A stretch of 64,000 nucleotides of DNA from Paenibacillus sp. RC334. GTDB lineage: Bacteria > Bacillota > Bacilli > Paenibacillales > Paenibacillaceae. The number at the start of each line of letters is the position of its first letter. The stretch's first letter is position 1. The notes under the pieces are model-generated. The model was not told the origin of the DNA and made no database searches. It saw nothing but the letters and a program-made list of their open reading frames with translations. Where the stretch lies: the NCBI RefSeq assembly GCF_030034735.1, contig NZ_CP125370.1:1116001-1180000 (forward strand). The letters are read 5' to 3'. Below, piece after piece: positions 1-64,000 of the stretch. A program made the position numbers and the translations under genes.

Positions 1-722
1 GTCTGTTTGGCCAGCCCCCGCCAGGTGTCCGTCATATAAGCGCACACTGCGCCCAGCATAAAATAGAAAAAGTACATAATAAAGTTATAGGTGCGATAAT
101 CTAACAAGTCCTGCCAAAAGGACGGCAAACGGGTGCTCCATGCAGACATGTCATAGTAGGACCATTGCAAGAGCAGAGCATAGGCCGCCGCTGCTGTCAG
201 CATTACAATCAGAACGAGCTGTTTGCGTTTTTTGGTGCTGTAGCGACGGAGGAACGCTTGTACATGCCCGGCTGCTTTTGCAAATAAGGGAAACAAAATA
301 TAAAACTGAAAAATCATCACCACAAACCATAGATGATATCCGCTGACAGGTATAATCATTTCCTCGAACATGCCCTTGTAAAAATAAATATTTCCCCACT
401 GCGCCGTCGACCAGTTCTGGTTACATACCCAATACACAACCGTCCAGCAGAGAAAAGGAAGATAAATATCCCGAAACCGCCTGCCAATGTAACGGGGATA
501 GCCAATCGGTTTGTTACCATTATAAAAAAGCAGCGCCGCAGACAGGAAAACGAACGTCGGTGTGCCAAAGCGTGTCAAATGGTACAGCATTGCGAGCATA
601 ACGGAATCCGGCTGCTGGATATCGCTGCGGTAAATATATTCACCAATGCAATGCTGAAGCACGACAGCGAGGTAGGCAAGACCCCGCAGTTCTGTCCACT
701 CCGCGATACGCGGCTTGCTCAT
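1..722 (-). CDS. Membrane acyltransferase family 3 protein (partial, C-terminus outside window)
   Basis: An open frame starts at the ATG complementary to 720-722 and runs off the left edge without a stop, giving about 240 residues. The protein begins MSKPRIAEWTELRGLAYLAV, with the early Arg-Gly and a following His (LQHC) typical of integral-membrane acyltransferase-3 (OafA/NodX-type) proteins. Hydrophobic segments alternate with basic loops, and a GYHLWFVVMIFQFYILFPLF segment matches the conserved helix of the family. The family transfers acyl groups to extracytoplasmic glycans or other envelope polymers; the substrate cannot be told here. It is divergent from the sugar-sensing operon that starts at 921. 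The family call is fairly secure, the substrate unknown. Confidence 0.8.
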   Translation of the reverse strand, partial: MSKPRIAEWTELRGLAYLAVVLQHCIGEYIYRSDIQQPDSVMLAMLYHLTRFGTPTFVFLSAALLFYNGNKPIGYPRYIGRRFRDIYLPFLCWTVVYWVCNQNWSTAQWGNIYFYKGMFEEMIIPVSGYHLWFVVMIFQFYILFPLFAKAAGHVQAFLRRYSTKKRKQLVLIVMLTAAAAYALLLQWSYYDMSAWSTRLPSFWQDLLDYRTYNFIMYFFYFMLGAVCAYMTDTWRGLAKQ

Positions 723-855
723 CCCTATCACTCCTTTTCCAAAAGAAATCGTATACCTTCTCCATAACACAATTTAGGTATTGTAACGCAGGAACATTAG
801 TGCAGGATTAACGCTACCTGAAAGTAAGAGGAGTGGAAGTAGTTCCAATTTGATA

Positions 856-870
856 TGATTGCGTTTACAA
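856..870 (-). promoter_or_regulatory. CcpA cre box upstream of the sugar-sensing operon
   Basis: On the minus strand the 15 bases read TTGTAAACGCAATCA, fitting the cre consensus WTGNAANCGNWNNCW at every fixed position. It lies about 50 bases before the ATG at 921. By established knowledge of Bacillales CcpA, a box here means carbon catabolite control of the operon, usually repression. The rest of the 723-920 gap shows no gene. Confidence 0.7.
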
Positions 871-920
871 TCTAAGTAAATTCACAACTTTGGGATAGGT
901 ACAGAAAGGGGGGAGGAAGG

Positions 921-1928
921 ATGAAAAAAACACTGGTGGTATATATTCTGCTGATTGCGGCCTTTGCGTTGTATGTGTTCAGATATGAACAATCCGGGCC
1001 GTTGAACGGAACCTGGGAAGAAAAAGGGCTACGCGGCAGCATTGGAGAAACGTATATCATGATTACGTTCCAGTCCGGTTTGGAGTATTGGAAAAGCGGC
1101 CTTAAGGGCTTTGAGGATGCCGGGGATGCGATGGGTGTGACCGTCGAGTATCGGGGGGCTACCCGTTATGATGCGCAGGAGCAGACGACCGTGATTGAGC
1201 AGGCGATTGCCCGGAAGCCCGCAGGGATTGCGATTTCCGCGATTGATCCACACTCGCTGATCCCGGCGATTAATAAGGCACTGGACGCGGGCATTCCTGT
1301 GGTGCTGTTTGATGCCGGGGCACCGGGCAGCCGGGCGTATTCTTTTCTGGGAACGGACAATTACAAGGCGGGTGTGACTGCTGCGGACAAAATGGCAGAG
1401 CTGCTGGGACGGGAAGGCGAGGTAGCTGTTCTGACGTTACCCGGTCAGCAAAATCATGAGGAGCGTTCCCGTGGTTTTCGTGACACCATTCAGCGGCAGT
1501 ATCCTGCCATGAAGGTGGTGGAAGTGGCGGATGGACGCGGTGACGCAATGGTATCCCGGGATGAGTCGCTGCGGCTGATGAAGGCGTATCCGAAGCTGGC
1601 GGGGATTTTTGTGACCGAGGCGACGGGAGGAACAGGTGTCGGTGAGGCGGTATTGAGCCAAAAGAGCCGTCGTCCGCTGAAAATCATTTCTTTTGATACG
1701 AATAAAGCGACCCTGGATATGATCCGTGGAGGGACGATCTCGGCAACCATTGCTCAGGGAACGTGGAATATGGGCTATTGGTCGCTTCAATACCTGTTCC
1801 ATCTGCACCATCATTTGACGATTCCCGCTCCTTCCTCCTCCGGTGACAACGCCCCTCTACCTGTTCGAGTGGACACAGGGATATCCGTCGTCACACGGGC
1901 GAATGTAGATGATTATTATGCGAAATGA
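921..1928 (+). CDS. Membrane-anchored sugar-binding protein (RbsB-like, periplasmic-binding type 1)
   Basis: 335 residues. Residues 5-20 form one N-terminal hydrophobic segment with no lipobox cysteine, so the protein is probably anchored by an uncleaved helix. The body has the type-1 periplasmic-binding fold used for ribose and other monosaccharides: ITFQSGLEYWKSGLKGFEDA at the first lobe, AIDPHSLIPAINKALDAGIP in the middle, and FDTNKATLDMIRGGTISATI near the end. A strong GGGGGAGG ribosome site precedes the ATG. The next gene is a histidine kinase whose frame overlaps the end of this one, and no permease is adjacent. In this family that arrangement usually means the binding protein presents sugar to the kinase. 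The sugar is inferred only as a monosaccharide. Confidence 0.8.
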   Translation: MKKTLVVYILLIAAFALYVFRYEQSGPLNGTWEEKGLRGSIGETYIMITFQSGLEYWKSGLKGFEDAGDAMGVTVEYRGATRYDAQEQTTVIEQAIARKPAGIAISAIDPHSLIPAINKALDAGIPVVLFDAGAPGSRAYSFLGTDNYKAGVTAADKMAELLGREGEVAVLTLPGQQNHEERSRGFRDTIQRQYPAMKVVEVADGRGDAMVSRDESLRLMKAYPKLAGIFVTEATGGTGVGEAVLSQKSRRPLKIISFDTNKATLDMIRGGTISATIAQGTWNMGYWSLQYLFHLHHHLTIPAPSSSGDNAPLPVRVDTGISVVTRANVDDYYAK

Positions 1929-4002
1929 TGATCAACGGAGATGGAAGCGTATACGCGCATGGTCGGATCAAAGGATGCAGCGTTTGCGCTTGCGCAATAT
2001 GCCTTTACGGTATCAGCTCATGTTGTTATTCCTGTTCTTTGGCATCGTACCGTCACTGGGATTGGGTCTGCTGGTCAACTGGACGGTGGAACGGATTATT
2101 GAGCGGCAGGTGGAAGACCATACGATGCAGCTCATTGGCAAGGTAAATGAGGCATTGGATACCAAAATGGAAAATTTGCAGAACATGACGTATTTGATTG
2201 GCTTTAACCCGGATATAGGAGAGTTCTGGCAAGGACAGACGCTGGCTGACGGTCACACGGGTACAGTAGCGCAGTCGGTTGCGCAGGAGAAACAACAGGA
2301 GGAAAGGGCACAGGATACGCTGTATCGGATGAAGCAATTTTTGCAGGGCTTTACCACGTTATATCCCGAGATTGCGGGTATTCTGATCGTGAACGAACAC
2401 GGCGACTATATTAGTAACGAAATGTATGCTCGAAGCACGCGCAGTCTGACCGAAGAGGACTGGTATAAACAGGCGTCGCAGCATGCAGGTATTTTTACCG
2501 TACTGGGACAGCCGAGCCATCGTAATGTGACGACTCATGTTCAGTACAAGGATAGCGAAATTGTGTCTGTCGTCCGGTCGGTGACGGATTCGGAGACTGG
2601 ACGTGTGCTAGGCGTGATTATGATTGATCTCAAGCTACGGGCCGTGTCGCAGGCTGCCAGAGATGTAACCCTGGGCAAAACCGGGTATTTAATGGTGACA
2701 GATGCAGAGGGACGTAGCGTGTACATGCCGGATATGCCGCTGATCGAGCGTATTCCCCCGGAATGGTTCGGGGCAGGTGACAGCGGGATGTTTACTCGTG
2801 AAGCTGGAGGGAGAGAATTGCTGTTCATGTTCCGGGCTTCCGAGTTTACGGGCTGGAGAACGGTGGGTGTATTCCCGGCGCGGGAATCAACACTGGAGGT
2901 ACGACAAATTCAATTCTACGTCGTCTCCTTTGTCTTCATTGTGTGTCTGTTCGGACTGACGGCATCCTTAAGGTTGTCGCGTTCGATTGCGCAGCCGATT
3001 TTCCGCCTGATGTCCTATATGCGGACAGCAGAAACGGGGGATCTTACGGTTCGCCAATGGAGTGACCGCGGGGATGAAATCGGGATGCTCGGCAGGAGCT
3101 TCAACCGGATGCTGGAGCAAATTCGCCGTTTGATGTCGCTTGGCGAGCTAAGGGAGCGGCAGAAGCGGGATGCCGAGCTACGTAGCCTTCAGGAGCATAT
3201 TAAGCCTCACTTTTTATACAATACTTTGGATACGATTCATTGGATGGCTCGTAAAAACGGGGCAGAAGACGTGTCCGATATGGTGGGGGCGCTATCGAGA
3301 TTGTTTCGCCTCGGGTTGAGTAAGGGGGATGACTTTATTCCGCTACGCAGCGAAATTGAGCATATATCAAGCTATATGCAAATTCAGCAAACCCGGTATC
3401 GGGACAGACTTCGCTGGGAATTAAACGTATCCGAGGAATTAGGGGAGCTGTTCGTGTTGAAGCTCATGCTTCAGCCTGTGGTGGAAAATGCCATTTACCA
3501 CGGCATCAAGGCCAGACGTGGTCCGGGCACGATTGGGGTCGAGGCGCGGATTGAGGGAGATAAGCTGCTGCTGACAGTACGTGATAATGGTGCAGGGATG
3601 ACGGTGGAACGGTTGCGGGAGCTGCGGCATTTGCTGGAAGCACCGCTGGACTCGATGGAAGGACAACAGAAGCCAAATGGAGCCAGTGTGAATGCGAACG
3701 GTAGGAGCTATGGCATGCTGAATGTACAGGCGCGTATCCGGCTATCTTTTGGTGAGGAATATGGAATTGTATTGGACAGTGAAGAAGGGGCAGGTACCTG
3801 CGTTACGATCATTCATCCGTTGCTGCGGGATATGGCACAATTGAAGAAGCCTCATGAAAAAGGAGCGGATCAGGATGACGAAATCACACACCATCGGCAC
3901 CTCGACAACGACGAGTCTGACGGACAAGACCATAACGGAAGTGACGACGATGACGGCAAAACGTTACACAAAAAAACGCTATCAGGTACTGATCGCAGAT
4001 GA
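1909..4002 (+). CDS. YesM-type sensor histidine kinase
   Basis: 697 residues from the ATG at 1909; an ATG at 1918 is equally possible because neither has a clear ribosome site. A first membrane helix lies near residues 35-55, followed by an extracytoplasmic Cache-like sensor region, a second helix near 340-360 and a HAMP linker. The phospho-acceptor box is QEHIKPHFLYNTLDTIHW (His_kinase family PF06580), with His at about 434. N-box PVVENAIYHG and G-box DNGAGM follow in the HATPase domain. It overlaps the binding protein upstream and the regulator downstream. The last 50-odd residues after the ATPase domain are Asp/His-rich low-complexity sequence that reads through the start of the regulator gene, which is unusual. 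It probably senses sugar through the upstream binding protein. Confidence 0.9.
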   Translation: MIIMRNDDQRRWKRIRAWSDQRMQRLRLRNMPLRYQLMLLFLFFGIVPSLGLGLLVNWTVERIIERQVEDHTMQLIGKVNEALDTKMENLQNMTYLIGFNPDIGEFWQGQTLADGHTGTVAQSVAQEKQQEERAQDTLYRMKQFLQGFTTLYPEIAGILIVNEHGDYISNEMYARSTRSLTEEDWYKQASQHAGIFTVLGQPSHRNVTTHVQYKDSEIVSVVRSVTDSETGRVLGVIMIDLKLRAVSQAARDVTLGKTGYLMVTDAEGRSVYMPDMPLIERIPPEWFGAGDSGMFTREAGGRELLFMFRASEFTGWRTVGVFPARESTLEVRQIQFYVVSFVFIVCLFGLTASLRLSRSIAQPIFRLMSYMRTAETGDLTVRQWSDRGDEIGMLGRSFNRMLEQIRRLMSLGELRERQKRDAELRSLQEHIKPHFLYNTLDTIHWMARKNGAEDVSDMVGALSRLFRLGLSKGDDFIPLRSEIEHISSYMQIQQTRYRDRLRWELNVSEELGELFVLKLMLQPVVENAIYHGIKARRGPGTIGVEARIEGDKLLLTVRDNGAGMTVERLRELRHLLEAPLDSMEGQQKPNGASVNANGRSYGMLNVQARIRLSFGEEYGIVLDSEEGAGTCVTIIHPLLRDMAQLKKPHEKGADQDDEITHHRHLDNDESDGQDHNGSDDDDGKTLHKKTLSGTDRR

Positions 4003-5197
4003 TGAGCCGATCATTCGTGAGGGCATACGAGATTGCGTAGACTGGACGGCTCTCAACATGGAGGTTGCGGGTGAGGCGGAGGATGGCGAAGAAGCGCTGG
4101 AGCTGGCGGTACGGCTTGGCATCGACATTTTGCTGGTCGATATGAATATGCCGTTCATGGACGGAATTGAGCTGATCCGACGGCTGCGGGAAGAACGCCC
4201 GGAATGTCGGTGTCTGATCATTTCTGGTCATGATGAATTTGCGTATGCGCAGGAGGCTGTCCGACTTGGCGTGGAGGATTATATATTGAAGCCGGTCGAT
4301 GCGGAGCAGCTTCACGCTGCGCTGTCGCAGCTCTGTCAGCGGCTGGACGAAGAGCGCAAGCGTGCCGCCTATGTAGAACAGGCCGCCGGGCAGATTGAGC
4401 GGAATATTCCGCTGCTGCGCCAGCGCTTTTGTCTGGAATGGCTGGAAGGGCAGAACACGGGAAAAGACGTGATGGAACAACTGGCGTTTTTACGTCTTCC
4501 AACCCGGCCACCCGTTCAGATCGGCGTGGTACGGTGGCCTGCGGCAGAGGCGCGGCAGACGATTATGCGTGAGAATGACCGCCAACTGTTTCTTTTTGCT
4601 GCTGAAAATATCATTGGCGAGCTGTTGGAGGGCCTGCCGCATGTGTTGTTCCGCGATGCAAACGGGCTGATCGGCATATGCCTGTGGCAGGAGGCACCCG
4701 AAGCCATCGGCGCAACGATGGAGCAGGCTATTGGTCGCTACCTGAACATAGCGGTTCATACACATGTGGAGCGAAATGCCCGGGGGCTGGAAGGTGCGGT
4801 TGATGCGTTCCAAGTGTGCCGTGATCGTGTGTACGGCGAATCGCAGTTGTCTCCACTCGTACGCCGGGCACGGCAGCTTATTCAGGAAGGCTTTGCGGAC
4901 CGGGAGCTGACACTGGAATCCCTCGCCTCGCGTTTACAGGTATCCACCGTGTATCTCAGCCGTGTGCTCAAAAAAGAGCTAAACGATAGCTTCGTGACCC
5001 TCGTCACGCGCGCCCGTATTCGCAAAGCGGTGCAACTGCTGGACTCCACCACGCTGTCAATCCACGATATCGCAGAGCGCACAGGATACGACAGCCAGCA
5101 CTATTTTAGTACGGCTTTTAAAAAGACCATGGGTGTTTCCCCTGTTCAGTACCGCAAAGGCGGTGGGATCGGCGTAATCGCGTCGGATCAGGAGTGA
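3875..5197 (+). CDS. YesN/AraC-type response regulator
   Basis: 440 residues from the ATG at 3875, chosen because GGAG at 3862-3865 sits nine bases upstream; an earlier in-frame ATG at 3854 has no ribosome site. The first 30 residues are Thr-rich and not part of a known domain. A receiver domain follows (VLIADDEPIIREGIRDCVDW, phospho-acceptor Asp in LLVDMNMPFMDG, then Lys in YILKPVD). The C-terminus holds two AraC-type helix-turn-helix units (LTLESLASRLQVSTVYLSRV and SIHDIAERTGYDSQHYFSTA). It is the cognate partner of the kinase it overlaps by 128 bases. By analogy with such trios it should activate sugar-transport genes, most plausibly the transporter at 28.2-32.0 kb. Confidence 0.9.
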   Translation: MTKSHTIGTSTTTSLTDKTITEVTTMTAKRYTKKRYQVLIADDEPIIREGIRDCVDWTALNMEVAGEAEDGEEALELAVRLGIDILLVDMNMPFMDGIELIRRLREERPECRCLIISGHDEFAYAQEAVRLGVEDYILKPVDAEQLHAALSQLCQRLDEERKRAAYVEQAAGQIERNIPLLRQRFCLEWLEGQNTGKDVMEQLAFLRLPTRPPVQIGVVRWPAAEARQTIMRENDRQLFLFAAENIIGELLEGLPHVLFRDANGLIGICLWQEAPEAIGATMEQAIGRYLNIAVHTHVERNARGLEGAVDAFQVCRDRVYGESQLSPLVRRARQLIQEGFADRELTLESLASRLQVSTVYLSRVLKKELNDSFVTLVTRARIRKAVQLLDSTTLSIHDIAERTGYDSQHYFSTAFKKTMGVSPVQYRKGGGIGVIASDQE

Positions 5198-5206
5198 GCT
5201 GAAAAA

Positions 5207-5222
5207 TGTGTGTGTAATCACA
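5207..5222 (+). promoter_or_regulatory. Fnr/CRP-type palindrome upstream of hcp
   Basis: The 16 bases TGTGTGTGTAATCACA match the Fnr/CRP consensus TGTGA-N6-TCACA with one mismatch. The site lies 10 bases after the regulator stop and 72 bases before the hcp ATG. An anaerobic Fnr site is sensible for hcp in Bacillales; this is motif evidence only. Confidence 0.5.
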
Positions 5223-5293
5223 CCTGGGCGTTGGGGGGTCTGTTACGCTGTGGATAACGAACAAATATCTATCAATATTTGGAGGAAAACGAT

Positions 5294-6586
5294 ATGTTTT
5301 GTTATCAGTGTGAACAGACGCCGAGTGGCGGGTGTACCGTAGTTGGAGTGTGCGGCAAGAATGAAACGATAGCGAGCTTGCAGGATACGATGATTTTTGC
5401 GTTAAAAGGCATTGCGGCCTATGCGACACATGCTCGACAGTTGGGCTATAGCGATCCAGAGGTGGATCGTATCACGCATGAAGCGTTATATATGACCTTA
5501 ACCAATTCTAACTTTAATGTACAAGAGCATTTGGACATGGCGATGAAGGTCGGAAATGCAGCCGTACGGATTATGGATGTGCTGGATCGCGCGCATACGG
5601 ATCGTTTTGGCATTCCGCAGCCGATTACCGTCAGTCAGAATAAAATTGAAGGCCAATGTATCGTCGTGACCGGACATAATCTGTATGCGCTGGAGGAATT
5701 GCTACGGCAGACCGAAGGTAAGGGCATTAATATCTATACCCACTCGGAAATGCTGCCTGCCCACGGTTATCCGGCGTTGAAGAAATACGCACATCTGAAA
5801 GGCAATATCGGTAAAGCATGGTATGATCAGCGCAGACTGTTCGAGGAATTTCCGGGTGCGATTCTCGCCACGACGAACTGCGTGATGCCGATTAAAGGCA
5901 CATATGCAGATCGATTCTTCTCTTATGAAGTAGCCGGGCTGGAGGGCGTCGCCAAGATTACGGACGACGACTTTGCACCATTGATCGAGCGCGCGCTGGC
6001 ACTGCCACCCGCAGATGTAGAATCTGAGCAGGTGCTTACGACGGGATATCATCACGAGACGGTCATTGGACTTGCTCCCGAGATTATTCAGGCGGTTAAA
6101 GACGGACATATTCGCCGCTTTTTCGTTATTGCAGGCTGTGACGCACCAGGTAAAGGCGGCAACTATTACCGAGAGTTGGCCACTTCCTTGCCGAACGATA
6201 CAGTTATTTTAACCACGTCCTGCGGCAAATTCCGCTTTAATGACGTGGACTATGGCACCGTGGGGGACACGGGGATTCCACGTTATATTGATCTGGGGCA
6301 ATGCAACAATTCCGGTTCTACGGTGAAAATCGCTCTGGCGTTAGCAGATGCTTTCGGTTGTACAGTGAATGAGCTGCCAGTCAGCATCGTGTTGTCCTGG
6401 TTTGAGCAAAAAGCTGTTGCCATCCTGCTAGGCTTGTTCAGCCTCGGCATGCAGGATATCCGCATCGGGCCGAAGCCGCCCGAGTTTATTTCTTCTGGCG
6501 TGCTGGATGTGTTGGTAGAGCTGTTTGGCTTAAAGCTGATTACTACAGCGGAGGAAGATATGAAAGCAATGCTGGCGTTGTCGTAG
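5294..6586 (+). CDS. hcp: Hybrid cluster protein (hydroxylamine reductase / NO-stress protein)
   Basis: 430 residues from the ATG at 5294, which follows GGAGG at 5281-5285. The N-terminus has a C-x2-C-x7-C-x5-C pattern (CYQCEQTPSGGCTVVGVCGK) for the cubane iron-sulfur cluster. Further conserved blocks are GHNLYALEEL, TTNCVMPIKGTYADRFFSYE, IAGCDAPGKGGNYY and TTSCGKFRFN, carrying ligands of the Fe-S-O hybrid cluster. The length is nearer the short class III form than the 550-residue E. coli enzyme. Hcp proteins reduce hydroxylamine in vitro and act in nitric-oxide stress under low oxygen. The gene has its own Fnr-like site and terminator, so it is probably monocistronic. Confidence 0.92.
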   Translation: MFCYQCEQTPSGGCTVVGVCGKNETIASLQDTMIFALKGIAAYATHARQLGYSDPEVDRITHEALYMTLTNSNFNVQEHLDMAMKVGNAAVRIMDVLDRAHTDRFGIPQPITVSQNKIEGQCIVVTGHNLYALEELLRQTEGKGINIYTHSEMLPAHGYPALKKYAHLKGNIGKAWYDQRRLFEEFPGAILATTNCVMPIKGTYADRFFSYEVAGLEGVAKITDDDFAPLIERALALPPADVESEQVLTTGYHHETVIGLAPEIIQAVKDGHIRRFFVIAGCDAPGKGGNYYRELATSLPNDTVILTTSCGKFRFNDVDYGTVGDTGIPRYIDLGQCNNSGSTVKIALALADAFGCTVNELPVSIVLSWFEQKAVAILLGLFSLGMQDIRIGPKPPEFISSGVLDVLVELFGLKLITTAEEDMKAMLALS

Positions 6587-6613
6587 GGGCGACAAATGGT
6601 TACAACTCCATGA

Positions 6614-6645
6614 GAAGTCGTGTTATTGCACGGCTTCTTTTATTT
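6614..6645 (+). terminator. Intrinsic terminator after hcp
   Basis: Nine-base stem 6614-6622 / 6629-6637 (one G-U pair), six-base loop, then a T-rich tail. It lies 28 bases past the hcp stop. Confidence 0.75.
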
Positions 6646-6825
6646 GCTTATCTTTGTGGTAAGTCATGAAATGACATGATTATAGAATGTTCAACAATTT
6701 ATTACATTAATTTTATGGAACATATTGGTACTAATGCACTATTTCATCATGTGGATAATAATGGTTAAATGAGTATGTGTTGAATACAATGTGTTCACAC
6801 AGAAAAATTAAAGGAGATTGAAAAA

Positions 6826-7548
6826 ATGAAAAAGAGATTTATTGCAGGTATGCTGGCAAGTAGTATGTTGGTACCCACAATGGCTTTTGCAGATGAGGCT
6901 ATAAATATAAATGATAGTTCTTCTAACAACTTATCAAGTGGATTAATGGACAGCGTTTATAACAAAGATGAGATTGCTAAAAGGCTCAACAACGCGATTA
7001 TAGAGCTGAATGAAGCAAAGAAGTCAAATGAAGGAGCTCTTAGTTTTGATAAAGAATTATTGACTGATGAGTATACAGCTAAAATCAAGAATTATAGTGA
7101 TGAAGAATTGAAACAATACCTTTCTCAATTTTTTGTAGATAAATCTGCAATTGAAACCAAGTTGGTCAATATTAAAACGATACCTGAGGATGACAACATC
7201 ATAAAACCAACTTACAAGACATACAATAAGAGGGAAGCTGAAGTATGGACTGGTGTCCCATCGTTAGGTTGGTGTTATGTGCATATTCAGTACAACATTT
7301 TAATTGGGGACTCAAGTGACGGAAGAATGTACGATGGCTTATTTATGAGAGGGAAAGTGCTTACCAGTTGGCAAACGGGCATAGCTGTCGCAAACAATTG
7401 GAAACATCTTGATGGAGATGTTAGGGCTCTCGGGAATAGCGCTGATATCACAGCCAGAGGCTTATTAACATGGGGGATTAAAGGTACACCACTCAGCTAT
7501 TCTCAGGACATTACAGTATTATTTGAGGACAGCATACACAATTATTAA
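6826..7548 (+). CDS. Secreted protein of unknown function
   Basis: 240 residues with a clear signal peptide (MKKRFIAGMLASSMLVPTMA, likely cut after AFA). The mature part has a Lys/Glu-rich helical segment (about 45-130), then a Trp/Gly-rich segment (150-240) that looks beta-structured. A good GGAG site precedes the ATG. Base composition is much more AT-rich than hcp. I recognise no domain. A small membrane-protein gene follows after 23 bases and may be co-transcribed. Both could be horizontally acquired; an exported effector and its partner is one possibility but nothing shows it directly. Confidence 0.6.
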   Translation: MKKRFIAGMLASSMLVPTMAFADEAININDSSSNNLSSGLMDSVYNKDEIAKRLNNAIIELNEAKKSNEGALSFDKELLTDEYTAKIKNYSDEELKQYLSQFFVDKSAIETKLVNIKTIPEDDNIIKPTYKTYNKREAEVWTGVPSLGWCYVHIQYNILIGDSSDGRMYDGLFMRGKVLTSWQTGIAVANNWKHLDGDVRALGNSADITARGLLTWGIKGTPLSYSQDITVLFEDSIHNY

Positions 7549-7571
7549 TAAACTTTTACGGCAGGTGATTC

Positions 7572-7895
7572 ATGAATTTTCTCAAAACCAAAAAGTACTG
7601 GATTTTAGCATTTCTAATTATGATGGCCTCATTAATATACCCTTCGACATATGAACCTCAAGGATCGAGTAGCCCCGAATCAGGAAGCCCTTTCAACGAG
7701 TATAGTTATGGGTTGCTGTTTCCCTTTCTGACTTTACGTACAGCTCAGGTTGTAACAGGTAGTCAAAATGTATTTAGAATTGGTATAGAGGCCGAAAACT
7801 ACTTCTTTGGTATGGGTGACTTTCTGGGTTCTTTTGTATTCTGCTTTGTACTTTCATACCTAATTATAAAGCTGTATAACAAAATCTTTAAATGA
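7572..7895 (+). CDS. Small membrane protein of unknown function
   Basis: 107 residues with two hydrophobic segments: an N-terminal helix (residues 9-24) and a C-terminal helix (about 80-103) ending in a Lys-containing tail. The central part is Ser/Pro-rich and probably extracytoplasmic. GGCAGGTGA precedes the ATG. It lies 23 bases after the secreted-protein gene and ends just before an intrinsic terminator, so the two form a likely operon. I do not recognise the family. Confidence 0.55.
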   Translation: MNFLKTKKYWILAFLIMMASLIYPSTYEPQGSSSPESGSPFNEYSYGLLFPFLTLRTAQVVTGSQNVFRIGIEAENYFFGMGDFLGSFVFCFVLSYLIIKLYNKIFK

Positions 7896-7933
7896 GCATT
7901 ATTCTCGATCATTTTATGTAAACTTTTTCAAAG

Positions 7934-7960
7934 AATCCCCCCTCCTTGGGGGGATTTCGT
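7934..7960 (+). terminator. Intrinsic terminator
   Basis: Perfect nine-base stem AATCCCCCC (7934-7942) / GGGGGGATT (7948-7956) with a five-base loop and a short T run. It closes the 6826-7895 pair. Confidence 0.75.
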
Positions 7961-8022
7961 GTACCTAGAGTAAGTAATCACCGATCTGACACCCAGTGAA
8001 TGCGAACGTAGCTACTTATGGA

Positions 8023-8370
8023 TTAATGTTCATCAATTCTTGCAAATATGTCCGTAAGAATCTTCAATGCCAGCTCAGTATCTTTGGATTCACGAGTTCT
8101 TAGCAGAGTCAAAATACTTTTTACACTCAAATCTTCTTCGGTAAGCTCATCATTTTCCTTTACATATGTAAGCAACTGATAAACGCCCACGTTCAATGCC
8201 TTCGCTATTTTCTCCAGATTTTTCAAAGATATATTTCTCTCTGCGCGTTCAATAAAACCGATATAACTCGAATTGAATCCTGCTTTTTCAGCTAAAGCTT
8301 CTTGGGAAAGCCCTTTGGACTTCCGAATATCCCGAATGCGTGTACCGACTAAATCTAAAAGTTCAGACAT
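8023..8370 (-). CDS. XRE-family helix-turn-helix regulator
   Basis: 115 residues. The N-terminal 65 residues are a classic Cro/C1 helix-turn-helix: GTRIRDIRKSKGLSQEALAE, then AGFNSSYIGFIERAERNISL and LEKIAKALNV. The C-terminal 45 residues are acidic and helical with no known domain, as in SinR-like dimerising regulators. The start lies on the far side from its neighbours, with a 104-bp hairpin repeat (8401-8504) directly upstream, so that repeat sits in or near its promoter. The target is unknown. Confidence 0.8.
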   Translation of the reverse strand: MSELLDLVGTRIRDIRKSKGLSQEALAEKAGFNSSYIGFIERAERNISLKNLEKIAKALNVGVYQLLTYVKENDELTEEDLSVKSILTLLRTRESKDTELALKILTDIFARIDEH

Positions 8371-8400
8371 GTTTACACCTCTCTATAGTAAGGATTTCAC

Positions 8401-8504
8401 AAAATTCGATTCCAATCGCTCCAAAGTGCAATATATAGATGAACTAGACCCTTTCAATCTATATATTATTTATTGGAAGTCGCTTATTGGATTTTTGCAA
8501 AATC
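8401..8504. repeat. 104-bp imperfect inverted repeat, copy 1
   Basis: This copy matches the reverse complement of 49715-49818 with about five mismatches and no gaps. Inside it the arms AATATATAGA and TCTATATATT pair around a GACCCTTTC-containing loop, and the outer parts are also roughly complementary, so it can fold into one long hairpin. It lies upstream of the XRE gene at 8370. It may be a MITE-like or REP-like element. An open frame through it is not a credible gene. Confidence 0.8.
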
Positions 8505-8704
8505 TTCTAGTTAGAAGTGTAGAGAAAGAGTTACTTCTAATTAATAACTGTTAATAAGTAAATTGAATTAAAAACTACTATATAGTAATATTTATTATAA
8601 AGCTTGTCCGATAGCTAGAAATTTGTACATTTTGATTGTTCTTTATTGGTCCTACAATGCCCTCACTGTTCATTAAATTAAAATTCAGGAGTTGACCCCC
8701 CCCC

Positions 8705-9211
8705 GTGAAAAATTACTCCTTAAGCAACCACCTACATAGTGATCCAGATTCCATACAGCCTAATCATAGCGACCCCAACATATTGAATTGCATGATGGAT
8801 TTTCAAAAGCTGGCCCAATATCAGATCAAGCTTGCACAGATCATGCGCAATCATCATCAATTTCACAATTGCCTCATTCTTTGTGACCGGGCGATGTTTT
8901 CTATGGCTAAGGCCGTTTATGTTCACCGAAATCAAATCATTCTGTCCTCCATTAACCTATCTATTACCGATCTGCCAACTTTAATCCACACGGATGCTGA
9001 GCCGAGTTTGGATATGGTACTGTTTATGGGTACAGTGCATTACCTTATTTCCGCAGAGGATAGTGCACATAACAAGCCGATGAAGCTAGAGGAGGTCGAT
9101 AGGCTGCTTTTTAGAACGGACCATACTTTAATACGTCTATCTCGTCGAATTGTAGCTGATCCTGCTGAGCGGTATCAATCTATTTTTAAAGAAAATCAGT
9201 CCATGAAGTAG
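8705..9211 (+). CDS. Hypothetical protein, possibly HEPN-like helical fold
   Basis: 168 residues from a GTG at 8705. The start codon abuts a run of nine C bases (8696-8704) that separates it from an AGGAG site at 8687-8691. The sequence is mostly helical with a His/Cys-rich segment (NHHQFHNCLILCDRAMFSMA) that resembles the first helices of small HEPN proteins, but I see no RX4-6H motif, so that resemblance is weak. Base composition is intermediate between the AT-rich island and the core chromosome. The gene stands alone. Confidence 0.5.
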   Translation: MKNYSLSNHLHSDPDSIQPNHSDPNILNCMMDFQKLAQYQIKLAQIMRNHHQFHNCLILCDRAMFSMAKAVYVHRNQIILSSINLSITDLPTLIHTDAEPSLDMVLFMGTVHYLISAEDSAHNKPMKLEEVDRLLFRTDHTLIRLSRRIVADPAERYQSIFKENQSMK

Positions 9212-9322
9212 TTAAATCATATGTTAATAACACCCAACCTCTTCTCACGAATGATATAATGGAAAAAAGGGAGATGTTGGCTGCGGCCTAAAGGCTCCAA
9301 AACAGAAAGGGTGTTATTTCAG

Positions 9323-9649
9323 ATGCCTACATACAACAAGCTGGTACGGGACCGGATTCCGCACATCATTACGTCTCAGGGCAAGGAATGCCGCACGCGC
9401 ATTTTAGACCCGGAGGAATATAAGCAAGAGCTGAGAACGAAGCTTCGTGAAGAGGCAACGGAGTATTTTGAAGCGGCAAAAGATAAGGACGCGCTGGAAG
9501 AGCTGGCGGATGTACTGGAAGTCATCCGGGCGCTGGCAGAAGTACATGGGGCGAATGCAGCAGAGCTGGACAAGCTGCGGGCAGACAAAGGCGAGGCACG
9601 GGGTGGCTTTCAGGAGCGGGTATTTTTAATTGATGTGGATGGGGCTTGA
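9323..9649 (+). CDS. MazG-like nucleotide pyrophosphohydrolase family protein
   Basis: 108 residues from the ATG at 9323; a GTG at 9311 is an alternative. The start (PTYNKLVRDRIP) is typical of the small all-alpha NTP pyrophosphohydrolase group often annotated as phosphoribosyl-ATP pyrophosphohydrolase-like. Metal-binding acidic motifs are visible: EEATEYFEA followed by EELADVLEVIRAL, i.e. E-x-x-E and E-x-x-D. Such proteins clear non-canonical nucleotides, but the substrate is not shown here. Base composition is chromosome-like, so this gene probably predates the island. It is not a histidine-biosynthesis gene by context. Confidence 0.75.
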   Translation: MPTYNKLVRDRIPHIITSQGKECRTRILDPEEYKQELRTKLREEATEYFEAAKDKDALEELADVLEVIRALAEVHGANAAELDKLRADKGEARGGFQERVFLIDVDGA

Positions 9650-9652
9650 TGT

Positions 9653-10150
9653 TCAACTTAGTATGGATAATGTGATGGTAATGAGCTGATCGCCGGGATA
9701 CAACATGCCTCTGGGGCTGGCTGTCAACTTTAGGCGAAACGGATTGCCTAAAGCATCCACAACGGCGTGAATTTTAGTGGTCAGTCTGCCTTGGGAACAT
9801 CTCATGGTCTGAAAATATTGCCCTCTTTTGCTCCAGCTCGATGCTGATGGACACAAACAATCGTCGCATCAATCATTACACTTTCGAAGTCAGGTTCAAT
9901 CGAAATATGTTCTAAAACCCGATCCCAGATACCGGCAATTTGCTAGCGACGAAACCGGGTGTACACCGAGGACCAGGAAGGATAATAGTCTGGCATATCT
10001 CGCCATGGTGCCCCGGTACGGGCGACCCACAACATCGCGTTGAGCATCACCCGGTTGTCTGTTCCAGGTCGACCTCCTTGGTTTTTTCGTTCCGGTGGCA
10101 GCACGTCTTTGATCTTTTTCCACTGATCATCTTGAGGTTTCGTATCGTCT
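9653..10150 (-). pseudogene. IS5-family (IS427-type) transposase remnant
   Basis: Read on the minus strand from about 10150, one frame gives QDDQWKKIKDVLPPERK..., the N-terminal transposase domain with GRPGTDNRVMLNAMLWVARTG and DMPDYYPSWSSVYTRFRR, then an in-frame TAG. The same frame resumes as IWDRVLEHISIEPDFE and VMIDATIVCVHQHRAGA. A frame change follows and the DDE-domain fragment GRLTTKIHAVVDALGNPFRL continues to a premature end near 9653. The internal stop, frameshift and missing C-terminus show it is dead. It marks the left flank of the Dnd/Dpt island. Confidence 0.85.
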
Positions 10151-10508
10151 CTTCATACTTCTTAATTCACCACGATTTAACTTTGTTTTATAGTTTGAAT
10201 ATACGCCCTAAATACAACTAAATGATTCGTGTACTATTCCTAAATGAGGGATAAGATTCCTATTGAAAGACGATATCATATTTAGAAATCAAAACAAAGT
10301 TTTTACATATTGGTATGATTTATCCCATTAAACCACTCACAAAAAGCAAGTTCATAAAGAAATTAAAATTGAAAGATAAATTATGGAAGGAATATGCTAT
10401 AAAATGTCGAAATGTAGTTCTTTAGATTTAGTTTATCCTTGATTTGGTAGGCGATATGGATTATTTTAGGTAGAATGATTACAGTGCATACTGTGGAGGA
10501 ATTAATTT
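10151..10508 (+). other. AT-rich intergenic leader of the dpt operon
   Basis: No gene is seen in these 358 bases. A possible promoter is TTGATT near 10440 with TATTTT 17 bases later, about 45 bases before the dptF ATG. GGAGG at 10495-10499 is the dptF ribosome site. The stretch is markedly AT-rich and begins the island's composition shift. Confidence 0.4.
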
Positions 10509-12317
10509 ATGGATGCTAATATAAGCGAGTACTTTATTGATGTTCTAAAAAGATGCAAACAATCTTCAAAAGAAGCTGTAGAAAATCTGGATGAATTCAG
10601 TGAGTTTAAAAGATACATGCACGTTCAAAGGCCTGTAGAAGTAGAATTAGAAGCAATTATTAATGAAGCCTATTCTACCGAAAAGGCTCATTTAATTTTG
10701 GTTTGCGGTGGAGTAGGAGACGGGAAGTCACATATTCTTTCATACTTAAAAAATAAATATGATTTCTTAAATGATAAAAGTAGCTTTTATTTGCATAATG
10801 ATGCTACAGAAAGTTTCTCACCTCGTAAGACGTCCATTGAAACGCTAGCGAACGTACTTAAACCGTTTTCTGATCAAGGCCTTCAAGAAGAAGGTTCTCA
10901 AAATATTATTTTAGCGATTAACTTAGGGGCTTTAAATAACTTCATTGATTCCGAAGAAGGAAAATCTTTCTCTCGTCTACGAGATTATGTACATCAAAAA
11001 CGGATCCTAGAGACTGTGATCGAAGATACTCCTGCAGGTGATGATGATACATTTAAATTTGTGAATTTTAGCGATTATCACATTTATGAACTCACTGAAG
11101 CAAGGCCAAAATCAAGCTATATTAAGAATATTTTTCAAAAGATTACTCAGAAATCTTTTGATAATCCATTCTACCAAGCTTATTTAAGGGATTACGAGGA
11201 TAACAAAGAACTTTCCTTGAAAAATCCAATTATACAAAATTACGAGTTGTTTCAGCATGAGGATATACAGGAAAAGATTATTGATCTATTAATACAAGCT
11301 ATGGTAAAGGAAAAACTAATTATATCGACTCGGGCTTTACTTGATTTTGTATTTAATATTTTGGTCCCATCTTCTATGGAAAACATGAACTATTCGCAAT
11401 TAAAGGAATATGTGCAAAATCAAAATTTTAAGTCATATATAGCTTGTTTGCTAGCATTCCAATTATTCGAAAAAGTTGATGCTTCATCTATACATCGCGC
11501 TATACATCAAATTAATCCAACACGAATAAGGACTGAAAAATTAGACCAATATCTTATTGAATTTAAGTCTAGAAAAGATGGAGCCTACCTTTTTGCACAA
11601 TATATAGACATCAATAGAATGTCGTACTTTGCAAGATCTTTTATATCAAATTCACCATGGAGAAATACGGAAAGTAAAGATTATCAACAATATAAACAAA
11701 TGATTATAAAGTTGTTCGTTTATTTGTATTATCTGATCCCTAAAGAGGAACATCATTCTTTTCAAGATAATATCTATAATCAGTTTATGAAAAATTTATA
11801 TCACTGGAATAAACGGGAGTGGAGTAAGCTCTCTAAGTTATATCGAGAAGACGTTAGAGAGGCCATATATAAATGGAATGGTGAAAGCAATGGGGATCTT
11901 ATTTATATTCAAGTAGGACAACCTCAAACGCAATATTATGCTTTGCAAAAATTAGAGGTAGAACCACACGTTAATCGATCGACTATTTTAATGGAAGAAG
12001 AGTTATCTAAATTTCTAACCGTAATGACACTACAGTTTAAAGCCAGAAATTCTGTTTACTCTGAAGAAGATTCGATTGTTTCAATTGATATAGATTTTTC
12101 TTTGTATTCCTTGTTAATTCGAATTAAAAACGGATATCGTCCAAATAAGAAAGATAAATTTCAATTTATTAAGTTTGTTGAGTTCATTGGTAGACTAAGT
12201 AGCGTGGGAAATCAGAAAGAGGAAATTGTGTTTGAGAGTAAGCAATTTGGAAAAATAACTCGGTATCGTTTGAAATTCGACTCAACGTTTGATCAATATT
12301 CGTTTATGGAGACGTGA
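10509..12317 (+). CDS. dptF: DptF/DndF, phosphorothioation-dependent restriction ATPase
   Basis: 602 residues, near the usual DptF length. A P-loop is visible at residues 67-74 (GGVGDGKS) after a beta strand LILVC. The rest is an AT-rich, helical, Lys/Glu-heavy protein without other recognisable motifs. It is first of three overlapping genes (dptF, dptG, dptH), the set that supplies restriction of DNA lacking phosphorothioate in Dnd systems. Identification rests on the P-loop, size, gene order and the dndBCDE-A operon 9 kb away. The proteins act together on DNA in the cytoplasm; the mechanism is not fully known. Confidence 0.85.
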   Translation: MDANISEYFIDVLKRCKQSSKEAVENLDEFSEFKRYMHVQRPVEVELEAIINEAYSTEKAHLILVCGGVGDGKSHILSYLKNKYDFLNDKSSFYLHNDATESFSPRKTSIETLANVLKPFSDQGLQEEGSQNIILAINLGALNNFIDSEEGKSFSRLRDYVHQKRILETVIEDTPAGDDDTFKFVNFSDYHIYELTEARPKSSYIKNIFQKITQKSFDNPFYQAYLRDYEDNKELSLKNPIIQNYELFQHEDIQEKIIDLLIQAMVKEKLIISTRALLDFVFNILVPSSMENMNYSQLKEYVQNQNFKSYIACLLAFQLFEKVDASSIHRAIHQINPTRIRTEKLDQYLIEFKSRKDGAYLFAQYIDINRMSYFARSFISNSPWRNTESKDYQQYKQMIIKLFVYLYYLIPKEEHHSFQDNIYNQFMKNLYHWNKREWSKLSKLYREDVREAIYKWNGESNGDLIYIQVGQPQTQYYALQKLEVEPHVNRSTILMEEELSKFLTVMTLQFKARNSVYSEEDSIVSIDIDFSLYSLLIRIKNGYRPNKKDKFQFIKFVEFIGRLSSVGNQKEEIVFESKQFGKITRYRLKFDSTFDQYSFMET

Positions 12318-12322
12318 ATATA

Positions 12323-13708
12323 ATGAATTATTATTTAAATTCAGAGTTGATTAGGGAAAAATTTAAGTTTACATCTTCTATTAGACACAACCCTAAAACG
12401 GAATTGGAATTTCTCCCTTATAATACAAAATTTAAAGAGGCACAATATAATTTCAGAGAAGTAGTTGGAGAATTCATCAGATTAGTTGGACAGAAAAAAC
12501 TTCCTGAGGATGTGAACTCGGATGATTTGGTTGACAGGGTACTTAATACGATTGATTTTGAAAATATGAATCAGCGCAGTGTATTTAAGCAAACGATAAA
12601 GACATTATTTTTAGATGAAAACAATCAATTATATTTATTTCATCCTAAGACTTTGTACTATATAAATACTGTTGAAAATGAAAATAAAAAACTCGCAATA
12701 TTTCTATACAATGTTTTATGGAACCAAGAAGAGCCATTGGCAGTGGAAAATATCCAAGAAAGTTCTTATGACCTCATGAGTGAACTGCTTTTTAAATCAC
12801 TTCCTGAGCTAAGTGAAATAACGGAAAAACCTGAAAATTATGCAGTCATGTTACCTGAAATCTCCAAACTTTTTATTCAAGATTTCAAGTGGTTAGTTAC
12901 AAAGAGTGATCTATTTACTTTACAGGTCGAAAAAATTATTTCTTATTATTATTTCTTCTATGTTAGTCAATTGTCACTAAGAAACGAGGCAATGTTTACT
13001 CCTTTTGAAAAAGAAATTAGGCCCATTTATTTTACTTTTGAAGGAGAAGAAAAACTATCCAAAACACGTGTCAGTTACGAATATGGTTGGAGAAATTTGG
13101 AGAAATCGATAAATCGTATTTTTTCACATATTAATTTTCTAAAAGTACTTAATCTCTCTAATGGAAAATCTGTTTATTCTTATCAAGATATCGCCTATAG
13201 AATTCGTAATATGTCTCAGGAAGAGCTTGAAATATTGGATCAACAGGTTTCTCAACTGATGGAAGAATACAAAAATAAGCTTTCAGGGGATACAAAATGG
13301 GAGCTTATGGGTACAGTAATGCGCCCATATGACATTCCGGTATTAAATAATATGTATTTGTTCTTTAGTATGATTGATCATCAATTTAATCAAACTAGTC
13401 GTTCTAAGCCTTATAATGAATATAAACAGTGGTTTGTACATTTCTGTCAAAAATCGTTTCTAAAATCAAGAGGAAGATCTGGAAAGATGCTTATTTTAGA
13501 TACAGATTATCTTTTATTCTTTACTAAAATGATTATCCAAGATATGCCTAAAATAAGATTGAAAAAGTTATTTGAAGAATTCGAAACAAGAGGGATTATT
13601 TTTGATCGTGATACTCAAACAGCTATTATAGATTATTTTGAAAAGCTTAATTTGCTTGAGAAAAAAAGTGATAGTGGGGATGCAATATATGTCAAATCAT
13701 TTTTATAA
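12323..13708 (+). CDS. dptG: DptG/DndG, restriction component of the Dnd system
   Basis: 461 residues from the ATG at 12323. A GTG at 12314 overlaps the dptF stop but is too close to the GGAG site at 12308-12311. I see no catalytic motif. The protein is helical with many aromatic residues (SYYYFFYVSQLSL). Its identity comes from position: it sits between dptF and the giant dptH gene and overlaps dptH by 20 bases. DptG is a conserved component needed for restriction with no assigned enzymatic role. Confidence 0.8.
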   Translation: MNYYLNSELIREKFKFTSSIRHNPKTELEFLPYNTKFKEAQYNFREVVGEFIRLVGQKKLPEDVNSDDLVDRVLNTIDFENMNQRSVFKQTIKTLFLDENNQLYLFHPKTLYYINTVENENKKLAIFLYNVLWNQEEPLAVENIQESSYDLMSELLFKSLPELSEITEKPENYAVMLPEISKLFIQDFKWLVTKSDLFTLQVEKIISYYYFFYVSQLSLRNEAMFTPFEKEIRPIYFTFEGEEKLSKTRVSYEYGWRNLEKSINRIFSHINFLKVLNLSNGKSVYSYQDIAYRIRNMSQEELEILDQQVSQLMEEYKNKLSGDTKWELMGTVMRPYDIPVLNNMYLFFSMIDHQFNQTSRSKPYNEYKQWFVHFCQKSFLKSRGRSGKMLILDTDYLLFFTKMIIQDMPKIRLKKLFEEFETRGIIFDRDTQTAIIDYFEKLNLLEKKSDSGDAIYVKSFL

Positions 13709-16700
13709 TTATTTAGCTCAACAGATCCAAAAATTCTTTTCAAATATTAATGTTCAGCCAGGTGAAAAGTATCATATTCAATTTGAACGAACAGAACAAG
13801 TAGAGAATCTTGTAGAGCAAGTTGGTTTATTAAATCATGTAGAACCGTTTTTTATGCAAACAGAGGAAGAGTTATTTCAAACGATATGTTTAATGAATGA
13901 TACAGTGAAAATTCTTATAGCTTCAAATATACATGAGATTACACCGGATTTTTTGACAACTCTTCGTAATAAAGTAGGCACACAAGAAGAACAATTTACT
14001 GATAAAGCAATGTTGCTTATTCATAATTCTAATTTAGATAGTTTGGTGCAAGGGATGACTTCATTTTCAAAAGAAGGAATGCCGTTTCACATTAGCTCTA
14101 TTGAAAAAAATCTACAGGAATTGATGAAAGGTTCGAATCTATCCAAGGAAGAAAAATTAATATTACAATTCATAATGGAGTCAAATAAAGCTCAACAAGG
14201 CTTGCATGAACAAATTACTTTGTTTGATTATGAGAATATAATGAATGTCCTGAATAATGGAAAATTAGAATCGAATGATTATAAAGAATTTAGTTTGTTT
14301 TATGACTCGGAATTGTTTCATACACCAAGGTCGGATAAACAGATTAAAGAACGCTTGAAAGATAATCAAGCTTTGTTTAGCGATGTCGAAATGATTCACC
14401 AGTATGGGCCGATTGATGTTGGTCTAGAAAGACATTTTGATGAACAAGGTGTAAAAGCTCTTTCAGTTTCTGAATGGCAGGATACTGATTTTGGAACGGT
14501 TAGACGTTCTAATCAAAAGAAACTTGAGGGTAAAGGACTTGAGTATATTGAACCTAATAAGAAGTTATCTCTCGAAGGACTGACTTATTGGGAGAAAGCA
14601 GATGGTGAAAGTAAAAGTAAGCAAAGAAAACGAAATATTATTGTATTTAACCCTGATCTCAATAAAACAGTTACACTAGAATTCCCTTTTAATGATTTTA
14701 TAAAAAACCAGTATATTAATAAAAATGAAATGAAGCACAAGTTTGACTCGGAAGCATCTGGGAAAAAGATTAAAGTTTGTTTACATCATGAACCCGGACA
14801 GACAAGCTTCTACGGATTAAGGTATAAAACAGAAGTATCTCAAACATATGATTTCAGAATTGCGATCGTTGAATCTACAGAAAAATTAATTCATTCTATT
14901 CAAACCACTTTTACAATTAATTTATCTAAATCTAAAGGTTCATGTATCCTAATAAACTCTGATGATGATCAGTGGATCCTAAATAAAGGTGCGTCGGAGG
15001 TATTAAAAGCAGAGCTTAGCAGTGAGATAGGAAATAATCAGTTTGATATGACAGAGTCTGATGAGCTAGTTATCCTTAAAAATGCAGATATGGCTAATGA
15101 AGAAGAATTACTTCAGTTTGAAATACGATTACCCTATACTAAAATTCCTTTTGCAGTAAGGGATGTAGTAGAACGTCCTGCTCCGATAAGTGGTTTCAGT
15201 GTGTGGAAATTAAAAAGGGAAAAACAAGCACATTTTGTGTACCACTTTGAGAATGAAAAGATGAAGATTATTCAAGGTACACGTGAGACGTATGCTCAGG
15301 GCGACTTTAAAAAGAATTTAGAACGGGAACTTAAACTGATTGAGTCTAACCACATGTATTTTTATGAAGAAGCTGGAGAGATTATACCTGAAGTTATTTC
15401 AGTGTCAGAGTATTTAAGAGACTCCTATTTTGATTTACTAAGATTTTTTAGAGCAAATGATTTGCTTCCTAGCTTGGCCTTTTTTAACAATGAATATACA
15501 GAATTATCCAGAAATTATGTTAACGCATTTTTAAAAGAGTTAAATGAATTGGAGAACGGGCAATCTTTGGATCATTCGAAAAGAGATCTGGCGCTGATTG
15601 GAACCATTAGAAAGGGTCTTAAGGATCCGGAGTGGCTTTTTACCCCTTTACATCCTTTAAATATTGCCTATCAATTACAATTAAACGATCTTATATGTTC
15701 AGAGGTAATAAATGATGAATTACTTCGTTCTTTAAGACCAACTAACTTATTACCTTACGTCTCATTTAATAATTCGAGATTATTCAAAGCTGTCGAGAAC
15801 AGTGATTCTTTTGAATGGTTAACTTACATTGATCAGAGTTTGCCTAGATTTGAATCTTCAAAATTTTTTGTAAGTAAACTAGTGCAGGAGAAAATTGTAG
15901 AGTTTACAGAGCATTTTTCTTACCTATTTGAATTAGATTATAGGGCCCCTCTAAAAATTAACACGATCAATATGGGGGATTGTCAAGAGATTTTGCAGGG
16001 ATTATTTGAATATTATAAACGACAGCTTAAAAATAAGATTGAGAAAATAGATTTATTACCTATTGAACTCCACATTTACGCCGAAAAAGGAATCAATAAT
16101 GCATTTGAAGAAATGTCACAGTATTCAGATGCTGAGGAAATAGCGAAGATTTTTAATCTGAAGCTAGATTTGGAAGGTTACCATTCAGAAGAACTTCTTA
16201 ATATTTTCCGAGACCAGGTTAAGTTTTATTCAAAAGACGTTCAATCCAATAAATACGAATATAGTCATGTGACTTTTTATCAAATGAGCAAAATTGAGCA
16301 GGTCGCGACGAGTAATGCGTCAGAAATGATTACAGGGGTTTCACTTTTTGGATTGGTTTCGGGTATTCCATCTGTATTTATAAATGATGATTACAAAACA
16401 GGATTTGGTACGAAGTATTACCGAAAATCAAAGACTCCGCTACTTTCAATTGCTCCAAAACTAAATTCATTGCTACGTGTTGCTCGTACGCTGGACAACT
16501 ACCAAGAAGATATGAATATCGTCACCGCGATTTCGGCTGACCATAAACAGAAGCTGGATTTAGTGTATGATTCAGCACACTGGGTAACTTTTATTGAGCC
16601 AAAAGTGGATTTAAGTTTCTTTAAAAATGATGATGCTCAAAAAGACCTGTTAGTTATCCACTATAGTGATCAATATACTTCATCAAGTGGATTTGACGCG

Positions 16701-18890
16701 ATAACAGTAACAAACCGTTCTAAACAATACGAGCGTCTTATTGAAGAGTTTTTAAAATCTCAAAACATTGAATGTACTAAAGAAGATTTACCTCCAATCA
16801 TTAACTTTTTCAATGCTATAAACGGAAACTGGCTGCTACGATTACTAGCACAAAAAAATCAATTTCCAAGAGAGAAAATTAGTATTTTATCTGCAGTGAA
16901 GTTGGCCCTTGCCTCATTAGCACATCGAGATATTATTTGGATTCCGATTTCAATGGAAGAAGTACTTCGAATCTCGGGAGGTACGGGATTAAAGCAAGCT
17001 GAAGGATTGTTTTCGACTAAAAATTTAGGAAAATTCGGTTCTTATAGCGATGATCTTTTATTAGTTGGTATAGAAGATCAAAAAGGTAAACTTTTTGTGC
17101 ATTTGTATCCGGTCGAAGTGAAAATAGGGAATAACTCCTCTGCTGTATATGATAAAGCAATTAATCAAGTAAAAGAAACAAAAGGACTATTAGTAGAATT
17201 TTTAAACGATGAAAAATCTTTTAAAGCGAAATTGTATCGTAATTTCTTTATCCAATTGGCAATTTCAAGTGCTGAAAAAATGAAACTTTATAGTATTTGG
17301 CCTGAACAGTATTGGCAAAATATAACCAGTAGCTATCTGAGAGAGAAACTTTCAAATGATGATTATCAAATCTGTAATACACTGCAAGAGTATATCGGGC
17401 ATGGTGCAGTAATTTCATTTAAGAAAGATGTTGTTTTTACTGATATAAAGAAGACCGAAGATGTATTAATATTTAATTATCCCGAACAAAGTGGGTATGA
17501 CTTCCTTGTGAAAAGTATCGAGGAAATTAAAGATCATATACAAAGTGATTACGGTGATATTCCCAAGGATCAATTACTTTCTAATCTATATGATTCTAAA
17601 AGTGACTACGTAAAAACCAATGACACCGAGGATAATTCGATTCGATTAATAGCTGAAGACAATGATGAATATCGAGTATCTAGCTATCATGAAGTGGCAT
17701 CAACTGCCTTAGAGTCAAAAGATGTAGACGTTAATAAACCATTTTCTACAAAACCATTGGAGGTTTTGTTTGGTCATAATGCACAGAGTGGACAAGAAAT
17801 AAAATGGTATCCGACTACTACAGATAAAGTCATGCATACGAATACAGGAATTATTGGCACAATGGGGACAGGAAAGACTCAATTTACAAAGTCATTAGTT
17901 ACTCAACTTTACCGGAATAGTAAAGATAATATTTATAGTACACCGATTGGCATTTTAATATTTGACTATAAAGGTGACTATATTAAACCAGAGTTTGTTG
18001 AGGTAACGCAAGCAAAGGTTTATGATTTATATCATTTGCCATATAATCCATTATCATTATATATTACAGAACCAGCTAGGCCCTTGTTACCTATGCATAC
18101 AAGCAATTCTCTGACGGATACCATCAGTAGAGCTTTCAACTTAGGACCTGTGCAATCTATTACTCTAAAGGATTTAATTATGGATGCATATGCTCAAAAA
18201 GGGATTCTTAAAGGGGATTGTACAACCTGGAATAACTCAGCTCCAACCTTTAAAGATATCTACGATTTATACTCCCAAAGAGAAGGAGTAAAGATCGATA
18301 GCCTCTATGCTGCATTAAAGGAATTATATGATACCGAAGTATTTGAGCCTGCTGCTGATCAAACAATTCCTTTATTTGATATGGTTGAAGGGATTACTGT
18401 AATTAACTTGTCTGGCTTTAACGAAAGTATTCAAAATTTAGTAGTGTCTATAACTTTAGATGTGTTCTATAACCAAATGCAAATGCAAGGTCATAGTGCG
18501 ATTAAGGGGAGCTATCGTGAAATTACAAAAATGATTTTGGTTGATGAAGCAGATAACTTCTTGAGTAAAAACTTCACTTCAATTAAAAAAATCCTTAAAG
18601 AAGGCCGAGAATATGGTGTAGGTACTATTCTATCTACGCAATTCCTTAGTCACTTTTCGACTTCTGATAACGATTATGCAAATTATATCTTGACTTGGAT
18701 AGTTCATAGCGTTTCTGAAATGTCTTCTAAAGAGATCAGGATGGTATTTAGTACGCAAAATAAAGCAGAGGAAGAAAATATCATGAATAGAATCAAATCA
18801 TTGCAGAAGCATTATAGTATTGTAAAAATAGGTTCAGATCAACCCATATGGATGAGGGATCGGGCATTTTGGGAGTTGGAAAAAGAATAA
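13689..18890 (+). CDS. dptH: DptH/DndH, large HerA/FtsK-like ATPase with nuclease-like motif
   Basis: 1733 residues from the ATG at 13689, the ATG best spaced from a GGGGA site; the frame is open further upstream inside dptG. The C-terminal third is a HerA/FtsK-type motor: Walker A GTMGTGKT at about 1390-1397 and Walker B MILVDEADN with Asp-Glu at 1619-1620. Between residues 1121 and 1145 lies SDDLLLVG ... YPVEVKIG, an Asp-x(about 20)-Glu-x-Lys layout compatible with a PD-(D/E)XK nuclease core. The N-terminal 1100 residues have no recognised domain. In Dnd systems DptH is the largest restriction component. The nuclease reading is my inference from the motif. Confidence 0.85.
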   Translation: MSNHFYNYLAQQIQKFFSNINVQPGEKYHIQFERTEQVENLVEQVGLLNHVEPFFMQTEEELFQTICLMNDTVKILIASNIHEITPDFLTTLRNKVGTQEEQFTDKAMLLIHNSNLDSLVQGMTSFSKEGMPFHISSIEKNLQELMKGSNLSKEEKLILQFIMESNKAQQGLHEQITLFDYENIMNVLNNGKLESNDYKEFSLFYDSELFHTPRSDKQIKERLKDNQALFSDVEMIHQYGPIDVGLERHFDEQGVKALSVSEWQDTDFGTVRRSNQKKLEGKGLEYIEPNKKLSLEGLTYWEKADGESKSKQRKRNIIVFNPDLNKTVTLEFPFNDFIKNQYINKNEMKHKFDSEASGKKIKVCLHHEPGQTSFYGLRYKTEVSQTYDFRIAIVESTEKLIHSIQTTFTINLSKSKGSCILINSDDDQWILNKGASEVLKAELSSEIGNNQFDMTESDELVILKNADMANEEELLQFEIRLPYTKIPFAVRDVVERPAPISGFSVWKLKREKQAHFVYHFENEKMKIIQGTRETYAQGDFKKNLERELKLIESNHMYFYEEAGEIIPEVISVSEYLRDSYFDLLRFFRANDLLPSLAFFNNEYTELSRNYVNAFLKELNELENGQSLDHSKRDLALIGTIRKGLKDPEWLFTPLHPLNIAYQLQLNDLICSEVINDELLRSLRPTNLLPYVSFNNSRLFKAVENSDSFEWLTYIDQSLPRFESSKFFVSKLVQEKIVEFTEHFSYLFELDYRAPLKINTINMGDCQEILQGLFEYYKRQLKNKIEKIDLLPIELHIYAEKGINNAFEEMSQYSDAEEIAKIFNLKLDLEGYHSEELLNIFRDQVKFYSKDVQSNKYEYSHVTFYQMSKIEQVATSNASEMITGVSLFGLVSGIPSVFINDDYKTGFGTKYYRKSKTPLLSIAPKLNSLLRVARTLDNYQEDMNIVTAISADHKQKLDLVYDSAHWVTFIEPKVDLSFFKNDDAQKDLLVIHYSDQYTSSSGFDAITVTNRSKQYERLIEEFLKSQNIECTKEDLPPIINFFNAINGNWLLRLLAQKNQFPREKISILSAVKLALASLAHRDIIWIPISMEEVLRISGGTGLKQAEGLFSTKNLGKFGSYSDDLLLVGIEDQKGKLFVHLYPVEVKIGNNSSAVYDKAINQVKETKGLLVEFLNDEKSFKAKLYRNFFIQLAISSAEKMKLYSIWPEQYWQNITSSYLREKLSNDDYQICNTLQEYIGHGAVISFKKDVVFTDIKKTEDVLIFNYPEQSGYDFLVKSIEEIKDHIQSDYGDIPKDQLLSNLYDSKSDYVKTNDTEDNSIRLIAEDNDEYRVSSYHEVASTALESKDVDVNKPFSTKPLEVLFGHNAQSGQEIKWYPTTTDKVMHTNTGIIGTMGTGKTQFTKSLVTQLYRNSKDNIYSTPIGILIFDYKGDYIKPEFVEVTQAKVYDLYHLPYNPLSLYITEPARPLLPMHTSNSLTDTISRAFNLGPVQSITLKDLIMDAYAQKGILKGDCTTWNNSAPTFKDIYDLYSQREGVKIDSLYAALKELYDTEVFEPAADQTIPLFDMVEGITVINLSGFNESIQNLVVSITLDVFYNQMQMQGHSAIKGSYREITKMILVDEADNFLSKNFTSIKKILKEGREYGVGTILSTQFLSHFSTSDNDYANYILTWIVHSVSEMSSKEIRMVFSTQNKAEEENIMNRIKSLQKHYSIVKIGSDQPIWMRDRAFWELEKE

Positions 18891-18964
18891 GATTCAAATG
18901 AATTTTACAATACTTTTCTTAAAGCCTTTTTCAAACGATACAGATGACAAATAAAATATTGGAG

Positions 18965-18999
18965 AAAGCGGCACTTCTAAATTAAAGAATTGTCGCTTT
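18965..18999 (+). other. Hairpin between dptH and the DGQHR gene
   Basis: AAAGCGGCACTTCT (18965-18978) pairs with AGAATTGTCGCTTT (18986-18999) with two mismatches. No T run follows, so it may be a weak terminator, a processing site or a regulatory hairpin in the leader of the next gene. Confidence 0.4.
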
Positions 19000-19030
19000 A
19001 ATACAGACTATTAACAAGGGGGAAGAACGC

Positions 19031-20281
19031 ATGAACTCAAAGATAAATGTTATTCCTTATAAATGGAATGAACAATCTTGCTATATAGGAATTATAAATT
19101 ATAAAGATCTACCTAATTTAGTGGATATACGTTCCGATATATCTATGAATAGAAAAATTGATGATAAGAGAGTCGAGGGGATAAAACAATATATTCTTAA
19201 TGATATTTCGGGTACATTTTTTCCTCCAGCTATTCTCAATAGCAGAGCTACTCTATCATTTGAAAAAACAGGATTTTTGAGTGTTAGAAACGGGAATTTC
19301 ACAGTTATCGATGGTCAACATCGAATAAAAGCGATAATAACTTTGTTAGATGAAATAAAGGGCCCTTTAAGTGATGAACTGAAATTAATGGAGCTACCCA
19401 TAGTCATAATTGAAAACCTTGAAAATTACCAACATAGAGATTTATTTTATATGATTAATGAAACACCAAAAAATGTGGAAAGTAATGTCTCTGAGCGATT
19501 TGCGCCTAAATTAGAGAATTTGTTAGGGCTAGATTTTTTCTCTAAGCATAAGCATTTAATAGATAGCATCGAATGGCATGAAAAACAGTCTAAAGAAAAG
19601 ATAGTATATCTACATATGACTGATTGCATTCGTGAATTAACTCGGATACTATATCCAAATTTAAGAGACTGGTATGATTGCGAAAGAGATTTACTTTATA
19701 AAGAATCTACCTATACAGACATCATTACCCATTACTGGAATAAATATTTCGAGATACTTAGTCAGTTGAAATCAAAGGCATTTTTTAGAAAAAAAATAAC
19801 AATCAGAGCTATAATTGAGGATGTTTATAATAAAATAGATTATATATTCAATGTACAGGCATTTAACCCGAGAACTTTAGAAGAAAGTATTCGTAAAATT
19901 AAGCAGCTTATAGATGAATCAATGGAAACTTTGCTTTGTGACCCATTAATTGAATACCATGGTTCAGAAAGTGTAAGAAAAGATGTTTTTTCATCAATTA
20001 GACACTTTTTAACGATTAATAACAAATTAATTAAATACAAGGACTATATAAATAAAAATTCTAAGATTAAATCTATAATTGTTAAGGTATTAGAACCTTA
20101 TTATGTAGATAACATACTTTTATTAGATAGTTCTGATTATCTTCTATTAGATAGTACTTTGCAGGACATTTTTAATAATACTGAACATATAAATGAAATA
20201 GAGGCTGAGGCAATTAAGTCATTAATGATAAATAAACAAACAACCGTGAATGAGATTTTTGAATCTTCTGTTAAGGGGTGA
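19031..20281 (+). CDS. Second DGQHR-domain (DndB-like) protein
   Basis: 416 residues with a good GGGGGAAG site upstream. The motif VIDGQHRIKAI lies at residues 92-102 (DGQHR at 94-98), preceded by a segment VEGIKQYILNDISGTFFPPA and followed by LFYMINETPKNV, the DndB/DpdB layout. It differs from the DndB of this island: it is longer, and the region after residue 200 is unrelated by eye (Lys/Ile-rich, helical). It lies after dptH and 7 bases before the HEPN-like gene, in the same direction, so the two are almost certainly co-transcribed. DGQHR proteins accompany DNA-modification systems; DndB represses dnd genes. Its own role is unknown. Confidence 0.8.
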   Translation: MNSKINVIPYKWNEQSCYIGIINYKDLPNLVDIRSDISMNRKIDDKRVEGIKQYILNDISGTFFPPAILNSRATLSFEKTGFLSVRNGNFTVIDGQHRIKAIITLLDEIKGPLSDELKLMELPIVIIENLENYQHRDLFYMINETPKNVESNVSERFAPKLENLLGLDFFSKHKHLIDSIEWHEKQSKEKIVYLHMTDCIRELTRILYPNLRDWYDCERDLLYKESTYTDIITHYWNKYFEILSQLKSKAFFRKKITIRAIIEDVYNKIDYIFNVQAFNPRTLEESIRKIKQLIDESMETLLCDPLIEYHGSESVRKDVFSSIRHFLTINNKLIKYKDYINKNSKIKSIIVKVLEPYYVDNILLLDSSDYLLLDSTLQDIFNNTEHINEIEAEAIKSLMINKQTTVNEIFESSVKG

Positions 20282-20288
20282 GAAAAAG

Positions 20289-21515
20289 ATGAATAAAATA
20301 TTTCCAAAAGAATATCCTAAGTATCAAACAAGTCTATTCGTAGTATGTAAATCAAATCATAGTGAAATGACATTGAAAGATATATGTAATTCAGAAAGAT
20401 ACTCGAATAACATTAAAGTTTATATAAATACTCGTTTTGAAAATATCATATTTGTGACCTTTTTTCCACATCAAGACAAAATAAAATTTTTTGAGAAGGT
20501 GAAAAAAGAATTTATAGAAAGTTTAAGTAACGTTTGTTCCTATATATCTATAGCTTATGACAATCAAACTATTATATATATGAAAGAAATATCTGAGAGT
20601 GTTTATATTCTGGAAAGAGAATTTCGTACACTTATAGAAATTATATTTTTGAAAGAAATGGGTATTAATTGGTATTCCCATTACTTTCAAAATTCAGAAA
20701 ATGAGAAAGATCGGGTGAGAAAAAGAGACAAAATTCTTCATTACCTCAATAATCCGTTAGATAGTCTAGACTTTGTTCATCTAAAGAATTTTGTTGAAGA
20801 ACGTATTAAATTTTCTAAAAATGTAATGTCGGATAAGTTAGATACTATTAAGGATGAGCTTGCTTCTTTCGCTTCATCTAATGACAATACTCAACAATTG
20901 TACGAAAAAATATTAGATAATTTAGAAGAAGTGAAGAAATTATCCGGTCTCAAAAAAACACTTGAAGTTTCAAATCTTTATCAGCACATAACCTCCGAAC
21001 TAGCTGATGAGTGGAAAAATCTTTATGATTATAGAAACCCTTGGGCACATAATCACTGCTTATTGACGAGGAGTGAATTAGAAAAATATAGAGAGCTTGC
21101 ATCCTCAGTTTTGAAAAAAATTAGGACTGAAATAACTTTACTTAGTCTATTAGAGGATGGGGCTGAATTTAAAATACAAAGCGATATCATAACTTTGAAT
21201 TTAACGAATTTTTCTAGATTAGGAACCCCTTTTTGTAGACTGAAACTACAAATTAAGAGCAGCGCAAGTCAGCAACATATTCTAGAAATAATTGAGGCTA
21301 CTTATGTTGAGGTAGTTACAGTATTAGATGTTTTGAAGAAATATGCAGACTATAATGACTCCGAGATTAGTTTGGAAAATCTTAAGTTGAATCCATTCTT
21401 CATTGATAATCTTAAGTCTTTTGGTGAAAATCTTTTTAAGTCTGGTGAGTTACAGGAAAAAAATCACATTGAATTTAGATTCCTTGGAACAATTCTTTTT
21501 GAAAGAGAATTCTGA
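20289..21515 (+). CDS. HEPN-like protein paired with the DGQHR gene
   Basis: 408 residues from the ATG at 20289, spaced from a GGGGTGAG site. A helical segment at about 115-140 (VYILEREFRTLIEIIFLKEM) and a later YRNPWAHNHCLLTRSEL block fit a HEPN fold. Arg249 and His254 give the R-x4-H signature (RNPWAH) of catalytic HEPN ribonucleases. The N-terminal 100 residues form an unrecognised alpha/beta domain. The frame stops at 21513-21515, but another frame carries a plausible C-terminal tail to 21612 (see finding on the A7 tract). HEPN proteins in defence islands are often RNases, but nuclease activity here is inference. Confidence 0.6.
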   Translation: MNKIFPKEYPKYQTSLFVVCKSNHSEMTLKDICNSERYSNNIKVYINTRFENIIFVTFFPHQDKIKFFEKVKKEFIESLSNVCSYISIAYDNQTIIYMKEISESVYILEREFRTLIEIIFLKEMGINWYSHYFQNSENEKDRVRKRDKILHYLNNPLDSLDFVHLKNFVEERIKFSKNVMSDKLDTIKDELASFASSNDNTQQLYEKILDNLEEVKKLSGLKKTLEVSNLYQHITSELADEWKNLYDYRNPWAHNHCLLTRSELEKYRELASSVLKKIRTEITLLSLLEDGAEFKIQSDIITLNLTNFSRLGTPFCRLKLQIKSSASQQHILEIIEATYVEVVTVLDVLKKYADYNDSEISLENLKLNPFFIDNLKSFGENLFKSGELQEKNHIEFRFLGTILFEREF

Positions 21516-21653
21516 ATATCAGCTTAAAAAGATAGAAGGTACAAAATCCTTTATGAAAGAAGATGTAGATATTTTGTTAAACGAAATATTTCCTCGCACA
21601 GAGAGAAATTAAGTTTAATAAAACTTTGAATTTTTTAATTGGGCTAATTTCCT

Positions 21654-21694
21654 AAAAAACACATAGTATGTTTTTTTACACTATGTGTTTTTTT
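21654..21694. terminator. Bidirectional terminator between the convergent dpt-side and dnd operons
   Basis: Stem CACATAGT (21660-21667) / ACTATGTG (21680-21687), flanked by six A on the left and seven T on the right, so it can act on both strands. It separates the end of the plus-strand genes from the end of dndA. Confidence 0.85.
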
Positions 21695-21702
21695 ATTGAT
21701 TT

Positions 21703-22836
21703 CTATCTAATCTGTTTAAAAAGGTTCAGGTCTTTTTCACTAACATCAGAACTCAAAGTTACTCGGATAGTCTGACGGACTTCCTCAAGCGACTTACCAG
21801 CAGCGCTCAATACATGACTTGGTTTACTAGAACTGCAAGCGGAGCCAGAGGAAAGGGCTACAAAAGAGGAGAGCTTTTTTAAAAGTAATTCATTATTAAT
21901 GCCAATAAATTGCAAACTAATCAAGCCGGGAATTTTATTTTTTTCGTCGCTATTAAATTTAACTTTGTCTCTTAAATTCGTTTTAAAGATGTCTATTAAG
22001 TACTTTTCTAAATCGTTTAACCTTTTTACATTTTTATTGAGGTTTTTATGAGCTAGCTCAGCAGCTTTTCCTAACCCTACAATATTATGCACAGCTAGCG
22101 TGCCACTCCGATAATTGTTTTCTTGTCCTCCCCCGTGGAGGAGAGGAGTGAGACGCGTATAGATCTCTTTGGATTGCTTTCGTATTATTGCTGCTCCGAC
22201 GCCCTTTGGCCCTCCGATCTTATGGCCAGATAGAGATAAGAATCGAACACCTTCAAGTTTGTTTAAAGCAATTGGGACTTTACCTACGACTTGGGTAGCG
22301 TCTGTGTGAAAAAAGAGACCGTTTTCTTCGAATACTAACGATAAATCCTCAATTGGATTTAATGAACCTATTTCATTATTACCCCACATAATTGAAGTAA
22401 GCATAGGACTGTCATGTACAACTGCCTCTTTTACTTTTTGAATATCCACTCTAGCAAATTGATCTACGTCCAAATAATTAATCTGGAAATCATGCTCCTC
22501 TAAAAAATTCAATGTCTCAATAACTGATGGATGTTCTGCTTTTGAAGTAAGCATATTTTTGTTAGCATTGTTTTGTCTCCCGTAATAGTCGGCAATCCCC
22601 TTGATGATCATATTGTTACTTTCGGTAGCACCACTGGTGAAAACAACTTCATCAGCATCACATCCAAGAAGTTCGGCAACTTGTTCACGTGCTTTGGAGA
22701 CTGCTTTTTTTGCATTTTCGGCTAATAAGTAGAATTTGCTAGAGGGATTACCGTATTCTTCTTGTAAATAAGGTAGCATAGTATCCAGAACTTCAGGATG
22801 GATTTTTGTCGTTGCACTATTGTCTAAATAAAGCAT
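21703..22836 (-). CDS. dndA: Cysteine desulfurase DndA (IscS-like), sulfur donor for phosphorothioation
   Basis: 377 residues, the usual length for the NifS/IscS family. It starts LYLDNSATTKIHPEVL. The PLP lysine is Lys206 in LSGHKIGGPKG, the cofactor His is in TSKAEHPSVIETL, and the active-site cysteine is Cys334 in SSGSACSSSKPSH. It removes sulfur from L-cysteine as an enzyme-bound persulfide, which is passed to DndC for insertion into the DNA backbone. The gene is last in the operon, 18 bases after dndE, which is one reason to call it DndA rather than a housekeeping IscS. In many systems dndA is divergent or absent; here it is in the operon. Confidence 0.88.
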   Translation of the reverse strand: MLYLDNSATTKIHPEVLDTMLPYLQEEYGNPSSKFYLLAENAKKAVSKAREQVAELLGCDADEVVFTSGATESNNMIIKGIADYYGRQNNANKNMLTSKAEHPSVIETLNFLEEHDFQINYLDVDQFARVDIQKVKEAVVHDSPMLTSIMWGNNEIGSLNPIEDLSLVFEENGLFFHTDATQVVGKVPIALNKLEGVRFLSLSGHKIGGPKGVGAAIIRKQSKEIYTRLTPLLHGGGQENNYRSGTLAVHNIVGLGKAAELAHKNLNKNVKRLNDLEKYLIDIFKTNLRDKVKFNSDEKNKIPGLISLQFIGINNELLLKKLSSFVALSSGSACSSSKPSHVLSAAGKSLEEVRQTIRVTLSSDVSEKDLNLFKQIR

Positions 22837-22854
22837 AATATCACAACTTTCAAT

Positions 22855-23232
22855 TTATAGTAGCAAAGCACGAATAAACTTTTCGTAATTTCCAGTACTT
22901 TTATACTCGGCAGCAAGTGCTCTAATTCCGCGTTCTAGGTGAGCATTAAAGTAACCTGGAAAGAACTCTTCGTCTGAGAGTTCTTTCCCCGATGCTTGGG
23001 TAATCATTGCACGGAAAATATAATCGTATTCCCCAGTTACTGTACTGCGGTTAAGAGAAAGCCCATCAGTAAAGTCTTTTGTGAGAGGTGTAAGCTCAGC
23101 AGAAGAATCTCCAATCTTTAAAGAGAGAGCTACCGCGTAACGAATTAATATATTTGGCGTAATGCTTGTAGAAGCTTGGAGTTGTAAAAGTACGTCTTTT
23201 GCATATTTGGATGTTTTTAAAGTGAAATTCAT
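22855..23232 (-). CDS. dndE: DndE, small DNA-binding component of the phosphorothioation machinery
   Basis: 125 residues, matching the family length. It begins NFTLKTSKYAKDVLLQLQ and has the helical pattern of DndE with ISTPNILIRYA-like and FFPGYFNAHLERGIRALAAE blocks. The start codon overlaps the dndD stop by one base (TAATG), showing translational coupling. DndE is a tetrameric helical protein that binds nicked DNA and is needed for phosphorothioate formation. Assignment rests on size, position and the conserved C-terminal helix; I see no catalytic motif. Confidence 0.85.
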   Translation of the reverse strand: MNFTLKTSKYAKDVLLQLQASTSITPNILIRYAVALSLKIGDSSAELTPLTKDFTDGLSLNRSTVTGEYDYIFRAMITQASGKELSDEEFFPGYFNAHLERGIRALAAEYKSTGNYEKFIRALLL

Positions 23233-25226
23233 TAGAGGGCGTTCTCCCTTGTGATATTAAAGTATCGGCCTTGAACGATTTCTGCTGCTTCTAAAGCTTC
23301 ATTAAATTCTAATGTGTAACAGATTGAAGTAATATCTTTAATTAGTTCAAATTGCTCGGAGGCAATTTCAGAATCTGTGGTAAACATCAATACTTGCTTG
23401 CCGCATTTAGGTACAAAATGTTGAATTAATGCTCTTTTGTGGTCTTGATCAAGACGACCAAAAAGAGTATCAAATACAAAAGGAAGTTTCCAACCTGAAA
23501 CTTTAAACATTGCCCAAATTACGCTAAGCATAAGCATTTCCTTTTCCCCAGCAGATAAGCGTTCCTTGTTAATTTCTTGTTTCTCCTTATTGTAAAGATG
23601 CAATTCGAATGAAGAGTGATCTATATGCATCCGTTCAATATAAGATTTTTTTCTAAAGAGAATGTTAATCATTTTTGTAGCTTCTTTTGCTACATCATCT
23701 AGTTTTTTACGCCATTGCCTTTCTCTAAATCGTTGGCTCACATTTAATAGTTTTTCAGTCATAACAAAGGAGTTCTCAGCTTTATGAAAGTCTCTAATTT
23801 TTTCTGTTATCTTGTTAGAAGCGGTTATTTTTATTCGAATGTTTTCTTTTAAAGTGTCTACTTCACTGGAAGCTAGCTCAATTGTAAGCTTTAGTTGCTC
23901 AATTCTTTTAGTCTTATTTTCTATACTTTCAAGTAGATCTTTAAATTCACTAGCCTGATCATTTCTTCCAACAGCTTTTCTAAAATTCTGTGCTTCTTCT
24001 AGTAGCTTTGTATTTGTATCAAATAATTGGATAAAACTAGAAGCATCTAAAGTTTGAATCTGTCTATACAAGCTATGAATCTCGCTTTGCTGTTCAAAGG
24101 AGGCCCGGTGGAGTAATTGAATATTTTCAGGCCGAATTAAATTAAGAATACCCTCATATAGCTGATCCATATCTAACATTGCAGATGACGTATTTGTCTG
24201 TAGATTGGTTAGCAATTCATTAAGTTTATTTTTTTCTAAGGTTGATGCAACAAACTCATAAGACTCATGCTCTTTCTCTAGGGAAAGTTGTCGATCAACT
24301 TCTTTTAATTGTGTACGAGCAATATAAAAAGGCAGTAATGTATTTGCAAAGGTACGAATTTTATCGGTGTTGGCTTTTCTAGTATTTTCAATATAATTGA
24401 TTTTTGTGACCAGTTCTTGCCGTCTTTCTTGAACTAAACCACCATGAATTTCAAACTCTTTTTTATCTTTTTTAATCAGATCAATTAAATTTATAATTTC
24501 TCCTTCACTAGATGAAACCAATTCCTCAGTTTTTCCTAGCTTTTGTTCTAGTTCACTGATTTCAGATCCCAATTTATTCTGCTCATCAATTTCTTTTGTT
24601 GCTTCCAGATTTTTTTGAGCATATTGTAATCGGTAAGTTTGTAAATCTTTCTCTAGGTTCATAAAGAGATCCAAGTTAAAAAGGATCTTTCCTGACTCGC
24701 TTAAATATTCAGGAATCTTTTCCTCAGAAACAATTCTGGAGATTTCTTCACCGTCAAAAAGGCACAATTCAAATAATCGAGGCGGCATTTCTTCGCGCAG
24801 TCGGTTTTGGAAATCTGAAATTTCTTGTGCATTTAAGTGTTTTCCGTTTTTTTGGATTGAAAAGTATTCTTTAATTTTTTTATTTTTAAATCTCCAACTA
24901 CGAATTAAGGAGTAATGATTGACCTCGAGATCTTCCGTAGAAATATAGTCAAGTAAAATCTGAAAATCATTCTCACCTATTTGTAGAGCCTTGCGATTCA
25001 ATAATGAGCGTATTTTGCGAAAATAAGGTTCATTATCGGTTATAAATCCGTAAGCCATCGAACCAAATAGTACAATTCGTAGAGACTCCAAAATAGTAGT
25101 CTTGCCAGCGCCATTCTTACCGCCTAGCAGGATAACATTATTGGTAGAGGTTGTTCTAAAATCAAACTTATTTAGGTTTCCATAATAAGCGCCTATATTA
25201 CGAAGCACCAATTTATTAATTTGCAT
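23232..25226 (-). CDS. dndD: DndD, SMC/SbcC-like ATPase of the phosphorothioation machinery
   Basis: 664 residues. Walker A GKNGAGKT is at 36-43. A long coiled-coil region (about 190-540) with Glu/Lys-rich heptads follows. The C-terminal ABC-type signature is LSAGEKEMLMLSVIWAMF and Walker B is LPFVFDTLFGRLD, i.e. an SbcC/Rad50-like head. DndD binds and hydrolyses ATP and likely manipulates DNA during sulfur insertion. It is third in the operon, 17 bases after dndC and coupled to dndE. Confidence 0.92.
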   Translation of the reverse strand: MQINKLVLRNIGAYYGNLNKFDFRTTSTNNVILLGGKNGAGKTTILESLRIVLFGSMAYGFITDNEPYFRKIRSLLNRKALQIGENDFQILLDYISTEDLEVNHYSLIRSWRFKNKKIKEYFSIQKNGKHLNAQEISDFQNRLREEMPPRLFELCLFDGEEISRIVSEEKIPEYLSESGKILFNLDLFMNLEKDLQTYRLQYAQKNLEATKEIDEQNKLGSEISELEQKLGKTEELVSSSEGEIINLIDLIKKDKKEFEIHGGLVQERRQELVTKINYIENTRKANTDKIRTFANTLLPFYIARTQLKEVDRQLSLEKEHESYEFVASTLEKNKLNELLTNLQTNTSSAMLDMDQLYEGILNLIRPENIQLLHRASFEQQSEIHSLYRQIQTLDASSFIQLFDTNTKLLEEAQNFRKAVGRNDQASEFKDLLESIENKTKRIEQLKLTIELASSEVDTLKENIRIKITASNKITEKIRDFHKAENSFVMTEKLLNVSQRFRERQWRKKLDDVAKEATKMINILFRKKSYIERMHIDHSSFELHLYNKEKQEINKERLSAGEKEMLMLSVIWAMFKVSGWKLPFVFDTLFGRLDQDHKRALIQHFVPKCGKQVLMFTTDSEIASEQFELIKDITSICYTLEFNEALEAAEIVQGRYFNITRENAL

Positions 25227-25243
25227 TGAATATTATCCACCTT

Positions 25244-26737
25244 CTATAGATGTAAGAAATCCTGTTTAAGGGTTTTATCGAATGATTGAAATAGACCTCT
25301 TCTTACTTTAACGCCTGAATAATCTTTTTCAACAGAGATTAATTGCTTGAGCAGGCTGAGGTTAACTCCTTCTTCTTGGCATAATGTCTCAAGGTCAGTC
25401 AACTGGTCTTCCTTGAAAACTGGGCGATCATCATGTTGCCAATCAAAATCTTCACCAGTTTCATCCTTTACGATTTGAGGTAATCGATCTTCCCATTGCA
25501 AGTCATCATGCCAATACTTACGAATAGCTTTAAGTTCTTCAATGGTGATCAGCTCAATATTGGGGTCATGAAGCTTGCGTACGGTCTTCTGTGTGCGAAG
25601 CAGCCTTCTTAAGATTTCCTCTCGAGCGTTAAGAGTGAAGGGGCCAACACCAAATCGTTTATAGCTTTCATCATCATCTATTACAATAACATCGAGATCT
25701 TCAACTGTAGCTAAATTAATATTGTTATTTTCAATATATTGTTTTATTTCAGATTTATAGATCTTAGGGTGACTTTCAATATCAGAAATTCCGTCTAAAT
25801 TTGAAGTTAAGTATACTTCACCATTCATCCGATGCTTTTGTCTCTGTGTACGATCTTCTCTAATTTCTACCAAAAAATTTCTGAATTCGTAAAGTGGACG
25901 AAGCCAATCGACGCCACTATTAATAAACCCACTTAAAGCCTTATCTTCATTAACAACAGTACAAGTCCAGCAGCCAAATCGGCTATTCCCGCAAGAACCA
26001 GCGCTTTCTTTGACTTGTTTATCTACTACAAGAGGACATTCACTGCTCGAATCTTGATACAATTGAAGCAACTCATTATTATCATCTCCCCAAGGGGACT
26101 CATACTGCAACAAAAATTCCCATACATCATCGAGACTGAAAGCGCGGATCGGCGCAAATACAAAAGCATTACGTAAAGTAGAATGTCGCATTAATTTCTT
26201 ACCTTCAATGGTATGTGATTGCATAACAGCTGCGCGAGTTGAACTTTCAGAATCCCTTACACCGAGAAGCATGATGACTTCACCAAATTGATCTACTTTA
26301 TCTAGAATAAACCGATTTGCTGGATCAATCTTTAGACGATCTGTACACCATCTGAACTTTTGGCGCGGAGTTGGATATCCTTTTCCAATAATAGAGGACC
26401 AGAAAGTTTGTTCTACTTTAGGACGAACCTTTTGGGTTTCAATAGGCAATCCTAATTCCAAAGCTTTGCTTTGGATTCGTCCTAACGTTCTAGTAATTTT
26501 ATTGATAATAAGTGGGGTTTCCACTTGGGTGTCTGAAGAGATTACGTACACTTTTTTACTCAAAGAGGAAGTATCAAGCTCACTCAATGCTTGAAATACT
26601 AGTTGTACAACAGCAGTAGAATCTTTACCTCCACTAAATCCAACTACCCAAGGCCGTTCATCAGCTAAATAAACTTCTTTAACGAGTTCCTTAGCTTCTA
26701 TAAATTTACTTCCTGTATTGAATATATTAAGTTCCAA
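25244..26737 (-). CDS. dndC: DndC, PAPS-reductase-like ATP pyrophosphatase
   Basis: 497 residues. The PP-loop motif SGGKDST is at 35-41 after a beta strand WVVGF. A cysteine cluster CGNSRFGCWTC (C-x6-C-x2-C), with another Cys in SECPL upstream, fits the Fe-S cluster reported for DndC. The region RQKFRWCTDRLKIDP is the PAPS-reductase family substrate loop. DndC is thought to activate the phosphate backbone for sulfur attack. It overlaps dndB by 11 bases and precedes dndD. Confidence 0.93.
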   Translation of the reverse strand: MELNIFNTGSKFIEAKELVKEVYLADERPWVVGFSGGKDSTAVVQLVFQALSELDTSSLSKKVYVISSDTQVETPLIINKITRTLGRIQSKALELGLPIETQKVRPKVEQTFWSSIIGKGYPTPRQKFRWCTDRLKIDPANRFILDKVDQFGEVIMLLGVRDSESSTRAAVMQSHTIEGKKLMRHSTLRNAFVFAPIRAFSLDDVWEFLLQYESPWGDDNNELLQLYQDSSSECPLVVDKQVKESAGSCGNSRFGCWTCTVVNEDKALSGFINSGVDWLRPLYEFRNFLVEIREDRTQRQKHRMNGEVYLTSNLDGISDIESHPKIYKSEIKQYIENNNINLATVEDLDVIVIDDDESYKRFGVGPFTLNAREEILRRLLRTQKTVRKLHDPNIELITIEELKAIRKYWHDDLQWEDRLPQIVKDETGEDFDWQHDDRPVFKEDQLTDLETLCQEEGVNLSLLKQLISVEKDYSGVKVRRGLFQSFDKTLKQDFLHL

Positions 26738-27821
26738 GAGGAGAAACCTCCTTTATTTTATTTTCAATTTTTTGTTCTTGTTCTGTTAATGGGAGTCCAA
26801 TCTTCAATTTAATAAGATTCGCTGTTAATTGAATGGTTTCATTTGTTTTGTTGATGCGTCCGGTTTGTCCATAAGCGCGACCTAGCCAATCCTTTTTATT
26901 GTCACGATTCCAGTCAACATGTTTAAGCTTTTTAATAAATCCTTGCCATTCGTCTGTATGATGGAAGTAAAGATAATGTCCGACAATACCCACTGCTTCT
27001 AAAAAAACACCGTGAGCAATAACTGAGTTGGATCTCAGATCTCTAGGGGTTACCTTCTTATTTAATACATCTTCCCATTCTGTAATAGACTCGCAGAGAA
27101 CAAGCCAGAAATGATTCACAAATTCTTTTTCTTGTTCTGAGATCATCTGGCCCTTACCTTTGCCTAAGAGGCGGCAGTTTGTATTAAAGATATGATTTAA
27201 GGCGAATAATTTAGGCGAATTTTTAGACAAAGATACTCTTTCACGGTCAGTATAACGTTCAAGTAAAGGGATGTCAGCAATGAGACTTTTAGTAATAAGT
27301 GATAGCTGATCACGATGATCATATAAAATTCCGATGGATGAAGTTGTGTTGACTGCATGCCGATTTAAATCCGAAAACATTTGCTGAGAGCGAATGAGAC
27401 CTAAATCTTGGAAGAAAACAACGGAAATTGTCTCGTCACCCAGCTCAGGTGCGATTTTCAACGCATCCTCAATTGCTGCCCGTCGATGTTGTCCGTCATT
27501 AATTAAGAACTTAGAATCGAGTGATATAGTAAGATATCCAATATCTTTAAATTCGTTGGAATTTTCCTGGAAAATCATCTCGCCATCAACGGAGGCAGTT
27601 AAGGAAGAGAATATGTAGTCTGTAGGATTTTCAAGAATATAATTAGTTATATCTGGAATTCTTGATTTATTCATAAGACGTTGAGCGCGATGCTCGGCTG
27701 GGATTTCTTCCTCATCAAATAAAAAAATCTTAGGAATTAATCGTAAAGGACACATTACTGTGTAAAATTCTCTCCCAGCTTGAAAACCTCTAAGGGCAGG
27801 GAAACTATAACTAAAGTTCAT
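26727..27821 (-). CDS. dndB: DndB, DGQHR-domain regulator of the dnd operon
   Basis: 364 residues from the ATG complementary to 27819-27821, which has an AAGGAG site nine bases upstream; an ATG two codons earlier is too close. The signature LINDGQHRRAAIE contains DGQHR at 109-113. A helical C-terminal half with DLNRHAVNTTSSI follows. Known DndB proteins repress dnd transcription and bind DNA. It is first in dndB-C-D-E-A. The second DGQHR protein at 19.0-20.3 kb shares the motif but little else. Confidence 0.9.
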   Translation of the reverse strand: MNFSYSFPALRGFQAGREFYTVMCPLRLIPKIFLFDEEEIPAEHRAQRLMNKSRIPDITNYILENPTDYIFSSLTASVDGEMIFQENSNEFKDIGYLTISLDSKFLINDGQHRRAAIEDALKIAPELGDETISVVFFQDLGLIRSQQMFSDLNRHAVNTTSSIGILYDHRDQLSLITKSLIADIPLLERYTDRERVSLSKNSPKLFALNHIFNTNCRLLGKGKGQMISEQEKEFVNHFWLVLCESITEWEDVLNKKVTPRDLRSNSVIAHGVFLEAVGIVGHYLYFHHTDEWQGFIKKLKHVDWNRDNKKDWLGRAYGQTGRINKTNETIQLTANLIKLKIGLPLTEQEQKIENKIKEVSPLGT

Positions 27822-27836
27822 TAGCATTCTCCTTGG

Positions 27837-27848
27837 TTACGTACGTAA
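27837..27848. promoter_or_regulatory. Perfect 12-bp palindrome in the dndB leader (candidate operator)
   Basis: TTACGTACGTAA is a perfect palindrome between the predicted dndB promoter and its ribosome site. A related TACGAACGAA occurs nearby at about 27881-27890. The position fits an operator, possibly for DndB itself. No copy was seen before dptF. Confidence 0.45.
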
Positions 27849-27868
27849 TATTTGACGATGTAAATTTA

Positions 27869-27897
27869 ATTTTACTTTAATACGAACGAATGTTCAA
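27869..27897 (-). promoter_or_regulatory. Predicted sigma-A promoter of the dnd operon
   Basis: On the minus strand TTGAAC (27892-27897) and TAAAAT (27869-27874) are separated by 17 bases. The predicted start is about 40 bases before dndB. Motif evidence only. Confidence 0.5.
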
Positions 27898-28108
27898 TAT
27901 CTTCTGACTAAGAATTTTGTGTTTTTATAATAAAGCCCATTTGGCTTGACATTCTGTCAAATACAGAAGTTTAATAATAATCCCCCCCCCCCCGCACAAA
28001 GGTTAAAATTTTATAAAAAAAGTTCAAAACCAGCAAAGACCTTTCCCGGCTTGGAATGATACCATGTGGTTGCACATAAAAAAAGGAGAGGCGTTCATCG
28101 CCACTCTA

Positions 28109-28123
28109 TTGTAAGCGCTATCT
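28109..28123 (+). promoter_or_regulatory. CcpA cre box upstream of the monosaccharide transporter
   Basis: TTGTAAGCGCTATCT fits the cre consensus WTGNAANCGNWNNCW at every fixed position and lies 59 bases before the chvE-like ATG at 28183. It matches the type of box before the two-component operon at 856-870, supporting a shared regulon. Confidence 0.7.
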
Positions 28124-28182
28124 AATTTCTACTCTAATCAGTGCTAAATGACCCGCATCACATGAGGAAAGGGGAGCTTCAT

Positions 28183-29268
28183 ATGAAAAAAGGAGCTGTT
28201 GTCGTCTGGCTTCTGGTTTTGGCCTTGATGCTTTCAGCCTGTAATTTGGCGGAGAGTGGAACAGGCAGCAAGGAAAAAGGCTATGTGGGCATTTCCATGC
28301 CGACCAAATCGTCCGAGCGTTGGGTAGGAGACGGGGAGAATATGGTCCGGCTGTTTCAGGAGCAAGGCTATAAAACGGATTTACAGTATGCCGAGGACGT
28401 GGTGGAAAACCAGATTGCCCAAATTGAAAATATGATTACCAAGGGCGTGAATGTCATGGTGGTTGCTTCCGTGGATGGGAACACACTGACGGATGTGATC
28501 CAGAAGGCACATGACCGGGGGATTCAGGTCATTTCCTATGACCGACTGATTCGGAACACGCCGTATCTGACGTATTATGCGACCTTCGACAATTTTCAGG
28601 TGGGCGTGCTACAGGCGTCCTATATTGAGAAGAAGCTGGGACTCAAGGAAGGCAAAGGCCCCTTCAATGTAGAGCTGTTCGGCGGTTCGCCGGATGACAA
28701 CAACGCGTATTTCTTCTTTAACGGCGCGATGTCCGTCCTCAAGCCATACATCGATTCCGGAAAACTCGTTGTGCGCAGCAAGCAAATGACGATGGCGCAG
28801 ATCGCTACGCTGCGGTGGGATGGAGCTTTGGCCCAGTCGCGAATGGATAATCTGCTGAGCGCCTACTATTCGGGGGAGAATCTGGACGCGGTGTTATCCC
28901 CGTATGATGGGATTAGCATCGGTATTATTTCATCCCTTAAAGGGGTTGGCTACGGATCAGCGAACAAGCCGTTGCCGATCATTACGGGGCAGGATGCGGA
29001 GTTGGCTTCGATCAAGTCGATTGTGGCCGGGGAGCAGACGCAAACCGTGTTCAAGGATACCCGCAAGCTGGCTGAGCAAACGGTAGTGATGGCCAACAGC
29101 ATTTTACAGGGCAAGCAAGCGGAAGTGAATGATGCCAAATCATATAACAACGGAATAAAGGTAGTTCCTGCTTATTTGCTTGATCCGATCTCGGTAGATC
29201 GGACGAATGTCGAGAAGGATATTGTTGGCAGCCATTATTACACCAAGGAGCAAATCGGACTGAAATAA
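28183..29268 (+). CDS. chvE: ChvE-like monosaccharide-binding lipoprotein
   Basis: 361 residues from the ATG at 28183, well spaced from GGAAAGGGGAG. The signal peptide ends in a lipobox LSAC with Cys20, so the protein is a lipoprotein. The body is a type-1 sugar-binding fold: [54 protein letters not shown] block ([15 protein letters not shown]) and [14 protein letters not shown]. These blocks match ChvE/XylF proteins, which bind xylose, arabinose, galactose or glucose. The ABC and permease genes follow, forming one operon. Confidence 0.9.
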
Positions 29269-29302
29269 GAGCAGGCTATTCAAACCGAAAGGAGTGTATC
29301 CC

Positions 29303-30853
29303 ATGACTGGAATCATTTTGGAAATGAAGGGAATTACCAAGACCTTTCCCGGCGTGAAGGCGTTGGAAAATGTAAACCTCAAGGTCAAGGAAGGCGAGAT
29401 CCATTCCCTGTGTGGTGAGAACGGTGCGGGCAAATCGACGCTGATGAAGGTACTGAGTGGTGTATATCCGCATGGAACCTACGAAGGGGATATTGTTTTC
29501 CAGGGTAAAACTTGCGAGTTCAAGGACATCAAGCAGAGCGAGGAATTAGGGATCGTCATTATCCATCAGGAGCTGGCGCTGATCCCGTATCTCTCGATTG
29601 CGGAAAATATTTATCTGGGCAACGAACGCGCCAGCGGCGGCGTGATTGATTGGAAAGAGACTTTTGTCGGCACCCGCGAGCTGCTGTCCAAGGTGGGTCT
29701 GAGCGAAAATCCCAATACCTTAGTTACGAACATCGGGGTCGGGAAGCAGCAACTGGTTGAAATTGCGAAAGCGCTCTCTAAAAAGGTAAAGCTGCTCATT
29801 CTCGATGAGCCGACAGCGGCGTTGAATGAGGACGACAGCGAAAACCTGCTTAATCTGATGCTGGAATTTAAAAGACAGGGCATTTCCTGCATTCTGATCT
29901 CCCACAAGCTGAATGAGGTCGCCAAGGTATCCGATTCAATCACGATTTTGCGGGACGGGAAGACGATTGAGACGCTGGATATGAAAAAAGATCAGGTCAC
30001 AGAGGACCGGATTATTAGCGGGATGGTTGGACGTGATCTGACCAGCCGTTACCCGGAGCGCCATGCGGAGATTGGCAAAGTTATTTTGGAAGTGAAGGAT
30101 TGGACGGTGTATCACGAGCATCATGCGGAGCGCAAGGTGCTGGATCAGGTGAATCTCAACATTCGGCGTGGTGAAATTGTCGGTATTGCCGGACTGATGG
30201 GAGCGGGACGGACGGAGCTGGCGATGAGTATTTTCGGCAAATCGTATGGACGCAATATTTCCGGTCAACTGATCAAGGAAGGCAAGCCGATCCAGAACAA
30301 CACGGTAACAGACGCGATCAACAACGGTTTTGCCTATGTGACCGAGGATCGCAAGGAGTATGGCCTTATTCTAATGGACGATATCAAGCGCAATATTTCG
30401 CTGACCGGCCTGAACAAGCTGACGAAGGGCGTTGTCGTCAATGAGCAGGAGGAAGTGATCATTGCCGAGGATATGAAGAAGAGCATGAACATCAAAGCGC
30501 CGAGCATTTTACAGAAAATGGGCAATCTGAGCGGCGGTAATCAGCAGAAGGTGGTACTGAGCAAATGGATTTTTGCCGGGCCGGATATTCTGATTCTGGA
30601 TGAGCCGACGCGCGGCATTGATGTGGGTGCCAAATATGAAATTTATACGATTATTCATCGACTTGCCGCCGAAGGCAAGGGTGTGCTGGTTATTTCGTCC
30701 GAGCTGCCAGAGGTACTGGGCTTGTGTGACCGAATTTACGTCATGAACGCTGGGCGGATTACGGGAGAGGTTAGCCGTGAGGACGCGTCGCAGGAAACAT
30801 TGATGAGATATATGACCAAGTCGGGAGGCGTGAAGCATGGAAACCATAACTAA
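29303..30853 (+). CDS. gguA: Monosaccharide ABC transporter ATPase (GguA/XylG/MmsA-like, two ATPase domains)
   Basis: 516 residues from the ATG at 29303, after AAAGGAG at 29289-29295. Two ABC domains lie in tandem. The first has Walker [13 protein letters not shown] and Walker [13 protein letters not shown]. The second has a degenerate Walker A ([10 protein letters not shown]) with signature [14 protein letters not shown] and Walker [13 protein letters not shown]. This is the normal CUT2 layout. It overlaps the permease start by 17 bases and powers sugar import with the lipoprotein upstream. Confidence 0.93.
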
Positions 30854-32000
30854 ATTATTTAAAAATAACATCCGCCAATATGGCATGATGATTGCGCTGG
30901 TCGTCATAATGATCTTGTTCGAGGTGCTGACGGGTGGCCTGCTGTTGAAGCCGATTAATATTACAAATCTGATTCTGCAAAACAGCTACATTCTCGTGCT
31001 CGCCATCGGGATGGTGCTGGTCATCATCACGGGGCATATTGATTTGTCTGTCGGCTCGATCGCCGCTTTTGTCGGAGCAGTGGCCGCCATCATGATGGTG
31101 GATTGGCAGCTTCCGGCGTGGATCGCCGTCATTGCATCTTTGGTAGTCGGGGCGCTGATCGGCGCGTGGCAAGGGTTCTGGGTCGCCTATGTGCGGATTC
31201 CGGCGTTTATCGTGACGTTGGCGGGGATGCTGCTCTTTCGCGGCTTGACCATGATCGTACTGGAAGGCCAATCCATCTCTCCTTTTCCGGGTGGCTTTCA
31301 GAAAATCAGTTCAGGCTTCCTGCCTGATTTTGCTTCCTCGGGTTATAACCTGGTATCCGTCATTGTCGGCATCGCGCTCACGGTATGGTTTATCGTCAAC
31401 GAGCTTCGCGAACGCCGTTCCCAGCTTAAATACGGCTTTGAGGTTCCGTCACAGACTCTGTTTGTACTCAAGCTGATTGTGGTCGCTGCTGTCATCAACC
31501 TGTTCACCTTTATGCTCGCAAGCTATGCGGGGATTCCGAACATTCTCGTATTGCTGTTCATTCTGATCGTTGTATACTCCTTCGTCATGAACCGCACGAT
31601 TATGGGCCGACATGTGTATGCGCTGGGTGGAAATGAAAAGGCGGCGGGTCTGTCCGGTGTCAAAACGAAAAAAGTAACGTTCTGGGTATTCGTCAACATG
31701 GGCGTGCTGGCCGCCATTTCCGGTCTGATCTTCGCTGCACGTCTGAACGCGGCTACACCAAGAGCAGGTACGAACTTTGAGCTGGATGCTATCGCTGCTT
31801 GCTTTATCGGTGGGGCTTCGGCATCCGGCGGGATCGGGACGGTTTTCGGAGCGATTATCGGTGGTTTGGTCATGGGCGTACTGAATAACGGCATGTCCCT
31901 GATCGGTCTGGGCATTGACTGGCAGCAAGGCATCAAGGGCTTGGTGCTGCTGCTGGCGGTAGCCTTCGATATTTACAACAAAAACAAAAGATCAGCCTAA
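30837..32000 (+). CDS. gguB: Monosaccharide ABC transporter permease (GguB/XylH-like)
   Basis: 387 residues with about ten hydrophobic segments. The CUT2 permease signature is seen in [20 protein letters not shown] and [16 protein letters not shown], and in [20 protein letters not shown]. It forms the membrane channel for the ATPase and lipoprotein encoded just upstream. The operon ends here, with a hairpin terminator 28 bases downstream. Confidence 0.93.
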
Positions 32001-32027
32001 GCTTCATATTCCAGGATTGTACAGAAA

Positions 32028-32072
32028 GAACCTCCAGTCCCACTTGAAATGTGGATGCTGGAGGTTCCTTGT
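32028..32072 (+). terminator. Hairpin terminator after the sugar ABC operon
   Basis: GAACCTCCAG (32028-32037) pairs perfectly with CTGGAGGTTC (32058-32067), with inner CCCAC/GTGG. The T tail is short, and the hairpin could also end the convergent MBL gene. Confidence 0.65.
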
Positions 32073-32098
32073 TGGTTCGTTTTTGACGCTAGCGGAGC

Positions 32099-32854
32099 TT
32101 ATTTATCAGATAAGCTTTCTCCATCTACCGGAATATGCACACGCTCACTCAGTCCTTCGTTGCATATATGTTCGGATAGCTCAGTTCGGGTGAGCAGACA
32201 ATGATTGATCGCCTCCATATGGACAGCCACTACTTGTGTATAAGGGGCGTGTTGCGCAACCGTCGTCACATCCTGCGCTGTCATCGTAATTGGATCACCC
32301 ACTGTGAACCGCGCTCCTCCGGCATTCACAATCGTCCACTCCGGATGGTACTTGTCGAGAGCTTCTGCCACTTCACTGCACCAGATTGTGTCCCCTGCCA
32401 AATAGACAGCAGGCTCGCCCGGAGCCTGGAATACAAAGCCCGATACGGGGCCCATCTGTTCGCCGATTTCCCCAGTACCATGATGCCCGGTTGTGCGGAT
32501 GATCTCAATTTCTCCCACAGAACCAACCACCCAAACTGGAGTTACCTGCGTAAAACCGTCAGCGGCGATCTGATCTTCATTTCCGGGCTGGCAGAGGACA
32601 GGGAGCTGTTTGTCCAGCCATTGCGCTGCTGCCGGGTCCCAGTGATCCGGGTGCAAATGCGTAACGATAACAACGTCAGGCTGTCCAAGCGTTTCCCATT
32701 GCGGCGGCAAGGGAACCAGCGGATTACGGTGGTCATTTTCCGTATTCGGGATAGGCGGATTTACGCCAGGCTCGCTCAGCATCGGGTCAATCAGAAATTT
32801 TACTCCGGCGTACTCCAGCCATAGGGTTGCATTGCGGATCAGTGTGATTTTCAT
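32099..32854 (-). CDS. MBL-fold metal-dependent hydrolase
   Basis: 251 residues. The metal-binding motif is VTHLHPDHWD (H-x-H-x-D-H), with further ligands suggested in TTGHHGTGE and YLAGDT. The fold is close to the UlaG/YtnP-like group (starts KITLIRNATLWLEYAGVKFL). It is divergent from an Lrp-family gene, which may regulate it. The substrate is not known. Confidence 0.85.
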   Translation of the reverse strand: MKITLIRNATLWLEYAGVKFLIDPMLSEPGVNPPIPNTENDHRNPLVPLPPQWETLGQPDVVIVTHLHPDHWDPAAAQWLDKQLPVLCQPGNEDQIAADGFTQVTPVWVVGSVGEIEIIRTTGHHGTGEIGEQMGPVSGFVFQAPGEPAVYLAGDTIWCSEVAEALDKYHPEWTIVNAGGARFTVGDPITMTAQDVTTVAQHAPYTQVVAVHMEAINHCLLTRTELSEHICNEGLSERVHIPVDGESLSDK

Positions 32855-33014
32855 ATTTGGAAGCTCCTTTTAGTTGGACAGATTAATTTTTAGCCGAATA
32901 TGTTCGGCAGTTGTTTGTTTCTGTTACAATCATATCTGATGCAAGAAGCTACAGGCTATGGCCTGCTGAAAGGAAAACAAGAATTCTCGTTTCATCATGA
33001 AAGGAAAAATGGCT

Positions 33015-33443
33015 ATGGAACTATTCGTACCCGATGACACTGATCTGCGCATTCTTCATCATCTGATTGAGGACAGCTCTTTATCGCACAAGGAGATTGG
33101 TCTGCTTGTTCATCTTACGGGCCAAGCGGTAGGAGCGCGTGTTCGAAAAATGCAGGATGCGGGCATCATCGAAGGCTATACGCTACGCTGGAACCCTGAA
33201 AAAATGGGGCAGACCATTCATGCCTTTATTACGGTGTTTTTGAATTCGGGAACCGTTCATAGTGCTTTCCAGGCATTCGCACGGAAGCATCCCTCTATTG
33301 TTGAGATTCATCGGGTTAGTGGGGAGGGCTGTTACTGGATGCGCTTGCGCATGTCGTCACAGGAAGAGCTAAATACCATGCTTGATGAACTGACGCAGTA
33401 CGGCAATTACAAGCTAAGCTTTTCGTTAGGAGAAATAAAATGA
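33015..33443 (+). CDS. Lrp/AsnC-family transcriptional regulator
   Basis: 142 residues from the ATG at 33015, nine bases after AAAGGA; ATGs at 32997 and 33009 are alternatives. An N-terminal winged helix (DLRILHHLIEDSSLSHKEIG) is followed by a RAM-type ligand/dimer domain (HAFITVFLNSG ... EIHRVSGEGCYWMRLR). It is divergent from the MBL hydrolase with 160 bases between, so that gene is a likely target. Confidence 0.85.
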   Translation: MELFVPDDTDLRILHHLIEDSSLSHKEIGLLVHLTGQAVGARVRKMQDAGIIEGYTLRWNPEKMGQTIHAFITVFLNSGTVHSAFQAFARKHPSIVEIHRVSGEGCYWMRLRMSSQEELNTMLDELTQYGNYKLSFSLGEIK

Positions 33444-33444
33444 T

Positions 33445-33479
33445 AAAAGCTCCCGGTGCTAGTACCGGGAGCTTTTTTG
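33445..33479. terminator. Bidirectional intrinsic terminator
   Basis: Stem AAAAGCTCCCGGT (33445-33457) / ACCGGGAGCTTTT (33464-33476), six-base loop, T run. It separates the Lrp gene and the convergent acetyltransferase. Confidence 0.85.
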
Positions 33480-33499
33480 TTAGAAAGGAGGCATAGGAG

Positions 33500-34018
33500 T
33501 TAGCTATGCAGGCTCATTTTTAAAATATGCTGCAAGCCGTGCGATCCCATCTTGGTGTCGCCCTCGTCTTTAAAGCCGCATTTGAGATACAGACTTTGAG
33601 CAGGCAGATTACGGGCGTTGACACCCAGCACGACTTCACGAATATGTGGGAAATACTCGGAGATATATGGGGGCAGTAGAAGCAGCCCTTTTTTGGCGTA
33701 TCCTTGTCCCTGATCTGAGTAATGAATAGAGAAGGCACGCAGCAACAGAGCTTCGGAAGTATTCGTATAGTCCGCTAACTCATCTCCATCGTACAAAATG
33801 AAAAAGCCTACCGGTCTTCCGGCAGCTGTAATAACGACAGGATGGCGGTGCGGGTCTTGCTTGGCCAGTGCCAGCATTTCATCCGGCATTCCTGTAAACT
33901 GCTGCTGATCCTCAGGCAGATAAAACGTATGTAAAATGGCATCATGCTCACAATGGTAAGGTACAAGTTCTACGTCAGTGGTAGAGGAGGGCTGTGAGGT
34001 GCATGTAGGTTTATTCAT
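33500..34018 (-). CDS. GNAT-family N-acetyltransferase
   Basis: 172 residues from the ATG complementary to 34016-34018, which has GGAG eight bases upstream; the open frame extends 35 codons further without a ribosome site. The acetyl-CoA loop is seen in FSIHYSDQGQGYAKKGLLLL, followed by VVLGVNARNLPAQSLYLKCG, both typical of GNAT proteins. The acceptor substrate is unknown. Confidence 0.85.
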   Translation of the reverse strand: MNKPTCTSQPSSTTDVELVPYHCEHDAILHTFYLPEDQQQFTGMPDEMLALAKQDPHRHPVVITAAGRPVGFFILYDGDELADYTNTSEALLLRAFSIHYSDQGQGYAKKGLLLLPPYISEYFPHIREVVLGVNARNLPAQSLYLKCGFKDEGDTKMGSHGLQHILKMSLHS

Positions 34019-34177
34019 GGTTATACTCCGATCCGTACGTATTTTTAACATACTATAACATCTCATTGACTTTATCAGTTGAACTAAAAAATGTACAAAA
34101 AGAGAAACCCGAACTCTCCTCACTTACGTATTACCCATTACATAAACAAGCATGGTTAAAAGGAGACGTGTACTTCT

Positions 34178-35092
34178 ATGAAGCAGGCTGCACAATATCG
34201 TGAAAGTCAGGATCTATTGCGTCATGAGCTGAAAGCCATTGAGGCGTGGGAGAAGGCGCAAAAGGATATTTTTTTCTGGGAAAAGCTCGGCAGATGGCCC
34301 TTTATGCTACTGGATCGACTGACACCCAAAATGATTAAGGACAAGCTGGAGCAACTGCTTAATGAGCTGGGAAGCTTTATTCAAAACGGTGGTAAATATC
34401 TGGTGAAAGAAGAAACGGTTCTGAATAAGCTGAAAAGGACGGCCCGTGAACACGTGATTCGGCAAAAGGGCGCGGATTCCACTTCTGATACGCAGGATCG
34501 GCTTCATGATGGGGAGAACGTTGATTCGGACAGTAGTTCTGAACCGACGTGGGGATTGAAGCAGGCGGCTGATTTGCCCCTGACGATCATGGATCAGACC
34601 GCTGACGATATGATATCAGGCCGCATCACCTTTGCTACCGCTCAGGGAGCAACAACGGGGATCGGCGGTGTGTTTACCATTGCGGCGGATATTCCTATTT
34701 TGCTCGGCTTGTCGCTCAAGGTACTTCAGGAAATGGCGTTGTGCTACGGCTTCAATCCTGATGAGAAGGAGGAACGTATATTTATCATTAAATGTATGCA
34801 ATTCGCTTCATCCGATATTGTGGGCAAAAAGGCTGTGCTGGAGGAACTGGCCTTGTTTGATGATCCTTCACGCCAGGCGCAGGTCTTTTCCCAGATGCAG
34901 GGATGGAGAGAAGTCGTTAATACGTACCGCGATCAGTTTGGATGGAAAAAGCTACTCCAGATGGTCCCGATTGCGGGCATTTTGTTTGGCTCCATTGCAA
35001 ATCGAAATGCTATTCGTGACGTAGCTGAGGCGGGTAAAATGCTATACAGGAAGCGCCGTATTTTGATGCGTTTGGTGGAAGAAGAGAGCTGA
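34178..35092 (+). CDS. EcsC-family protein
   Basis: 304 residues with AAAAGGAG upstream. EcsC-like blocks are visible: a helical N-terminus, then QGATTGIGGVFTIAADIPIL, a hydrophobic segment (residues 150-180) and the C-terminal SIANRNAIRDVAEAGKMLYR. EcsC is part of the ecsABC locus in Bacillus, but this copy stands alone, and its function is not defined. Confidence 0.75.
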   Translation: MKQAAQYRESQDLLRHELKAIEAWEKAQKDIFFWEKLGRWPFMLLDRLTPKMIKDKLEQLLNELGSFIQNGGKYLVKEETVLNKLKRTAREHVIRQKGADSTSDTQDRLHDGENVDSDSSSEPTWGLKQAADLPLTIMDQTADDMISGRITFATAQGATTGIGGVFTIAADIPILLGLSLKVLQEMALCYGFNPDEKEERIFIIKCMQFASSDIVGKKAVLEELALFDDPSRQAQVFSQMQGWREVVNTYRDQFGWKKLLQMVPIAGILFGSIANRNAIRDVAEAGKMLYRKRRILMRLVEEES

Positions 35093-35200
35093 CTGGATGA
35101 TTCGGGATATAAGGGGGATGTTTCTTGGCTTGCTAGGGGAATCAGGTTAGGCAATTACAAAGGTGTGAAGCGGCCGGGATGGCCGCCACACGCTTGCCTG

Positions 35201-36469
35201 TTACACTTCGGCTCCGTTTTCTTCGGCCCAGCGGTTCAGGGTTTTATCTGTAGGAAGCAGGAACGTCAAAATGCCGAGCAGCGGCAAAAAGCCGCACAGG
35301 AACATGATGTTGGTGATGCCTACTTTGTCGATCCAGTTGCCGAGCACAAGCGCACCTACCCCACCAAGGCCAAAAGCGAGGCCCGTGATCAGACCGGAGA
35401 CGGTTCCGATTTTGCCGGGTACGAGCATTTGAGCATATACGACCGTAATCGAAAAGCTCGACAGCATAATAAATCCGATAATCGGCAACAGGATAGCCGT
35501 CCAGAATTGGTTGGCGTAAGGTAACAATAGCGCGAGAGGCGCGGCCAATACCATGGACAGGAAAATCATGTTGCGTTTACCAAAACGGTCTGCCAGTGGA
35601 CCGCCAAAGAAGGTGCCTAGCGCACCAGCTCCGAGAAACAGGAAAATGTACAGTTGTGCATCAGCCAGAGGCATTTTAAACACTTCCATCAGGTAAAACG
35701 AATAGTAGCTTCCGACCGAGGTTGAATACCACGAACGGACGAATACCAGCAGAATGAGAACAACCATGGCAAACATAATACGGTTGCGTACTTCGGGCTT
35801 CATCTGGCGTGCCGCCGCTTTTTTACGTGCATAGCCTTCCGTGCGCAGGACGTTACCATACCAGCGGGCGATGAACGACTGGACCACAATCCCGGCCGCA
35901 GCAATACCTGTGAACCAGATGGCGCCAAATTGCCCTAACGGGATAAAAATCCAGCTCGTAAGCATGGGTGCCAGCGATTGGCCCGCATTGCCGCCAACCT
36001 GGAAAATAGACTGAGCCAGCCCCCGACGAGGTCCGGCCGCCATGTGGGATACCCGCGAGCCTTCCGGGTGAAAGGCAGCCGAGCCCAGGCCCACGAAGAT
36101 GACCGCGATGAGCACTGCTTTATAATCGGCAGCATAGGCGAGCAGCAGCATGCCTGTCAGCGTAAAGCCCATGCCGATCGGAAGGATCGCGGGCGTAGGT
36201 CTCTTATCCGAAAACAAGCCAATGACTGGCTGCATGATCGAAGCTGTAAAATTGATGGCGAATGAAATCCAGCCGATCTGCGTGTAGCTCAGGCTCATGG
36301 ATTCTTTTAAGATCGGAAAGATCGCAGGAATGACCGATTGAATCGAGTCATTGAACAGATGGACGAAGCTGATGGCAATCAGAATCGCAAAAACGGTGCC
36401 CTTCGCTTGAGGTCCCGGCAGAGGGAGCGATTGGCCCGCTTCTTTTTTTGTAGCAGATTTAGTAGTCAT
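35201..36469 (-). CDS. MFS transporter, fosmidomycin-resistance (Fsr)-like
   Basis: 422 residues with twelve hydrophobic segments. Conserved blocks FVHLFNDSIQSVIPAIFPIL near the start, GLFSDKRPTPAIL between helices 2 and 3, and FHPEGSRVSHMAAGPRRGLA are typical of Fsr-type MFS exporters. It is probably a drug or metabolite exporter. A GC-rich inverted repeat at 35164-35191 lies between its end and the EcsC gene and may act as a terminator. Confidence 0.85.
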   Translation of the reverse strand: MTTKSATKKEAGQSLPLPGPQAKGTVFAILIAISFVHLFNDSIQSVIPAIFPILKESMSLSYTQIGWISFAINFTASIMQPVIGLFSDKRPTPAILPIGMGFTLTGMLLLAYAADYKAVLIAVIFVGLGSAAFHPEGSRVSHMAAGPRRGLAQSIFQVGGNAGQSLAPMLTSWIFIPLGQFGAIWFTGIAAAGIVVQSFIARWYGNVLRTEGYARKKAAARQMKPEVRNRIMFAMVVLILLVFVRSWYSTSVGSYYSFYLMEVFKMPLADAQLYIFLFLGAGALGTFFGGPLADRFGKRNMIFLSMVLAAPLALLLPYANQFWTAILLPIIGFIMLSSFSITVVYAQMLVPGKIGTVSGLITGLAFGLGGVGALVLGNWIDKVGITNIMFLCGFLPLLGILTFLLPTDKTLNRWAEENGAEV

Positions 36470-36667
36470 GGCAACCTCCGATTATGTATGTATATTTTAA
36501 GATATAGGAAGCGATCCGTTTGCAGCAAATGGCTGAAAGGGGCATAAAGGCCGCCTTTACTCGGTGGTTCTTTCCCATCCTGCTGCATACTCGCAATTGC
36601 TTGATTTAGTTGGATTTTCTACACGTCGCATGGGAATTCAAACCAGCTTTTCTATAACAGACTAAAC

Positions 36668-36718
36668 AAGGGTGTCTCAAGAGTCCGTATATGCGGCTCT
36701 GGGGGTGCCCTTTTTTCT
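36668..36718 (+). terminator. Orphan intrinsic terminator upstream of the PAP2 gene
   Basis: A GGGTGTCTC...AAGAG arm from 36670 pairs with a CTCT...GGGTGCCC arm ending at 36710, followed by six T. No plus-strand gene lies upstream in the gap 36470-36844, so it ends either an undetected transcript or a leader of the next gene. Confidence 0.6.
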
Positions 36719-36844
36719 TTTAACAAAACCATGCTCTTCATTTAACAAACTTAAGATATGATTCTTTATATCATACAACTTGTTGTATAGGTGATAGCTT
36801 TGTAGAGAACGCATGAAGAGCACAAGAGAGGATATGATTTGAGA

Positions 36845-38614
36845 ATGAAATTGTTAAGGAAACCGTTATCAGTTGCTTTATTATCTGTACCCTTACTTAT
36901 AGGTTCCCTGGGTGGAAGTTATGCGAGTGCGGCAACAATGCCAACAACGGTAACTGCGCCAGAGCCGTCTTGGGGATATTTCGTAGATCATTACAAAAAT
37001 AATAATTCTGATAATAAGACGGAAAGTTCAAATCCGACACTCGGGTTGCTTTCCGGATTTAATAAGCTTTGGACTCCCGGCACCACCTGGGATACAGGTA
37101 CCAAGCTGAATAGTAGCGTACTGGACGCCAATATTCAAAAAGTTATTGATATTGCTGCTCGCCGTACTTCCAGTGAGGCAGATGCGGCTTATTTGGATGA
37201 TCGCAGAAATCAGAGCTACAGTGTGATCGATGGTCTGGGTTCGCTTACCGATGTATATCGAAAGAATGCAGGGGCAACTACAACAATCAATGACATTCCG
37301 GCAGATGCCTTGACTAAAAAATATGAAGATGCCGGAACCAATGCAGGCAGTACGAGTTCCGCTTTAGGCAATATCGTGAATTTAGTCAATACCTTGCGTG
37401 GTGATTACTCTTCGACGAGCTCGGCTAAGGCTTATTTTAGCTATCCTCGTCCGTTTCGCTGGAGCAATAATTCAGTCGTGGTTCCGACCCTGCTGCCCGC
37501 GCAAAATTCTGATCCGAGCAAGGATGGCGGTTTTCCTAGTGGTCATACCAATGCCGCGTATCTCAGCGCTTTTGCGATGGCCTATGCCGTACCAGAACGT
37601 TATCAGGAATTGATGACGCGAGCTTCGGAGCTGGGCAACAACCGTATTGTTGCCGGTGTGCATTCGCCATTTGATGTTATGGGAGGGCGCGTCATGGCAA
37701 CTGCGGCGGCGGCTGCCATCCTGTCTGATCCGGCCAATAGCAGTTTAAAGAAAGCAGCTTATCAGGATGCTCACAGTACATTGTTAACGCAAACGGGTAC
37801 AGCCTCGGATCGGTTCAGCAATTACTCTGCCAATAAAAAAAGCTATACTGAACGATTGACATACGGGTTTAGTCCAATGAACCCGACCGCGACTGCAATG
37901 AAGGTGCCTAAGGGAGCTGAGGTGCTGCTGGAAACACGTCTGCCTTATCTGGACAGCACACAACGCCGTTGGGTTTTGGCTACTACAGGTCTTCCTTCCG
38001 GCTATCCTGTACTGGATGATGCTGAGGGATGGGGACGGCTTAATCTCTTTTCCGCGGCGGATGGTTTTGGGGCTTTTGCCAATAACGTTACCGTGACCAT
38101 GGACGCTTCCAAAGGCGGTTTCAATGCTTTGGATCGCTGGCGCAACAATATCTCCGGCGTTGGAAAGCTGACTAAAAAGGGAACAGGTACGTTGAAGCTG
38201 CTGGGCAACAATACGTATTCCGGCGGTACACAGCTCGACCAAGGCAGACTTGAGGGGAATTCGGAGACGGCTTTCGGAAATGGGGATGTTACGAACAACG
38301 GGGGTACCCTCACTGAAAATGTTGCTGGCAAGCTGATCATCGGCGGCAATTACAAACAATCTGCCAAGGGCACACTTGAGCTCAACCTTCAGAGTAAAAA
38401 TGATTTGCTCAAAATTAAAGGCACTGCAATACCTAATGGGAAATTGCGTCTGAATTTTTCAAACAAATATGTACCAGCTAACGGTGCCACGATCATGACT
38501 TATGGTAAACGAAATGGAGCATTTACTTCTATTGAAACCACAGGATTGCCAAGCAAGTACAAAGTGAAGGTTGTCTATAAAGCTGATAGTATTCAGTTAA
38601 AAGTTACAAAGTAA
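36845..38614 (+). CDS. Secreted PAP2-type phosphatase with autotransporter-like repeat region
   Basis: 589 residues from the ATG at 36845; a TTG two codons earlier is an alternative. A signal peptide is present (VALLSVPLLIGSLGGSYASA). The acid-phosphatase signature is complete: K-x6-RP in KAYFSYPRP, PSGH in GGFPSGHTNA, and N-R-x5-H-x3-D in NRIVAGVHSPFD. After about residue 400 the sequence is Gly/Thr/Asn-rich with the autotransporter-associated beta-strand form (KKGTGTLKLLGNNTYSGGT). It should dephosphorylate organic phosphate outside the cell. The beta repeats are unusual in a Gram-positive secreted enzyme. Confidence 0.85.
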   Translation: MKLLRKPLSVALLSVPLLIGSLGGSYASAATMPTTVTAPEPSWGYFVDHYKNNNSDNKTESSNPTLGLLSGFNKLWTPGTTWDTGTKLNSSVLDANIQKVIDIAARRTSSEADAAYLDDRRNQSYSVIDGLGSLTDVYRKNAGATTTINDIPADALTKKYEDAGTNAGSTSSALGNIVNLVNTLRGDYSSTSSAKAYFSYPRPFRWSNNSVVVPTLLPAQNSDPSKDGGFPSGHTNAAYLSAFAMAYAVPERYQELMTRASELGNNRIVAGVHSPFDVMGGRVMATAAAAAILSDPANSSLKKAAYQDAHSTLLTQTGTASDRFSNYSANKKSYTERLTYGFSPMNPTATAMKVPKGAEVLLETRLPYLDSTQRRWVLATTGLPSGYPVLDDAEGWGRLNLFSAADGFGAFANNVTVTMDASKGGFNALDRWRNNISGVGKLTKKGTGTLKLLGNNTYSGGTQLDQGRLEGNSETAFGNGDVTNNGGTLTENVAGKLIIGGNYKQSAKGTLELNLQSKNDLLKIKGTAIPNGKLRLNFSNKYVPANGATIMTYGKRNGAFTSIETTGLPSKYKVKVVYKADSIQLKVTK

Positions 38615-38637
38615 TAAACTCGGAATACAACAATTGA

Positions 38638-38711
38638 AGTGCACCTTTAGAATTCATCGGATAACGGAAGGGTTATTCCCATGTCAATTCTAAGGGTGCA
38701 CTTTGTTGTTT
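38638..38711 (+). terminator. Terminator hairpin after the PAP2 gene
   Basis: AGTGCACC...AGAATT (38638-38654) pairs with AATTCT...GGTGCACT (38686-38702), followed by a T-rich tail. Confidence 0.7.
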
Positions 38712-38781
38712 AATGATGAGGATATTGGGTTTTAAGTATCTTTACAATAGCAAATCATTGGTAGTGAAATTTCGTGAAATG

Positions 38782-39279
38782 TTAACGGTTATCTATAGTC
38801 TCCGGGTACATATCATGGTTCATCATACGGTGCTCTGCTATCTGCTCATACTTTGTTCCCGGTTTGCCGTAGTTTGTGTATGGATCAATGGAGATGCCAC
38901 CGCGCGGCGTAAACTTGCCCCACACTTCGATATAACGCGGGTCCATCAGCTTGATTAAGTCATTCATAATGATGTTGACGCAGTCCTCATGGAAATCGCC
39001 GTGGTTGCGGAAGCTGAACAGATATAGCTTGAGGGACTTGCTTTCGACCATTTTGATATCGGGAATGTAGCTGATGTAGATGGTGGCAAAATCCGGCTGT
39101 CCTGTAATTGGACACAGGCTGGTGAACTCCGGGCAATTGAACTTTACAAAATAATCGCGGTACGGATGCTTATTATCAAAGCTTTCAAGAATGGCGGGAT
39201 CATAGGCAAAGGTGTATTGTGTGCCTTGATTGCCAAGCAGAGTAACGTTGGTCATTTCTTCGGGTGTTCTTCCGGTCAT
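38782..39279 (-). CDS. queF: QueF, NADPH-dependent 7-cyano-7-deazaguanine reductase
   Basis: 165 residues, the type I (short) QueF length. The motif [20 protein letters not shown] is the QueF signature, and the catalytic Cys is in [13 protein letters not shown]. It reduces preQ0 to preQ1, the free precursor of queuosine. A ribosome site AAGGAG lies before the ATG. It is last of the que genes but separated from queE by 296 bases, and a strongly structured element lies in that gap. Confidence 0.93.
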
Positions 39280-39319
39280 ATTGGATAAGGCTCCTTAAGT
39301 TTAGTTTGGTAAAAGGGGG

Positions 39320-39486
39320 AGGGAGTTATGGTGATCGGAGGGGGAAAGCGCTCCGCCATCAACACCATAAAATCCCTACTCGTTTTACATGTAGGTTGGG
39401 GCAGAAGTGAATAGTGTTCGCTCTTTTATTAAAGGAGCGCCACTTTGAGAAAGCCCGTCTTTAGAGACGAGGCTTTCTCTTTTTTA
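39320..39486 (+). ncRNA. Candidate structured RNA ending in an intrinsic terminator
   Basis: Three hairpins follow one another. First, AGGGA/TCCCT, TTATGGTG/CACCATAA and CGGAG/CTCCG stack between 39320 and 39377. Second, AGTG...CGCTC (39413-39423) pairs with GAGCG...CACT (39435-39444). Third, GAGAAAGCC-CGTCT (39447-39460) pairs with AGACG-GGCTTTCTC (39465-39479), followed by T6 on the plus strand only. I see no open frame and no plus-strand gene upstream. It might instead be a leader of queF on the minus strand. I do not recognise it as a known RNA class. Confidence 0.5.
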
Positions 39487-39575
39487 TAACTTTGGATGTC
39501 GAAAGTGTACTTCAACGAATTTGGTGTAACTTTTGTATCACATACAGCTCATATGGAATATATTACTTATCAGTG

Positions 39576-40454
39576 CTATACGCCGCGTTTGTTGCCCCAT
39601 ACGAGGGCGTGGAGCTGCGGGAGTACCCGTACGTCGTTCAGACGTGAATCGTCCATAACACGGTCAATAAGCCATTCATAACGATGCAATAGGGATTCCG
39701 CAATCTGTCCGGTGTTCTCCGTGTTCACATCCGGGTTGCCAGTCTGGAGGAACAGCGGTACATGTGGATAGCGCTCGTGAACGGTGCGTGCATATGCGAG
39801 ATCAATGTCATCGAATATGACGACCTTCAAGCTGCATGCTCCGTGGTAGCATCTCACTGATTCATTAGTGGCTTCCTTCGTGCACGTTGCGGTAGAGAAG
39901 TTGGACGCTGACGAGGGCTCTCCAGCCGCCTTCCAATCAGTAATCTTCCGATTTGACAGGCGGGCTACGATGTCATCCAGCACGTCCCAGTGGGTCGACA
40001 TACCAGAGCTGGGCGGCTTGGGTGACAGGGTTACCTCGTCGATATCATACAGCCATTCCTGCCAGCGGGAGCCTTGTGTTTCGACAGCGGTGGCAATGCC
40101 TTGGCTGCGCAGCAGCGTGATTAGCTCTCCAAGCTGCGGCAACAGGGCCGGGTTGCCCCCGGATAGGGTCACATGTGAAAACCGTGTGCCACCGATGGCC
40201 TGAAGCTCCTGCCAAATGTCTGTGGCGCTGAGACGACGGATCTGATCCTTGGCGCTGCCGTCCCAGGTAAAGGCGGAATCGCACCATGAGCAGTGGTAAT
40301 CGCAGCCTGCGGTACGAACAAACATCGTTTTGCGCCCAATGACCATGCCTTCGCCCTGAACGGTAGGACCAAACACCTCCAGTACAGGGATAGGGGCTGT
40401 TTTTGGGCCCCGGGAAGGTGCGGCTGTTTGGTGAGTCGCCGTGATATTACTCAT
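39576..40454 (-). CDS. queE: QueE, radical-SAM 7-carboxy-7-deazaguanine synthase
   Basis: 292 residues from the ATG that overlaps the queD stop (ATGAGTAA). The radical-SAM cluster is CDYHCSWC (C-x3-C-x2-C), after EVFGPTVQGEGMVIGRKTMF, and LSGGNPAL follows. QueE ring-contracts 6-carboxy-tetrahydropterin to 7-carboxy-7-deazaguanine. The open frame reaches further upstream but only within queD. Confidence 0.93.
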   Translation of the reverse strand: MSNITATHQTAAPSRGPKTAPIPVLEVFGPTVQGEGMVIGRKTMFVRTAGCDYHCSWCDSAFTWDGSAKDQIRRLSATDIWQELQAIGGTRFSHVTLSGGNPALLPQLGELITLLRSQGIATAVETQGSRWQEWLYDIDEVTLSPKPPSSGMSTHWDVLDDIVARLSNRKITDWKAAGEPSSASNFSTATCTKEATNESVRCYHGACSLKVVIFDDIDLAYARTVHERYPHVPLFLQTGNPDVNTENTGQIAESLLHRYEWLIDRVMDDSRLNDVRVLPQLHALVWGNKRGV

Positions 40455-40938
40455 CCAGCATCCACTCCCGTCGGAATTCGGCGTAGCTGGTAGGTGTTTC
40501 GAACAGCCGTACAAATTCAGTGCGCCCGCCTTCCACACGATGGCGGTATGCTTCCGAGGTTAGGGCGGACTCCATTTGTTCGAAGATCCAGACGACCATA
40601 TTTTCCGCCGTTGTATTCATCGGGGGCAGCGTCTCATTCAGATAGTGGTGATCCAGATAAGGCTCAATCCGCTCCTTCCAGATCGTTTTGATATCACCAA
40701 AATCAAGGGTCAGACCGATTTCGTCCGGTATGCCGCTAATGCCGAAAACGACGATATAAGTATGTCCGTGCAGATTTTTGCATTTGCCTTCGTAGCAGTG
40801 CAAATGGTGTGCTGCATCGAACGTAAATTGCTTGCTGACCAGTACACGTTTGCGATGATAACGCAGCTGGGAGCGTTCAATGTCCGTCCCGAACTGCTGG
40901 AGCTTGTCGACGATACGAAAGGGGCCCGGCTCACGCAT
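40447..40938 (-). CDS. queD: QueD, 6-carboxy-tetrahydropterin synthase
   Basis: 163 residues from the ATG complementary to 40936-40938, overlapping the queC stop by 8 bases. Zinc-binding histidines appear in [20 protein letters not shown] and the family block [10 protein letters not shown] follows. It converts dihydroneopterin triphosphate to 6-carboxy-tetrahydropterin, the QueE substrate. Confidence 0.93.
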
Positions 40939-41614
40939 GGTCTTCAACTCCTTGCGACGAAGCTCCGCGTACAGCCAGATACTGTTCCAGCCCGGCGCGG
41001 CGCAGTTTGCAGGCAGGGCATTCGCCACAGCCGTCGCCAATGACGCCGTTATAGCATGTTAGTGTACGGGTTCTCACAAATTCAAAGGCTTCCAGCTCAT
41101 CGGCCATTTGCCAGGTTTCGGCCTTATTCAACCACATGAGCGGGGTATGAATGACAAAGGGATAGTCCATGGAAAGATTTAAAGTAACGTTCAGCGATTT
41201 GATAAAAGAATCCCGGCAATCGGGGTAGCCGCTAAAATCCGTCTCGCATACGCCTGTGATCATGTGACGGGCTCCTTTTTGTTTGGCGAGCACTGCTGCG
41301 AAGCTGAGGAATAGCAGGTTGCGGCCGTCTACAAAGGTGCTGGGCAGCTCGCCTTCCTGCTGAGTAATGTCAATGTCGGTGCGTGTGAGGGCATTGGGGG
41401 CTAATTGATTGAGCAGGCTCATATCCAGTACCGATTGCGGAACACCCAGCTCGTGGGCAATCCCGGCCGCTACTTCGATTTCCTGCTTGTGGCGTTGACC
41501 GTAATCGAACGTCACCGTTTCTACTTCGGCAAAATGTTTTTTCGCCCAGAATAAACAGGTGGTGCTGTCTTGGCCGCCGCTAAATACGACGACCGCTTTT
41601 TCGTTTGCAAACAT
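40931..41614 (-). CDS. queC: QueC, 7-cyano-7-deazaguanine (preQ0) synthase
   Basis: 227 residues from the ATG complementary to 41612-41614, spaced from GAGAGG. The ATP-pyrophosphatase loop is [10 protein letters not shown], and the zinc site is in [10 protein letters not shown]. It turns 7-carboxy-7-deazaguanine into preQ0. First gene of queC-D-E, behind a preQ1 riboswitch. Confidence 0.95.
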
Positions 41615-41700
41615 AAAAAAACCTCTCGATCTTCTTGGAATGGTGTAAGACACAGGGTCTTGTCACATGGAAGAAGGAGAGTTCTTGAACCGACTTCAAC

Positions 41701-41748
41701 AAAAAACAGGCCTTGCCCCGCGATTATTTTTCATGCGGAGGACAAAGC
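41701..41748 (-). terminator. Intrinsic terminator in the queC leader
   Basis: Read on the minus strand, GCTTTG pairs with CAAGGC and an inner CCGC with GCGG, followed by T6. It lies between the preQ1 aptamer and queC, the position expected for the expression platform. Confidence 0.7.
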
Positions 41749-41750
41749 AT

Positions 41751-41787
41751 CGTTAGTTTTTTATAGAGGGAGTTCGCGAACCTCTCC
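41751..41787 (-). promoter_or_regulatory. preQ1-I riboswitch aptamer
   Basis: On the minus strand GAGAGGTTCGCGAACTCCCTC is followed by TATAAAAAACTAA. This is the preQ1 class I aptamer: a short hairpin, then the A-rich tail that forms the pseudoknot. The terminator downstream implies that bound preQ1 stops transcription of queC-D-E (and perhaps queF). Confidence 0.9.
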
Positions 41788-41860
41788 CATGCATGGAGCA
41801 TGGACTTTCTTCATTTGGTGTCTGACAGAGGACAGACGCCTTCATTATAGCATGGCAGAG

Positions 41861-42565
41861 CTATTTGATAAACACTCCGCCAAATGGAATGACTTCCCTT
41901 AAAAAGCGTTTGATCACGCCATCGTCGTTCATATCCTGCTGGAGCCGTCGATGATGCTCACCCGCATGAAAAAGCACAGTACCGTGTCCGGTCATTTTAA
42001 AATGATAATTCATATGCTGGCTGGCCAAATGGTTGCCATACACTGTCAGCTCCAGCTTGGCGTTTTCGGGATAGGCAATGACGCTGCTTGCATCGACATA
42101 CATCGGCTCTGTTGGATGAAGCTGTTCCTGGCATACCAGTCCCTGAGTCAATAGACCGATCTGGCCGATGCCATCGAATTTCATTTTAATGACATCCCGA
42201 CTGAACAACATGTTTTTCATGCTCAGCAGCTTGGTGCGCATATGGATACCGGAGCTGTACCAGAACAGGTTGCGAAAATCGTATAGCAGATCGTCGCCTC
42301 CTTCCAGCTCAATCATTTTCAGACTGAAACCGGGAGGAAGTGCGGCAATGAGGCGGCAAGCTCCTGTAAAATCGGCCTGAATCAGCTTGTGCTTGCGGTA
42401 CATGCCTTTAATATTCATCAGTTTGTCACTACGGCCTGAGCTGGGTCCGCGGTACGCGATGATTTGCTGCGGGTGAAGAACATGCAGCTTTTCGCCCTCC
42501 GTCAGATCAAGCGTTACGACAGAACCGACACTTTCATCATGGTGTTGTCCTGCTTGTATGTCCAT
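41861..42565 (-). CDS. AIM24-family protein
   Basis: 234 residues. The family pattern is seen in EKLHVLHPQQIIAYRGPSSG, then Gly/Leu-rich beta strands ending in GHGTVLFHAGEHHRRLQQ. AIM24 proteins form a TRAP-like beta fold with no defined enzyme activity. It is transcribed away from the que leader and followed by a small membrane-protein gene in the same direction upstream. Confidence 0.75.
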   Translation of the reverse strand: MDIQAGQHHDESVGSVVTLDLTEGEKLHVLHPQQIIAYRGPSSGRSDKLMNIKGMYRKHKLIQADFTGACRLIAALPPGFSLKMIELEGGDDLLYDFRNLFWYSSGIHMRTKLLSMKNMLFSRDVIKMKFDGIGQIGLLTQGLVCQEQLHPTEPMYVDASSVIAYPENAKLELTVYGNHLASQHMNYHFKMTGHGTVLFHAGEHHRRLQQDMNDDGVIKRFLREVIPFGGVFIK

Positions 42566-42590
42566 TCTGACCTTTCATCCTTTCAGGGGG

Positions 42591-43034
42591 CTAGTATCTT
42601 CCCGAACGTCGACGCATCCCGTAACGCAACAGGCGGATACCGATAAAATAACCAGCCAGCAGAATGACAGCTGTGAGGATCAGCATCTTGTTACGGTGTG
42701 AAGCCTGATCGCGCTGAACCTGAAGATTTTTCAGTTCGGTGACGGTGTCAGTCAGCTTGCGATTTTGCTCTAATAGTTGAGCGTTTTGCTCCTGATAAGC
42801 CTCAATGCTGCTACGGGCCTTTTGCAGCTCTTCCTGCGTTTGCTTATAGCTTTCCTTGAGCTGGTATACATCGCCAGGCAGTCGGGAAAATTGCTCAAAG
42901 CCCTGGTATACATCATCCCAGTAGGCGGCATGTGCTCCCGGAACTCCGTTTCCGCCAAAAATAAACAGAAGCGCTACAGCAGCGCAGACGACACGGCGGC
43001 AGAAAGCAAAGCGAGAAATTTGTCGTATCAAGAG
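42591..43034 (-). CDS. Secreted or membrane coiled-coil protein
   Basis: 147 residues from a TTG complementary to 43032-43034, seven bases after AAGGAGG; a GTG eight codons earlier has no site. A signal-like segment ends AHA-A. Residues 50-105 are a coiled coil rich in Gln/Glu, and a C-terminal helix (ILTAVILLAGYFIGIRLL) is followed by an Arg-rich tail. Function unknown. It lies 25 bases before the AIM24 gene and may form an operon with it. Confidence 0.6.
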   Translation of the reverse strand, partial: LLIRQISRFAFCRRVVCAAVALLFIFGGNGVPGAHAAYWDDVYQGFEQFSRLPGDVYQLKESYKQTQEELQKARSSIEAYQEQNAQLLEQNRKLTDTVTELKNLQVQRDQASHRNKMLILTAVILLAGYFIGIRLLRYGMRRRSGRY

Positions 43035-43335
43035 ATCTTCCTCCTTCTGATGCACCAAGATGTTAAATGATAAGCATAATTACCCATATCTTATGGTTAC
43101 GCATAGTGTAATGATTAGGGTTCAAAGTTTAGAATAACAGGATGACAAATCCGGGAGGAATATTTACAAAAAAAGTCGATATTTTAGTTTAAGTGTACCT
43201 CAAAACGGGTATATCAAGGAAGCAACTACATTCCGGTAATTTTCTGGGGAGCACGTACAAGAGCCAGCCCTATTTGATGAAGAACAGAAATGAGTATAAA
43301 TATATTAAGCAAGAATATAGAAGGAGAAATGAACG

Positions 43336-43491
43336 ATGAACGAAAAGGAACAAACCTATAAAACGTTAAAAATAACGGTAAACGGAAAGCCTTTGTCGAA
43401 GGAACTAGTGGTGGACAGTATAACTTTTGCGCCTGTTCCCGATATTTTCACAAAAGCGAATGTTTCTTTGACAGAAACTATGATATCTTAG
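43336..43491 (+). CDS. Small protein of unknown function
   Basis: 51 residues (MNEKEQTYKTLKITVNGKPL...). An AAGGAG site at 43321-43326 is ideally spaced from the ATG, and an intrinsic terminator follows 28 bases after the stop, so it is a likely short monocistronic gene. The sequence is beta-prone and has no known domain. Confidence 0.55.
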   Translation: MNEKEQTYKTLKITVNGKPLSKELVVDSITFAPVPDIFTKANVSLTETMIS

Positions 43492-43518
43492 CTTTATATA
43501 TGAAACGAGACTATAATG

Positions 43519-43546
43519 CAGCCCGGCTTACGCCGGGCTGTTTTTG
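43519..43546 (+). terminator. Intrinsic terminator
   Basis: GCCCGGC (43521-43527) / GCCGGGC (43532-43538), four-base loop, then T5. It closes the small gene at 43336. Confidence 0.85.
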
Positions 43547-43714
43547 CGTAATCATGCAATTTCAATGGGTTAAAATGTTATTTATTGATGTACTCCCCCT
43601 TTCCTATAGATTACCATGTATAATTTTCGGTAACGAACATATGTTCCCTGACAATATAGTGTCAGATAACACTGTTAATTTAGAGTTACATGTTCTTTTA
43701 GGGGGAATTTACCA

Positions 43715-44482
43715 GTGGTGAAGTCAATGATTAACGTAACGTACACATGGGACAAAGAGTCTATATCTGCGAATGGGTCCGAGCAAGTAAATCTGCTGAT
43801 AGAATGGGGCCATGGGGCTATACGTAAAAGAAAAGGGACTTTAATGCCGAAAACAGTTGGATGTGACCTGCAACTCCGGTTCATTCCAGAGAGTGGGGTA
43901 AATCTATTAAAAGTGGATGGGGCCAGGCTGAGCTTCAATCGCTCGGAAGACGGAGAGTGTATGCTTGTTCACTGTGGTGATATGCGGAGGGGGAAGTATA
44001 AGCAGGCAATTTTGTCCTTTTCTATACCGGCCCACTCTTCCGGAAGACATATCATTGGATTGATGGAGTGGAGCTGGTGTAAGCCAACTCAGGAAAAAAG
44101 GACGCTGATTCGAACGGATCAGCTCTATATCCATTACACGCATCATCTCGGTCTGCTGAGCATTCCAATCAACCCGAAGGTGGAAAAATACATAAAGCTG
44201 AATGAGACGGCTCCTATTGTGAAGAAAGTATTGCGTATGTACGAGAAGGGGGAACAGGAGCGAGGGGCGTTTGTGCTTACCAGACAAGCAGATGAACTGC
44301 TTATACGGGCGGCGAGAACAGAAGACATGGAATATCTGCAGGAAGCCGAATTACTCTTTGCCGTACGCAATAAATGGAATGGGACTTTTGGATTATTTGA
44401 AACGTATAGTTCTAAAGTCTTTGTTAATAATGGGATAGCTGTAGAGGATGTTCGCTTTACCGAAATTAATATTTTAAAGTAG
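43715..44482 (+). CDS. Conserved hypothetical beta-rich protein (VWA-protein C-terminal-like)
   Basis: 255 residues from a GTG at 43715 after AGGGGGAA. The first half is beta-rich (LLIEWGHGAIRKRKGTLMPK), and a helical tail carries YEKGEQERGAFVLTRQADEL, a pattern like the C-terminal part of VWA-domain proteins, but no VWA domain is present. Function unknown. A regulator gene follows. Confidence 0.5.
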   Translation: MVKSMINVTYTWDKESISANGSEQVNLLIEWGHGAIRKRKGTLMPKTVGCDLQLRFIPESGVNLLKVDGARLSFNRSEDGECMLVHCGDMRRGKYKQAILSFSIPAHSSGRHIIGLMEWSWCKPTQEKRTLIRTDQLYIHYTHHLGLLSIPINPKVEKYIKLNETAPIVKKVLRMYEKGEQERGAFVLTRQADELLIRAARTEDMEYLQEAELLFAVRNKWNGTFGLFETYSSKVFVNNGIAVEDVRFTEINILK

Positions 44483-44553
44483 GCAATTATGCTAGTTTAT
44501 TTATGTAATATAGTGAGTCTAATTTACTATCTTTTTGTAAAGGAGAGACTTCC

Positions 44554-45537
44554 TTGACTGATCGGTTGATACGGTTAATGCGGATTATTACTATTGTTCA
44601 GGCAAATCCGGGGATATTGGCAAGAGAGCTTGCCGAACGTTGTGAAACATCAGAACGCACCATTTACCGAGATATGGAGGCTCTAAGCGCTATGCATATT
44701 CCGATAGCCAATATGGGACATGGCAAAGGATACATATTTATTAGTAACTTCGCCTTGTATCCTCTCAATTGGACGGAAGAAGAGGCACTGGCTTTTGCCA
44801 GGCTGGGGGATGTCATGGAAACCGTAAAGCCTCTTTTACCACCAGCTTTTGAAAGTGCTTATGAGAAAGTGATGGCCTCCAGTCAGAAAAAAAAGATGGA
44901 CCAGACAAGCTTCGCGCAGGAAATGAAAAATATCGTCCGGCTCGGCTCGACACTTGAGCGGGAAAACCAGCCCTATCTGCTCAGGCTGATTGTTTTGGCA
45001 AGTCTTACGCAGCAGACCATTGAAGCGGAATACAGTTCGCCTCAAAATGAAGATGTATCATTGGTTCAGATTGATCCTTATTGTCTGGTTCCACAGGATC
45101 GGCGTTTTTATATGCTTGGTTTTTGTCACAAGCAAGCCGCCATGAGAACCTTTCGGATCAGCCGCTTTCGAAATATGAGGATTTTGCCGTATACGTTTCA
45201 GAAGAATACTTATGAAATGGAAATGTTTTTTAAGGGAACCTGGTCGGTTACCAAGGGAGACCAGAATATCCGTTTTGTGGTAAGGTTTTCTGCTGGATCT
45301 GTATATCGGGTCAAAGAAGAGGAGCTGTTCATCAAGCCTTTTCTCAAGGATTTGCCGGATGGAAGTCTATTGTTTGAGGTAACGGTTAATCATGATGGTG
45401 AATTTCTGGACTGGCTCACTCAATATGGAGCGGAGGCGGAAATTTTGGAGCCTTTGCGATACCGCAAGCGAATGCAGGAAATGCTGCGAACCTGGGGGGC
45501 ATTTTATTCCGATAAAAAGGCAGGGAATCACGAATGA
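44554..45537 (+). CDS. YafY-type HTH + WYL-domain transcriptional regulator
   Basis: 327 residues from a TTG with AAGGAG upstream. An N-terminal winged helix is seen in GILARELAERCETSERTIYRD, and a WYL-type domain in LVQIDPYCLVPQDRRFYMLG with the C-terminal RFSAGSVYRVKEEELF. Such proteins sense small ligands or nucleic acids and are often regulators of defence or stress genes. Its target is unknown. Confidence 0.88.
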   Translation: MTDRLIRLMRIITIVQANPGILARELAERCETSERTIYRDMEALSAMHIPIANMGHGKGYIFISNFALYPLNWTEEEALAFARLGDVMETVKPLLPPAFESAYEKVMASSQKKKMDQTSFAQEMKNIVRLGSTLERENQPYLLRLIVLASLTQQTIEAEYSSPQNEDVSLVQIDPYCLVPQDRRFYMLGFCHKQAAMRTFRISRFRNMRILPYTFQKNTYEMEMFFKGTWSVTKGDQNIRFVVRFSAGSVYRVKEEELFIKPFLKDLPDGSLLFEVTVNHDGEFLDWLTQYGAEAEILEPLRYRKRMQEMLRTWGAFYSDKKAGNHE

Positions 45538-45581
45538 CAAGGGGTGATAGATCCCCCGGAACGGGCCGGGGTGCTATCCTC

Positions 45582-46253
45582 CTAACGGTCCTTAAACAGG
45601 TTGGCGAGATTGCCAAATGGACTGTACTGCTCCTGTTCTTCTTCCGGTGTGGAGTATACAAGCTTCGAACCCCGGCTTTCCTCATCGTCAGAAGCGTTAT
45701 TGGATAATGTGATACGATCAAAATGATGCATGAAAACCTGAGCGGTATTCAGTGCATCGTCCAGCGCACGGTGCTGTTGACCATCAAAGTCAATGTTGCA
45801 CAGCTCCAGCGCCTGAGACAGGCTTAGTTGACGGTATTTGCCATTGGAGCCGGACAGACGGGAGATTTGTTTTTGTATATCATTCGTATTATGAATCCAA
45901 TGGAGGTCCACATGATGGGTGCGGCAATGAGATACCAGCTTCTGACGGTCATCTGGCCCCCAAGCACATAAGTAATAGGGGGAGTCCGTTCCGAGCCATG
46001 CGATAAATTGCTTCACAGCTTCAGGGAAGAGCGGGGCCGCATCAATGTCTCGTTGAGTAATACCGGTGAACTGCACAGTATCTGTAGACAGCACAGGCCG
46101 ATTTGAGGGCCTGACAAAGCTATGGAACGTGTCCGCAACGTACAAGCCATCGTCTCCCTTCATGACTTTGACGGCACCGATATCAATGATTTCGGAGGAA
46201 TATCTGGCGTTACGGCTAACGGTAAACTCAAGATCATAAATAATATATTGCAT
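45582..46253 (-). CDS. DEDDh-family 3'-5' exonuclease (KapD/ERI-1-like)
   Basis: 223 residues from the ATG complementary to 46251-46253, after GGAAGGAG. The DEDD motifs are YDLEFT near the start, the FTGITQRDIDA block, GPDDRQKLVSHC, and the last motif HRALDDALNTAQ (H-x4-D). It should trim single-stranded nucleic acid 3' ends; the natural substrate is unknown. Confidence 0.82.
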   Translation of the reverse strand: MQYIIYDLEFTVSRNARYSSEIIDIGAVKVMKGDDGLYVADTFHSFVRPSNRPVLSTDTVQFTGITQRDIDAAPLFPEAVKQFIAWLGTDSPYYLCAWGPDDRQKLVSHCRTHHVDLHWIHNTNDIQKQISRLSGSNGKYRQLSLSQALELCNIDFDGQQHRALDDALNTAQVFMHHFDRITLSNNASDDEESRGSKLVYSTPEEEQEQYSPFGNLANLFKDR

Positions 46254-46443
46254 TTTTGTGCTCCTTCCACACATGTAACTGATCCCGTTATAGAACGGGA
46301 TGGATATTTTCTGCCCGAATGGCTCTTCTCCATCATACCTCCCGGTTCACAACTTGTCAGCGTCTAAAAGGCTTGCTTTTGAAAAAAATATGCGATGTCC
46401 AAATGAATTTGGACTATCGCATAAAAACAACCTTCTGACATAC

Positions 46444-46484
46444 AGCAGCGTCCGAAACCATTGGGATTCCGGACGCTGCTTTTG
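46444..46484. terminator. Inverted repeat, probable terminator between convergent-side genes
   Basis: AGCAGCGTCCG (46444-46454) pairs perfectly with CGGACGCTGCT (46470-46480). The T run is weak on both strands. It lies just past the 5'-nucleotidase stop. Confidence 0.55.
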
Positions 46485-46497
46485 CAAGCTTATTGAA

Positions 46498-48384
46498 TTA
46501 GGCCGGGAGGTCAAGCTTTTGTCCCGGATAAATGCGGTGAGGATTTTTCAGCTTGTTCAGCTTTTGAAGCTGTTGCCAGGTGATACCGTATTGGCGGGAA
46601 ATGTCATACAGTGTATCCCCGGACTTTACAATATACACATGGCTTTTTGTAGCTTGTGCAGAAGCAGGTGTCTGCTGTGGCTTCGCTGTTTGAGCTTTGG
46701 CTGGTGCAGGTTTCGCAGACGGGGTAGAGACCACTTGCGGTTCTTCCTGCACGGGTGCCGGTGTTGCGGTTGGAGCAGATGGTACAGGCTGCGCGGCAGG
46801 AACGGAAGCCTTGCCGTCTGCTTTGGCTTCTTGAATGCGGCCGTCTGCTTGTACTTGCAGGCTGGCGGAGCCAACCTTTTGCATGTAGCGAATCAGCGCC
46901 TCGTCAAGCGATCCGAACATACCTGCCTGCGGATATTTGGCGAACATTGTATACTGATCTCCGCCTACAGCAGTAAAGTCATTGGTTGCCAGTGTGTACG
47001 TGGCATCAGGATCAAGCGTTTTTCCGCCAATCAGAATGGAGTGGACGCGACTTCCCTTGGCTGCCGATGTATCTATTTTAAACGAGATCCCCGATACTTG
47101 TGGAAAACCGCCGCTTGGCTCCGGATAGGAGGCTGTGCCATTTTCAAGTGCTGCCTGAATGTCGGAGCCTTTCACTTTCAGGGTAACAATCTGGTTGCCA
47201 AAGGGCAGCACAGTGATGATGTCTCCCTTGGTTACCGTTCCTGTCTTGATGGACGCCCGAATGCCGCCGCCGTTGGTCAGGGCCATATCTGCCCCCGAAA
47301 TATCACGCATGGCATCGGTGAGCAGGTCGCCGAGATTCGTTTCACCTGCACGTACCTTTTCACGCGCTCCTTCCAGGTTCACACTCGTTTGTGCTACAAC
47401 TTCTTTGAGAATAGGCTCCTGTTCCTTCTGGATGGAAGCGATCAATGAAGTAATCTCAGCATTTGGCTGAATGTCGGCTGCTTGCGTCGAATCAATCAGC
47501 TTGGCTTGTTTTTGGGTAACCTTACCCCCGTCGACCCATAAATCAACAACGCCCAGATACTTCGTATATTCACCCGCGCTTGCGATCAGTGTACCATTGT
47601 CACCGACCAAGCCTTTTTCCAGTACGGTATGGCTGTGTCCATCAATGAAAATATCAATGCCAGGCACTTCCTTGACGACCTTAAGGCTGGTGTCTTTGCT
47701 GGAAGCATCTTGTCCCAGATGACCAAGGACCACGACCACGTCCACTTTACTGCGGATTTCATCTACAGCCGCTTTGGCTTCAGCCGCGGGATCGGTGAAT
47801 TGAATGCCCTCGACATTTTTAGGATTCGTTTTGTATGCCGTTTCGGGTGTGGTCAGGCCGATAATGCCGATTTTAACGCCATCGACCTCTTTAATGACAT
47901 AAGGCTGGAACAAACGTGTTCCGTCCGTTTGCTTAATATTGGCGCTGAGTACCGGGAATTGAATTTCCTTACTCAACTCTACAAGATGCTTCCAGCCGTA
48001 ATTAAACTCATGGTTGCCTGGTACCATCGCATCATAGCCCAGCTTGTTAACCACTTTTACAATGCTCTCACCGTTGACCAAAGTAGCGAAAGTCGTTCCA
48101 TGAACAGTATCTCCGTCATCCAGCAGCAGCGTATTGGGATTGGAAGCACGGTACTGATCAATGATGCCTGCCAGCTTGGCGAAGCCCATTTCCTTGTCGT
48201 TTGCCACCACGTGGGAATGAGTATCGTTCGTATGTAGGATGGTGATGTGTTTCCCGCTGACCGGAGGAGTTGCAGCTCCCGCTGTTCCCGTACTGACTGC
48301 CGGGTCCGCTGCTGCTGTGCCAAGACATCCGAGCAGAAGCGCGGCGGTCGTCAAGATGGACGAGATTTTTTTCCATGAGTTCAT
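46498..48384 (-). CDS. Secreted bifunctional metallophosphatase / 5'-nucleotidase with LysM
   Basis: 628 residues with a signal peptide. Metallophosphatase motifs are HTNDTHSHV, LLLDDGDT, VPGNHEFNYG and FIDGHSHTV; the 5'-nucleotidase C-terminal domain has LTNGGGIRASIK and SYPEPSGGFPQVSG. After a Pro/Ala-rich linker a LysM domain ends the protein (VKSGDTLYDISRQYGITWQQ), which should hold it on peptidoglycan. It releases phosphate and nucleosides from extracellular nucleotides. Confidence 0.92.
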   Translation of the reverse strand: MNSWKKISSILTTAALLLGCLGTAAADPAVSTGTAGAATPPVSGKHITILHTNDTHSHVVANDKEMGFAKLAGIIDQYRASNPNTLLLDDGDTVHGTTFATLVNGESIVKVVNKLGYDAMVPGNHEFNYGWKHLVELSKEIQFPVLSANIKQTDGTRLFQPYVIKEVDGVKIGIIGLTTPETAYKTNPKNVEGIQFTDPAAEAKAAVDEIRSKVDVVVVLGHLGQDASSKDTSLKVVKEVPGIDIFIDGHSHTVLEKGLVGDNGTLIASAGEYTKYLGVVDLWVDGGKVTQKQAKLIDSTQAADIQPNAEITSLIASIQKEQEPILKEVVAQTSVNLEGAREKVRAGETNLGDLLTDAMRDISGADMALTNGGGIRASIKTGTVTKGDIITVLPFGNQIVTLKVKGSDIQAALENGTASYPEPSGGFPQVSGISFKIDTSAAKGSRVHSILIGGKTLDPDATYTLATNDFTAVGGDQYTMFAKYPQAGMFGSLDEALIRYMQKVGSASLQVQADGRIQEAKADGKASVPAAQPVPSAPTATPAPVQEEPQVVSTPSAKPAPAKAQTAKPQQTPASAQATKSHVYIVKSGDTLYDISRQYGITWQQLQKLNKLKNPHRIYPGQKLDLPA

Positions 48385-48575
48385 GTTGTTCTTTCAACCT
48401 CCTATAAAATGAATGAATTAGAGAAACCACTTACGTCCACATTTTATCAGAAGATTGTAAAAATAACTTCTATTTTATATTAGGGCACTAAATTTTTTTG
48501 CATATCGGTTGTTAAAGCCATCGCCAAATTACCTATATTGAAGATGAATTAATAAACGACAATTAGATGTGGGAA

Positions 48576-49001
48576 CTAATGTTCCGTTTTAGGGTCAAAA
48601 AAAAGGGCAGCCTCCTTGGGCAGACCGATCCGAGATAAATAATGCTCCTGCGTTTCGTCAGTAAGCGGTGGTTGTCCTTCACTGAGCAATAGCACAGCGA
48701 ACCGGTTGGCTTGCATCTCAAATTTGCCGGGGAAAAAGTAGGAATGCTCCTCCATAAAAAAGCGGCTGACGCCTTTATGAAGCCGATCATGCCCTAATTC
48801 ATGCGCACAGACGAATCGTTCCCATTCCGGTGTAAGCCCGTTGTGGATGACGATGAATCTTCTGCGCAGCTTGCGGTAATACAGCCCTTTGGTTGTGGGG
48901 CCCAGATCGCAATAACGGATATGGATACCCAGAGCTTCCGCAATATCGAAGGGGGAGTTCGTACGGTATTTTCGGACGAGTTTGTGAATGAGTTCGTTCA
49001 T
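48576..49001 (-). CDS. ImmA/IrrE-family metallopeptidase
   Basis: 141 residues. The zinc-peptidase motif is VCAHELGHDRLH (H-E-x-x-H). It follows an XRE regulator gene after 11 bases. This is the ImmR/ImmA arrangement of mobile elements, in which the protease cleaves the repressor on a damage or cell-density signal. Here the pair is divergent from the tailocin genes, so it is a good candidate for their switch. Confidence 0.88.
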   Translation of the reverse strand: MNELIHKLVRKYRTNSPFDIAEALGIHIRYCDLGPTTKGLYYRKLRRRFIVIHNGLTPEWERFVCAHELGHDRLHKGVSRFFMEEHSYFFPGKFEMQANRFAVLLLSEGQPPLTDETQEHYLSRIGLPKEAALFFDPKTEH

Positions 49002-49012
49002 GCGCTCACCTA

Positions 49013-49483
49013 CTATTCCTGATCACTGCCCGCTGGGGGCGATTTGGGTTTATGCTTGTTCATCTGTTTGGCTTCCCAGAACAGACCTGTCAGCACATCC
49101 TTGATCCGTTGACGATCTTCTTTATCCAGTGGAATGCCGTCGAACATCAATTCGCCGTCTTCCTCCAGCATTTTTTTAAAATCCCGGCGGTCCTTGGAAG
49201 TAGCCCATTCCGGTACGCTGGAACGATAGGAGTCGTGTGAATGTTGCTCTACGGAATCATGGTCTCCCCAATATCCGGCGTTCTTCATCATCTCGGTATA
49301 CGATACGCCGAGCGCGTCCGCTATTTTGCGGAGAGTAGAGGGCTTGGGTACTCCACGCAGCCCGTTTTCAATGCGGGAAATTTGTGAATTGCTGATGCCA
49401 GCGGCTTCTGCCAATTGGTTAATGCTCCATTGCTTGTGCTCACGCTGCTGCTTTAAGTATGTTCCAAATGCTGGTTGTTCCAC
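49013..49483 (-). CDS. XRE-family repressor (ImmR-like)
   Basis: 156 residues from a GTG complementary to 49481-49483, eight bases after AAGGGAG; a TTG seven codons upstream is the alternative. A C1-type helix-turn-helix (SINQLAEAAGISNSQISRIE) is followed by an acidic region with conserved WAKDRRDFKK-like block (WATSKDRRDFKKMLEEDGEL). Paired with the ImmA protease. A 104-bp hairpin repeat lies between its start and the ArpU gene. Confidence 0.85.
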   Translation of the reverse strand: MEQPAFGTYLKQQREHKQWSINQLAEAAGISNSQISRIENGLRGVPKPSTLRKIADALGVSYTEMMKNAGYWGDHDSVEQHSHDSYRSSVPEWATSKDRRDFKKMLEEDGELMFDGIPLDKEDRQRIKDVLTGLFWEAKQMNKHKPKSPPAGSDQE

Positions 49484-49714
49484 AATGGCGGCTCCCTTCT
49501 GCAACAGAATAAAAGATTAGTTTCATTATACCATTAGGTAAATAGTAAAAGCACGTAATATGCCAAAAGGCATAGGAAAATAAAGCGAATATCCTGTTTT
49601 TGAAGCTATACCGCTTTTTTTGCTGATGGATAGCTATCCTAAATAATGCTATGTTATACTCATAATACGAACAAAAGGGGAACAAATTGTAAACGTAAGA
49701 GTTGTACGATTGAG

Positions 49715-49818
49715 GATTTTGCAAAAATCCAATAAGCGACTTCCAATGAACAATATATAGATCGAAAGGGTCTAGTTCGTCTATATATTGCACTTTGGAG
49801 CGACTGGAATCGAATTTT
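49715..49818. repeat. 104-bp imperfect inverted repeat, copy 2
   Basis: Reverse-complementary to 8401-8504 with about five mismatches. It lies in the divergent gap between the XRE repressor (minus) and the ArpU gene (plus), so it may affect both promoters. The ends GATTTTGCAAAAATCC and its partner GGAATCGAATTTTGCAAAA are imperfectly inverted. Confidence 0.8.
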
Positions 49819-49883
49819 GCAAAATTCTGGATCTAAAAAATACATCATTGTCAAAAGGCATAAGATAAGGAGTGTTGCTTTAC

Positions 49884-50360
49884 ATGAAAAATAACCTACC
49901 CGAATTGGACAGACGCAAAACGCAGAACGCACTGGAGGGGGTATTTGAAAAATATCGGATCTATAAAACCATTACCTTTATGGACCGGGAAAGTTTTATC
50001 ACTGCCGGCTATACGGATCGCCCGAACAGCCCGACGAATGTGACCAGCGATCCAACGGCACGGACAGCCGTATATAATGTAGATGCTCCTGCGGCTCGCT
50101 TGGCTTATTGTGAAATGGTGGATGCCGTAGTCGGCCGTTTGAATGAACGCGAACAGCTGCTCATCCGTGAGCGTTATTTAAAGGATGACGATGTGTTCGA
50201 CTACAAGGTTTACAATTATGTACTCGACCCGCCAGTAAGCAAGGATACGTACACGAAAATCCGCACACGGGCTTTTTACAAAATGGCGCTTGCACTGGCG
50301 GATCAAGGTGTGTTGAATCTGGCGGGTTTACAGAAGGGTACGGATCGAAAATTGGGATAG
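49884..50360 (+). CDS. ArpU-family phage-type late transcription regulator
   Basis: 158 residues from the ATG at 49884, after AAGGAG. The helical ArpU pattern is seen in the two halves, with AYCEMVDAVVGRLNEREQLL then the sigma-70-region-4-like VSKDTYTKIRTRAFYKMALA. In phages and PBSX-like elements ArpU activates late (structural) genes. It precedes the tail cluster and is likely its activator. Confidence 0.75.
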   Translation: MKNNLPELDRRKTQNALEGVFEKYRIYKTITFMDRESFITAGYTDRPNSPTNVTSDPTARTAVYNVDAPAARLAYCEMVDAVVGRLNEREQLLIRERYLKDDDVFDYKVYNYVLDPPVSKDTYTKIRTRAFYKMALALADQGVLNLAGLQKGTDRKLG

Positions 50361-50412
50361 TGTAATAATTATCCATTCGTTCGCATTTCTATTTTAATAT
50401 CGTTTCTTAAAA

Positions 50413-50453
50413 GGCTTTGATTTCCTGCAATAGCGGGGGTCAAGGTCTTTTTT
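50413..50453 (+). terminator. Hairpin terminator after arpU
   Basis: GGCTTTGA (50413-50420) pairs with TCAAGGTC (50440-50447) with wobble pairs, inner CCTG/CGGG, then T6. The 50361-50695 gap otherwise holds only the second terminator and the ribosome site of the tail operon. Confidence 0.65.
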
Positions 50454-50616
50454 AATAACGAGAACACATGTTCTCTAAATACCGCCTAATTTCATCCCTA
50501 GTCTCTGCTTTTATCGTCCATTTCCCCGGCAACGCATTCGTTATAAGGGTGTAAGATTGTATCATCGGGAATCAAGACAAGAGGACATACCGAAGACACA
50601 CACAGTCAAACGTTAG

Positions 50617-50639
50617 CCGGCCACCAGGGCCGGTTTTTT
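50617..50639 (+). terminator. Intrinsic terminator in the tail-operon leader
   Basis: CCGGCC (50617-50622) / GGCCGG (50628-50633), then T6. It stands 45 bases before the first tail-operon ribosome site, so late transcripts would have to start after it or read through it. Confidence 0.8.
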
Positions 50640-50695
50640 CATGCGGTTGTCGTCCCTGTCGATTCCCGGGAATTGTTTTACAGAAAGGAGGAGTC

Positions 50696-50833
50696 GTGTT
50701 GCCTAAGCAATGGATGCTGCAATGCATGAGGTTGAGGCTGCGCCGGATGAGAACACGGAAGTGGAAAAAAGCCTGGCTAAGCAGCCACAACATGCGAGTG
50801 CAGGATGCGCAAAGGTGGCATGCCGCAGGATGA
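50696..50833 (+). CDS. Small basic protein, translationally coupled leader of the tail operon
   Basis: 45 codons from a GTG at 50696 (or TTG at 50699), directly after the very strong site AAAGGAGGAG at 50684-50693. The product is very basic (LRLRRMRTRKWKKAWL). Its stop TGA overlaps the next gene's ATG (ATGA at 50830-50833). It may be a real small protein or a leader that loads ribosomes onto the next gene. Confidence 0.45.
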   Translation: MLPKQWMLQCMRLRLRRMRTRKWKKAWLSSHNMRVQDAQRWHAAG

Positions 50834-51693
50834 GACAAGCCTTTAAACAAAAGCTCATTGAAATTGTTCCAGCGCTACAAGGGCGCGTATACGATGTTCA
50901 GCCACCGTCGCAGGCGGCAGAGGAGCCGTACGCGGTTATGGCGCTGGGCGAGGAAATCTGGAAGTCGTCCTGGGCTGGATATCGGCAGGTTGTCCGTATC
51001 AAGCTGTACGCAGGACAAGCCGGGCTGGCACAGGCCGATGTATGGGCGAACGCCCTGATTGCCGGACTGCACCGGGAACCGGTGACAGGCGAAGGCGAGG
51101 ACACGTCGGCTTTTACCGCGCACTATTTGGGCGTGCGGGATGCGGAAAAGCTGGACACCGTCACGTGCAAGGCCTACAGAACGCTGCGATTTGGCGTGTA
51201 TGTGCCTGAAACGGAAGGGAGTCCGGCGGCCGCTCCGGCAAACGGTGTTGCACAGCCGGATGAATGGCTGGCGGCGCTGACCCGCTGGACACAGAAGCAG
51301 CTGGGTGAGACGTGGTCGGTATACGCCGATGCATGGCCCGCACAGCCGGGACGCCACTCGGTGCTATGGCGGCTAAGCGGCTGCGAGACAAGGATGGCGG
51401 GAGCCTCCATGTATGAACTCCGCAAACGGTTCATTGGGCACGTTATTGCCCCGGACACTGCTGAAGAGAACCGCGGGGCTTCCGTGCTGGTCGAGGGCTT
51501 TGGCGCTCAAATTCAGCTTCCTCTGGATCAGGAGAAGGGCCGTTATATGTCCACGGCGGAAGCTTCCGCAGACTTGCAGGCGGATGCGATTTTGGACGGT
51601 CAGCTCCGGCTGACGCTGGTACAGCGGCGGATGCGTCCGGCTGAGGAAGCGGCGTTAATCCGCAGAGTGGAAATTCATCCTATTTTGAAATGA
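50830..51693 (+). CDS. Tail completion/terminator-like protein (putative)
   Basis: 287 residues from the ATG at 50830; an ATG at 50710 is in frame but 17 bases from the ribosome site, while 50830 is stop-start coupled to the preceding ORF. The first half (MRQAFKQKLIEIVPALQGRV) looks like a DUF3168-type tail completion protein, and the second half, after a Pro/Ala-rich linker, has a similar alpha/beta pattern. It may therefore be an internal duplication. It begins the tail genes before the sheath gene. Confidence 0.5.
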   Translation: MRQAFKQKLIEIVPALQGRVYDVQPPSQAAEEPYAVMALGEEIWKSSWAGYRQVVRIKLYAGQAGLAQADVWANALIAGLHREPVTGEGEDTSAFTAHYLGVRDAEKLDTVTCKAYRTLRFGVYVPETEGSPAAAPANGVAQPDEWLAALTRWTQKQLGETWSVYADAWPAQPGRHSVLWRLSGCETRMAGASMYELRKRFIGHVIAPDTAEENRGASVLVEGFGAQIQLPLDQEKGRYMSTAEASADLQADAILDGQLRLTLVQRRMRPAEEAALIRRVEIHPILK

Positions 51694-51703
51694 GGTGGTC
51701 CGA

Positions 51704-51922
51704 GTGACCTTGGACAACAACGGGAAAGCCCCGGTTAATGCCGGGCAGGAAGCAAGCGGTCCCCGCTATACGCTGGAGGAGCTTAAGGAACACGCGGAAC
51801 AATTGTTTTCCGTGAAGGAAGAAGTGCTGGCAGGCGCATTTTTTGGCACACAGGACAAGCTGTTCACGGTAGCAGAAGCACACACTAAAATCGAACAATT
51901 TATGAAAGCGAAGGTGGACTAA
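51704..51922 (+). CDS. Small tail-cluster protein of unknown function
   Basis: 72 residues from the GTG at 51704, with GAGGTGG upstream; a GTG at 51695 is the alternative. Helical and acidic (YTLEELKEHAEQLFSVKEEV). It is squeezed between the putative tail-completion gene and the sheath gene with two bases to spare, so it is part of the operon. Function not known. Confidence 0.6.
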   Translation: MTLDNNGKAPVNAGQEASGPRYTLEELKEHAEQLFSVKEEVLAGAFFGTQDKLFTVAEAHTKIEQFMKAKVD

Positions 51923-51924
51923 TT

Positions 51925-53391
51925 ATGGCAGGCGGAACATGGGAAAACACGAATAAACCGGTATTGCCGGGTTTGTATATGAATTTTCAGGCAGCAGCAG
52001 CTTCAGCTATTCAAGGTGGTTCACGCGGTACGGTCGTTGTGCCGGTTAAAGCCAACTGGGGACCTGTACGTGAGTTTGTAGAGATTGGCAGCGAAACGGC
52101 GATCAACCAAATCTTTTCGAATGACAGTCTGGATGGAGCAACAGCGTATTCTACGCTGTATCTGGCTCTGCTGGGTGGACCGAAAAAGCTGTTGGCCTAC
52201 CGTTTGGCAGATGACACGGCTGCTCAAGCAACTGTGACGCTGAAAAGCGGCGGTGAGGCCCCAACCGATGTGCTGCGCTTGCAGGCTTTGTACACAGGTA
52301 GTCGTGGTAATGGCTTTGCCGTAACGGTACAGCCAACCTTGGGTGACGAGCAAGCCCGTGAGGTGCGTCTCTATGAGGGCACTAAGCTGCTGGGTACGTA
52401 TAAAGGCAGCGACGGTACGGCTGCTTCGATTGCCGAAGCGATGAACAAGAACAGCGAAAATGTATGGGTGAAGGCGGAAGTTGTCGGCAACGGCGGCATT
52501 CCGGTGGATGTCAGCGGCGTACATCTCACAGGCGGTAACAGCGGTAATAGCAAGCTGGTTAATGCAGACTACATCGCCATGCAGGAAGCGCTGGAAGGAC
52601 AGGAATTTAACGTCCTCGCGCTGGATTATGCAGCCGATCTGGCCTTGCTGCAAAGCTTTGCCGCGTGGATCAAGCGTGTCCGGAGCGAAGGCAAGGGTGT
52701 TATCGCCGTGTTCGGTGGTTCTGCGGCGGATGATGTATCCAAAACCGCTGTCAGCCTGGCCTCTGCCCGCTCCCTGGCGCTCAACCATGAAGGTATCGTA
52801 AACGTGGGTACTGGCGTGCGTCTGGCAGGTACGGACTACAGCTCCGCTCAAACGGCTGCTTATGTAGCCGGACTGATCGCAGGCCAACGTCTGAATCAAT
52901 CCGCCACATATGCGGTGACGCCTTTTGAGGATGTAACCCGCCGCTGGACACGCTCCGAGCAGGAGCAGGCTGTCCGCAATGGTGTCTTCCTGCTGTTCTT
53001 CGACGGCCGTCAGGTCAAAGCGTTGCGTGGGATCAACAGCTTGGTGAACCCGGCTGCCGGGCAAAACAACGCATGGAAGAAAATCCGTTCCATCCGCGTT
53101 ATGGATGCTATTAACGCTGACTTGCAGCGTGCAGCCGAAGAGACCTACATCGGCAAAATCAACAACACGGTAGAAGGCCGTCTGGCACTCATCGGTGCGA
53201 TCAAAGAATACCTGGCACAGCTGTCGCTAAGCAACGTTATCGAAGCCGATGGCTACGATGTCATTCTCGACCCAGCCTACTATGGTGATGCGCCAGTCAT
53301 CAAACCGGAGCCGGACCAAGTGTTCCTGCAATGGAATGTGAAGCTGACCGACGTGATGGAGCAACTGTTCGGTACATTTTACGTGCAATAA
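51925..53391 (+). CDS. Contractile tail sheath protein (XkdK-like)
   Basis: 488 residues, the usual size of a PBSX-type sheath (about 466). N-terminal NKPVLPGLYMNFQAAAASAI, TVVVPVKANWGPVREFVEIG and C-terminal EGRLALIGAIKEYLAQLSLS with VQWNVKLTDVME-like end (LQWNVKLTDVMEQLFGTFYV) match phage tail sheath proteins. It contracts to drive the tube through the target envelope. The gene is GC-rich, unlike the following four. Confidence 0.9.
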   Translation: MAGGTWENTNKPVLPGLYMNFQAAAASAIQGGSRGTVVVPVKANWGPVREFVEIGSETAINQIFSNDSLDGATAYSTLYLALLGGPKKLLAYRLADDTAAQATVTLKSGGEAPTDVLRLQALYTGSRGNGFAVTVQPTLGDEQAREVRLYEGTKLLGTYKGSDGTAASIAEAMNKNSENVWVKAEVVGNGGIPVDVSGVHLTGGNSGNSKLVNADYIAMQEALEGQEFNVLALDYAADLALLQSFAAWIKRVRSEGKGVIAVFGGSAADDVSKTAVSLASARSLALNHEGIVNVGTGVRLAGTDYSSAQTAAYVAGLIAGQRLNQSATYAVTPFEDVTRRWTRSEQEQAVRNGVFLLFFDGRQVKALRGINSLVNPAAGQNNAWKKIRSIRVMDAINADLQRAAEETYIGKINNTVEGRLALIGAIKEYLAQLSLSNVIEADGYDVILDPAYYGDAPVIKPEPDQVFLQWNVKLTDVMEQLFGTFYVQ

Positions 53392-53454
53392 GCATTTCGT
53401 GGAAAATTAGAAATCCAAAACTATATTATGGATCATTTTGAGGAGGAAAAATAA

Positions 53455-53862
53455 ATGTTGGATGCTTCAAGAGTCATTTTAGGTACGTATGGTCAGGCAT
53501 ATATTGACGGGGTATGGCAGACACATGTCAACAAGCTGGAAGCCAGTGTGGAAATTGATAAAAGAGAACTGAATTTGGTAGGTAATACCTGGAAAGTGCA
53601 TAAAAATGGAGCCAAAAAAGGGACTGGGACAATGAGCGGTTACAAAGTAACTTCTGATATGATTCGTCGTGGATTTGCAAAATTCGATATTATTTCCAAG
53701 CTGGATGATCCTGAATCTTTTGGACATGAACGTGTTCGTTTGATTCGCTGCATGCCAGATAAAATTCAGTTGGCTAACTGGACCGCTGGAGAAGAAGTAC
53801 CGGAGGAAACGACATTTACCTTTGAAGGCTACGAGCTTCTCGATCCTATCGTCGCTGAGTAA
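53455..53862 (+). CDS. Tail tube protein (XkdM-like)
   Basis: 135 residues. Opens DASRVILGTYGQAYIDGVWQ and has the conserved NTWKVHKNGAKKGTGTMSGY and MPDKIQLANWTAGEEVPEET blocks of XkdM-type tubes. Good AGGAGGA site upstream. It polymerises into the inner tube of the contractile tail. Confidence 0.9.
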   Translation: MLDASRVILGTYGQAYIDGVWQTHVNKLEASVEIDKRELNLVGNTWKVHKNGAKKGTGTMSGYKVTSDMIRRGFAKFDIISKLDDPESFGHERVRLIRCMPDKIQLANWTAGEEVPEETTFTFEGYELLDPIVAE

Positions 53863-53927
53863 TTTATTGCTTAATAGTGGGCCTGGAGTAATCCAGGCCT
53901 AATTAAAAAATATTAGGGGGATATAAA

Positions 53928-54362
53928 ATGAGCTTGCCAGAAAACATGTCAGAAGAACAAATTTTAGATAGTCTTTTTGAAGCCGCAGACAAATTACCAG
54001 AGGAAACTGTTCGTATTCAGCGCTTGGATATGCTTCTCACACTTCGTGGCTTAACTTCCAACAAAGTCGATAGCATCCGTGAACGTTGCACAATTCGTAA
54101 AACAATTAAAGGCCGTGTGGATGAAAAAGTAGATACAGAAACATTTAATGCGTTGCTTATCTCTGAAGCTACGGCTGGACTGGAAGTCAAAGGCCTCCAA
54201 ATTAATGGATGGGGTGATCCGCGAATCACTAGCCGTCTCAAATTGTCCGGTGGTGAACAGGCAGTACGTCGTATGCTTTTGGCTGGTGAGTTGGATGCGG
54301 TAGGTGACAAAGTTCTGGAACTATCCGGCTTCGGTGTGGAGATTGATGATCTAAAAAACTGA
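53928..54362 (+). CDS. Tail assembly chaperone, short form (XkdN-like, gpG-type)
   Basis: 144 residues. Resembles XkdN, with TLRGLTSNKVDSIRERCTIR and LKLSGGEQAVRRMLLAGELD. It lies between tube and tape-measure genes, the normal place of the G/GT chaperones. The codons at the end are CTA AAA AAC TGA, so the slippery heptamer A AAA AAC ends right before the stop. A -1 shift would add 53 codons (see next entry). Confidence 0.85.
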   Translation: MSLPENMSEEQILDSLFEAADKLPEETVRIQRLDMLLTLRGLTSNKVDSIRERCTIRKTIKGRVDEKVDTETFNALLISEATAGLEVKGLQINGWGDPRITSRLKLSGGEQAVRRMLLAGELDAVGDKVLELSGFGVEIDDLKN

Positions 54363-54520
54363 TTCGCTCCGGCGGGATGACGACGCTGCTGTATCATTTG
54401 TGGATACGGCATCATCTCCGTCCCGGAGAGTTTTGGGCCTTAAACAGAGGAGAAAAATCCATGTTAATCGCATTTGCACAAGAGGAACTGGATGCATTAT
54501 CCAAACAAATACAGCAATGA
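54353..54520 (+). CDS. Predicted -1 frameshift extension of the tail assembly chaperone (gpGT-type)
   Basis: The heptamer A AAA AAC occupies 54353-54359 and the 0-frame stop follows at once. In the -1 frame an open reading stretch runs from 54359 to the TGA at 54518-54520: LIRSGGMTTLLYHLWIRHHL then RPGEFWALNRGEKSMLIAFA. The pattern GEF.AL..GEK..L.AFA.EE is typical of the T-part of tail chaperones. The long product would be about 197 residues. No separate start or ribosome site opens this frame, which supports frameshifting. Confidence 0.85.
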   Translation, partial: KKLIRSGGMTTLLYHLWIRHHLRPGEFWALNRGEKSMLIAFAQEELDALSKQIQQ

Positions 54521-54539
54521 TACGTTAGGAGGTGAATAT

Positions 54540-56462
54540 ATGGCAGGATCAAGTAGTTACAGAGTTAATATTGTTACAGATGTAGAGGATTTGATCATGA
54601 CAAACCGGGAACTTAAAGCCACAAGTCGTTATATTGAGCAAATACAGCGACTTTCTGATCGGCTAGGGCGCGCTCGTTATCAGAGCTTGATTAAGCTTAA
54701 TACTGAACTCAAGTATATGCATAGGCATCTAGGCAACATTTACAGTTTGGCTATTCGTCTTAGTCGCCTGCGTATTATGCCGAAAGTCTTTCTAATTGAC
54801 AAGGCTACTCCAGTGCTTGAAGCGCTCATCAGAAAGCTAAAAAGTCTTAAGGATGTCTACATTGTTGCGCGTGCTAAAACGGGCATTGATCAAGAGGGTA
54901 CAAATAAGAAGAAGGCTAGGGGTGGCGGCTCTGAGGGGAACAATTTAAATATCTCTAATATTGTAGAGAAGACTGTTAGCGTTACTGCAAACATAGAGAT
55001 AAAGGATCCTAAGTTTGACTTTAACTTTAATTATGATATCAAGGTTAAACCACCGAGATTGAATATTAGAGTGGCGGCTCCAAAGTATGCGCCTAAGATC
55101 AATGTGAAAACAGGCCCCATTCGAGTTTCTCCCAGAATAAAGGTGATTTGTGATTGTTGTTGTTGTGGAAAAAAAGGCGGCCGCAAAAGAGACGCTCCTG
55201 AACAAGACGGACCTGATCGTAAATACAAAAAGAAAGACAATAAGAAGAACAAAAAAAATCCTGGAAAAAAACCAGGGTTTTCTGATTTGTGGGAAAAGGT
55301 AAAGAGTCTTTTAAACCCAAAACCAGGCTCTAAGCCTACCAATAAGCCGGGAATTCCAGGGGGACGGCCGACTCCAAATGGAAATAAGGGAACGTTTGGA
55401 AAAATCTTTGATTTCGGAAAAAAAATACTTGGTGAGAATCCGGGTAATACACTTAAGAAGCTAGGCAAGGGGGTTATGAAGGGGGGCAAGAGGTTACTTG
55501 GACCATTTAGCTTGCTTTTAGATGCTGTAGACATTGCTACTGCTTCGCCGGAAGAACGTCCGGCTGCTATTACATCAGCAGTTTTAGGAAGTAGTCTTAC
55601 CATAGCTGGTGCAGGTATTGGTACAATGATTGCTCCGGGTATAGGTACCGTAATTGGTGGTCTTATTGGTGCAATTGCTAGTGTTATAGTAGATAGTTTA
55701 GCAGGTGAATGGTTAGCTCAAAAGTTCTCTGAAATGAGTGATTGGGCCGGAGAAAAAGCTACTTCTGCAATGGACTGGGTTGGAGAAAAAGCTATTGGTG
55801 CAAAGGATTGGATTGGCGAAAAAGCTACTGTTGCAAAGGATTGGGTTGGAGAAAAAGCTTCCCAAGCAACGGATTGGATGAGTGATAAAGCATCTGATGT
55901 AGGTAATTGGTTTTCCAGTCAAACAGATAGTATGAAAAATGACTTATCCAATATATTTGGTTATTCAAAAGAACCAGAAAAATCACAACCTGCTGTATCT
56001 GAAAATAAGATCTCACAAGCTTATAATCCCGCTTCCACCACACCTGGGCAGTCGTTAGCTCTGTCAAGATTTCCTTCGGTAGATCCGGGACTGCCGCTAC
56101 CATCTTTTATCCAGGATGCCCAAAACCGTTCTAAGGTAATTCAAGGCATGGGACCAGGTGGTTCACAAGCTCCTACAGCGAATGGAGGAAAACCTGCTCC
56201 GCAGCTCGTGCGAATAACGGATGAGCAAATGAGCAGTTTTTCAGGCTTTCTCAAGGATTTCAAGACAGAAATGAACAATCAGATTAGTGTGACGTTACCC
56301 CCAGGGGCAGTACAGGTAACAGTTCAGGAAGATTCAATTGATTTTGACACGATGGCACTTCAAGTGGGACACCGGATTGTAAATGAGGTGCGACAGGCAA
56401 TTATTAATAGAGGTGGAGGAGACAATAGCTCCCTTAAAAAGGGTAAAGTTGTACAAGCCTAA
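54540..56462 (+). CDS. Short tape measure protein
   Basis: 640 residues from the ATG at 54540, spaced from AGGAGGTGA; the frame is open 22 codons further up. Helical N-terminus, a Lys-rich segment with a Cys cluster (VICDCCCCGKKGG, about 205), Gly/Pro/Lys-rich linkers, a Gly/Ala/Ile-rich hydrophobic stretch (about 360-405), then five 11-residue repeats of the form D-W-x-G-E-K-A at 55740-55910. The position between chaperone and LysM protein is that of XkdO. B. subtilis XkdO is twice as long, so the tail is expected to be short. Confidence 0.85.
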   Translation: MAGSSSYRVNIVTDVEDLIMTNRELKATSRYIEQIQRLSDRLGRARYQSLIKLNTELKYMHRHLGNIYSLAIRLSRLRIMPKVFLIDKATPVLEALIRKLKSLKDVYIVARAKTGIDQEGTNKKKARGGGSEGNNLNISNIVEKTVSVTANIEIKDPKFDFNFNYDIKVKPPRLNIRVAAPKYAPKINVKTGPIRVSPRIKVICDCCCCGKKGGRKRDAPEQDGPDRKYKKKDNKKNKKNPGKKPGFSDLWEKVKSLLNPKPGSKPTNKPGIPGGRPTPNGNKGTFGKIFDFGKKILGENPGNTLKKLGKGVMKGGKRLLGPFSLLLDAVDIATASPEERPAAITSAVLGSSLTIAGAGIGTMIAPGIGTVIGGLIGAIASVIVDSLAGEWLAQKFSEMSDWAGEKATSAMDWVGEKAIGAKDWIGEKATVAKDWVGEKASQATDWMSDKASDVGNWFSSQTDSMKNDLSNIFGYSKEPEKSQPAVSENKISQAYNPASTTPGQSLALSRFPSVDPGLPLPSFIQDAQNRSKVIQGMGPGGSQAPTANGGKPAPQLVRITDEQMSSFSGFLKDFKTEMNNQISVTLPPGAVQVTVQEDSIDFDTMALQVGHRIVNEVRQAIINRGGGDNSSLKKGKVVQA

Positions 56463-56496
56463 CGTAAATCTATCATAGTAGAAAGGAGGGGGGGCC

Positions 56497-57141
56497 ATGA
56501 GTATAGACTTTTTTTTGATTAATGGTAGAAGTGTATTTCAATTCCCGGTTAATCCTGAAGAGGTGAATATTTCACGACAAAAGGGATATGAAACAGTTAC
56601 GATGCTTACACACGGAGAGTTTGATTTTCCGCAAGGAGAAAAGGTGAAAGAAATCACCTTTTCTTCTTTTTTTCCCAAGGTATATGATGCATCTTATTGC
56701 CGTTATAAAAATATTCCGGATCCTAATGAAGCGATGAACAGGTTAAATGCAATGTTAAAAGCAGAGAACCCATATCAATTTATTATTACCAATACGCTAA
56801 TTAGTGTTCCGGTTTTTATCATTGCCCATAATACGACCTTTCGTGGAGGAGAGGCAGGGGATATCTATTTTGAAATTACTTTGCGTACATGGCGTGAACC
56901 CAAAATAGCTCTACGAACTGGAAGCTCTCCCCAAAAAGTGAACTCAAAAACCCTTCCACGCACGGATCTTAAAGCTAAATCTAAAACGTATACTGTCAAG
57001 ACAGGGGATTCACTTTCCAAAATTGCAAAGCTGGAGTTGGGGGATAGTTCCAAATGGAAAAGTATATATCAAATGAATACAAAGGTCATAGGCAAGAACC
57101 CGAATATGATTAAAGTGGGTCAAAAGCTGGTGATGCCATGA
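56497..57141 (+). CDS. LysM baseplate/tail protein (XkdP-like)
   Basis: 214 residues, near XkdP's 219. The first part (INGRSVFQFPVNPEEVNISR) is the baseplate wedge-like domain; a LysM domain ends it (YTVKTGDSLSKIAKLELGDS). A strong AAAGGAGG site is present. The stop overlaps the next ATG (ATGA). It likely connects tail tube and baseplate and binds peptidoglycan. Confidence 0.88.
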   Translation: MSIDFFLINGRSVFQFPVNPEEVNISRQKGYETVTMLTHGEFDFPQGEKVKEITFSSFFPKVYDASYCRYKNIPDPNEAMNRLNAMLKAENPYQFIITNTLISVPVFIIAHNTTFRGGEAGDIYFEITLRTWREPKIALRTGSSPQKVNSKTLPRTDLKAKSKTYTVKTGDSLSKIAKLELGDSSKWKSIYQMNTKVIGKNPNMIKVGQKLVMP

Positions 57142-58118
57142 GCTACCAAGTAATACTTCAAGATAAATATGATCTTACCCCTCTGGTGGAGAAAATAACT
57201 TTAAAAGATGCTCTTAACCAAATTGCATATCAGGCCAGCATCCGAGTAGCTGCTTCAAATGGTATGCCCGCGATTACTCCGGGAATGCCTATTCGTGTCA
57301 GTGGAATTCCATTTGGGAAAAATGTGAAGGTGCCACTTCTCCATCCTGCTGTTGTGTGGGAAGTAGAGAGTTCTAACAGCGGAACAAAACGTTACTCTCT
57401 GGTTGTATACGATAGGACGATTTATTTGGATAAATCCGAGGACGAATATTTATTTCCCAAAGGACAAACGGCCACACAACGGTTGCGCAAATACGCGAAG
57501 GATTGGAAGTTTCAAATCGCCTCAATACCCGATACGAAAGTGCAGTTAGGAAAAGGTATCTATCGTGCCCAGACTCTATATTCCATGATGCTGGCTGATT
57601 TGAAAGAGACAGCAAAGTTGGGCGGAGATTTGTACCAGTTACGCATGACAAGTGCTGGATTAGAGTTATTTAAAATCGGCAGCAATCCTTCCCCCTATGT
57701 GTTAGACCGATTTATTGATCTTACTCAGTTGCGGACACTTGAGGGAGCCGTAACTAAAGTTAAAGTGATGACAGCTAATGAGAATGTAGGAAGCGGACAA
57801 GAGGTGCCGTCTAAGGTGCTGGCTGTAGCAGAAGGGGATACTAAAGCGCTGGGTACTTTGCAAAAGCTGGTTGAGGATGATCAAGTGAAAGCAGCTGGTG
57901 GAGCCAGTAAGCTTGCTAAAAGTCATATAACTGGGATCCAGGAAACTTTTACAGTTAATTTACCAGATATTAATACCCTACGTGCTGGTGAAGCTGTAAT
58001 GTTACAAGGGTTGAAGCTGATTGTTACATCAGTCAGTCGGGATTTGGGGAATCCGGGAAATATGACTTTAGAGCTCGCTTCCTTCGATATGGTAAAAAGG
58101 AGGTATTTTCTTGAGTAA
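57138..58118 (+). CDS. Baseplate hub protein (XkdQ-like)
   Basis: 326 residues. XkdQ-like: VILQDKYDLTPLVEKITLKD at the start, RYSLVVYDRTIYLDKSEDEY in the middle and NTLRAGEAVMLQGLKLIVTS near the end. Hub proteins bridge tube and spike. It is coupled to the preceding and following genes by overlaps. Confidence 0.88.
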   Translation: MSYQVILQDKYDLTPLVEKITLKDALNQIAYQASIRVAASNGMPAITPGMPIRVSGIPFGKNVKVPLLHPAVVWEVESSNSGTKRYSLVVYDRTIYLDKSEDEYLFPKGQTATQRLRKYAKDWKFQIASIPDTKVQLGKGIYRAQTLYSMMLADLKETAKLGGDLYQLRMTSAGLELFKIGSNPSPYVLDRFIDLTQLRTLEGAVTKVKVMTANENVGSGQEVPSKVLAVAEGDTKALGTLQKLVEDDQVKAAGGASKLAKSHITGIQETFTVNLPDINTLRAGEAVMLQGLKLIVTSVSRDLGNPGNMTLELASFDMVKRRYFLE

Positions 58119-58518
58119 AGACCCCTATGGTGCATTTGTAAGTGTAATGCAGTCGTCTATGGCGGGACACACTCGGCAAGCGCTGAGTGGAGTAGGTGCG
58201 GTACTGGGCACGATTACTTCCACGGGACTCAAGCTGGACGATTTTAAACATGAGCTTCAGGACTATTTGGTCGCCGAGCTGCCGGGATTGCTGTCTGTAC
58301 CGCGTCATATGTACAAAGGAACCTCAACCGCAGTAGAGTCGGAGAATTGGGAGGGCAAGGAGCTGAAAACCTCCTTTTATATCGGGGAGGACGAGCTGAA
58401 GGATGTGAATCTGAGCCTGAACGAAGGACTTAAACCCGGAGATCGCGTACTTGCGGTTCGGGTGAATAGCGGCAACGATGTGGTTGTGGTGTGCAAGGTG
58501 GTGAGTGGACGTGGCTAA
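58111..58518 (+). CDS. DUF2577 tail protein (XkdR-like)
   Basis: 135 residues from a TTG overlapping the hub stop. The DUF2577 pattern is DPYGAFVSVMQSSMAGHTRQ and VAELPGLLSVPRHMYKGTST. Base composition returns to GC-rich from here. Baseplate component. Confidence 0.85.
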   Translation: MSKDPYGAFVSVMQSSMAGHTRQALSGVGAVLGTITSTGLKLDDFKHELQDYLVAELPGLLSVPRHMYKGTSTAVESENWEGKELKTSFYIGEDELKDVNLSLNEGLKPGDRVLAVRVNSGNDVVVVCKVVSGRG

Positions 58519-58969
58519 TTTATTTCCCGAAACGGATGATATGCTCTGGACGGATATTACGGACCCGGATGTGCTGGAGGATAATCGGGCAGTATTTGGG
58601 CGAAGCTGGCGGTTTGATTTTGAAGCCGGAGAATTTGTCATGAGTCCCAGTCGTAAAATCGTGACTACAGGTGAAAAAGAAGCTTGGGTACAGTGGTGTG
58701 AAAAAGCAATTCGTACCCCCCGCTACCGTCATGTCATCTATTCTCCCGACTATGGTAGCGAGTTGGAGGAATTAATTGGCAGCAGCTATGGGCACGGTGT
58801 GCAGGAAAGTGAAATCAAGCGCATGGTCACCGAAGCGTTGCTGGCAGATGCTCGCACGGCTAGTGTGGATCAGTTCACGTTTAGCTGGGAAGGTGAGGTA
58901 TGCCATTTTAGCTGCCAGATTACGAATGTGCGGGATGAAACGGAAATTGTAGAAAGTGTGGTGATCTAA
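58511..58969 (+). CDS. DUF2634 baseplate wedge protein (XkdS-like)
   Basis: 152 residues from a GTG at 58511 (GTG at 58505 is the alternative), overlapping the previous stop. Pattern RSWRFDFEAGEFVMSPSRKI and TPRYRHVIYSPDYGSELEEL is that of gp25-like/XkdS wedge proteins. Confidence 0.88.
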   Translation: MANLFPETDDMLWTDITDPDVLEDNRAVFGRSWRFDFEAGEFVMSPSRKIVTTGEKEAWVQWCEKAIRTPRYRHVIYSPDYGSELEELIGSSYGHGVQESEIKRMVTEALLADARTASVDQFTFSWEGEVCHFSCQITNVRDETEIVESVVI

Positions 58970-60120
58970 TGGCAGACTTGCCGGAATATTTGGTAGACCA
59001 GACGGAAGAGGAAATTTTGAGTCGTATGCTGGAAAAAGTGCCTTCGGACATTGATAAGTCCGAGGGTTCTTTTATTTGGGATGCGCAGGCACCGGTAGCG
59101 TTTATGCTCTCCGAAGCGGCGATTTGGGCGCAGGAGCTGCTAAGACGTGGCTTTGCCAGCACAGCAGCTAGCGATAACCCGGATTTTCGCTCGCCGGAGC
59201 TGGATCTGCGAACAGCAGAGCATGGAGTGACACGGCGGGAAGCGGTTGCTGCCTCAGGCATGGTCACATTCACGGGCACAGCGGGAACGACCGTTCCGGC
59301 GGGAACGTTGGTTGCGACCCCGGCAGATGATGTATCCGGGGAAGCCTCCATTGAGTATGCGACCACGGCATCAGTCACGCTGGATGAGCAGGGTAAAGGA
59401 GAAGCGGCGATTCGGGCAGTCAATCCCGGTCGCAGCGGTAACGTACCCGCGGGCGTCATTCAGGTGATGGCTAGCCCGGTCAATGGTGTTTCCTCCGTTA
59501 TCAATACGGAGGAAACGAAAAGTGGCACGGACATTGAGAGCGACCAGCTGTTGCTGGAGCGTTTTTATGCCAAGGTGCGGAACCAGGGGACAAGCGGCAA
59601 CAAGGCGCAGTATATGCAGTGGGCGAATGAAATCGCTGGAGTAGGCGGCGTGGAGGTTGTTCCGCTGTGGAAAGGGCCGGGTACGGTGGCTTTATATGTG
59701 CTGGACACAGATAAACGCGCTGCCAGTCCGGTTATCGTCGCTGCGGTACAGAAGTACATTGATCCGACTCAGGATGGGCAAGGCGAAGGGTTGGCACCAG
59801 CGGGTCCCGTAGTGACGATCATGCCAGCGACAGAGGTGGAAATTAACATTTCGGTCAAGGTACAGCGTACCAAGGAGAAGCCATCCACCCTGGAAGAGAT
59901 CAAAAAGCTGATCGAAAGTGGTGTGAGGACGTATTTGAAGCAGCTTGCTTTTTACAAGGAAGACCCGTTGGTTCGGTATACCCGGATTTCTGCTGTTTTG
60001 CTGGACATTCCGATCATTATTGATTTCTCTGAGCTAAAAATCAACGGACTGACCAATCAAAATATTGAGATTGGATCAGGCCAGGTGGCGGTGCTGGGGA
60101 CGGTGAGCGTCAGTGAGTAA
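58969..60120 (+). CDS. Baseplate J-like protein (XkdT-like)
   Basis: 383 residues, XkdT's expected size. Opens DLPEYLVDQTEEEILSRMLE, with SGMVTFTGTAGTTVPAGTLV and AVNPGRSGNVPAGVIQVMAS typical of baseplate J/gp6. It ends two codons after the GTG of the next gene. Confidence 0.92.
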   Translation: MADLPEYLVDQTEEEILSRMLEKVPSDIDKSEGSFIWDAQAPVAFMLSEAAIWAQELLRRGFASTAASDNPDFRSPELDLRTAEHGVTRREAVAASGMVTFTGTAGTTVPAGTLVATPADDVSGEASIEYATTASVTLDEQGKGEAAIRAVNPGRSGNVPAGVIQVMASPVNGVSSVINTEETKSGTDIESDQLLLERFYAKVRNQGTSGNKAQYMQWANEIAGVGGVEVVPLWKGPGTVALYVLDTDKRAASPVIVAAVQKYIDPTQDGQGEGLAPAGPVVTIMPATEVEINISVKVQRTKEKPSTLEEIKKLIESGVRTYLKQLAFYKEDPLVRYTRISAVLLDIPIIIDFSELKINGLTNQNIEIGSGQVAVLGTVSVSE

Positions 60121-60730
60121 TGATGGAATGAACATGAACGATCAAACGAATCGTCTAGCTATGGGTGAAGAGGGGCAAATGAGCAGCTTGCGGGGACGCG
60201 AGCTGTTTTCCTATTTACCCGCCTACTATGAAATTTCCCGTGTGATGCGCTCCGATATGGATGCGAAGGGCAGTGAACTGGATTCCTTGTATCTGGCGAT
60301 GGATGCGACGGTGGCTCAGTTTTTCGTCCGTACCGCTACATGGGGATTGGAACGCTGGGAAATGGAGCTGGGTATCGAAACCGACCTTGGCAAGCCGCTG
60401 GACCAGCGTCGTGCAGTAGTAGAGTCGAAGCTACGGGGAGCAGGGACTTTTTCCGGCCGACTTGTCAAAAATGTAGCTGAAGCATATGACGGCGGTACAG
60501 TAGATGTTACCTTTCATCCCGCTGAATGGGGATTCACGGTCAAATTTATAGATACCATCGGGATTCCGCCCAATGTGGAGGATCTTAAAGCAGCCATCGA
60601 GGAGATCAAGCCGGCTCATTTGGCGGTTGAATATAAACTACGCTACCTGACCATTGCTGAAGTCGAATCTATGACCATCTATGAAAATGAACATACAACA
60701 CAGGATAGATATTTAGGAGGTGGCGCATAA
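60113..60730 (+). CDS. DUF2313 tail protein (XkdU/YmfQ-like)
   Basis: 205 residues from a GTG overlapping the baseplate-J stop. Pattern LFSYLPAYYEISRVMRSDMD, WGLERWEMELGIETDLGKPL and VDVTFHPAEWGFTVKFIDTI is the gpI/YmfQ family. It caps the baseplate and connects fibres. Confidence 0.88.
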   Translation: MSNDGMNMNDQTNRLAMGEEGQMSSLRGRELFSYLPAYYEISRVMRSDMDAKGSELDSLYLAMDATVAQFFVRTATWGLERWEMELGIETDLGKPLDQRRAVVESKLRGAGTFSGRLVKNVAEAYDGGTVDVTFHPAEWGFTVKFIDTIGIPPNVEDLKAAIEEIKPAHLAVEYKLRYLTIAEVESMTIYENEHTTQDRYLGGGA

Positions 60731-60731
60731 C

Positions 60732-63248
60732 ATGGCAAGTGAAAAAACACCAAATCTGGGCTTAAATCAAATTGACCGTACATCGCCTAAAACAACGTAT
60801 TTTGATCTGGAGAAGTATTTGGATCAAAACTGGCGTGCTGTAGATAATTTTGCAGGTGATGTGAATGATGGTGTGGATGCGATCAAGAAGCGGTTGGATA
60901 CGACGGAGCGTAAGGCGGTAACCCTGGAGCCTGGGGTGCAGATTGTTCATGCGGAAAAGGCTTCGCCGTTCTCGCTCACGGGGCTGAGCGGGCGTACGTT
61001 GGTGAATTTGTTGGGTAGATGGGGGAATTTAAGTAGTTTAACTGGGATTATGCCATATCAGACCGATTTAGCGCTGGATACTACGAATAAGGAAACGATG
61101 CCTAATTCGTTAAAAGTAACAATCAAATCGGGATATACAGTCGGAGTTGGGTTTTATAGCGATTTTAAATTTTTGGCCGGAAAGTATTATGTTGCAATCG
61201 CAAAGGTGAAGGTTGGAAACTCTACAAATGCGGGAATATCAGCCCCGAACGTTCAGGAAGGAACGACAGTAACAGATAAGACTAAATTTACTACATCTTG
61301 GTTCAGGGCGGCTCCTACCAGCAATGTGACTTCAAATATTGATTTGAGAATACAGGGGACTCAAGGACAGTATTCTTATTTTGAGGCTGTGCGCATCTAT
61401 GAGATTTCTGCTACTGACTATAGTGCATTAGCAGCAATGACAACTGACCAAATTGACGCTAAGTATCCATATGTGGATAGCGTAATGCCTGTACGTAATC
61501 CGTATGCGATACGTTATGGGGAGAACCTATTGCCTTCCCTGTTTGAGTGGTCAGCCAAACAGGGAACACCTACCATAGCGGATGTAAAGAGCGTTTCCGT
61601 CACGGTGGATAACAAAATAGTACACACCGTATCACCGTTAGTGCCTGGGCAAAAGTACACTGTCTCAGTTCAATCCGGCGGAGCGACTGGTAGAATTACG
61701 GTCACGGATGAACCGGAGACATCAGTAATAGCCGAAGCGGCTGGTTCTGGGCTATTGAGCGTCACGTTTACGGCGGGCCGGGCGGTGAATGTCAGATTAC
61801 TTGGTACGTCAACGACAGCGGTGACTATTTCTAACCCTATGCTCAATATCGGCAGCACAGCCAAACCATTCAAGCCTCGTGAAGACTCCATGCTTGCGCT
61901 GCAAACAGACCTGTACGCCGATCCAGTTACAGGTGCAAATGCAGATATGGTATTTGAGCGTGACGGGCAATACTTTAAGGTGAAAAGGTTCGAAAGCATC
62001 CTACTAGATGGCGGTAGAATCACCAAAGTGAATAACGTAGTGTCGGGAACGGGTTTCAAAGTCCTCTATCCTGTAGTGCCCGATGTAAATTATGCATTTG
62101 TTGGCAATGGCACGGCAGTAAAATTTGATGGCAAAATATTGTTGTGGGGCGGGCAAGACACTTCAACCGACAGATGGGCTATAGACGCGACCGCATCCAA
62201 TTTTGCTGTTTCTGTCTCTGTGGCAGACAGCGGATGGGCTGACAGCTACGCACCGACGTTAGACGACATCAAAGCCTACTTTTACGGGTACAAAGCATAC
62301 GATGCTAACACCATCACGCCAGCACAGGCACAAGCGGCAACAACGGCAACATGGACAGGTACGGGTACTAAGTATTGGGTACAACGTGTAGGCGCAGCTA
62401 ATTTCACGCAAACCGTTCCGCAAACGTCATATGCGGGGTACACGCCGTATCAACTTGTATACCAGCTTGCAACGCCTACCGTGGAGCCTATCGTTTCAGA
62501 GGGTCAGCTATCCTTTGTGGAGGGAGACAATCAGGTTGAAGTAGGTACGGGTATTGTGTTGCGTGAGCGTGCTAAGCCTGCCAAGTATGATAACTACGAC
62601 ATCAATACTGGGAAATCACAAGGCAATGCCCTTGCTCAGCGTGTAGCTTCTTATATCGGCCTGTACGAGAACGGTAATCGCAAGTTACGCGGGTGGGGCG
62701 TGTTTAATGGTATAGATAACGGTCAAGCCATAGCGATATATCCTGACAGCTATGTTTCGGATGCTTCTTACAGTGTCACATATCTGATGCTGGATAAATC
62801 TCCTTTAGCATCCTTTGTCGGCAGTTATGCCGCAAACGAAAAGACGCTACTCCTCGACTTGGTAGATAGCGTACAGCAGAATACGGCGCGTGTGTCGGTG
62901 CTGGAGAATAAGAAAGTTGACAAAGACAATACCACATGGATTAAACCTACGCTGCTTAATGGGTGGTCTTCTGGACAAGTAGGTTACCTTAAAATGAGCG
63001 ATGGACTTGTCCTTTTTAGGGATAGCATAACGGGAGGCGCGGTGGCACCAGGGACATTATTGTTTACCTTGCCCAAAGGATATAGACCTGGGAAACTGAC
63101 AGAAATAAGGGTGCGGTCTAGCAACGGTGGAGGGGTTGAATCTAATAATTCCACGATCATGGTAGATGCCTTGGGACAGGTAAAAACGCAGAACACAACC
63201 TATATGACAATTTGGCTCGACGGTGTTTCATTTTTGGCTGAACAATAA
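60732..63248 (+). CDS. Tail fibre / receptor-binding protein
   Basis: 838 residues from the ATG at 60732, eight bases after AGGAGGTGG; a GTG at 60720 is too close to the site. The N-terminus (TPNLGLNQIDRTSPKTTYFD) is a typical tail-attachment part with coiled coil, then long beta-rich regions, some carbohydrate-module-like (KSGYTVGVGFYSDFKFLAGK), and a C-terminal knob-like segment. It most likely sets target range. The gene shows mixed base composition, suggesting exchange of parts. Confidence 0.82.
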   Translation: MASEKTPNLGLNQIDRTSPKTTYFDLEKYLDQNWRAVDNFAGDVNDGVDAIKKRLDTTERKAVTLEPGVQIVHAEKASPFSLTGLSGRTLVNLLGRWGNLSSLTGIMPYQTDLALDTTNKETMPNSLKVTIKSGYTVGVGFYSDFKFLAGKYYVAIAKVKVGNSTNAGISAPNVQEGTTVTDKTKFTTSWFRAAPTSNVTSNIDLRIQGTQGQYSYFEAVRIYEISATDYSALAAMTTDQIDAKYPYVDSVMPVRNPYAIRYGENLLPSLFEWSAKQGTPTIADVKSVSVTVDNKIVHTVSPLVPGQKYTVSVQSGGATGRITVTDEPETSVIAEAAGSGLLSVTFTAGRAVNVRLLGTSTTAVTISNPMLNIGSTAKPFKPREDSMLALQTDLYADPVTGANADMVFERDGQYFKVKRFESILLDGGRITKVNNVVSGTGFKVLYPVVPDVNYAFVGNGTAVKFDGKILLWGGQDTSTDRWAIDATASNFAVSVSVADSGWADSYAPTLDDIKAYFYGYKAYDANTITPAQAQAATTATWTGTGTKYWVQRVGAANFTQTVPQTSYAGYTPYQLVYQLATPTVEPIVSEGQLSFVEGDNQVEVGTGIVLRERAKPAKYDNYDINTGKSQGNALAQRVASYIGLYENGNRKLRGWGVFNGIDNGQAIAIYPDSYVSDASYSVTYLMLDKSPLASFVGSYAANEKTLLLDLVDSVQQNTARVSVLENKKVDKDNTTWIKPTLLNGWSSGQVGYLKMSDGLVLFRDSITGGAVAPGTLLFTLPKGYRPGKLTEIRVRSSNGGGVESNNSTIMVDALGQVKTQNTTYMTIWLDGVSFLAEQ

Positions 63249-63261
63249 AGGAGGGCACACC

Positions 63262-63873
63262 ATGAAAGTAGTACCTAAAGTAAATACAGACGGTCTCTAT
63301 CTGGAGGACGAGTTGGTGGACGATGCCTTTTCTGGCGTCGTCCCTTTTTATGCTCCATCTTCGCTCCCAATATCTGATACGGACCAGCAGTTAGGCACCT
63401 ATCAGCTTATTGCAGATAGTTCGAGTGCCACAGACGAAGCGAACTCAAAAACTATCCCTACTGGCTATACCGTTGGTATTCCAGTGCCACCGGGCTTATA
63501 CCATCCCCGTTTTGACATCCAAGGCTGGCTGACCTATGAAGCAGAATATGACGAAAAGCTGCTAGAGCCTCAAAACGCGCACGAGCAGTTGAACAAGGAA
63601 TCTCATGCTTCATTTCAGAAGCTGCATGATGAATGGCAAAGCAAGCCAGAAAACGAACGTGGGGAAGAACCCGTATATTCTGTACCAAATTTTACAACTC
63701 CAGAACGAAAAGACCCAACGACATTCTGGGGTGAAGGATTAAGTGACGAAGCGATCAAGGAGCTGACACAAAAAACGGAGCAACAGCCAAGCGAGGCAGA
63801 CCAATTGAAGCAGCGTATTGCAGATCTGGAAGTAACGCTGATCCAACTCATGCTTGGTAACACAGGAAAATAA
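63262..63873 (+). CDS. XkdW-like tail fibre accessory protein
   Basis: 203 residues from the ATG at 63262, after AAAGGAGGG. Opens MKVVPKVNTDGLYLEDELVD, continues with a short beta part (GYTVGIPVPPGLYHPRFDIQ), and ends in a coiled coil (ADQLKQRIADLEVTLIQLML). It resembles proteins encoded after tail fibres in PBSX-like elements (XkdW). Function unknown, perhaps fibre assembly. Confidence 0.7.
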   Translation: MKVVPKVNTDGLYLEDELVDDAFSGVVPFYAPSSLPISDTDQQLGTYQLIADSSSATDEANSKTIPTGYTVGIPVPPGLYHPRFDIQGWLTYEAEYDEKLLEPQNAHEQLNKESHASFQKLHDEWQSKPENERGEEPVYSVPNFTTPERKDPTTFWGEGLSDEAIKELTQKTEQQPSEADQLKQRIADLEVTLIQLMLGNTGK

Positions 63874-63933
63874 CGTGTACTGACTATTATATACAGTAGC
63901 AAAAATCTATATAAAAGAGGTGAAATCATAACC

Positions 63934-64000
63934 ATGGCAGCTTTAACAGAGGCTCAATTGCGTATTTGTGCTCATGCCTGCATCACCCGCTATGATCGGG
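63934..64000 (+). CDS. Start of a further tail-operon protein (partial)
   Basis: 22 residues are seen (AALTEAQLRICAHACITRYD...) after the ribosome site AGAGGTGA at 63916-63923. The frame is open to the window end. It is too short to name; position suggests a small tail or lysis-module protein. Confidence 0.5.
   Translation, partial: MAALTEAQLRICAHACITRYDR

Follow-up and report, generated by a model that had tools for sequence, protein, structure and literature searches.

A conserved gene pair for a DGQHR protein and a HEPN-like protein in a variable slot of the Dnd/Dpt island of Paenibacillus sp. RC334

The Dnd/Dpt phosphorothioate (PT) island of Paenibacillus sp. RC334 carries, between dptH and dndA, two adjacent genes for a DGQHR protein (gene 1) and a HEPN-like protein (gene 2). 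They form a conserved pair that was found under no system name in our literature search. The gap in which they lie has variable cargo: in other genomes it holds different defence modules, or nothing. The reading that we prefer, and consider probable by a little, is that gene 1 and gene 2 together make up a sensor-effector cassette in an exchangeable cargo slot of the island. Positions below are those of the window, the whole stretch of 64,000 nucleotides that was analysed (contig NZ_CP125370.1, positions 1,116,001 to 1,180,000).

Organisation of the island

The window holds a Dnd/Dpt island, with dptFGH and dndABCDE. Profiles of NCBIfam and PADLOC confirmed dptF, dptG, dptH and DndB; the other four dnd genes were named by sequence or order. 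On the plus strand lie dptF (10509..12317; TIGR03238, 276 bits, cut-off 50), dptG (12314..13708; TIGR03236, 162.7 bits, cut-off 20) and dptH (13638..18890, with an approximate start, the listed ORF overlapping dptG; TIGR03237, 782.7 bits, cut-off 620.65). The dnd operon is convergent on the minus strand. It consists of dndA (21703..22836), a cysteine desulfurase gene named from sequence and order and kept in relatives, dndE (22855..23232; size and order), dndD (23232..25226) and dndC (25244..26737), both named from sequence and order, and dndB (26727..27827; TIGR03233, 504.4 bits, cut-off 328), which encodes the island's own DGQHR regulator.

Gene 1 (19031..20281, 416 aa) and gene 2 (20289..21515, 408 aa) occupy the slot between dptH and dndA (18891..21702). 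Both are on the plus strand, co-directional with dptFGH and 7 bp apart by their ORF coordinates, and dndA faces gene 2. The two ORFs, their strand, the 7-base gap and their position between dptFGH and the dnd operon had been reported in a first-pass annotation of this DNA, and on re-reading the coordinates proved exact. The same was true of the DGQHR motif at residues 94-98 of gene 1 and the RNPWAH string at residues 249-254 of gene 2.

Gene 1 encodes a DGQHR protein other than DndB

Gene 1 belongs to the DGQHR domain family, with 67.1 bits against PF14072 in Pfam (cut-off 29.1) and 63.6 bits against TIGR03187 in NCBIfam (cut-off 58.85). The DGQHR motif was invariant in 21 of 21 aligned gene 1 sequences. 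DndB shares the family and the island with gene 1, and its Pfam family, PF14072, covers gene 1. However, gene 1 reached 15.1 of the 328 bits of the DndB equivalog model TIGR03233, and its relatives formed one side of a branch with 100/100 support, apart from DndB, in a tree of 37 rows that leaves out five remote DGQHR rows (R. tumorigenes, L014, L017, L019 and G269). The earlier view of gene 1 as a second DGQHR protein, different from the DndB of the island, is borne out by this score and this branch, which also rule out a recent copy of DndB.

The predicted structure of gene 1 had a mean pLDDT of 87.5 and matched ParB/Srx folds. The N-terminal domain is predicted to have a ParB/Srx-type nucleotide-binding fold, and the C-terminal part to be helical. 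SspE and DndI, both PT-sensing effectors, were in the list of fold matches with weak Z, DndI being identified by its PDB title only. An assignment of gene 1 to the GmrSD, SspE or DndI type (DUF262 with DUF1524 HNH) was rejected: PF03235 gave 20.1 bits, below its cut-off of 33.2, and the Pfam scan, run to an E of 1, gave no match to PF07510. Sequence searches of the PDB with gene 1 and gene 2 found no credible relative, the best E being 0.012, for a mitochondrial peptidase subunit.

Gene 2 is a HEPN-like protein with a displaced tail

Residues R249, N250, W252, A253, H254 and N255 were identical in 16 of 16 aligned gene 2 sequences, the window's included, and the R-N-x3-H motif is kept without exception even in relatives that share only about 30% identity. 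Gene 2 contains four Rx4-6H strings, and R249-H254 is the only one of them in which neither end residue varies. Shuffled gene 2 sequences held 1.1 such strings on average, and 2.4% of the shuffles reached four. The presence of the motif by itself therefore means little, and R249-H254 stands beyond chance because it is conserved in all 16 sequences.

The HEPN superfamily is defined by an Rx4-6H motif, placed at the end of helix 3 and the start of the loop to helix 4, according to the accessible part of PMC3710099. In gene 2, R249 and H254 were present in 16 of 16 sequences, and so was N250, a polar residue (N, D or H) being characteristic after the arginine. The model of gene 2 (mean pLDDT 79.8) has a helix at 236-249 that is closed by R249, a short helix at 251-254 and a further helix at 261-286. 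This placement of the motif agrees with HEPN, the helix-3 numbering being our own reading and residues 253-255 having a pLDDT under 50. E109-x3-R113 is also invariant and lies in the domain-opening helix 92-124; the HEPN Ex3[KR] is expected in helix 2.

Residues 14-91 of the model form a ferredoxin-like N-terminal domain. The structure comparison (VIA-align) was silent on a HEPN fold because this domain took up the match list: no HEPN chain was among the matches listed, which were mostly ferredoxin-like, to residues 8-97, plus scattered rows. The window's gene 2 gave 14.2 bits against HEPN_Swt1 (PF18731), below the cut-off of 27.5. With an E limit of 1, 13 of the 16 gene 2 sequences matched this family (best E 0.0021) and four of the 16 the next-best Pfam family, the members being related and the matches hence not independent. 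What stood of the HEPN-like context proposed in the first-pass annotation, which had also suggested structure prediction of both proteins, was the invariant R-N-x3-H motif, its HEPN-like placement in the model and the weak HEPN_Swt1 matches. On these grounds a HEPN fold is likely, not proven, for gene 2, which is a candidate RNase. PDC-M34B, a PADLOC candidate, was the sole PADLOC model with matches among the gene 2 sequences under an E limit of 1 (10 of 16, best 2e-4). It matched the window's gene 2 at residues 96-170, but has 192 positions, whereas members of the gene 2 family are mostly 428-450 aa long.

Two points are absent from the first-pass annotation: the slot varies between genomes, as described below, and gene 2 ends early in this strain, where its conserved tail stands in another reading frame. 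The stretch of the window that matches profile positions 384-433 lies at 21442..21591 on the plus strand, in a different frame from the gene body (second profile match, G000:C1:1137442-1137591, E 2.3e-7, no stop inside). The 11 other gene 2 clusters of the first protein search were 428-450 aa long versus 408 aa in the window, and copies with an intact tail exist in relatives. The window copy may therefore be inactive. The displaced tail and the shorter product would both fit a module that is decaying in this strain through truncation of gene 2, or else a sequencing error. This reading is compatible with those weighed below, and we give it an appreciable chance, though short of an even one; against it, the HEPN motif and the remainder of both genes are intact and conserved, and the displaced tail does not carry the motif.

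Conservation and distribution of the pair

Gene 1 and gene 2 were adjacent in three genomes read. In a fourth (G112) adjacency is not visible because the two genes sit at two contig ends. The start of gene 1 lies 49-140 bp downstream of dptH in three genomes, and P. vini (L008) and G093 both repeat the window's block of 10 genes, in which dptH and dndA flank the pair. The identities of gene 1 and gene 2 co-varied (Spearman rho 0.92; 45 comparisons among 10 pairs, not independent, with seven of the pairs matched only through equal-sized contigs). By this indirect match, 7 of the 11 gene 2 clusters of the protein database (the window's excluded) were joined to a gene 1 cluster; the remaining four had none on an equal-sized contig, one of them lying on a contig of 1464 bases.

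The family sample comprised 394 genomes, 17 of which were over the DptH cut-off. The pair was present in 3 of the 17 genomes with dptH and in none of the 377 without, leaving 14 dptH genomes that lack it. The first-pass annotation had proposed a search for the pair across genomes and for its linkage to dnd/dpt genes. The pair does co-occur in other genomes, and in the genomes read its two genes are a conserved unit tied to dnd/dpt, as judged from adjacency, co-variation and the contrast between genomes with and without dptH. In the profile search gene 2 matched four family genomes, the fourth through a solitary protein in G173, and gene 1 matched eight at 1e-10, of which five had remote DGQHR proteins. 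Among 398 genomes drawn from the phylum, the window alone matched the pair. Another genome of the same species (G138) had neither DptH nor the pair, so that the island looks accessory in this species.

The solitary gene of G173 (L034:9385-10701) encodes a protein of 438 aa whose C-terminal part resembles HEPN_Swt1 (2.8e-4, below the cut-off) and which also matches DnaX_C; no match to dnd/dpt was found in the 19 kb read around it.

Scanning of genome contigs with the gene 2 alignment gave 40 stretches that matched a pattern, none of which was confirmed. The DGQHR alignment gave 14 loci, two of them pair loci (L007, a contig of Paenibacillus sp. Root52, and L008, P. vini); the other 12 were remote DGQHR proteins, and none of the neighbouring ORFs displayed matched the gene 2 profile. 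A phage- or plasmid-borne pair was considered and rejected on searches that covered plasmids for both genes, and phages and viral contigs for gene 2. Gene 2 had no match in plasmids or in phages, and two peptide patterns of it matched 14 stretches of viral contigs, none confirmed. Gene 1 had no match in plasmids at 1e-5, and with a limit of 10 only remote DGQHR proteins were retrieved, in 20 records.

Cargo of the dptH-dndA slot varies between genomes

The gap between dptH and dndA measures 2812 bp in the window and 230 to 6576 bp among the 12 genomes measured. In the 17 DptH family genomes its contents vary between six kinds of module or none (L052-L064), the pair being the content in three. 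In G378 (L054:5839-8598) the slot contains a gene with a RelA/SpoT domain and, 3 bp away, a DGQHR gene, after which comes a SIR2-like gene in the opposite direction. A GmrSD protein is encoded in the slot of G089 and G379, and in G165 the start of a GmrSD gene lies at the contig end, with no dndA in view. G375 and G389 (the latter judged by size and order) carry PbeA- and PbeC-like genes plus two more, G125 carries HATPase and Methyltransf_35 genes, and G383 has those two with SIR2. In G130 and G191 an opposed gene for a 674 aa protein is accompanied by a small partner. The 674 aa protein, scanned in G130 only, matched PbeC (832 bits) and DndD (349 bits), and the small partner was weakly DndE-like in G191 (E 0.016) and matched nothing in G130, where the slot region also contains transposase genes. 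The slot of G122 is empty (230 bp). In G283, G285 and G369 the dnd operon runs in the same direction as dptH, and there is no convergent slot.

Of 398 genomes of the class, 19 passed the DptH cut-off, five of which were already in the family set; stretches were read for the 16 new genomes with a DptH match, including two that fall below the cut-off. Between dptH and dndA, G986 encodes a DGQQR protein resembling that of G165, G956 has a DndD-like gene with two others, and the slot is empty in G1018 and G1042. The other 12 had no convergent dndA in the part examined, in some cases on account of contig ends.

The dptH, dndA, dndC and dndB sequences of P. vini are 77-86% identical to those of the window and 71-84% to those of G093, whereas its pair shares 30-35% identity with the window's pair and 57-61% with that of G093. 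Between G093 and G112 the same four genes are 90-96% alike and the pair 66%. These identities are discordant, so the island core and the cassette seem to have different histories, while the two cassette genes seem to share theirs. The slot junctions of 12 genomes, compared by eye, had no common sequence motif; we therefore guess that cassettes are exchanged through homologous recombination in dptH and dndA.

Relation to known systems

The first-pass annotation knew of no described system with this layout. In our literature search the exact layout was indeed not found: DGQHR together with HEPN gave no match, nor did the name PDC-M34, most subscription papers and preprints being outside the search. 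However, a close analogue exists, and HEPN RNases that border Dnd genes have been published.

The nearest validated analogue is PD-T4-2 of E. coli, which stands under both DUF262 (a ParB/Srx fold) and HEPN in the table of a review available in part (PMC10952713), and whose defence against T4 was demonstrated by deletion, according to the accessible text of PMC9519451. As far as these sources extend, it pairs the two domain kinds seen in gene 1 and gene 2, but its DUF262 type differs from the DGQHR/DndB type of gene 1 and no link to a PT island appears in the account. Neither window protein matched the PD-T4-2 models of PADLOC at E up to 1; PD-T4-2_A was matched by 1 of 21 gene 1 sequences (8.6e-4).

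SspE has a ParB-like DGQQR domain that links the binding of PT-DNA to GTP hydrolysis and to the licensing of its nuclease, according to the available part of PMC13251355. The ParB/Srx-type sensor domain is the point of likeness, whereas SspE has its effector, an HNH domain that cuts DNA, fused to the sensor, and here the effector would be a candidate RNase of HEPN-like type encoded by a gene of its own. Rakesh, Aravind and Krishnan proposed in 2024 that HEPN RNases close to Dnd genes act as back-up suicide effectors (PMC10853773). The accessible part of that paper resembles our case in placing HEPN RNases beside Dnd genes, but it names neither a DGQHR and HEPN pair nor a fixed dptH-dndA slot, and the word DGQHR is absent from it. 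No such pair was seen in the available part of PMC12839542 either.

Proposed function and alternative readings

SspE couples PT binding to nuclease licensing, and gene 1 would, by analogy, act as a sensor gated by NTP, with gene 2 as its effector. Gene 1 would bind a nucleotide and, like the DUF262 part of SspE, might report the state of DNA or nucleotides. Its signal could be, for example, whether PT marks are present or lost, or else phage DNA at a restriction complex; PT sensing is the least certain step. Gene 1 would then license gene 2, which as a metal-independent HEPN RNase would halt growth, so that the cassette would serve as a last resort once Dpt restriction is evaded. Against this reading weigh the rarity of the pair, the solitary relative of gene 2 in G173, the four gene 2 clusters that had no gene 1 counterpart, the HEPN_Swt1 score below its cut-off, the low pLDDT at residues 253-255 and the displaced tail in this strain. 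Both the signal of gene 1 and whether gene 1 activates or restrains gene 2 are points that we infer. The kinship with SspE through the ParB/Srx fold favours an activating sensor at least as much as an antitoxin.

The antitoxin role of gene 1, which the first-pass annotation had offered as an example, is the chief rival to the sensor role: the DGQHR protein would neutralise or repress the HEPN RNase, which would be freed when gene 1 is lost or titrated. Type II antitoxins are typically small, and gene 1, a ParB/Srx-fold protein of 416 aa, is unlike them. A free-standing toxin-antitoxin pair would also need no link to dnd/dpt, and the position of gene 1, so near the end of dptH in three genomes, makes read-through from dptFGH possible. 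We thus regard this role as unlikely, even though the genes are adjacent, co-directional and co-diverging, DndB, itself a DGQHR protein, controls its own operon via promoter palindromes (accessible part of PMC4507180), and the fusion of HEPN to minimal nucleotidyltransferases recalls type II pairs (available part of PMC12839542). DndB has been reported as a transcriptional regulator in the same available text (PMC4507180), and gene 1 matches its Pfam family. A regulator pair, in which gene 1 would tune dnd/dpt expression or PT levels and gene 2 would be an inactive or nucleic-acid-binding partner, might be proposed along these lines, and inactive HEPN families do exist (accessible part of PMC3710099). 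This is the least probable of the alternatives and we think it quite improbable: an invariant R-N-x3-H down to about 30% identity is unexpected in a dead site, the slot elsewhere holds mostly enzyme-like proteins, and most dptH genomes (14 of 17) do without the pair.

A third possibility is autonomous cargo that hitch-hikes in the island with no tie to PT, which is compatible with the other readings. The slot modules are unrelated to one another, the HEPN-like relative in G173 is solitary, and lactococcal plasmids carry parallel pairs of RelA/SpoT and DGQHR genes, no dnd gene being annotated in the plasmid stretch examined. All this would suit mere cargo, but the pair was found in no family genome without dptH, and it has the same position and orientation in three genomes, consistent in the fourth; we find this reading doubtful, though less so than the antitoxin role.

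PT islands have been studied mainly as systems of modification and DNA restriction. Related bacteria fill the slot of the pair with other defence gene sets, so that islands may swap last-resort weapons like cartridges, and a slot at a fixed place through which whole effector modules are exchanged could help to explain differences from island to island. Reading the dptH-dndA slot would be a simple route to new defence modules. The pairing of DGQHR with an RNase or an alarmone synthetase domain offers a testable sensor role for DGQHR outside dnd operons. A wider and speculative view, to which we lend little weight, is that DGQHR, as a ParB/Srx-fold domain, is a general NTP-gated sensor platform, coupled to a HEPN RNase here and to RelA/SpoT in G378 and the lactococcal plasmids; the island slot would exchange such cassettes, and PT status would gate abortive infection via RNA cleavage or alarmones besides DNA cutting.

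Other arrangements of DGQHR genes

The order of RelA/SpoT and DGQHR genes recurs on the lactococcal dairy plasmids pLLNCDO702C (L100:3827-6014) and pUCCL630B (L101:3827-6014), with the genes 10 bp apart; the Pfam scan of these genes covered pLLNCDO702C only. The lactococcal DGQHR proteins had 30% identity over 92%, and the RelA region 32-33% over 26-33% of the query. In the tree, the DGQHR partners of RelA/SpoT in G378 and the lactococci grouped at 100/98, on long branches whose meeting calls for caution. Among ten partners of other DGQHR genes no Pfam domain was over its cut-off, save RelA/SpoT in one.

On the small plasmids pCD033 (L102:3014-4966) and pVF21 (L103:3012-4888) a DGQHR gene lies directly behind a gene of 260-273 aa, for which no Pfam domain was over the cut-off; these are possibly another two-gene DGQHR module. 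In L010, L011, L015, L017 and L019 an ORF of 165-178 aa lies just before the DGQHR gene, with an overlap of 4 to 14 bases. Tandem DGQHR genes were seen on a Priestia plasmid (L104:4869-7014) and in four genomes of the family, G275, G277, G281 and G313 (L025-L028), and in G269 (L024) an ORF of 148 aa lies between two DGQHR genes.
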